Source of the DNA: Microcaldota archaeon
GTDB taxonomy: Archaea; Micrarchaeota; Micrarchaeia; Micrarchaeales; CABMGC01
Direction: 5' to 3'
NCBI GenBank assembly: GCA_027366155.1
Contig: DAHXKV010000021.1
Location: forward strand, 1-33,594
Length of the DNA stretch: 33,594 bases
Below the pieces are notes generated by a model. It had not been told where the DNA came from, did not search any database, and was given only the letters and a program-made list of their open reading frames with translations. The position numbers and the translations under genes are program-made. Positions 1-33,594 of the stretch are shown one piece after another (the stretch's first letter is position 1; the number at the start of each line of letters is the position of its first letter).

Positions 1-103
1 TATAATTCCCGACGGAATTAACTGAAGATCCCTTCCCACGCAAACATGGCCAGCATTCTTATTCTAATACTGCCACATAAAAACACTGAGTGATTCTGCG
101 CCA

Positions 104-121
104 TACTTATAAGTATAAACC
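104..121 (+). promoter_or_regulatory. Putative TATA box of LamG copy 1 (acttataagtataaacc); counterpart 'acttataattataaacc' upstream of copy 2
   Basis: A/T-rich archaeal TATA-like element about 30-45 nt upstream of ATG 149, conserved in both repeat units. Confidence 0.5.
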
Positions 122-148
122 TTCCCTTTTCATACATACTCAATTTAC

Positions 149-1006
149 ATGGCGGCATTCAAGCTCCAAAGTGCAATGGAATACCTGATGACCTACGGAT
201 GGGCCATACTCATCATTGCGGTTGTTCTTGGGGCTTTGTTTGAATTGGGCTTCTTCAATTCGTCAAGTCTTGCTCCAACGATACCTGCTGGCGCATGCCA
301 GGTATACAGACCTCAAGGCCCCGGAACAACTGCCTTCATAAACACCGAAGGCACCTGCAACGGAGAACTCCCTCAGGATGTGGCAAAGTTTTCAGGAGGC
401 TCGCAGGCAATAACGATTAGCGGCCTTCCCACATCGCCAACATCGCCCAACAACGATGTGACCATAACCTTCTGGATGTACCTGCAAAGAGGTTCGTCTT
501 CAGGAGACGCATTCGGCTTCACCAAACACACCATCCTTTCCCTTCCTTATATAGGCCTCCAGAGCGCATCATCATTCGGTCAGGTGTTCGTGGCAGATTC
601 CTCAACATCAAACCTCTTCGATACATGGAGCTTCATCGCTTTCTCTTACAATGGATCCACTGGCACCGGAACGCTTTACGTAAACGGAGCGCAGGCCGCG
701 ACAGGGGCCGCAACTTACTTCACCCCTAACCAAGCGGCCGCTATAGGCAATAGGGAACCCGGTGGCTCGGTAGGCTTCAATGGGCTTATCTCCAATGTGC
801 AGCTTTACAATTCCACACTCTCGGCAAACCAGATACAGGCGATGTATACAAGTGGCATTGGCGGAGTGCCGATAGTCCTGAACAACCTTGTCGCCTGGTG
901 GCCGCTGAACGGCAATGCAAACGACTATGGCGGAAGCCAGTACAACGGGGCTCCAGGCGGCGTGGTATTCACGACCTCGTGGAAGTCCTCGTACACTGCG
1001 CCTTGA
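149..1006 (+). CDS. Pilin-like surface protein: class III signal peptide (QSAMEYLMTYGWAILIIAVVLGALFELG) plus LamG/concanavalin A-like domain, copy 1
   Basis: ORF 285 aa; N-terminal class III signal motif; LamG-like 'ITFWMYL...WSFIAFSYNGSTGTGTLYVNG...FNGLISNVQLYNSTLSANQIQAMY'. Confidence 0.85.
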   Translation: MAAFKLQSAMEYLMTYGWAILIIAVVLGALFELGFFNSSSLAPTIPAGACQVYRPQGPGTTAFINTEGTCNGELPQDVAKFSGGSQAITISGLPTSPTSPNNDVTITFWMYLQRGSSSGDAFGFTKHTILSLPYIGLQSASSFGQVFVADSSTSNLFDTWSFIAFSYNGSTGTGTLYVNGAQAATGAATYFTPNQAAAIGNREPGGSVGFNGLISNVQLYNSTLSANQIQAMYTSGIGGVPIVLNNLVAWWPLNGNANDYGGSQYNGAPGGVVFTTSWKSSYTAP

Positions 1007-1228
1007 CCTGCAGCTGCAGTGCGACATTCAAGCAGGTCTTGCATGCTCCACATCACACCCGGATGAATTCGCTCATAATTCCCGACGAAATTAACTGAAG
1101 ATCCCTTCCCACGCAAACATGGCCAGCATTCTTATTCTAATACTGCCACATAAAAACACTGAGGATTCCGCGCCGTCGCACCATACTTATAATTATAAAC
1201 CTTTCCTTTTCATATATACTCGATTTAC

Positions 1229-2074
1229 ATGGCGACATTCAAGCTCCAAAGTGCAATGGAGTATCTGATGACGTATGGGTGGGCTATCCTGATAATAGCG
1301 GTTGTCCTTGGCGCTCTCTTCGAATTGGGCTTCTTCAATTCGTCAAGTCTTGCCCCAACGATACCTGCTGGCGCATGCCAGGTATACAGGCCTCAGGGCC
1401 CCGGAACAACTGCCTTCATAAACACTGAAGGTACCTGCAACGGAGAACTCCCTCAGGATGTGGCAAAGTTTTCAGGAGGCTCGCAGGCAATAACGATTAA
1501 CAGCCTTCCCACGTCGCCAACATCGTCCAACAGCGTGACCATAACCTTCTGGATGTACCTGCAAAGAGGTTCGTCTTCAGGAGGTGCATTCGGCTTCGGC
1601 TCGGGCGCAGGCAATTTCATAGGCCTCCAGAGCGCATCATCATTCGGTCAGGCGGGTGTGGCAGATTCCTCAATATCAAACCTCTTCGATACATGGAGCT
1701 TCATCGCTTTCTCTTACAGTGGATCCACTGGCGCCGGAACGCTTTACGTAAACGGGGCGCAGGCAGCTACAGGTACTGCAACCGGATTCACCCCTAACCC
1801 ACAGGCCGCGATAGGCAATGAGGGATTCGGTGGCTCGGCAGGCTTCAATGGGCTTATCTCCAGTGTGCAGCTCTACAATTCCTCACTCTCGGCAAACCAG
1901 ATACAGGCGATGTATACAAGTGGCATTGGCGGAGTGCCAATAGTCCTGAACAACCTTGTCGCCTGGTGGCAGCTAAACGGCAATGCAAACGACTATGGCG
2001 GAAGCCAATACAACGGGGCTCCAAGCGGCGTGGTATTCACGACCTCGTGGAAGTCATCGTACACTGCGCCTTGA
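1229..2074 (+). CDS. Pilin-like class III signal peptide + LamG-like surface protein, copy 2
   Basis: ORF 281 aa, close paralog of 149..1006 in tandem. Confidence 0.85.
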   Translation: MATFKLQSAMEYLMTYGWAILIIAVVLGALFELGFFNSSSLAPTIPAGACQVYRPQGPGTTAFINTEGTCNGELPQDVAKFSGGSQAITINSLPTSPTSSNSVTITFWMYLQRGSSSGGAFGFGSGAGNFIGLQSASSFGQAGVADSSISNLFDTWSFIAFSYSGSTGAGTLYVNGAQAATGTATGFTPNPQAAIGNEGFGGSAGFNGLISSVQLYNSSLSANQIQAMYTSGIGGVPIVLNNLVAWWQLNGNANDYGGSQYNGAPSGVVFTTSWKSSYTAP

Positions 2075-2230
2075 TGCGTATCAGGGCGACAGCCGTATCC
2101 TTAAGGCAGGCCTAAGCTGGCCTTCCTTGTCTCTTCCTTACTTTAATCTGTCCGGCACTAACTCTCCTATGCCGATGATTCCGTCTCTTCGGGCACAAGG
2201 GCTTTTAGACCTTTACTGACAATTATTCCC

Positions 2231-3736
2231 ATGGGCCTTCTGAGAATACAGAACCTCATGAGCAATGAGCTCGCAAAAAGAACATTTATCACAAGGCCTC
2301 CTGAGCCGCCATACGAATTTCTTCTCAATGATCCTACAAACTCCATATTCGTTGGCATAACCAAGCTGTTCAGCATACCCTTCACTTGGTCATACGCCTC
2401 CCTAACCAACCCGCACATAAGCGTAGTCGGAATAACTGGTTCCGGAAAGAGCTTCTTTGTCAAAACGTTTCTTACAAGAGCCAGCTATGTCTGGAACACG
2501 AATGCCATAATAATCGACTGGGCAGGAGAATATATCTCATGGGTCAGGCAAAGCGGCGGAAAGGTGGTCTCATTCTCGAAAGGAGACTACATGAACATAA
2601 TGGACCTGTCAGGAATGAAGCCAATAGACCGGACGAAACAGGTAATGAACTCGCTAGAGATACTCACTGACATAGGCGAATACCCCGAGCAGCGAAGGCT
2701 TACTGAGGAGGCTGTAGAACAGGCGTATGTCAATGCCGGCTTTGTGCTCTCCATGATTCCTCCTCCAGACAGCGAGGCTCCGACACTGAAGGATGTTGTA
2801 AGCCTACTCGAAGAAAAACAGACTGACGGCACATACGCGTATCCCGCGGAGCTTGAAAATGCAATATACCGCCTCAGGCAGTTCTCAAGGGAAGGCGAGG
2901 ACTACTTCGCAAACAAGAGTACAATAGATGTCGGCAAGCTTGCATCCTCTGGTCTTGTAGATCTGGATCTTTCCAGCCTGCCTGATGAGCGCTTCAGGGC
3001 CCTGGCTGCGCTATTCATACTCCAGACGCTAAAGGAGAAGATGCGCATGGAAAAGTGGAGCCCCAGCGCAGGCCTGCGCACCATAGTAACTCTTGACGAG
3101 GCATGGAAGGTGGCAAGCGACGAGAGAAGCGACGCCGTAACAATAATACGCGAGGGAAGGAAGTACTCATTCGGGCTGATAGTCGCCTCACAGAACCCTA
3201 CCGACATCAATGAGGCCATCTTCTCAAACGTTGGCACGACCATAATGCTTAGGATAAGGTTCGAGCGGTTCATGCAGTACTTACAGGGCTCGCTCAACTT
3301 CTCTGATTTCATACGGTCGGAGATAACCAAGCTTGGCGTAGGGCAGGCTGCAGTCGACATGTCGTTCAATACCTCTGTGAAGTTCCCAAACGTCTTCCTG
3401 CTGGAAAGCGTCGTCGGCGAGCTTCCTCTCGATACTTACACTATAACCCTTACTGAGATACTCCAACCTGCAGAGATGTCCGATCCAAATGTCAAGAAAG
3501 AGTACTCGTTCGACAGAATAACCCTGAACTCCAGGCTTGTGGAGAATGGGCTCAATTCGGATTCAATACTGGGTATATTCAAGAAGATCGGCGACCAGAG
3601 CAGGGTAATAGACATAAAGCAGCTGGTCTCCATGATGTCTGCCGAAGGGGTTGCCAGAGACGCCACAGTCTCCTTCCTGAGGAACATAGGTATCTCCGAT
3701 ACCCTGATATCAAGAATATTCACTTACCAACGATGA
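2231..3736 (+). CDS. HerA/VirB4-like P-loop ATPase with C-terminal helical domain
   Basis: Walker A 'GITGSGKS'; Walker B-like 'IVTLDEAW'; 'AIIIDWAGEY'; 'GLIVASQNPTDI'. Confidence 0.85.
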   Translation: MGLLRIQNLMSNELAKRTFITRPPEPPYEFLLNDPTNSIFVGITKLFSIPFTWSYASLTNPHISVVGITGSGKSFFVKTFLTRASYVWNTNAIIIDWAGEYISWVRQSGGKVVSFSKGDYMNIMDLSGMKPIDRTKQVMNSLEILTDIGEYPEQRRLTEEAVEQAYVNAGFVLSMIPPPDSEAPTLKDVVSLLEEKQTDGTYAYPAELENAIYRLRQFSREGEDYFANKSTIDVGKLASSGLVDLDLSSLPDERFRALAALFILQTLKEKMRMEKWSPSAGLRTIVTLDEAWKVASDERSDAVTIIREGRKYSFGLIVASQNPTDINEAIFSNVGTTIMLRIRFERFMQYLQGSLNFSDFIRSEITKLGVGQAAVDMSFNTSVKFPNVFLLESVVGELPLDTYTITLTEILQPAEMSDPNVKKEYSFDRITLNSRLVENGLNSDSILGIFKKIGDQSRVIDIKQLVSMMSAEGVARDATVSFLRNIGISDTLISRIFTYQR

Positions 3737-3740
3737 AAAC

Positions 3741-4037
3741 ATGCCAGGAAGCTTCATAGTGTCTGGAATAGCTCTAAAGAAGATGCTTACCTCGCTTGGG
3801 CTTACGGATGCGTCTGCCCAGGGCATAATAAACAACCTCAACAAGATGCACAGGCATATCAATGTGGTCTTATTTGTCGACATGCTCCAGAAGCTGGGGC
3901 TCAGGCAGTACGATGTTACTAACATACTGCGCAGGGTTGGCATAGACGATGCAACAATTGCAGAGGTCTTCAATGTCCTTGACGAGGAACGGATACAAAG
4001 CACCTTCGGCAAGGTGGTAAAGCTAGAGGTCGAGTAA
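3741..4037 (+). CDS. Small helical protein homologous to the C-terminal domain of the upstream HerA-like ATPase
   Basis: 98-aa ORF starting 4 nt after 3736; gap-free alignment with the last ~60 residues of the ATPase. Confidence 0.75.
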   Translation: MPGSFIVSGIALKKMLTSLGLTDASAQGIINNLNKMHRHINVVLFVDMLQKLGLRQYDVTNILRRVGIDDATIAEVFNVLDEERIQSTFGKVVKLEVE

Positions 4038-4448
4038 ATGCGCGAAAGCTATTGCATAATATGCGGGGAGGAGCGGGAAGGCGTTGAGGTCAAGGAAGAC
4101 AGGGTTCTTTCCGCACTAAGGTGGTTCAACAGGACTATACTCAGGATTCCGCCCAGGAACAACTCCATAGTCGTATGCAAGTCCTGCTATCCGACCTACA
4201 AGAAGCAGAGGAAGAAATATCTGGGCAGGCAGAGAACCTATCTCGTGCTCGGATTCCTCTTCGTGCTTTTTGGGGCAATAATCGCCAAGACCGTTGTCTC
4301 TATAGTTGTGGGCCTCGGCCTAATGGTCTTCTTATACTTGCTCTCACTCCTAAGCTACACTCCAGAGCTAAAGGACATAAGCCCAAAACCCGCAAAAGGC
4401 CTATCTAACCCTCCCCCGGCCCTAAAGAGGCGTAGAAAGGCTAAATAA
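4038..4448 (+). CDS. Zinc-ribbon membrane protein
   Basis: Abuts the previous ORF; CIICGEE...VVCKSC (two CxxC pairs), then two hydrophobic segments. Confidence 0.7.
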   Translation: MRESYCIICGEEREGVEVKEDRVLSALRWFNRTILRIPPRNNSIVVCKSCYPTYKKQRKKYLGRQRTYLVLGFLFVLFGAIIAKTVVSIVVGLGLMVFLYLLSLLSYTPELKDISPKPAKGLSNPPPALKRRRKAK

Positions 4449-4477
4449 ACTTAATCATCCATAAACTGAGTGATTAG

Positions 4478-5203
4478 TTGGCAGAAGAATCGGCTGCGAC
4501 TCCAAAAATGGAGAGAATCTCCTTCCCGGCAAGGCTATCTGCATCGCTGCAAGAGATAAATTCAAAGGTGCAGGGCATTCCGTTCTACGCCTCGAGCCTA
4601 GAAAACGGCCTGCTCTCAATAGCAAGAGTCGAGAGCAGGAACATAAAGAAGATGCCCTACCTTTTTTACGTGATAGAGATAAAGGAGGGCGAGCTCTCGG
4701 TTTCCTACTCGATACCATCAGAGCTGAGCGACATTATGAGGCGTGCACAGATAATGAAGGACATTGCCTCGTTAGCTGCGCTGCTCAGTGCACAGATAAT
4801 TCTTGACCAGGGCAAGGTATTTCAGTATCTTGATTCGGTGATGGATCCTCTACTGAAGGGACTATCCCAACAGTACAGCACCCTGTTCAACCAATACAAT
4901 ACCACGCTGAGTGAATACAGGGCGCTAAAGAGGCTCAACCTTGAGCTCTCCGCGTCAAACAGGAACCTTACTGTGCAGGCGGAGCAGTTAAGCCAGGAAA
5001 CCAAAAGGCTCTCGGAGGAGCTAAAGAAGCTCCAGAAGTATTCCGACGAATCCCTAATGATAATGGTTCAAGACTGGCTTGACGTGCACAACAACACTAT
5101 AGACGTGAACGAGTTCGCAAAGACGTACGGAATAAATGCCCCGCGCGCCGAGGAGATACTCGACAAAATGGTCTCAATGGGCTACCTGGAACTCAAGAGC
5201 TAG
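4478..5203 (+). CDS. Coiled-coil protein with probable C-terminal winged-helix-like domain
   Basis: 241-aa ORF, TTG start; heptad-rich centre; C-term 'NEFAKTYGINAPRAEEILDKMVSMGYLEL'. Confidence 0.65.
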   Translation: MAEESAATPKMERISFPARLSASLQEINSKVQGIPFYASSLENGLLSIARVESRNIKKMPYLFYVIEIKEGELSVSYSIPSELSDIMRRAQIMKDIASLAALLSAQIILDQGKVFQYLDSVMDPLLKGLSQQYSTLFNQYNTTLSEYRALKRLNLELSASNRNLTVQAEQLSQETKRLSEELKKLQKYSDESLMIMVQDWLDVHNNTIDVNEFAKTYGINAPRAEEILDKMVSMGYLELKS

Positions 5204-5211
5204 GTGTTATA

Positions 5212-5370
5212 TTGGAATACAAGATAGATGTTAAAAAGAAGTTTAGGTACATGCGCATATATTCTATGAAGAAGAGGGTTAATGACAATACTAATGCCCT
5301 TTCAAGGGCTATCCAGGCATTTGTAGACAAGCACTTTGCGGGCAAGGAGAAAGCTGTCAGGGAAGGTTAG
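5212..5370 (+). CDS. Small basic sORF (52 aa) MEYKIDVKKKFRYMRIYSMKKRVNDNTNALSRAIQAFVDKHFAGKEKAVREG
   Basis: Read manually: TTG start 5212, TAG 5368-5370; fills the gap between 5203 and 5373 in the operon; below the ORF-track length cutoff. Confidence 0.55.
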   Translation: MEYKIDVKKKFRYMRIYSMKKRVNDNTNALSRAIQAFVDKHFAGKEKAVREG

Positions 5371-5372
5371 GA

Positions 5373-7769
5373 ATGGCACTCTCAAGACTGGCTCTTATGG
5401 GAATTGCATTGGTGCTACTCATAACAATTTCCATTACTGCTATTGTCCTATATACGACAACCGCGGAAAACGCGATACTGGCAAAATACCGCCTGGAACA
5501 AAGTCTCGTGCAGGGCAGGCTCAGCGGCGCAGCGCGGATAACCCATTCAGGTGTACTGAGCTACAACAATTCAAACTACTATGTCGAATACGCCTCCTTC
5601 AACTACCAGTATTCAAACGCGCTATACGAGAACGCCTCGGTCTCTGTCTATGTCTCAAACCCACTCGAAAGGATGTTCTTTGTAAACACGGGCTTCTCCT
5701 GTTTCAGATGCCTGAATGAATCGATGACTTACTCCTACCTAGAAGACTATCTCTACCAATACGGCATAATACTCAACCAGTCAAGCCTGAATTATGTTAA
5801 CTTGAGTGCAGTTCCAAGCCTGCCTGCGAACTCGGTCATCATAATTCCCTCAGGCCTGATTCCCTCCCAGCTGCTTCCTTATTCTGGCACGAGCGGCTCG
5901 TATTCAAATTCCGACATACTCTCCCTTATGCGGAAGGGCGACACTATAATATATGCTGGAGAAAACTTCTCCAGATCAATACAGAACGGGATAAACTACA
6001 TCAGCTCTCCAGAAACCATATCTGCGTTGGGCTCGGCAAGGCTCAACCAGTCTGGCACCAGTGGCTATGTCCCGTCAAACACATTCTATTTCAGGAACCC
6101 CTCGTTCTCATTCACAAACGGTACCTCGTTCGGGCCTATCTCATATACGCGCTATGCCAACGGGACTATTATTGCATTTAGCGGGTATCCTTCTTCAGCA
6201 TGGTCAGGGCCCGAATACCTGGCACACGACATCGCGTTTGCCATCTCAAACAGGTTCTGGATACCGAAAATATCCAGCAGCTACAGATACCTGCTCCCAG
6301 GCGATACTGGCAGCTACGCAATATTCACGACGAAAGTCCCAATCCCCTCGAACTCCTCCGGCTCCCTAATAAATGATACGTATCCGCTTTTGACTATCAG
6401 GGCAACAAACGGTACTTATGCAACCACACAGGAACTGCCATTCTCAGTCAACCTCCGGACGAACGGCACGCTAGGCATGCCAGGCATAGTCCCCGAAGGC
6501 GTCAGCGTGCCCATCTCCATATACATATCAAATACGCAGCTGCAGCAGCTAAACGCCCAGATAGGCAACTTTTCAAAGAATGCGCTTCTCTTCCATCTGG
6601 AGCTGTACAACAGCAACCTTGACTACATTTATTCTGTGCCTATAGGCTTCTTCAATACCTCCCTTGGGGTTGTTATCTACCATTCATTTACTCTTGCTCC
6701 AGGATACTATGTGGTCTCGCTTGCAGACATAAACAGCAAGGTCTACGACAACGCACTCATAGACATCCCGTATTTCACCGTAACCCCGCTAAATGCAGAC
6801 TTCAAAAATGGCACATTCACCCTTGAGGTCACTGATGCAAACACCACTGTCTCCAACATACGCTACACCATCTCGCTCAACGGCCAGTATCCCCAGACGC
6901 AGACGCTAAACAACGGCATAATAAACTATACCCTTCCGCAAGGGACAGCCCTGCCTTATGGTAACCAGACGCTCACTGTCTCGTTACTGGGCGGAAATTA
7001 TTCATACTTCTACTACTATAGCAAGCCTATAACCTCAGGAATACCTCCGATATACATAGAATTTGCAGTAGCCGCAATTGCCATTATCCTATTCAATATA
7101 ATAGCAAAGGCACCAAACAGGGACGATTACTTTATAGACGTGCCTACATTCCCACCGACCAGCAAATTCGAGGTAAAAACCTCCGCCCCATCGATAATAA
7201 ACCTGTTCGATACCATGAACGAGAGGTTCGGGTGGAGCCACATGCCGCTTACAGCCGAAGAGATAAAGCTTGGGATCAGCTCAAACGTCAGGTACAAGAA
7301 CATGCCAATAATGATAACCATGGAAAACACGGCAGAGATACTCTACAAGCTGGCAAACGAGGACAAGCTGGACGTCATCTCTCCCTACTTCATGCCTAAG
7401 AAATGGTCCACAGAGACCCACCATGACATAGAGTATCTTATTGTATTCAGGAAACTCCGCGACTTCTCGGTAAAGAATGCCATACTCTTCACCGAATTGG
7501 ACACGGGCACTGCTGCAGACATGATAATGACGAACAAGGGCAAGCTGCGCTACATCTACATATACTCCAAGGCCTCATCACTAAAGCCCATGCGCGCCGG
7601 GCCCAAGACACAGGCATACATCGCTTTTATAGACAACGAGACAATGATGCAATTCCTAGACAAGCTGTATGTCTCCTACGGCGAAGAGGAGCAGATGCTC
7701 AGGATGGCAATATCCTCCAACAGCATAATGCTCATAAGCACCGAGAATCTGGATCAGCTCCTTTACTGA
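5373..7769 (+). CDS. Large bitopic membrane protein: N-terminal TM, Asn/Ser/Tyr-rich ectodomain, second TM, about 220-aa cytoplasmic domain
   Basis: 798-aa ORF; TM 'LALMGIALVLLITISITAIVLY' and 'IYIEFAVAAIAIILFNIIA'; many NxS/T sequons between. Confidence 0.8.
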   Translation: MALSRLALMGIALVLLITISITAIVLYTTTAENAILAKYRLEQSLVQGRLSGAARITHSGVLSYNNSNYYVEYASFNYQYSNALYENASVSVYVSNPLERMFFVNTGFSCFRCLNESMTYSYLEDYLYQYGIILNQSSLNYVNLSAVPSLPANSVIIIPSGLIPSQLLPYSGTSGSYSNSDILSLMRKGDTIIYAGENFSRSIQNGINYISSPETISALGSARLNQSGTSGYVPSNTFYFRNPSFSFTNGTSFGPISYTRYANGTIIAFSGYPSSAWSGPEYLAHDIAFAISNRFWIPKISSSYRYLLPGDTGSYAIFTTKVPIPSNSSGSLINDTYPLLTIRATNGTYATTQELPFSVNLRTNGTLGMPGIVPEGVSVPISIYISNTQLQQLNAQIGNFSKNALLFHLELYNSNLDYIYSVPIGFFNTSLGVVIYHSFTLAPGYYVVSLADINSKVYDNALIDIPYFTVTPLNADFKNGTFTLEVTDANTTVSNIRYTISLNGQYPQTQTLNNGIINYTLPQGTALPYGNQTLTVSLLGGNYSYFYYYSKPITSGIPPIYIEFAVAAIAIILFNIIAKAPNRDDYFIDVPTFPPTSKFEVKTSAPSIINLFDTMNERFGWSHMPLTAEEIKLGISSNVRYKNMPIMITMENTAEILYKLANEDKLDVISPYFMPKKWSTETHHDIEYLIVFRKLRDFSVKNAILFTELDTGTAADMIMTNKGKLRYIYIYSKASSLKPMRAGPKTQAYIAFIDNETMMQFLDKLYVSYGEEEQMLRMAISSNSIMLISTENLDQLLY

Positions 7770-7807
7770 AGAGAGGCTGGTCCATTTTCAGTAGAAAGTA
7801 TCTCCTT

Positions 7808-8164
7808 TCAGGTACCCGCACCGGAACCTCTGTACAACGCTGTTATCTTTTCGTTGAGCTGCTTCTCCCTGCTGCGCATCTCCGTATAAGTCTTGTTTGC
7901 AGACTGGAGCCTTGCATTTGTCAGCGATGCCCTGTCTGATATATCTGCGATGGCCTTCTCCTTTGTCGTCTCAACTATGACTCCGCCTACGCTTATGTAG
8001 ATCTTGCCTGTCGATTTGCCGAGTTCCTCATTGGCCCTTTCCATGTCGAGCTTCTGTGCCTGAAGCTGCTCCACCTGCATGCCTACGCTCCTTATCTGCT
8101 CCTGTAGCATCTGGTAATCCTTCAGAAGCTTCTCAATGTCCGCCTGCTGCTCTCCTGCTGCCAT
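7808..8164 (-). CDS. pfdB: Prefoldin subunit beta
   Basis: 118 aa, coiled coils flanking 'GKIYISVGGVIVETTKEKAIADI', typical of beta-type prefoldin. Confidence 0.75.
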   Translation of the reverse strand: MAAGEQQADIEKLLKDYQMLQEQIRSVGMQVEQLQAQKLDMERANEELGKSTGKIYISVGGVIVETTKEKAIADISDRASLTNARLQSANKTYTEMRSREKQLNEKITALYRGSGAGT

Positions 8165-8231
8165 TAAATCACAAGGAATAATGCCAGATAAGAGATTTAT
8201 ACTTTCACTACACCATAACAGACAGCCTTAA

Positions 8232-8702
8232 ATGGAAGCCACAAAAGAACCCAGAAAAGAAAGCAGTCCGCTCTCTTTTCTTGGCAACCTTAGCAGAACG
8301 CCGCAGAAGAAGGAAGGAGCCAAGGGTAGAGGCACCTATGTGATAAACAGCGGAGACTACATATGTGCAAGAGCCGAAGCGGCCCCTTCCATGGGGAATC
8401 ACCTTGCGGTGATACTCTCGGAAGGGAATGTGACTGTCTTAACTAAGGAGGAGGAAGCACGGCATCTTAAGACAAAGGAAATCCTGCCTGAAAAGTATGT
8501 ACTGGTGGAGATAAAATGCGGAGACGACCCTTCCGCAAGGAAGGCCGCAGCTGAAATATGGCTTTCCATATCCAAAGGCCGCAGGCGGGCCTTCATGGTG
8601 ACCGGATATGCATCAGACTCCCTCCTGGTTTCCGCAGAGGATATACCCTCTGTAAAATCCGGGCTTGACTCGGCAGGCTTCCGCGACTCCAGCAGGAGAT
8701 GA
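8232..8702 (+). CDS. Hypothetical protein (156 aa)
   Basis: Intact ORF in otherwise empty interval; no recognised family. Confidence 0.6.
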   Translation: MEATKEPRKESSPLSFLGNLSRTPQKKEGAKGRGTYVINSGDYICARAEAAPSMGNHLAVILSEGNVTVLTKEEEARHLKTKEILPEKYVLVEIKCGDDPSARKAAAEIWLSISKGRRRAFMVTGYASDSLLVSAEDIPSVKSGLDSAGFRDSSRR

Positions 8703-8710
8703 CCTCCGGG

Positions 8711-9823
8711 TCAGCCTTTGGCCAGGAAGAGCAGCTCCAGCACTATCTCCACGACTATGAGGAACACCACCAGCAGCTCAAGGAAAGACTCGTGCCTCGA
8801 GACTTCCATGTCGGAGACAAATTTCCTCTCGTTGTCTATGGCTTCAAGGTCCCGTTCCATGGAGACCTTCAGCGTGTCCAATTTGAATACTGAGGAGAAG
8901 AGCGAATAAACCCTCGCAAGATACCACTCCCCGAATCCGAATACCGTATCGTTTATGTTATTCAGGACGGCACGCGTGTTGTCATAAACGCTCCCCAGCG
9001 ACCTGTTTATCTGCGAGGTATCGGCCTTCCGCAGCACTGACGCCGAGCCAACACCTATCCTGCGCATCGACCTGCTTGCTGTATCGAGCTCCTTCGCAAG
9101 CACTGCATGGTATATCCGCATCTCTAGCAACTGGAGGTTCGATATCTCGGCTATGAGGAGCTCCTGCTCGTGCTGGTACTCCTTGTCTATCATCACTGCG
9201 CTCTCCCATCCCACAAAAAGGATGCTGCCGGAGTCATACGAGATGCTCTTTCCAAGTATATACTCTATGTATTCTTCTTCCAGCGTGTCTGCATCCTTCT
9301 CGTCGACAAGAAGCCCGGCAATCATCTTCCTGGCCTTTGGAAGTATCTGGTTCTTCTCCCCCTCGATGTAATAGAATCTGTAGGTCTCCATGGTGGCGCT
9401 TATTTTCACCGCGCGTATCTTCATGAGCGCCGCCTCTATCTTCTTCTTGGATCTGGAAACAATCTCTCTTACGAACTCGTTTATCTTTGGGTCAAAAGTT
9501 ATCTTAACGAGCTGCGAGTGCGGCCCTCCCTCTATCTGGTACCTTATCCTTATCGAGAAGCTTCCGAACGTGTATACCGCAACCTGCACCTTGAACCTGT
9601 GCTGTGCTTCTCCCACTGCAAGGACCTCATCCTTGAGGTTGAATATGTGTGGTACGTCGAACGTCGCTATCTCTTCAGGCTCAGGCCGCCTGAACTCGTA
9701 CTTGGAAAAATCCTCCTGGTTCCTGAAGAGCCCATCGAGCTCTGCAGCGCTGACCGGGTCCCCTATGTCATACATGTATAAGTAAATTATCTCACTGTTC
9801 ATTCTCCATCCTCTTGTTGCCAT
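8711..9823 (-). CDS. RMD1/DUF155-like protein with C-terminal TM anchor
   Basis: 370 aa; helical C-terminal half ending 'ESFLELLVVFLIVVEIVLELLF', matching RMD1/DUF155 architecture; true start may be the internal Met of MNSEIIYLYMYD. Confidence 0.55.
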   Translation of the reverse strand: MATRGWRMNSEIIYLYMYDIGDPVSAAELDGLFRNQEDFSKYEFRRPEPEEIATFDVPHIFNLKDEVLAVGEAQHRFKVQVAVYTFGSFSIRIRYQIEGGPHSQLVKITFDPKINEFVREIVSRSKKKIEAALMKIRAVKISATMETYRFYYIEGEKNQILPKARKMIAGLLVDEKDADTLEEEYIEYILGKSISYDSGSILFVGWESAVMIDKEYQHEQELLIAEISNLQLLEMRIYHAVLAKELDTASRSMRRIGVGSASVLRKADTSQINRSLGSVYDNTRAVLNNINDTVFGFGEWYLARVYSLFSSVFKLDTLKVSMERDLEAIDNERKFVSDMEVSRHESFLELLVVFLIVVEIVLELLFLAKG

Positions 9824-9830
9824 TTCCTCC

Positions 9831-10232
9831 TCAAAGGAGCTTGAGCGCCGAGGTTATTGCATTCATTTCGGAGGAGATCCAAGGCCCTACTCCAAGCGCT
9901 GTGACGGTCCCCGGAGGAAGCTGCGTGAGCCCCGCGTCGGTTACAAGGGCGCATGGTATTCCCTTGTATTTGAATGCTGCATTAAGCTTCCGCAGCGCGT
10001 CTTCGCTGTCCACCTTCAAGACTATCTTTTTCTCTCCGGTGTCAAGCCATCTGCGCGCTACTCCATTGTTCTGCTTTTCTGCATTGAAGTAGCTCATAAG
10101 GGAGGCATGGGCCACCTGCGCTGCCAGCTTTCCTGTTTCCATCCTAAGGTCCTTCCTTACTATTATTGCTTGCTTGACCTCGTCTGAATCGGACTGCGCA
10201 ATACCACCTAATGATATATATTCTAAAGACAA
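9831..10232 (-). CDS. pth2: Peptidyl-tRNA hydrolase type 2
   Basis: 'KQAIIVRKDLRMETGKLAAQVAHASL...VTDAGLTQLPPGTVTALGVGP'. Confidence 0.92.
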   Translation of the reverse strand: MSLEYISLGGIAQSDSDEVKQAIIVRKDLRMETGKLAAQVAHASLMSYFNAEKQNNGVARRWLDTGEKKIVLKVDSEDALRKLNAAFKYKGIPCALVTDAGLTQLPPGTVTALGVGPWISSEMNAITSALKLL

Positions 10233-10255
10233 AACTATAAACTGCTAGGGATGGG

Positions 10256-11401
10256 ATGGACACACAGCACGACCATCAGACTATTACCTCACTTATCCGA
10301 GAATACTATGCCTCGGCAGCTATCGCACCATACAAAACTGAGTCCAGGGAATTCGGCGTAGGCACGTTCGAGCGGAAGATAATGTACAGGCATCTCTCCT
10401 TCCAGAGCCCATCTGACCTAAATGCCTACCTCACCGAGAAAGGTCCGCCATATGTCTCCTATTCCTCTGCCTACTATGCGCGGCCATCCTCAAGGCCCAT
10501 GGAGACCAAAGGGCTTCTCGGTTCCGAGCTTGTCTTTGATCTAGACGCAACTGACATGAAGCTTCCGTGCCAGTCTGTCCACGGAAGATCCTGGGTATGC
10601 GGCATCTGCCTCGATTCCGTCAAGGCAGAGACCATAAAGCTCGCCGAGGATTTCCTGATGCGAGACTTCGGCTTCACCGAGAAGGAACTTGGGATAAACT
10701 TTAGCGGCAACCGTGGATACCACATCCACATAAAAAAGGAATCCGTACTGGGCCTCGGCGCAGCGGAAAGGAAACAGATAAGCGACTACATTGCCGGAAA
10801 TGGGCTTGACATAGAGCTGCTCTTTCCGACGATGGGACAGCGCGGCGTAAGGCTGATAGGCCCGAAACCCACTGACAAGGGCTGGAAAGGCAGGCTCGCC
10901 AGGGGCACAGTATCACTTCTTGAGAAGAGCCCGGAGGAACTAGCATCAATGGGCATCGACAGGAAAGAAGCCGCAAACCTGCACTCAAAGCGTGCCCTCA
11001 TTGCCATGGGGATAAAAAGCGGCAACTGGGACATGGTATACATAAAGAACAAGGCGGCCTTCTGGAAGCTCACTCTCTCGAAGCAGGCAATCTCGCAGAG
11101 CGACAGAATAGACGGAAACGTAACCAACGACCCCTCGCACCTGATACGCCTTCCCGACTCCATACACGGCGAGACAGGCCTAACCTCAAAGAGGATAAAC
11201 TCGCTTGCCGATCTCGCAAGGTTTGAGCCGCTGAGCGATGCGGTAGCGTTCGCCAAGGGCGAGGTCAATGTGATCGCCGAATCCCCAGACGAATTCACGA
11301 TGAACGGTAGATCCTTCGGGCCGTATCACGCGGAGAAAGTAGAGATCCCATCATATGCTGGCATATACCTTGTCCTGAAGGGCAGGGCCCATTTTGCATA
11401 A
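10256..11401 (+). CDS. priS: DNA primase small (catalytic) subunit
   Basis: 'ELVFDLDATD', 'CWVCGIC-like' Cys motif region, 'NFSGNRGYHIHI', 'RLIRLPDSIHGETGL'-type motifs. Confidence 0.92.
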   Translation: MDTQHDHQTITSLIREYYASAAIAPYKTESREFGVGTFERKIMYRHLSFQSPSDLNAYLTEKGPPYVSYSSAYYARPSSRPMETKGLLGSELVFDLDATDMKLPCQSVHGRSWVCGICLDSVKAETIKLAEDFLMRDFGFTEKELGINFSGNRGYHIHIKKESVLGLGAAERKQISDYIAGNGLDIELLFPTMGQRGVRLIGPKPTDKGWKGRLARGTVSLLEKSPEELASMGIDRKEAANLHSKRALIAMGIKSGNWDMVYIKNKAAFWKLTLSKQAISQSDRIDGNVTNDPSHLIRLPDSIHGETGLTSKRINSLADLARFEPLSDAVAFAKGEVNVIAESPDEFTMNGRSFGPYHAEKVEIPSYAGIYLVLKGRAHFA

Positions 11402-11410
11402 TGCAAAATG
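11390..11410. repeat. Perfect inverted repeat CATTTTGCA-TAA-TGCAAAATG centred on the priS stop codon
   Basis: 9-bp arms, loop equals the TAA stop at 11399-11401. Confidence 0.8.
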
Positions 11411-11535
11411 CCTATCTGGAGAGTGCAATCCTGCACTGGAGCATATGGTTTTATAAGGTAATACTGCATACTAATAGAATACGGCATCGCATTCTGCGAA
11501 CTGCATTGCCTTTAGATTCACCTACGGGTCCAAGC

Positions 11536-12096
11536 ATGGGCGCTTATAAATACATAAAAAACAATTTCCGCGATAGCTACTCGGAGCGCAGCGAGGTCTT
11601 CAAGGCAAGGATAGCCTCGTGGAATTCCGGGCCTTCGATAGCCAGGGTGGACAAGCCCACAAATCCCGCAAGGGCCCGCGAGCTGGGATACAAGGACAAG
11701 CAGGGAGTCATAACTGCAAGGGTAAGGATCAGGAAGGGGCTGAGCAAGAGGGAGAAGCCGAGCGGAGGAAGACAACCCTCAAAGAGCGGAAGGTTCTTCT
11801 CAACAAGGAAGTCAAAACAGGCCATAGCCGAAGAAAGGTCATCGCGCACATACTCGAACTGCGAGGTGCTTAACTCATATTACGTAGGAGAAGACGGCAA
11901 ATCAGTATACTACGAGGTAATGCTGCTGGACAGGGCCGCAGGGCCTGTAATCAATGATCCCATATATGCAAAGATAGTAGCGTCAAGGGGCAGGGCATTC
12001 AGGGGCATAACCTCGTCAGGGAGAAGGCACCGTGGCATAGAGTCAAGGGACGGCACAAGGATCGGTACCGGAGTCCGAAACATTGAACGACAGTAG
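11536..12096 (+). CDS. rpl15e: Ribosomal protein L15e
   Basis: 'MGAYKYIKNNFRDSYSERSEVFKARIASWNSGPSIARVDKPTNPARARELGYKDKQGV'; ATG at 11536 is the likely start (ORF track begins at 11401). Confidence 0.93.
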   Translation: MGAYKYIKNNFRDSYSERSEVFKARIASWNSGPSIARVDKPTNPARARELGYKDKQGVITARVRIRKGLSKREKPSGGRQPSKSGRFFSTRKSKQAIAEERSSRTYSNCEVLNSYYVGEDGKSVYYEVMLLDRAAGPVINDPIYAKIVASRGRAFRGITSSGRRHRGIESRDGTRIGTGVRNIERQ

Positions 12097-12104
12097 GTGC
12101 TGGA

Positions 12105-12371
12105 TTGCCTGAAGCCAAAATAATAATAAATTTCGGAGAGGATGCAGGTTATGTCGCAAAGGCGATAGACCTGAGCGCCTTTGGATACGAGGATGGCATA
12201 CGCGTCTCATCCAAGGGAAACGAGCTGCGCGCAGAGATAGCCGCGGAGAGCTGCAAGGCTCTCCTCTCAAGGATGCATGGCATGATGAAGCAGATACGCG
12301 TGGCAGGGAGTGCAGGCAGCGCTGCAGGAAAGGCGCACCAGCGCCGAAGCGCACAAGGTTTAAATAAATAA
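12105..12371 (+). CDS. KEOPS subunit Pcc1-like protein
   Basis: Short alpha/beta protein, TTG start, 'NELRAEIAAESCKALLSRMHGMMKQIRVA' resembling Pcc1; located next to L15e. Confidence 0.6.
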   Translation: MPEAKIIINFGEDAGYVAKAIDLSAFGYEDGIRVSSKGNELRAEIAAESCKALLSRMHGMMKQIRVAGSAGSAAGKAHQRRSAQGLNK

Positions 12372-12414
12372 AGAGCGAAGGATACAGGACAAGAAAACAA
12401 GATGACGTGAACGC

Positions 12415-13377
12415 ATGAGAAAGGGATCTTTGGAATTCTGGCCGCACAGGCGGGCTAAAAAACAGATGCCTCGGGTTAGAAGCTCTGTTGCCTCCGAAAC
12501 GCCTTCATTCCTTGGATTCGCAGCGTTCAAGGCGGGAATGACTCACATACTGCGCACAGAAGAAGGGGAAGGCCCGGCAAAAGGCTCTGAAATATACAGG
12601 CCGGTCACAATACTCGAGGCACCGCGCGTACATGTCTACGGCATAAGGTTCTACAGGAAAGGCTATGCATACAGGGAAGTAGCAGGCGAGGTCTATGACC
12701 AAGCCTCTGCAAAGAAGGTCGGGGTAAACAAGAAATCAAGCCATGAACTATCCTATTTCAAGGCAAAGACAGATGAGGTCGAAGATGTGACTGCATTGGC
12801 TTATCTCGACGCCGAGCCTATTGGCATTGCAAACAAGCGCATAATGAGGTTCGAGATACCGCTCGGCGGGAAGAATCCCTCGGAGAAACTCGCATTTGCT
12901 GAAGGATACTTGGGAAAGGACATAAAGCCCTCGGACATACTCAAGCCAGGGGACATGATAGACGTAACCTCGATAACGAAAGGGAAGGGCTGGGCAGGAG
13001 TCATAAAAAGATACAAAGTGGCAAAGCAGTACCGGAAGGCAACCAACAAGGTAAGGCACGTAGGCACTCTTGGGCCATGGCACCCTGCAAAGGTGCAGTT
13101 TGGAGTGCCGCAGGCAGGACACATGGGCTACAATTACCGTACCGAGAGGAATAAGCTCGTGCTCAAGACAGGCACGCAGGGCGATGTGGCATCGGTGAAC
13201 ATAAAGGGAGGCTTCCTAAACTACGGCCTCGTACGGAATGACTTCATAGTTGTGGAAGGCTCTATACCTGGGCCTTCAAAAAGGCTTATACGCATAAGGA
13301 AGGCAATACGCGCATACGGGCAGCAGAAGGAGCCAAAGATAACATACTTCTCGCTGGAATCAAAGCAAGGGTCATGA
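12415..13377 (+). CDS. rpl3: Ribosomal protein L3 (uL3)
   Basis: 'FKAGMTH', 'KGKGWAGVIKRYKV', 'HVGTLGPWHP'; conserved operon order. Confidence 0.95.
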   Translation: MRKGSLEFWPHRRAKKQMPRVRSSVASETPSFLGFAAFKAGMTHILRTEEGEGPAKGSEIYRPVTILEAPRVHVYGIRFYRKGYAYREVAGEVYDQASAKKVGVNKKSSHELSYFKAKTDEVEDVTALAYLDAEPIGIANKRIMRFEIPLGGKNPSEKLAFAEGYLGKDIKPSDILKPGDMIDVTSITKGKGWAGVIKRYKVAKQYRKATNKVRHVGTLGPWHPAKVQFGVPQAGHMGYNYRTERNKLVLKTGTQGDVASVNIKGGFLNYGLVRNDFIVVEGSIPGPSKRLIRIRKAIRAYGQQKEPKITYFSLESKQGS

Positions 13378-14162
13378 TCATGAACGCAGAGGTCTATTCA
13401 ATAGATGGCAACAAGAAGGAGGAGGTACAGCTGCCTCATGTCTTCTCATCAGAATACAGGCCAGACCTAATACGCAGGGCGCTACTCAGCGAGCAGAGCG
13501 AAAAGTTCCAGCCTCAGGGCCATTCTGTACTCGCCGGGCTCCAGACTACTGCAACTTACGTCGGCAAATACTCGGGATACCGGAGGGGCAGGCACATGGG
13601 AATAGCAATAAGGCCGAGGCAGAAGCTCGGCGGCGGCGCCATGGGCGACGTGAGGAGGATACCGTCATCGGTGAAGGGAAAGAGGGCACATCCGCACATG
13701 ATAGAGAAAACGCTTGTGGAGCGGATAAACAAGAAGGAGTACCTGAAGGCGCTCTCCGCAGCAATAGCTGGCTGCACAAAAACCGAAATAATACTCAAGA
13801 ACCACCCGGTGGAAAAGCCATTCCCTGTGGTTGTGGAAGACAGCCTGGAGAAAGTAAGCAAAGCAAGCGAGCTCTCCTCGATACTGGGAAAACTGGGCTT
13901 CGCTGCAGACATGGGTCTCTCGCACAAGCCCAGGCTCTCGACAGGCAGGAAATCACAGAAAAGGCATTTCAGGAAGAGCGTACTCATAATAGTTAAAGAT
14001 CCAGCAGCAATATCCATGGCAGGAAAGAACATCCCTGGCATAGACGTAGCCGATGTGAATGGGCTTACTGCAGAACAGCTTGCGCCAGGCGCAATGCCAC
14101 GCCCGACAATATGGACAAAAGGGGCAATCCACTCGCTTGAGAACGCACTGAAGGAAAGGTGA
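13374..14162 (+). CDS. rpl4: Ribosomal protein L4 (uL4)
   Basis: Position in S10 operon; 'AGLQTTATYVGKYSGYRRGRHMGIA'; 'ELAPGAMPRPTIWTKGAI'. Confidence 0.93.
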   Translation: MIMNAEVYSIDGNKKEEVQLPHVFSSEYRPDLIRRALLSEQSEKFQPQGHSVLAGLQTTATYVGKYSGYRRGRHMGIAIRPRQKLGGGAMGDVRRIPSSVKGKRAHPHMIEKTLVERINKKEYLKALSAAIAGCTKTEIILKNHPVEKPFPVVVEDSLEKVSKASELSSILGKLGFAADMGLSHKPRLSTGRKSQKRHFRKSVLIIVKDPAAISMAGKNIPGIDVADVNGLTAEQLAPGAMPRPTIWTKGAIHSLENALKER

Positions 14163-14166
14163 CCAT

Positions 14167-14418
14167 ATGCCAATACTCCAATACCCGATAGCCACTGAGA
14201 AAGTGCTAAACATGGTAGAGTCACAGAACATAATCGCATATGTGGTGGACATGCATGCCGACAAGCCTTCCATAAAGAAGGAGTTCGAAAGCACATTCAA
14301 AGTAAAGGTCAAGAGCGTAAACACGCACACGAGCCCTGACAACACCAAGAGGGCATACATACAACTTGCGGCAGGCTTTCCCGCATCGGACATAGCAAAG
14401 AAGCTGAAGCTCGTATGA
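14167..14418 (+). CDS. rpl23: Ribosomal protein L23 (uL23)
   Basis: 'PIATEKVLNMVESQNIIAYVVDMHADKPSIKKEFESTFKVKVKSVNT'. Confidence 0.95.
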   Translation: MPILQYPIATEKVLNMVESQNIIAYVVDMHADKPSIKKEFESTFKVKVKSVNTHTSPDNTKRAYIQLAAGFPASDIAKKLKLV

Positions 14419-14428
14419 AGGTGTAACA

Positions 14429-15148
14429 ATGGGAAAGAAACTAAAAATGCAGCGGAGGGGAAAGGGCAGCAACGCGTATACAAAGCCGCCGCAGAGCCAG
14501 AAGGCAGAGATATCATACCGGAACGAGAGACTGCAGAAGAAGATGGTCGGCGAGGTAATCCACTTTGTAGATGACCCCGGACACTCGGCGCCCCTCATGC
14601 TTGTAAGATATGATGATTTCACCGAATCGCTCCTCTTCGCACCGGAGGGCATAAAAATAGGCGACAGGATACAGGAAGGAGAAGGTGCAGAGCCGACACT
14701 CGGCAGCATACTTAATCTGCAGAGCCTCCCTGACGGAATGCCTGTATACAACATAGAGTCAAAGCCTGGAGACGGAGGCAAACTAGCGAGGGGTGCAGGC
14801 TCCTACGCTACGATAATTGCCCACACTGGCGGAAAGGTTACAGTCTCGCTGCCTTCTAAGGCTGTCATTGACCTCGAGAACCTCTGCAGGGCAGAGGTAG
14901 GCGTGGTTTCCGGCGGAGGCCAGAGTGCAAAGCCAATAATGAAAGCAGGAAAGAACTTCTACATAATGCATGCGCTTAATAGGAGATGGCCGCTGAACAG
15001 GGGCGTCAAGTCAAACCCTGTAGACCATCCTTTCGGAGGAAAGCAGCACCACAAGGGCGCATCGAGCATGACCTCGAGGAATGCGCCTCCTGGGAGGAAG
15101 GTCGGACACATAGCGGCAAAGAGGGTAGGCAGGAAGAAGAGAGGATGA
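14429..15148 (+). CDS. rpl2: Ribosomal protein L2 (uL2)
   Basis: 'NPVDHPFGGKQHHKGASSMTSRNAPPGRKVGHIAAKRVGRKK'. Confidence 0.96.
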   Translation: MGKKLKMQRRGKGSNAYTKPPQSQKAEISYRNERLQKKMVGEVIHFVDDPGHSAPLMLVRYDDFTESLLFAPEGIKIGDRIQEGEGAEPTLGSILNLQSLPDGMPVYNIESKPGDGGKLARGAGSYATIIAHTGGKVTVSLPSKAVIDLENLCRAEVGVVSGGGQSAKPIMKAGKNFYIMHALNRRWPLNRGVKSNPVDHPFGGKQHHKGASSMTSRNAPPGRKVGHIAAKRVGRKKRG

Positions 15149-15149
15149 G

Positions 15150-15542
15150 ATGGCAAGAATATTCACATTCAGAGGAAAAACAATAGAAGAGCTCCAGAAG
15201 CTCAGCCCTGCGGAATTCATGAAGATGCTGGATTCAAGGCAGAGGAGATCGGTAATCCGCAACGGCCTGCGCTACAAGGAACTCCTCGGAGACATCTCCA
15301 AGGCAAAGTCCTCCGGCTCCGGAAAGGCGGTAAAGACGCACGTGCGTGAAGCAGTGATATTGCCTTTATGGGTCGGCATGAAGTTTGCCGTGCACAATGG
15401 GAAGGAATTCAAGGAGGTAGCCATAACTGAAGAGATGATGGGCCATCGCCTAGGTGAGTTCGCATTCTCTACAAAGAGGGTGTTGCACTCGGCTCCTGGA
15501 ATAAGGGCCACGCGCGGATCAAAGTTCCTCTCGGTGAAATGA
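15150..15542 (+). CDS. rps19: Ribosomal protein S19 (uS19)
   Basis: 'VHNGKEFKEVAITEEMMGHRLGEFAFSTKRVLHSAPGIRATRGSKF'. Confidence 0.95.
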   Translation: MARIFTFRGKTIEELQKLSPAEFMKMLDSRQRRSVIRNGLRYKELLGDISKAKSSGSGKAVKTHVREAVILPLWVGMKFAVHNGKEFKEVAITEEMMGHRLGEFAFSTKRVLHSAPGIRATRGSKFLSVK

Positions 15543-16255
15543 TGGATTATTCAATAAAAGTAGACAACGCTGCAAAAGGCTCAGGAGAGATTGCACTTTC
15601 GCAGCGCTACGACCTCAACGTAAGCTACAAGGACCTCGGCGCAGTCTGCGACGCGGTGAGGTACATGATGGCCTCATCTGCTCTCGAGCTGCTCGAACGC
15701 GTGATCAGGATGGAGACGCCATTGCTCTTCAAGAGGCACAACAAGCACATGGGCTCAAGGCACGAACTTGGGGGCAAGAAGGGAAAATACCCTAGGAAGG
15801 CATCCGCGGAGGTTAGGCTTGCAATACTCAATGCCATGGCAAATGCCAAGAACAACGGGAATCTCGATGCCGAGAAGATGTACGTGATACATGCCGCAGC
15901 AAACAAGACGCAGATACTGAAGAGGAGCCCATCGAAAGGCTCGATAGCATGGGGCCGGGGCATGTACGGCAGGTCGGCAATAAACCACAGCGACCTTGAA
16001 TTTGCAAAGATCGAGATAGGCATAGCTTCCGGAGAATACGCGGGGCTCACCGAGAAGATGAAATACTTCATAAGGGTAAAGAACCGTGCCGCGCGCCCAG
16101 GCGCAAACCTCAAGCAGAAAGGCAAGGCTTCCCAGTCAAAACAGGACGAGGCAAAGCCTGCACACGCAAAAATCACTGTCCCAGCAGCGCACCACGCAGA
16201 GCACACTCAAAAAATCACGGCGAATTCAACTGCCGTCGCAAATAACAACAAATGA
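15539..16255 (+). CDS. rpl22: Ribosomal protein L22 (uL22) with extended Lys/Ala/His/Gln-rich C-terminal tail
   Basis: Operon position; 'LELLERVIRMETPLLFKRHNKHMGSRHELGGKKGKYPRKASAEV'. Confidence 0.93.
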   Translation: MMDYSIKVDNAAKGSGEIALSQRYDLNVSYKDLGAVCDAVRYMMASSALELLERVIRMETPLLFKRHNKHMGSRHELGGKKGKYPRKASAEVRLAILNAMANAKNNGNLDAEKMYVIHAAANKTQILKRSPSKGSIAWGRGMYGRSAINHSDLEFAKIEIGIASGEYAGLTEKMKYFIRVKNRAARPGANLKQKGKASQSKQDEAKPAHAKITVPAAHHAEHTQKITANSTAVANNNK

Positions 16256-16264
16256 TATGATATA

Positions 16265-16909
16265 ATGGCTTCCGAAAGAAAATTCATAGAGGATCTGAAG
16301 GTAAAGTACAACATACTTAGGTTCATGGAGAGCTCGCTCTCACGGGCAGGGCTCTCGCGTGTTGAGATACAGAAAACCCCTGTAATAACGAGGATAACGC
16401 CATACGTCACAAATCCAGGGCGCGTAATAGGCAGGGGAGGGGAGACAATCGACGCGCTTACCGAAAGCATGAAGAAGAAATTCCATCTTGAAAACCCCCA
16501 GATAAGTGTTGCGGAGATAGAAAATCCCAAGCTGGAGCCGAGGCTTGTAGCCCGCCAGCTCGTAACCTCGCTTGAGCGCGGCATAAATCCCAGGCGGCTC
16601 ATACACACGGCAGCAAGGGAGATAATGGAGCAGGGAGCACTGGGCGTCGAGATAATAGCAAAGGGCAAGCTTGCCTCAAAAGGCGCCAGGGCAAAGAAGA
16701 TGAAAGTGAGACTGGGCTACCTACCAAAGTCAGGCTTCTCCGTAAGCCTGGTCCACGAGGCAAAAATAGCCGCATACCCTAAGTATGGGGCAATTGGCGT
16801 CACGGTGAGGATAGTTCCCCCGGGAACCAAGTTCCCAGACCGGGAAGTGACTGCAATAGCGCTGCCCAGGCAGATAGCCTCAGCAAGCATAAAATCGAAG
16901 AACTTCTGA
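16265..16909 (+). CDS. rps3: Ribosomal protein S3 (uS3)
   Basis: KH domain 'TNPGRVIGRGGETIDAL'; 'PKYGAIGVTVRIVPPG'. Confidence 0.95.
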   Translation: MASERKFIEDLKVKYNILRFMESSLSRAGLSRVEIQKTPVITRITPYVTNPGRVIGRGGETIDALTESMKKKFHLENPQISVAEIENPKLEPRLVARQLVTSLERGINPRRLIHTAAREIMEQGALGVEIIAKGKLASKGARAKKMKVRLGYLPKSGFSVSLVHEAKIAAYPKYGAIGVTVRIVPPGTKFPDREVTAIALPRQIASASIKSKNF

Positions 16910-16923
16910 GGATCTCCCTATAA

Positions 16924-16935
16924 CGCTTATATATC
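16924..16935 (+). promoter_or_regulatory. Putative TATA box (cgcttatatatc) upstream of rpl29
   Basis: A/T-rich element in the only sizeable gap inside the r-protein run. Confidence 0.4.
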
Positions 16936-16940
16936 TGTCA

Positions 16941-17153
16941 TTGGAAGGTAATACTATGAAAATAAAAGAACTGAGGTCTATCTCAAGCGAAGCCCTTACG
17001 AGCAAGCTCTCTGAGCTAAGGCTCGACGCCGCAATAGAGCGCAGGAAGATAGCAACTACTGGAGTCGCAAGCAAGAAAGTGAAGATAAGGGAAATACGGC
17101 GTACCATAGCAAAGATACTTACCCTTCTCAACGAAAGAGGTGCCAAGGTATAA
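16941..17153 (+). CDS. rpl29: Ribosomal protein L29 (uL29)
   Basis: Operon position; 'IKELRSISSEALTSKLSELRLDAAIERRKIATTGVASKKVKIREIRRTIAKILTLLNER'. Confidence 0.92.
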   Translation: MEGNTMKIKELRSISSEALTSKLSELRLDAAIERRKIATTGVASKKVKIREIRRTIAKILTLLNERGAKV

Positions 17154-17455
17154 TGCCTGATATATGCCCAAAATGCGGACTTCCAAAGGAACTCTGCGTA
17201 TGCGATGTTCTCAACAGGGAGACTAACCGGAGAATTAAGGTATATACCGAAAAGAAGAAATTCAAGAAGTACATGACTGTCGTTTCGGGGCTTGCAGGGG
17301 AGGAGATGGAGAAGACTGCCAAGGAGCTGAAGCATACGCTTGCCTGCGGCGGAACCTACAAGAACGGCATAATAGAGCTGCAGGGAGACCACAAGGAAGC
17401 AGTGAAGAAGGCCCTAATATCAATGGGCTATCCTGAAGAGAGCCTCGATGTCTAA
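17153..17455 (+). CDS. Translation initiation factor SUI1/aIF1 family
   Basis: 'CPKCGLPKELCVCD...IKVYTEKKKFKKYMTVVSGLAGEEMEKTAKELKHTLACGGTYKNGIIELQGDHKEAVKKALISMGYPEE'. Confidence 0.95.
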   Translation: MPDICPKCGLPKELCVCDVLNRETNRRIKVYTEKKKFKKYMTVVSGLAGEEMEKTAKELKHTLACGGTYKNGIIELQGDHKEAVKKALISMGYPEESLDV

Positions 17456-17529
17456 AGAAGCATATTTCTGGACCTGCCTGCCACAAGGTCCTGCAAAAAT
17501 GATGGAAACCGCAGTCAGCTTCAGGGCGT

Positions 17530-18447
17530 TCATCCCTTCCTGTTCCTTATATCCTCGAATAACTTCTCTGTCCAATCCAAGCCGCTCTTCCTCAGGGAGT
17601 TTAACCAATCCCGCATCATCGTTTTTCCATACTCGGTCAGGTTTCTTTCCATCACGTCTATTTCCATCATCTCGAAAACCAGCAACCTGGCTACCGATTC
17701 CTCGAAACTGCTTTTTGGCGCAATCCCCTTCTTGATCTCTATTATTTTCTTTCTTATGTCCATTACGAATGTCCTCTTACTTGTACCACTATCTACGGAG
17801 TCGACGATCATTATGGGGTTGTTCCTGCCTATACTGGCGCTTATTGTCTGGGGGTTTCCATATTCTGTTGCAAGCACCAAGCTCGGCATGCCGTTCCCGA
17901 AAAGGCCCATGTGCTTCAGGTTATTTGCCATGTGCCTCTCTTCCAAGACCAATGCATATTCAAATATCTCCATTCCTTCTGCCATCTTTTTCACTGCAGC
18001 GTCAAATCGGCGCTCGGCTTTTGCCGCTTCAATCAGTTTTCCTGCCTCTGAACGCTTAGCCTCACGGGTACGGTATAACTCCTTTGTCCAACCTTCCCAT
18101 CCTATTCCCACTGGTGAGACCTCAACGTCGCGCTCAGAGAAAGAAGCCAGACTATCCAAAAGAATCTTTTCATGTTCTTCCAGGGTTCTGCCTGGTGCCT
18201 CCCGATCCCTCAGCATGCGCCGATATTCGGAGGTGTTTGGATATGTGCCAAGTCCAATGGCGAACAGGCCCTCCTTATTCATCAATCTATTTGCAATATA
18301 AAGAAATCTCTCGGTGCCTTTCTTGCTTTCGTCATATCCTACTATGTATAGTTCTACTGGATATTCTGCGCCCTTACTCCTTCTAGATGCTGCAGCGTTA
18401 TTTGCAAGGCTGTCAAGTTTTCGTATCTCCCTATCTCTCCAGGTCAT
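17530..18447 (-). CDS. Hypothetical protein (305 aa)
   Basis: Long intact ORF with own AT-rich upstream region; no family recognised. Confidence 0.6.
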   Translation of the reverse strand: MTWRDREIRKLDSLANNAAASRRSKGAEYPVELYIVGYDESKKGTERFLYIANRLMNKEGLFAIGLGTYPNTSEYRRMLRDREAPGRTLEEHEKILLDSLASFSERDVEVSPVGIGWEGWTKELYRTREAKRSEAGKLIEAAKAERRFDAAVKKMAEGMEIFEYALVLEERHMANNLKHMGLFGNGMPSLVLATEYGNPQTISASIGRNNPIMIVDSVDSGTSKRTFVMDIRKKIIEIKKGIAPKSSFEESVARLLVFEMMEIDVMERNLTEYGKTMMRDWLNSLRKSGLDWTEKLFEDIRNRKG

Positions 18448-18513
18448 TTTATCAATAAAACATTGGATTTATGATATATTAATATGCCGCCCAGAGAACC
18501 CGGGAATATGTTC

Positions 18514-19191
18514 TTATGTTCCTGCCCTGCCTGACGCAGCGCTGCTTGGGCATATGTCCTTCAGGACGCACCTTCCGCACTCCTTCGCCCTTGCCCTGCA
18601 AGTATCCTTCCCAAGGGCTATGAGCATATTGGAAGCAGTGCCCCACTCCTTTCTGGGTATTATTCTCATCAAATCCTCCTCTATCAAAGCTGGGCTGTCA
18701 TGTTTCGTAAGCCCAAGCCTCCTCGAGACCGTAATGCAGTGGGTGTCTATGGCTATACCCTCGTTTATCCCGAATCCCTCATTAAGTATCACATTTGCCA
18801 CTTTCCTGCCTACTCCCGGAAGCTCCATAAGCCCCTCCAAGCTCTTCGGCACCCTGCCTCCCGGCGATCTGGTTATCATCCTGGAAGAAAGGATAAGGTT
18901 TCTTACCTTTGTCTTGTAATAGTTAATTCCCTTCAGGTACCTGCCTACCCTCCTCGGATCCGAATCCGCATAATCCTGAAAGCTCCTGAATTTTGAGAAA
19001 AGCATCTCCGTGCTCTTGTTTACCTGTTTGTCTGTGCACTGCGGCGAGAGAAAGACAGAGACAAAGAGTTCTGTGATGTTCCTGTGCTCGAGCTCTGTAT
19101 GCAATCTGTCTGGATACTGCTTCCTGAGCATTCCTAATACAGTGCCAGCAAACCTCTGCCTTTTCAAGCGCACTGCCTCCCTCTCTTTCAT
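18514..19191 (-). CDS. nth: Endonuclease III (Nth) DNA glycosylase/AP lyase
   Basis: HhH 'LPGVGRKVANVILNEGFG', 'IDTHCITVSRRLGL', FeS motif Cx6Cx2Cx5C 'CRARAKECGRCVLKDIC'. Confidence 0.95.
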   Translation of the reverse strand: MKEREAVRLKRQRFAGTVLGMLRKQYPDRLHTELEHRNITELFVSVFLSPQCTDKQVNKSTEMLFSKFRSFQDYADSDPRRVGRYLKGINYYKTKVRNLILSSRMITRSPGGRVPKSLEGLMELPGVGRKVANVILNEGFGINEGIAIDTHCITVSRRLGLTKHDSPALIEEDLMRIIPRKEWGTASNMLIALGKDTCRARAKECGRCVLKDICPSSAASGRAGT

Positions 19192-19244
19192 AGCCTCTTA
19201 TCTTGGCTGGAAAAGGCTAAATAAAAGCCCCTTACAACAAATAC

Positions 19245-20714
19245 GTGCATGAAATGAAAACCCTATATCTGATAGGCATCGATGCCGCGCCCCTCTGGCT
19301 TATAAAAAAATTCTCTACTGAAAAGGGGATGGAAGGCTTCATGAAACTCATAAAAAACGGCAATCTTGTAGAGATGGAATCCACCCTGCCCCCGATGACA
19401 GGCGCAGCATGGCCTACGATATACACGGGCCTGCCCCCAGGGAAGCATGGGGTGCCTGATTTTTTCGCAATGCAGAAGGACTATGTCCCAGAGCTGGTAT
19501 ACTACGACTCCTCAAGGGAACCGCCATTCTGGGCAAAGCTTGCAGAAAAGGGCTACTCTTCATTGGTAATAACTCCTGCGACTGACATAACGCTTCCAGA
19601 TTACCCTGGAGTGGACATGATAACCGGGTTTCCACTGAAGGCCAAGTCAAACACCCCCCTCCTACAGTCGCTGATGAAGAAGCATTCTTTCTACGGAGAA
19701 CCGGATGTCGAAAAGGAGATGAAAAGCGGAAGCATGTCCGAAAAGGAAGGAGGACTGCACTTTCTGAAAAGCACAGCAGCCCGTGCGGAGATAGCTAAAG
19801 AGGCCATGCAGTCGAAGGAATACAATCTTGTTTATGTGTGCTTCACCGAGACCGATAGGCTTCAGCATTTCGTGCTTAACAAAAGCAACATGGCAGAATA
19901 CCTCCTTCCAATCTACCAGGAGATAGGGAAGTACACGAACTACGTAATGGAAAAGGCGACCACAGAGGGCGGAAGCGTGATGATCGTCTCTGACCACGGC
20001 GCCCAGCCCATAAAGAAAAAGTTCCTTATCAACAACTGGATGATATCTGAAGGATTCGCATTCCTCAAAGGAGGCGTTGCGCCTGCCGGCTCAGGCGACA
20101 ATAACTCCTATGCGACGGGAGGTCTCCGCGAAAAGCTCATCAAGACAAGGATGCGGAAGGTATACGACAGCCTTCCGCACGGGGCCAAAAGCCTCGTATC
20201 GAGATCGGTGGGCATGATGCTCCCTTCTTCAAAAGGCGGCAAGTTCACTCGAATTCACCTCTTCGATTTCGATATGGAAAAGACCCTTGCATTTGCTGCA
20301 ATATCCAACATAAACGTCTCAACAATCTGGATAAACGACTCACGTTTCGTAAATGGGCATGTGGGGAGCAAGGAAAAGGCAGCACTGATAAAGGAAATAA
20401 AAAGCAGGATGCTGCGCCTCAAGGATCCCTCCGGAAAGCAGTTAATACTGAATATCTATGACGGCAGGAAATACTATGGAAACACGCGGAAGTTTATCCC
20501 TCCGGACATCCTTGCCGAAATACGCCCTGGATACATGATGGACATTTTTTATTACTCTGGTGAAACCATGTTCATGGATCCGGAACCGCCGAAACGCGGG
20601 GACCACACAAGATACGGTATATTTGGGACTTATCCTGAAGCGCCGCTTACAAAATCCGGAAAATTCAAGATAACTGAGGTCTATCGTGCGGTCCTCTCGC
20701 ATTATGGTAAGTGA
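19245..20714 (+). CDS. Alkaline phosphatase superfamily / type I phosphodiesterase-nucleotide pyrophosphatase-like protein
   Basis: 'LIGIDAAPLWLI', 'LPPMTGAAWPTIYTGLPPGKHGVPDF', 'VMIVSDHGAQP'. Confidence 0.88.
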   Translation: MHEMKTLYLIGIDAAPLWLIKKFSTEKGMEGFMKLIKNGNLVEMESTLPPMTGAAWPTIYTGLPPGKHGVPDFFAMQKDYVPELVYYDSSREPPFWAKLAEKGYSSLVITPATDITLPDYPGVDMITGFPLKAKSNTPLLQSLMKKHSFYGEPDVEKEMKSGSMSEKEGGLHFLKSTAARAEIAKEAMQSKEYNLVYVCFTETDRLQHFVLNKSNMAEYLLPIYQEIGKYTNYVMEKATTEGGSVMIVSDHGAQPIKKKFLINNWMISEGFAFLKGGVAPAGSGDNNSYATGGLREKLIKTRMRKVYDSLPHGAKSLVSRSVGMMLPSSKGGKFTRIHLFDFDMEKTLAFAAISNINVSTIWINDSRFVNGHVGSKEKAALIKEIKSRMLRLKDPSGKQLILNIYDGRKYYGNTRKFIPPDILAEIRPGYMMDIFYYSGETMFMDPEPPKRGDHTRYGIFGTYPEAPLTKSGKFKITEVYRAVLSHYGK

Positions 20715-21787
20715 CTGCCGCTCACCAGCCTTTCATATTTGCGCATGCTTGACTCCATACTGAATCTATGCGAAAGCCTAAGCGCATTTTTTCCCATCCT
20801 TTTTCTCATCTCCGAATCAAAATACAGCATGCCAAACTCCCCGGCAAAGCTGTCCAGATCGCCGTACCTGTAAATGAGGCCGTTTATCCTGTTTTCGACC
20901 AAACTTTTCTTCGGCCTGATTCCGAGCAGCGTATTGTTGCGTTCGTTTATGAGCAAGGGCAGTCCGCATGCCATTGCCTCGACAAACGTACCTGCCATCC
21001 CTTCCCACTCCGAAGACGAGACAAAGAAGGCGGAGTCATTATACAACCTGATAAGCTCATCCCTGCTTACAAAGCTGTGGAATGATATGTTCTTTCCAAG
21101 CCCCAGCCTCATGGAAAGTGATTTGCATGACTGCTCGTCAGGTCCACTTCCAACTATCCTGAGCAGAGTCTTGCCGGAAAGCCTCGGATTCCTATCAACA
21201 AATTCCCTAATTCCCTCGATCAAAAACCTTACCTTCTTCTGGCGCTCATCAAGTCTGCCTACATATATTGCATTTCCCAAGTTCCTGCCTTTCATCTTCC
21301 TGAAATCCGGCGAGTACCAGTTACTTATTGCAACTACTCTGGTCGCACCTGAGAAAAACCTGCGGGCGGCTTCCTCCTGATCTGCCGTAATTGCAACGTA
21401 TATGTCGAGCCATTTCCTCATCTCCCTTGCAAGTAGCTCCCTGGCAATCATCTTCGGCAGAACCCTCCTTACTCCTGCCTTCTTTGAATTGATTATCACG
21501 TTTCCCCTGTCTGTGTAAATGAACCTTGTATGAGAAGCGGGCCGCAAGAGACTTCTTACTACGGGAACATCCCTTATGGAGTTCATGAAGACAGCGTCGT
21601 AGAGGCCAGGGGAGAGGCCTGAGACCTCGACTGGCTTAACTTTATTGTCCAGTTTGGAGAAGTCCCCGAAGAGGTCAACAGCGTACCCCCTGTTCTTAAA
21701 GTAAATATAAGTATCATACGCAGTCTTGGCCGCTCCTCCAAAAGTCCTAAAAGAGCCCGCATCCATTATGAGCAGTTTACCTTTCAT
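20702..21787 (-). CDS. GT4-type glycosyltransferase
   Basis: 'AIYVGRLDERQKKVRFLIEGI...LRIVGSGPDEQSCKSL...FVSSSEWEGMAGTFVEAMACGLPLL'. Confidence 0.9.
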   Translation of the reverse strand: MKGKLLIMDAGSFRTFGGAAKTAYDTYIYFKNRGYAVDLFGDFSKLDNKVKPVEVSGLSPGLYDAVFMNSIRDVPVVRSLLRPASHTRFIYTDRGNVIINSKKAGVRRVLPKMIARELLAREMRKWLDIYVAITADQEEAARRFFSGATRVVAISNWYSPDFRKMKGRNLGNAIYVGRLDERQKKVRFLIEGIREFVDRNPRLSGKTLLRIVGSGPDEQSCKSLSMRLGLGKNISFHSFVSRDELIRLYNDSAFFVSSSEWEGMAGTFVEAMACGLPLLINERNNTLLGIRPKKSLVENRINGLIYRYGDLDSFAGEFGMLYFDSEMRKRMGKNALRLSHRFSMESSMRKYERLVSGSHLP

Positions 21788-21797
21788 GACCCTCCCC

Positions 21798-23018
21798 TCA
21801 CCCGGTAACTATACCTATCCCGGAGAACTCCTTTCCTGAATAAAATACGAATCTTCCTATCTCGGGAGTCCTCTCGAACAAATCCACTGCAACCTTCTCC
21901 TCGAGTATCAACTCCACATGGCCAGCATTCAGCGGCTTTATTCTGTCAGAAGGAACGCACTCTCCTGTACTGACGTCTACTTCGTCCTTCACCGAAACCT
22001 TCCTGCACCTCACCCGAATCCCATTTATCCTTATGGAGGCATCCTTGTTAAGACCCGTTGTATTGAGGAGCAGCGCGTTTATCTTACTGGAAGAGACACA
22101 AGCCGTATCAGAATCAGAAGCGACGGAGCCCTTGATGTCTGGCCCGACTGGTGAATCCAGCTCAAGGGTTACCACATCGCCCCTCCCTGCTATTTTCTTG
22201 CTCCTTCCGCTGACTAAGAGCCCCGCAACCTTTGCCCGTTTCCCAGAAGGAAAGATTGTTATCCTGCTCCCCCTGGTCAAGCTTCCAGAGACGACCCTTC
22301 CGAATACGGCTGTATTACTGTCTTCCGAAACCCCCTGGATCTGTATTATGGTGTTTCTGCCTGTAGGGCGTGCTGCGAGTCTAGCCACACCTGCAAGGAC
22401 CTCAATTAGGCATCTTCCTCTGTACCATCCCATTGCCTTTGATGGCCTGACTAGGTTCTCTGCGTTGTATGCAGATATGGGCACAAACCTGACATTCTCG
22501 CTAGGGAACCCTATCCTGGCAAGATACCTGCCTACCCCGTCAGAGACCTCCTCAAAAGCCTCCCGGCTGTATCCTACGGCATCAAGCTTGTTTACGGCGA
22601 CAACAAGCTTGCGTATACCAAGCATCTTTGCAACAAACAGGTGCCTCTTTGTCTGGCTTGTTATCCCTTCCCCCTGCTTAACTGAGACAAGAAGCAATGC
22701 AAAATCTGCATACGAGGCACCGCTCAGCATGTTCTTGATTAGTTCCTCATGGCCAGGAACGTCGATGAACTCAAAGCCTGCCTCCTTGTATCTAACCTGG
22801 GCACGCGTTGTGTCAATAGTCATCTCATTGAGCCGTTCTTCCTCAAAACTGTCGAGTATGTATCCGGGCTCAAATCTCCTCCCAAGCTTCCTGCTCGTCC
22901 TCTTAGCATCATCTATCCTCTGCTCAGAGACAGATCCGGTCTCGATAAGCAGGCTGCCTATCAACGTTGACTTGCCATGATCTTTGTTTCCCAGCACTGT
23001 TACCCTGTTCACTATCAC
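21798..23018 (-). CDS. Translation-factor-type GTPase, CysN-like (sulfate adenylyltransferase large subunit family)
   Basis: G1 'GNKDHGKST', G3 'DVPGHEELIKNM', 'RHLFVAKMLGIRKLVVAVNKLD' (CysN-like G4 context); adjacent to cysD-like gene. Confidence 0.75.
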   Translation of the reverse strand: MIVNRVTVLGNKDHGKSTLIGSLLIETGSVSEQRIDDAKRTSRKLGRRFEPGYILDSFEEERLNEMTIDTTRAQVRYKEAGFEFIDVPGHEELIKNMLSGASYADFALLLVSVKQGEGITSQTKRHLFVAKMLGIRKLVVAVNKLDAVGYSREAFEEVSDGVGRYLARIGFPSENVRFVPISAYNAENLVRPSKAMGWYRGRCLIEVLAGVARLAARPTGRNTIIQIQGVSEDSNTAVFGRVVSGSLTRGSRITIFPSGKRAKVAGLLVSGRSKKIAGRGDVVTLELDSPVGPDIKGSVASDSDTACVSSSKINALLLNTTGLNKDASIRINGIRVRCRKVSVKDEVDVSTGECVPSDRIKPLNAGHVELILEEKVAVDLFERTPEIGRFVFYSGKEFSGIGIVTG

Positions 23019-23022
23019 AGAA

Positions 23023-23823
23023 TCACATATATCCTAGCGCTCTGAGCTTCTCCATGACAAACGCCTTTTCCTTGTCCTGGTCCCTGCCCTGCCTCTCCTC
23101 TATCTTGGTCTTCTCGAGTTCTCTTATTATGTGGTTTATGTCGGCTGCGCCAGACTTTACTGGCGTTGTGCAGTGGGTGCACCCCAGGCTTCTATACCTG
23201 TATCCGTCCCTTGAGAAGTAAAGCGGATTCATCGGCACTTTCTCCCTCTTTATGTAGTTCCAGATATCTACCTCATTCCAGTCCAGGAGAGGATGAACTC
23301 TCACATGGCCGTCAGCTTCCTTCTCCGAAGAGTAATCTCCCCAAATCTCGGCCACCTGGTTTTTGTAATTCCACTTGAAGTTCTTGTCCCTGGGGCTGAA
23401 AACCCTTTCCTTGGCCCGTATTCCGTGTTCGTCCCTCCGTATTGAAACTATGAGTGCATCGAATCCGTATCTATCAAGCACCTTCCTGAGGGCGACCGTT
23501 TTATTTGCTCCGCAGCAAGCAAACCCAGACATCTCCGGCTTTATCTCACTCTTTTCGACTATTAAGTCCAGGTTCCATTTCTTCGCAAGCCTTTCCCTGA
23601 ACTCGTACGTTTCAGGAAAGTCAATCCCATTGTCTATATGTATCACGGGAAAAGGGACCTTCCCGTGGAATGCCTGCCTTGCCAGTGCCAGCATAGTAGT
23701 GCTGTCTTTCCCCATGCTCCAGAGGGCAGCGACCTTCTTGAAATTGGATTTCGCCTCCCTCATCACGTATATGCTTCTCTCTTCAAGCTTATTCAGGTCC
23801 TGCTTTATCATCCTATCATCCAT
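23023..23823 (-). CDS. CysD-like sulfate adenylyltransferase small subunit / PAPS-reductase-family PP-loop protein
   Basis: 'ESIYVMREAKSNFKKVAALWSMGKDSTTMLALARQAFHGKVPFPVIHIDNG', 'IRRDEHGIRAKERVFSPRD', 'WNEVDIWNYIKREKVPMNPLYF'. Confidence 0.85.
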   Translation of the reverse strand: MDDRMIKQDLNKLEERSIYVMREAKSNFKKVAALWSMGKDSTTMLALARQAFHGKVPFPVIHIDNGIDFPETYEFRERLAKKWNLDLIVEKSEIKPEMSGFACCGANKTVALRKVLDRYGFDALIVSIRRDEHGIRAKERVFSPRDKNFKWNYKNQVAEIWGDYSSEKEADGHVRVHPLLDWNEVDIWNYIKREKVPMNPLYFSRDGYRYRSLGCTHCTTPVKSGAADINHIIRELEKTKIEERQGRDQDKEKAFVMEKLRALGYM

Positions 23824-24103
23824 TGAGTATTGAAAGGCCTTTCAGGTAAATAGTCGCTCCGCCCATTTTGCCTTTTCCGCTATAGAATATCGGCACCTTT
23901 CCAACCCTCTCTCCCCTGCCATTAAACAATTCTGCCTCAGACCTTCTCAGGTCCTGCTTGTTTGCCACCTTGCCCTTCCCAAAGCGAATCTTGTAATGAC
24001 GTATGCTGCTCTTTGGGAGCACTCTTGCAAAAGCCTCCCAGTTCTCTTCTGTTGGCTTTTCCCTAAGCCTCTCCATCGCCTTCAATATCTTGGCATCTTT
24101 CAT
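23816..24103 (-). CDS. Hypothetical small protein
   Basis: ORF track gives 23816..24124; internal ATG at 24103 lies 4 nt beyond the RHH stop and avoids overlap. Confidence 0.6.
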   Translation of the reverse strand: MKDAKILKAMERLREKPTEENWEAFARVLPKSSIRHYKIRFGKGKVANKQDLRRSEAELFNGRGERVGKVPIFYSGKGKMGGATIYLKGLSILNG

Positions 24104-24107
24104 ATAC

Positions 24108-24338
24108 TCACATCGTGTATCCAAGGGCCTTCAGCTTCTCAACCACTGCATTCTTTTCCCTGCCCCCTTTCTTCATTTCCATCTCGGCTATGGTCTCCCT
24201 AAGTATATATGTCACGCAATCTGAGACCGAAGAAAAACCGGTGCCCTCTATCTTGTCCCTAATCCGTTCGAAAAGAGGCAGCGGTATAGTTATAGTAGTG
24301 TACTTCCTCTTTGCTTTGTTGGCCGGCATAAAAACCAT
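24108..24338 (-). CDS. Ribbon-helix-helix (CopG/Arc-type) DNA-binding protein
   Basis: 'KYTTITIPLPLFERIRDKIEGTGFSSVSDCVTYILRETIAEME'. Confidence 0.8.
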   Translation of the reverse strand: MVFMPANKAKRKYTTITIPLPLFERIRDKIEGTGFSSVSDCVTYILRETIAEMEMKKGGREKNAVVEKLKALGYTM

Positions 24339-24348
24339 TAATTTATTA

Positions 24349-24364
24349 TAATGTAGCTACATTA
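24349..24364. promoter_or_regulatory. Perfect 16-bp palindrome TAATGTAGCTACATTA, candidate RHH operator
   Basis: Self reverse-complementary; sits between the RHH gene start (24338) and an AT-rich TATA-like element (about 24364-24374) on the minus strand. Confidence 0.7.
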
Positions 24365-24411
24365 ATATATAAATCTATCCTCATAGAAAGTAATTTAAAA
24401 TCTCAAACCTA

Positions 24412-24636
24412 ATGATTACCATGTGCAAAGAGTGCCCAGGAAAGTTCGAGTTTGTTGAGGAGAAGGTAAAAGGTATTTCCCCAAACGAGCTCCATTCAAA
24501 AAACCCGAAATACAATACCATGAAGACCGTCCGCAAGAAAATAATGCGCCCATGTACCTGCCACTGCGGTTCGGGACCAGTAGAAAGAAACTCAAGTGGG
24601 AGGAAATATTGCCCCGCGTGCAGCCACTGGCTATAG
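24412..24636 (+). CDS. Small Cys-rich probable zinc-binding protein (74 aa)
   Basis: CKEC...CTCHC...CPAC; divergent from RHH. Confidence 0.6.
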   Translation: MITMCKECPGKFEFVEEKVKGISPNELHSKNPKYNTMKTVRKKIMRPCTCHCGSGPVERNSSGRKYCPACSHWL

Positions 24637-24696
24637 TGGCGTTAGGTTATTAATACATCATTACCAATAAATCCAATACCAACAAGGTCGTCAAAA

Positions 24697-26394
24697 ATGA
24701 AGATTCTCCAGCTCGATGTAGACAACATAACATACACTCCAGTAAAGCCAGAGGCCAGGCTTTATGATGAGGTTGAGCGCAAGGAAGTGTCAATCAACGA
24801 CGTGCTTGTAGTAATGGTATCCGTAGAGAAAGGAGATACAAACGAGATTGCCGCAAAGGCCCTATCCGACATAAGCAGTTTTCTGGAGAAGCTTAAACGC
24901 AAAAAGCTTCTCATATACCCATACGCGCACCTGAGCAACAGCCTTGCGTCCCCTGAAGAGGCGTTGGGCATAATCAATTACATGACCAGCAACGCACCTC
25001 AGGGCATCGAAACGCTACGCGGGCCCTTCGGCTGGAACAAGAAGCTCAAACTTGATATAAAAGGCCATCCTCTTGCTGAGCAGTCCCGGTCATACAGCCA
25101 AAGCGGCAGCGGTGCTCAAGAGATCAAGAAGGCGAAGCCTGCAAGCGTCAATACTTCCATAGTCAAAAAGAGTAGCTGGGCAGGCCTTCCCGAGACCGAC
25201 CATAGGACAATAGGCGAGAAGCTAGACTTGTACAGTTTTCAGGAGGTTTCGCCATCCATGGTCTACTGGCATCCAAAAGGCTTTGTAATATTCAATGAGC
25301 TTATCCGGTTTATACGCGAAAAACAGGAAAAATACGGCTACAAGGAAATAAGTACGCCAATAATAGCAAACACCGCACTATGGCATGTCAGCGGCCACAT
25401 ATCCCATTACAAAGAAAACATGTTTGTCTTTGATACTGAACTGGGAGAACTAGGCCTAAAGCCTATGAACTGCCCTTCCTCCATACTTATCTACAAATCA
25501 CGGAAGTGGAGCTACAAGGACCTTCCATTCAAGACTGCAATATTTGACAAGCTATACCGGAAGGAAGTCTCGGGCGCGCTTACAGGCCTTTTCAGGGTAC
25601 AGGAGATGACGCAGAACGATGGCCACATATTTCTCACCGAAGAACGGCTTGAAGCTGAAATATCTGAAGTAATAAGACTTGTGAAGGAAACATATGATAC
25701 GTTCAAGATGCGTTTTGTTGCGAACATCTCAACTATGCCCGATAACCATATGGGCTCCGAAGAAACATGGGAGAAGGCCACCGGCTCGTTGAAAAGGGCG
25801 ATGGAGTCAAATGGCATAGACTACAGGGTAAAGGAAAAAGACGGCGCATTTTACGGACCTAAAATAGACTTTGATGTCATAGATGCAATGGGGAGATCCT
25901 GGACTTTTTCCACTATACAGGTCGACTACCAGCAACCTCTCCAGTTCAAGCTCGAGTACGTCGCAGAAGATGGAAAAGAGCGAACCCCGATAATGGTTCA
26001 CAGGGCAATCCTCGGCTCTCTGGAACGCACAATAGCTGTATTGGTAGAGCATTACCAGGGCAAGTTCCCGACATGGCTCTCTCCGGTCCAGGTGCGCATA
26101 ATCTCGGTATCAGAGCACACGAGCAGATATGCACAGGAGATATACGCAAAGATGTCAGGTACACGGATAAGGGCAGAACTTGAAACTAGCGACAAGACAA
26201 TGCAGAACAAACTCCGCGAAGCGATATTGGAAAAAGTGCCATACATAGTAATCCTCGGCCAGAAAGAGAGCGAGTCAGGCACCATAACCGTAAGGAGCAG
26301 ATCCGGCAACCAGAAGAGCCTCATCAAGGCAGAAGACTTTATCTCGCAGATATCCGCAGAGATAGAATCAAGGTCAAACGAGTTGATGTACTGA
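24697..26394 (+). CDS. thrS: Threonyl-tRNA synthetase, archaeal type
   Basis: Archaeal N-terminal editing domain 'MKILQLDVDNITYTPVKPEA'; class II motifs 'PMNCPSSILIYKSRKWSYKDLP', 'RVQEMTQNDGHIF', 'MVHRAILGSLERTIAVLVEHYQGKFPTWLSPVQV'. Confidence 0.95.
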   Translation: MKILQLDVDNITYTPVKPEARLYDEVERKEVSINDVLVVMVSVEKGDTNEIAAKALSDISSFLEKLKRKKLLIYPYAHLSNSLASPEEALGIINYMTSNAPQGIETLRGPFGWNKKLKLDIKGHPLAEQSRSYSQSGSGAQEIKKAKPASVNTSIVKKSSWAGLPETDHRTIGEKLDLYSFQEVSPSMVYWHPKGFVIFNELIRFIREKQEKYGYKEISTPIIANTALWHVSGHISHYKENMFVFDTELGELGLKPMNCPSSILIYKSRKWSYKDLPFKTAIFDKLYRKEVSGALTGLFRVQEMTQNDGHIFLTEERLEAEISEVIRLVKETYDTFKMRFVANISTMPDNHMGSEETWEKATGSLKRAMESNGIDYRVKEKDGAFYGPKIDFDVIDAMGRSWTFSTIQVDYQQPLQFKLEYVAEDGKERTPIMVHRAILGSLERTIAVLVEHYQGKFPTWLSPVQVRIISVSEHTSRYAQEIYAKMSGTRIRAELETSDKTMQNKLREAILEKVPYIVILGQKESESGTITVRSRSGNQKSLIKAEDFISQISAEIESRSNELMY

Positions 26395-26435
26395 ACCCCG
26401 CAAAAGGCAGTCCAACGCGTGGAACCTATATACTA

Positions 26436-27074
26436 ATGGACAATAGGGAAAGAAATCTGGAAATAGAAGAAATGCTGTCCAGGTTAGGGATAGAGGTAAG
26501 AAACGCCCAGCTCCCTGTTGGCGATTACATCGTGTCTAAAAGGATGTGCATCGAGAGGAAGGCAGGCAAAGATTTCGAGAGCTCGATAATGGATTCCAGG
26601 CTCTTCGAACAGGCACACAGAATGGCCGAAGCTTTTGAAAGGAGGTTGTTTATAGTAGAAAACAACCACGCTGATCCGGCACTAAGCAGGCACGTGCTAC
26701 TTGGTGCAATCCTAAAACTCTACTCCGAATATGGTACACAAGTGCTTTTTTCAGAAGGCCCCGAGGAAACTGCCTACATTGTGGGAAGACTTGCAGAGAG
26801 GGAACAACAGGAAATGGCTAACGAGCCTCTTGTTATGGGGAGAAAGAAGGCCTATTCAAGAGCACAATGGCAGTTGTTCACCTTGGGTACGATTCCTGGA
26901 ATAGGCCCTGTCCTCTCAAGGAATCTGCTTCTGACGTTCAAGACCCTCCGCAATATAGCAAACCTGGAAATTACAGACCTCACTGTTGTGGAGAAAATAG
27001 GCAGGAAAAAGGCTGAAAACATATACTCGATAATGAACTCGGAGTATAGCGAAGAGGTTAATGCGAATCGGTGA
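26436..27074 (+). CDS. ERCC4/XPF-Mus81-type nuclease with C-terminal HhH
   Basis: 'DNRERN...LPVGDYIVSKRMCIERKAGKDFESSIMDSRLFEQ'; HhH 'IPGIGPVLSRNLL'. Confidence 0.88.
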   Translation: MDNRERNLEIEEMLSRLGIEVRNAQLPVGDYIVSKRMCIERKAGKDFESSIMDSRLFEQAHRMAEAFERRLFIVENNHADPALSRHVLLGAILKLYSEYGTQVLFSEGPEETAYIVGRLAEREQQEMANEPLVMGRKKAYSRAQWQLFTLGTIPGIGPVLSRNLLLTFKTLRNIANLEITDLTVVEKIGRKKAENIYSIMNSEYSEEVNANR

Positions 27075-27990
27075 ACTGGCTTCCTGCCACCTCTGCCGCA
27101 GTTTCTGTATCAAATCGTATCTCAATCTCCTTGAGCAGCTTTACTCTGTTTAATTTAGCAAAGTTCTCCACAGCCTCCCTGCTATTCCCTATTATGATGA
27201 AATCCTTTCCGCCCTTTGCGCCTGCCCTCTCCATGGCTTTGCTTATCTGCATTGTACCTGCAACAAAAAGGAGAACTTCTACTGAAAAGGAGTTGCTGCG
27301 CATCGCACCCTCCTCCATCCTCAACAATGCACTTAATATTGACGGGCCAATCCTTCCAACAATCTTCTTGCTGTAATCCAGAAGTATTATCGTGGCATTA
27401 CTGTCTGGAATTCCTTTAGATGCCTCAATTAGCCTTTCAATTGGTTGCTCTGCCGAAGAACGAAAAGCTACGTACCCTACATTATCTAAGCTCGAGGAGC
27501 GATGCGAAATCCTGCGGTACTCACTTCCCCCAAGCACATAAGCCTTTCTTCCTTCAGGAATCCTTTTTGTGAAGAGTTCCTTCGGGAGGTCTCCGATAGG
27601 CGTCTCTCTGAAACCCAGGTTCAAGAGAAGATTAACCCCCCGTTCAGTATTCTTCTTTATGGCAACTATAGTGCCACCGGGATTCTCGGAAAAATACTTC
27701 TCCACAAGAACTCTTGTTATTTCAGAGCCTATTCCCTGCCCTCTGAATCCCTCATCAACTACTGCAGACCTTAATTCTCCCCATCCGGAATTTTTCCAGA
27801 CATGTATGGCCTCATGCGCAATTATTCTGTCACTGTAGCCTATCACCGAGTTGCCTTTAGATACCCAGTCCAGAACTTCTGCCTTGGTGACCTCCAATAC
27901 TGCCCCGCTAATCCGTGATTCGGCATTTACTAGGCCCACTATGTCCTCCGAATGACTCTTTTCTGCCTTTCCTATCTTTACCTTATGCAT
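27058..27990 (-). CDS. GNAT N-acetyltransferase domain fused to a Cgi121-like (KEOPS) domain
   Basis: N-term 'LRSAVVDEGFRGQGIGSEITRVLVEKYF...NLGFRE'; C-term 'ALLRMEEGAMRSNSFSVEVLLFVAGTMQISKAMERAGAKGGKDFIIIGNS' matches the Cgi121/TPRKB core. Confidence 0.75.
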   Translation of the reverse strand: MHKVKIGKAEKSHSEDIVGLVNAESRISGAVLEVTKAEVLDWVSKGNSVIGYSDRIIAHEAIHVWKNSGWGELRSAVVDEGFRGQGIGSEITRVLVEKYFSENPGGTIVAIKKNTERGVNLLLNLGFRETPIGDLPKELFTKRIPEGRKAYVLGGSEYRRISHRSSSLDNVGYVAFRSSAEQPIERLIEASKGIPDSNATIILLDYSKKIVGRIGPSILSALLRMEEGAMRSNSFSVEVLLFVAGTMQISKAMERAGAKGGKDFIIIGNSREAVENFAKLNRVKLLKEIEIRFDTETAAEVAGSQFTDSH

Positions 27991-28009
27991 AAAATCCTTC
28001 CAAGGCTAC

Positions 28010-28912
28010 TCAGCTTATCCATGTGCCTGAGCTTCCTGGCCTGAAAACCGCCTTCAGCAGTTCATGGTCCTCGCATCCTATTATTCCGGTCTTCACTCCA
28101 GGTATGCCTGCCAGTCCAGCCGCAGCTTTTATTTTTGGGGCCATCCCTCCGTTTATCTCCCCCCTGCTGACTAAGCCAAGAGCTTCTGACCTGCTTATCT
28201 CGTCAACCACCTTCCCACCAACAAAAACACCCTTGGTTTCCGTGACAAAAACTGCCACAGGCGGCGGTGTCAGGGTAACCTTTGCGATAACCTCGGCAAT
28301 CTCGTCAGCATTCACATTCAATACCTTTCCTTTCATGTCCCTCGCGGATGGCGTAACTACCACTACCCTGCCCGAAAGTGCCATGCATCTAAGAATCCCG
28401 CAGCCCTTTCTGTTGATTTCCATTATCCTAAATGTGTCCTCTCCTGAAAATGTCCCAACAAGCCCAAGTTCTGGCTTCTGTTCAGCTACAAAGGCCTTGC
28501 GCCCCAAAACATGGACAGCAACAATTCCATTGCTCCTAAGTTTTGTTACAATGTCTTCCCCAAGCTGCTTCAAGACCTCCTGGACAACCTTGATCGATTC
28601 CGGCGTTGTAACCCGTAGCCCTCCACGGAACTCTACGGGGATTTTGAGTTCGGAGAGGCGTTCATCAATTTTCTTCCCTCCCCCATGTATTACTGTAATG
28701 GGTATGCCAAACTCATGCAGATCATGCAAATCCTCGAGAAGCGTTCCCGTTTTCCCGTTGAGCGATCCTCCTATCTTTACCACGACTCCGCCGCGCTTCT
28801 TTAATCTCCCCACCGTTTCAGTCGCCTCGCTTACTCTCCTCAGTTCAGTAACTATTGAAGACGGTCTTCCGTGAATTTTGCCTACAACCTCTGTGATTCT
28901 CTGGGCTTCCAT
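28010..28912 (-). CDS. Acetylglutamate kinase-like amino acid kinase (ArgB family)
   Basis: 'VVKIGGSL...VIHGGGKKIDERLSEL...GGLRVTTPESIKVVQEVL...VLNVNADEIAEVIA...INGGMAPKIKAA'. Confidence 0.88.
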   Translation of the reverse strand: MEAQRITEVVGKIHGRPSSIVTELRRVSEATETVGRLKKRGGVVVKIGGSLNGKTGTLLEDLHDLHEFGIPITVIHGGGKKIDERLSELKIPVEFRGGLRVTTPESIKVVQEVLKQLGEDIVTKLRSNGIVAVHVLGRKAFVAEQKPELGLVGTFSGEDTFRIMEINRKGCGILRCMALSGRVVVVTPSARDMKGKVLNVNADEIAEVIAKVTLTPPPVAVFVTETKGVFVGGKVVDEISRSEALGLVSRGEINGGMAPKIKAAAGLAGIPGVKTGIIGCEDHELLKAVFRPGSSGTWIS

Positions 28913-28980
28913 ATTACCAAAGTTATATGGTTTTGCTTATATTTATGTTTTGTGTGTCAAAAGAATCAAAATTGCCCAGT

Positions 28981-29000
28981 TATGTATCAAATGATACATA
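28981..29000. promoter_or_regulatory. Perfect inverted repeat TATGTATCA-AA-TGATACATA, candidate operator in divergent argB-like / ACT-regulator promoter
   Basis: 9-bp arms, 2-nt spacer; overlaps the plus-strand TATA-like 'catataaat' about 27 nt before ATG 29028. Confidence 0.75.
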
Positions 29001-29027
29001 TAAATGTCTAAGCGCCTTCATACTACC

Positions 29028-29615
29028 ATGTCAATTGCAAACATTGTCCGGCTGTACATATCAAACAAGCCCTTTCTAAGGGAGGCGATAGAAAGCGGCG
29101 TGATAAACCAGAGCGCCTTATCCAGATCTATACAGCGATCCCTGGGCATTAAGGACTACTATGCAGTCAAGGCAGCAGTCAGGCGCCACTGCAATGCCCT
29201 CGGAAAAAACAAGCTTAACATAGAAAAGAGGGCTCTCTCTGTCTTAAAAGGGAACAAACTGACATTGGCAAACAAGATATCGGTGATTGTAACTGAGAGG
29301 GACATAGACTCTGACTTTATTGCAAAGATAAGAATAGGCAACCAGTACACCTACCTTCTGGATTCAGAGAAGCAACTTTCAAAACAGACATATGCAAAAA
29401 CGCAGCGCATCTATAGGAATTGCTCCGCAATAACAATACACTCTGGCGAAGATGTGGAAAATGTTTCTGGAGTAATGGCCTTTGTCACGTCTTTGTTTGC
29501 CGAGTATGAAATAAACATAATCGAGCTTATCTCGTGCTATACCGAAAACGTCCTTGTAGTAAGAGAGGAGGATGCAATGAAGGGCTACAGCCTCCTCTCC
29601 GAGCTTGTCAGGTAG
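29028..29615 (+). CDS. ACT-domain regulator (COG2150-like) with N-terminal HTH-like region
   Basis: C-term 'VSGVMAFVTSLFAEYEINIIELISCYTENVLVVREEDAMKGYSLLSEL' (ACT); ATG 29028 chosen because the TATA-like element overlaps the earlier ATG at 29004. Confidence 0.75.
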   Translation: MSIANIVRLYISNKPFLREAIESGVINQSALSRSIQRSLGIKDYYAVKAAVRRHCNALGKNKLNIEKRALSVLKGNKLTLANKISVIVTERDIDSDFIAKIRIGNQYTYLLDSEKQLSKQTYAKTQRIYRNCSAITIHSGEDVENVSGVMAFVTSLFAEYEINIIELISCYTENVLVVREEDAMKGYSLLSELVR

Positions 29616-29645
29616 AATCCCTGCCTGAGAAGGCATCATTTATCT

Positions 29646-30185
29646 TTATCTCAGGTGCGTGACTATTGCCGCCACAATCCCCAAAACTGCCAGGCCTGCG
29701 CCTATCTCAATCCCGTTATCTACCATGCTGTTCTCCCTTCTGGTAGACTTGAGTGCCGTACCTTTCTCTACTGCCATCCAGATATTTCCTGCGGCCGGTT
29801 CGTTCCCGCATTTCTCGGCCTTCAGCTTCTGGACCTGATCGCTATATCTCGCTGCAGCCTTCGCAACCCATACTGGTGGTGTCGAATACGTTGCATTAAA
29901 CTTTCCTCCAACGCCAAGCAACACTACCGTACCATTTGATCCGGCGTACATTCTGCTTGCATTTACATTGCATATCCCGTTGTCATTTTCCGCGGTTATC
30001 CTGTACGTGGTCCCATTCGGGCCTGTGACTGCAATTGCGCCTACCACTGGCTTCTCCGTAGCCCTGCCAGTATTGAAAATACCTCCAAACGTCCCGTTCA
30101 TCTGCCCTGCGCAGCCTCCAAGCATCGCTGCGGCGGTTAATGCGGCAACCGGTCTTATGGTCCTTTGGTTCATCATAGAAATCAT
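29646..30185 (-). CDS. Putative lipoprotein with C-terminal TM
   Basis: N-term 'RPVAALTAAAMLGGCAG' (lipobox-like LGGC); C-term 'GIEIGAGLAVLGIVAAIVTHLR'. Confidence 0.65.
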   Translation of the reverse strand: MISMMNQRTIRPVAALTAAAMLGGCAGQMNGTFGGIFNTGRATEKPVVGAIAVTGPNGTTYRITAENDNGICNVNASRMYAGSNGTVVLLGVGGKFNATYSTPPVWVAKAAARYSDQVQKLKAEKCGNEPAAGNIWMAVEKGTALKSTRRENSMVDNGIEIGAGLAVLGIVAAIVTHLR

Positions 30186-30283
30186 AAGTAAATCTCTATT
30201 TTCAGATATTTAAATGGCTGCATTCAAAAAAAGATAGTTTTATAAACTCACCTCATTAATCGTGTATCTGCCTACATGTAGTT

Positions 30284-31567
30284 ATGCACATCCGACCCAC
30301 CTGCCTGAATGACGATGATATAAATTTTCACAATCAAATGTTTCTTTGTGCTGGGATGTTTGATTTTACCGTGAAGAAGGACTTCTCCGTATACGAAAAC
30401 ATGAAGGATCCATCCTTCCTGAAGAAGTTCTACAAGTTCAAGACAGTTGAAATGATAAAGAGCAATGAGATATACGGCTCATCGCCACCTGACCTCTTTG
30501 TTGGGAGGATAGGATACCCTGACGTCTATATAGGGCCGCTGGTTCCCCCACTTCTGGGAGACACCGGAATCATGGGAACTCCAGAGATGTGGGTAGGTAA
30601 AACAATCAACGAAATAGTAGAGCTACGGTCGCTGCTTGTCAGGGGCATGTACCGGACTAAGGTCACAAACCCCGACAAGGGGAGGATAGAGCAGGCACTC
30701 AAAGAGATAGCCCTTGCCGACAGGTTCACCCCTATCGACTTGACCCTAAAGAACAGGCCTGCGCCTAACATGAGCTTCAGTGAGAACAGCCAGCCTTTCG
30801 GCCCGAGCGCCCCACTCGAAAGCATAACTGTGGGGAACATGCACGCGGAACAGCATGTTGAAGACGCATACCTTGACACGTCAATGCCGGCATCCGAAGC
30901 GATAGTGGAGCTATACTCAAAGGGGGTCCTGGTATCCAAGATACAGAAAGCCCTGGCTGCAGGTCTGCTGGGGCGCGGCAAATCGCGGAGGTTTGTCCCG
31001 ACTCGCTGGAGCATAACTGCTACTGACGACACACTCTCAAAGCACAAGCTGAAAGAGCTAAAGCAGATGGGGACAATAGGCAAGGTGGAGCTTTACGAGA
31101 GCGTCGCACTGGACAACCGCTGGGTGATAATAATGATGCCGGGCCAATGGGAATACGAATCGATGGAGGCGTGGTATCCTAATACTACCTGGAACTCAAG
31201 CAGCAAGGAAATAGACATAGGTGCCTCCTACGAGCCCTTCTGCGGAAGAAAGACCTATGCTGAAATAGGTGGGTGCTACTATGCTGCAAGGCTCGCAGTC
31301 ACAGAGCTCCTCCAGAAGAAGCAAGCCCAGGCGAAAGTACTTATACTGCGGGAAGTGCATTCGGGGTATATAATGCCCGTGGGCGTCTGGAATGTCAGGG
31401 AGCATGTGAGGGCAACCCTTAATGCACCGCCATCAGAATTCGAGAGCATGGCTTCTGCGCTCGCATACGCCTCGAAGAAGCTTGAGATACCCGTACGGAC
31501 ATGGATCGAGAACAGCACCATGCTCAAACGGCACATATACCAAAAACGTCTTGCCACAAACCTATGA
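30284..31567 (+). CDS. Nre family DNA repair protein (DUF650/DUF651)
   Basis: 'YGSSPPDLFVGRIGYPDVYIGPLVPPLLGDTGIMGTPEMWVGKTINEIVELRSLLVRG', 'FVPTRWSITATDDTLSK'. Confidence 0.9.
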   Translation: MHIRPTCLNDDDINFHNQMFLCAGMFDFTVKKDFSVYENMKDPSFLKKFYKFKTVEMIKSNEIYGSSPPDLFVGRIGYPDVYIGPLVPPLLGDTGIMGTPEMWVGKTINEIVELRSLLVRGMYRTKVTNPDKGRIEQALKEIALADRFTPIDLTLKNRPAPNMSFSENSQPFGPSAPLESITVGNMHAEQHVEDAYLDTSMPASEAIVELYSKGVLVSKIQKALAAGLLGRGKSRRFVPTRWSITATDDTLSKHKLKELKQMGTIGKVELYESVALDNRWVIIMMPGQWEYESMEAWYPNTTWNSSSKEIDIGASYEPFCGRKTYAEIGGCYYAARLAVTELLQKKQAQAKVLILREVHSGYIMPVGVWNVREHVRATLNAPPSEFESMASALAYASKKLEIPVRTWIENSTMLKRHIYQKRLATNL

Positions 31568-31570
31568 GCA

Positions 31571-33586
31571 TCAGTCTTTTTCAAAGGCTATCTCCGAAAT
31601 GCTTCCTCCCACTACCTGAAATGAGTCCCTAGGTTTCTTCTTTCCCGCCTGGCCAATCCACGCTGCATACTCTTTACCCTCCAGCAGCCGTTCAAACCTC
31701 GCCTCTCCCACACTGTCAGTAATGGCATTCCCTACGTTTTCGCCTACATATCTCAATGAAACAGAAAGGCCCCTGAAGCCGTTTCCGTCCTTGTCCCTAA
31801 CCCTTATCACTGTCGGCTGCCTCTCCTCTTCCTGGCAACTATCGCTGGCAGCATTGGATTGTGGAAGAGCGTAAAGCCTTGTCTTTATGAACAAAGAGCT
31901 TGCAGGGCTCTTCACCCCGCCGATTTCGTTCACATAACTAAGTGTGCATATTCTATGCTCAAGCGATTTAAGCTTTTCCTCAAGCGCTTCTGCGTCTTTT
32001 GCGTCAAAAATCAGGTCTGCAACAGCATTTCTGGCAGAATCGGAGCTCTGCCTGAAATAAAGCTTATTCTGGCACAACCTCCTTATATGCAGGTTTATTT
32101 CAGAAGCCCCATGCGTTATCAACATTATGCCCACTCCTTTCTTTCTAAAGTCCTGTATTCTTTGCTTAAGGTCCACTGTTGCTGCAGATATCTCTTCATT
32201 GTCGAAAATAAGCTGCGCCTCCTCCAGGCATACCAGAAGTCTGAGCTTTCCATTCCCATTCAAGTCTAGGCTTTCCGAATAAGCATATATCTGGTTGAGA
32301 ACAAGGGCGTAAAAGAAAGGCTTCATGCTATTGCTTATATTGGAGAGGTCAAATACTACGTTTTCATCGATAAATGACTCAAGGCACGCTCCTTCCTTAT
32401 ATGCAAATTGCGGCTTCATCAGCAGCAACCTCAGGCTCTGCAGTCCTGCGATTATGTTCTCCCCGTGCTTGGTGTACTTCACTCCCGCATTGTTCCTATG
32501 CCCATGTCGCTCTGCAACCGATTCCTCTATCTCCTTGTAAACTTCTGTAGGATCGGGCTTATTAGTCCTTGAATACACCCTTCCAAAACTCGAAAGAAGG
32601 CACTTCTCCATTGCATTTTTATACGGCCCTGCGTTAGATGCATGTGCCATTAGCATTGCAAGATTCTCATAAAAACCCTCCCTCCTTAAATTATCTGGGC
32701 ATCTAAAAAAATTAATCTTCTCCCCCTCGCCACATACTCTCACTATCTTCATCTTATTCTTAATTCCAAAATCAATCCATTCTTCGGTAGGCGCAACAAT
32801 TACTACCTTGGTTTGGTCTCTGTTGAGCACCTGTTCCACAAGGTCCATGGCTGCGAATGTCTTTCCCGAACCAGGAAGCCCGGTCACAAGAGTGCCTAGA
32901 TTCAGGGAAGACAGCACCGAAGATACGCGCGTATCTGTCTCCCTAACGGAGCCCTCCAGATAAGAGCCAAAGACTATCTCCTCCTTCTCACATTCAAGTG
33001 GGTGTTGTGCAAAAACGGCCCTAGAAAGCAGGACTCTATCTGTCAATGTTATCATCCTCGAAGCTCTGCTTTGAGAAAGCTGGACGCCGCGGTACCCCTC
33101 AAGCTTCCGGCGCAGGTCTAGAAAATCGCTGCAGTAAACAGCCTTTTCCTTCAGTATCAGCAACTTGCTCTTCAAGTACCTGTAAAAAAGGCCATCTGCT
33201 GAAATGTTTGATGCGAACACCACTCTATAAGAAAACCCGTTCCCCATTATGATCTCCTGTAAGTTTTCGAGAAAGATGATGTCTGCCCTCTTCTCATCGG
33301 ATCCATGATAAAGCTCGCTTTGAACGGAACCTGAACTTGTCCCTCTCGCCCCAAAATTCCTTGTAATGCGAAGTTCTCCTCCGCTCATATTATTTTCTAC
33401 CCTCCTTATTTCACTCCTTGCATCCTTCAGACTGCCTGGAAAAAATGAGACAAACACCTCGCTTTCTGTGCCTCCAAGCACAGAAAACATATTTTCGAGT
33501 GGCTTTTCGATTCTGTAGCCTTTCTCACTAAAAGGTTCAAAGGCCGAGGCAAAGCGGAACATACTACTCCTCGGAACCGGCGGCAC
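31571..33586 (-). CDS. Second HerA/VirB4-like ATPase with C-terminal Ig/carboxypeptidase-regulatory-like domain; N-terminus may extend past the window
   Basis: Walker A 'GLPGSGKT'; Walker B 'LLVCLEEAQ'; 'GIMLITHGASEI'; C-term 'TVIRVRDKDGNGFRGLSVSLRYVGENVGNAITDSVGEARFERLLEGKEYAAWI'. Confidence 0.8.
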   Translation of the reverse strand: MPPVPRSSMFRFASAFEPFSEKGYRIEKPLENMFSVLGGTESEVFVSFFPGSLKDARSEIRRVENNMSGGELRITRNFGARGTSSGSVQSELYHGSDEKRADIIFLENLQEIIMGNGFSYRVVFASNISADGLFYRYLKSKLLILKEKAVYCSDFLDLRRKLEGYRGVQLSQSRASRMITLTDRVLLSRAVFAQHPLECEKEEIVFGSYLEGSVRETDTRVSSVLSSLNLGTLVTGLPGSGKTFAAMDLVEQVLNRDQTKVVIVAPTEEWIDFGIKNKMKIVRVCGEGEKINFFRCPDNLRREGFYENLAMLMAHASNAGPYKNAMEKCLLSSFGRVYSRTNKPDPTEVYKEIEESVAERHGHRNNAGVKYTKHGENIIAGLQSLRLLLMKPQFAYKEGACLESFIDENVVFDLSNISNSMKPFFYALVLNQIYAYSESLDLNGNGKLRLLVCLEEAQLIFDNEEISAATVDLKQRIQDFRKKGVGIMLITHGASEINLHIRRLCQNKLYFRQSSDSARNAVADLIFDAKDAEALEEKLKSLEHRICTLSYVNEIGGVKSPASSLFIKTRLYALPQSNAASDSCQEEERQPTVIRVRDKDGNGFRGLSVSLRYVGENVGNAITDSVGEARFERLLEGKEYAAWIGQAGKKKPRDSFQVVGGSISEIAFEKD

Positions 33587-33594
33587 GCATCTTT

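Follow-up and report, generated by a model that had tools for sequence, protein, structure and literature searches.

Two genes appear to share one polypeptide at 27058-27990 on the reverse strand of contig DAHXKV010000021.1, where the initial annotation saw a GNAT acetyltransferase running without a break into Cgi121, and the question that this locus raises is whether the genes have merged in the cell and, if they have, whether the two domains act together. The contig belongs to a Micrarchaeota assembly of 778 kb (78% complete), and the window referred to below is the whole 33.6-kb stretch of DNA that was analysed, in which no tRNA or Rfam RNA was found. On inspection, the frame ran from ATG to stop through 310 codons with zero internal stops, as had been claimed. 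The codon-usage score in this frame was positive over both halves (+0.29 bits per codon for one and +0.26 for the other). A frameshift artefact within either the GNAT or the Cgi121 half was rejected, because neither is truncated and a single frame is preferred by the coding score. The features of the locus are collected in Table 1.

Table 1. Features of the GNAT-Cgi121 locus and its neighbours, in window coordinates.
Feature	Position	Strand	Basis
thrS with archaeal editing domain, in a conserved thrS-xpf-cgi121 block	24697..26394	+	Profiles, synteny
xpf-like nuclease, convergent; its last 17 bases are shared with the end of the fused ORF	26436..27074	+	Profile matches
Fused ORF: GNAT (ArgA/NAGS-like), linker, Cgi121	27058..27990	-	Open frame, Pfam and NCBIfam matches
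Cgi121 domain, about residues 165-310	27061..27498	-	NF011465, PDB profile, fold search, pocket residues
Linker (about residues 155-164), at the place of the sisters' intergenic spacer	27499..27528	-	Coding score, pLDDT, spacer comparison
G5 run at the junction	27527..27531	-	Sequence
GNAT domain, residues 1-154; final strand RKAYVL, same endpoint as sister GNATs	27529..27990	-	PF00583, alignment, model
In-frame GTG, codon 152, with AAGG 5 nt upstream; candidate internal start for free Cgi121	27535..27537	-	Sequence only
Acetyl-CoA pyrophosphate loop RGQGIG, residues 83-88	27727..27744	-	Sequence and family alignment
ArgB-like amino-acid kinase, 300 aa	28010..28912	-	PF00696 2.9e-19; TIGR00761 argB 125 bits (cut-off 151)
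Divergent gene with C-terminal ACT domain; its place next to the GNAT cluster is conserved in the genus	29004..29615	+	PF13840, synteny

The C-terminal half scored 45.5 bits against the NCBIfam model NF011465, "KEOPS complex subunit Cgi121" (cut-off 40), and 19.5 bits against PF08617, which is under the cut-off of 25. Because PF08617 also leaves several unfused Cgi121 proteins of this family below its cut-off or unmatched, we attribute the low score to divergence of the lineage and not to decay of the fused copy. The PDB profile matches of this half were all to Cgi121/TPRKB, the best at 4.7e-10. Structures were predicted one half at a time, from alignments of that half's relatives; the AlphaFold model of the Cgi121 half reached a pLDDT of 88.7, and 20/20 of its confident Foldseek matches were Cgi121/TPRKB (prob 1.00, TM 0.45-0.58 by query length). 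The pocket that holds the tRNA CCA in Methanocaldococcus jannaschii Cgi121 comprises F21, Q28, K56, M60, Q71, I72, I76, and G80 (PMC7718258). Three of these positions are identical in the fused protein (Q248, I249, and G257 for Q71, I72, and G80, respectively), two are conservatively changed (M60 to V237 and I76 to M253), K56 is replaced by N233 where the sister species have Lys or Arg, and the alignment is unreliable at the equivalents of F21 and Q28. The fused domain has its fold, core motif, and pocket residues Q71, I72, and G80 in common with the archaeal Cgi121 proteins MJ0187 (M. jannaschii) and PF0523 (Pyrococcus furiosus) but is highly divergent from them (under the Pfam cut-off), carries Asn for K56, and is fused at its N terminus. 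On these comparisons, it would probably be a functional Cgi121 in which one CCA contact is altered. Besides this fused copy, no cgi121 was found in the 78%-complete assembly. Neither of the outcomes that the initial annotation had named as refuting its reading, a C-terminal half without PF08617 similarity or a separate intact cgi121 beside a degenerate fused copy, was thus observed. Kae1 (221 bits) and Bud32 (170 bits) are encoded next to each other on contig 42 of the same genome. Pcc1, which is small and weakly matched, did not turn up in the incomplete assembly and was seen in 3/4 of the sister genomes.

The N-terminal half matched the GNAT family PF00583 with 26.5 bits (cut-off 20.7). Its acetyl-CoA loop, R83-G-Q-G-I-G88, agrees with the R/QxxGxG/A signature, and in the family alignment R83 is invariant and G86 nearly so. 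The closest sister GNATs are 40-50% identical to it, and its model (pLDDT 93.0) shows a complete GNAT fold, so that profiles and predicted structures agree with the domains first proposed for both halves. The top structural neighbours were Mycobacterium tuberculosis Rv2747 (ArgA) and, in second place, the N-acetylglutamate synthase (NAGS) of Neisseria gonorrhoeae; many further GNATs rank close behind these two, and the ranking by itself is suggestive of a NAGS type without deciding the matter. The model PRK07757 was matched by 16/16 of the GNAT relatives, many of which also match NAGS models. The curated NAGS models stayed below cut-off for the GNAT half itself (25.3 versus 154 bits for PRK07757 and 18.7 versus 180 bits for PRK07922), and we therefore call it NAGS-like rather than NAGS. 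What it shares with the short ArgA/NAGS GNATs (Rv2747 and the GNAT domain of the N. gonorrhoeae NAGS) is that these are its best structural neighbours and that an ArgB-like kinase gene adjoins it; it differs from them in being only 15-19% identical, in being fused to Cgi121, and in having an activity that is predicted only. Within the genome examined, no second copy of this sister-locus GNAT was found. In several genomes of the family, the NAGS-like GNAT is present in two to four copies, some with an altered acetyl-CoA loop (for example, FRGQNIN in genome G005).

The gene context of the GNAT is of an arginine type, with the ArgB-like kinase adjacent to it and argG or argH near its relatives. 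Together with the argG and argH genes close to it in genomes G002 and G028, this context most likely places the GNAT half in amino-acid metabolism, probably that of arginine. The stop codon of the kinase gene is 19 nt upstream of the start of the fused ORF, and from this spacing the two are likely to form one operon. By inspection, the kinase keeps lysine, glycine, arginine, asparagine/aspartate, and second lysine motifs, which are known from N-acetylglutamate kinases. No comparable match was found in the sister genomes of the genus, where the position is taken in G002-G004 by a second GNAT together with a gene resembling M20 deacylases/peptidases, and in G005 by the second GNAT only; the kinase gene was possibly acquired. 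The search of the genus recovered no argC, no argB that passed its cut-off, and no complete arginine pathway.

Three further observations concern the rest of the window. The thrS-xpf-cgi121 neighbourhood (24697-27074) recurs at L037, L043, and further loci of the family, and several of its genera keep it; threonine is a substrate of t6A synthesis. A near-identical tandem gene pair at 149-1006 and 1229-2074 encodes a pilin-like N terminus (AMEYLMTYGWAILII). An EF-Tu-like GTPase lies beside a protein with a PAPS-reductase domain at 21798-23823, resembling a CysN/CysD pair, and the same arrangement occurs in G005 (L032 7693-8998).

The locus was compared across five other genomes of the genus, four of which (G002-G005) keep it, the fifth lacking it. 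GNAT and cgi121 are adjacent, co-directional, and separate in 4/4 of these genomes, each time between the divergent ACT-domain gene and the convergent xpf and thrS. The relative frames of the two genes differ in G002, G003, and G004; in G005 they share a frame, with four stops between them. A 341-aa frame that the search had returned for G005 was accordingly rejected as a second fusion on the evidence of its translation. The cgi121 genes of G002 (L033 3181-3615, reverse strand) and G004 (L034 5258-5698, forward strand) have no in-frame ATG, GTG, or TTG before the conserved N-terminal strand; a CTG with AGGTG 5 nt upstream is the likely start in both, and G003 (L035) has a CTG at the same alignment position. 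Joining the two genes would do away with a weak start of this kind. Elsewhere in the family, cgi121 is found near xpf (and thrS), and the GNAT occurs apart from it with ACT, M20, argG, or argH (G014, G028); in G026, the two are 2 kb apart in opposite orientation. The pairing was thus seen in one genus only and the fusion in one genome only, which makes the former a rearrangement at the level of the genus and the latter an event within a species. The wider searches also gave no second GNAT-Cgi121 protein. Of the 301 genomes of the phylum that were searched, 151 gave a Cgi121 match, and apart from the fused ORF none of the matches listed lay in a frame of more than 257 aa; a search of the genome contig collection with the fused protein found no other fusion; and a thrS search of that collection returned Micrarchaeota relatives with neither GNAT nor cgi121 in any of the loci checked.

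The junction between the halves differs from both of them. The codon-usage score is negative across residues 151-172, and the Cgi121-half model falls below pLDDT 50 at residues 151-155 and 160-166. Sister GNATs stop 1-3 residues past the strand RRAFKLE or its equivalent, whereas in the fused protein RKAYVL is followed by about 10 residues that lead into Cgi121. Between fixed flanking points, the stretch measures 78 nt in the fused gene versus 93 nt in G002 and G003, and the relative frames differ. The linker, with its negative coding score against the positive scores of the halves, thus looks like translated former spacer. Addition of one base at the G5 run would make the GNAT end in ...VLGGK-stop (TGA at 27521-27523) and would place an ATG (27537-27539), with a purine-rich Shine-Dalgarno-like site before it, in frame with cgi121. 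This combination of stop and start is expected by chance in about 4% of simulated random linkers, which is only mild evidence, as the simulation was devised after the pattern had been noticed in the sequence. A recent indel, or an indel of the assembly, is the likely origin of the joined frame.

We favour, with a probability of roughly 0.68, a lineage-specific and probably recent event in which two neighbouring genes of the same orientation were fused head to tail in a single Micrarchaeota species, with each half keeping its role. The GNAT stop codon would have been lost through a small indel in the spacer, and the former intergenic DNA would now encode a short, unstructured linker that joins the domains. 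The GNAT half would be a small ArgA/NAGS-type enzyme that N-acetylates an amino acid, probably glutamate, and feeds the ArgB-like kinase; the Cgi121 half, as the sole recognised copy, would still dock on Bud32 and hold the 3' CCA end of tRNA for t6A synthesis by KEOPS. Each half most likely works as its unfused relatives do, and the tether need not bring any new activity. Points against this reading are that the fusion, and with it any estimate of its age and fixation, comes from a single genome, that Asn replaces K56, that Pcc1 did not turn up, and that the NAGS-like assignment draws on structure and context, with no argC or above-cut-off argB in the genus.

It is conceivable, if doubtful, that the gene has a dual output, in which free Cgi121 is made from the GTG at codon 152 alongside the fused protein. 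A start codon and an AAGG are both in place for this, but they amount to a sequence motif in the single genome that carries the fusion. Such an output is compatible with the fusion that we favour and does not exclude it.

Somewhat unlikely, in our estimate, is an assembly or sequencing indel behind the joined frame, the genes being separate and slightly overlapping in the cell, with the GNAT ending at its restored stop, cgi121 starting at ATG 27539, and one base missing at or near the G5 run. The sister-like GNAT C terminus and the well-placed ATG that one extra base restores argue for such an error, as do the separate genes of every sister genome that keeps the locus. On the other side, the other long ORFs of the window show no sign of broken frames, which points to a low error rate, and a run of five bases is short for a consensus error; moreover, whether the single base was lost from the genome itself or only from the assembly, the trace would be identical.

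A functional coupling of the two halves, whether by acetylation of KEOPS subunits, tRNA, or a nascent chain or by regulation of t6A synthesis through Cgi121 according to the amino-acid ligand state of the GNAT, could draw on the physical tether, on the gene adjacency in four sister genomes, and on the recurring bacterial linkage of GNATs with t6A synthesis, where rimI clusters with tsa genes and is fused to tsaB (PMC4926160), but it is very improbable given that the GNAT is NAGS-like and sits in an arginine-gene cluster, that no such pair with cgi121 was found in the family's other genera, and that the fusion is confined to one genome. Equally far-fetched, in our view, is a bifunctional protein in which a NAGS-like domain that senses amino acids or uses acetyl-CoA is combined with the tRNA-recruiting subunit of KEOPS, such that t6A tracks the supply of arginine, glutamate, or acetyl-CoA or KEOPS is acetylated in cis. 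The acetylation of KEOPS or tRNA offered in the initial annotation is unsupported because the GNAT, NAGS-like by structure and family, belongs to an arginine-type cluster. Its alternative proposal, a coupling of acetyl-amino-acid metabolism to KEOPS, holds insofar as the fusion joins the two physically; nothing in this analysis indicates that they are coupled in function, and a joint GNAT-Cgi121 function is a bare possibility.

Fusions of both kinds of partner have precedents. Cgi121 is fused to a ubiquitin-like domain (Ubl) in Thaumarchaea, reportedly in all thaumarchaeal genomes then available (PMC2948915), and RimI is fused to TsaB in Bordetella and Mycobacterium leprae (PMC4926160). The former resembles the micrarchaeal case in that an archaeal Cgi121 shares its polypeptide with a second domain, but that domain is ubiquitin-like and the fusion phylum-wide, whereas here the partner is a GNAT and the fusion is in a single genome. 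The latter likewise merges neighbouring genes and joins a GNAT to one of the accessory subunits for t6A synthesis, but the subunit is the bacterial TsaB and RimI is a protein N-alpha-acetyltransferase that, unlike the micrarchaeal GNAT half, is not NAGS-like. TsaB is, to our knowledge, unrelated to Cgi121. In agreement with what was first supposed, no Cgi121-acetyltransferase (GNAT) fusion was found described in the literature searched. GNAT-Cgi121 is a new combination of partners, in a setting where Cgi121 fusions and GNAT-t6A gene fusions are already known.

Should the joined frame prove to be an assembly slip, it would be a caution against inferring function from fusions seen in a single genome. 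If the fusion that we favour is real in the cell, it would add a new partner of Cgi121 and mean that this subunit tolerates an N-terminal domain of ~17 kDa, which bears on the arrangement of KEOPS. It would also be a clean case of a merger between gene neighbours in an archaeon with a small genome, whose sister species still have the genes unfused.
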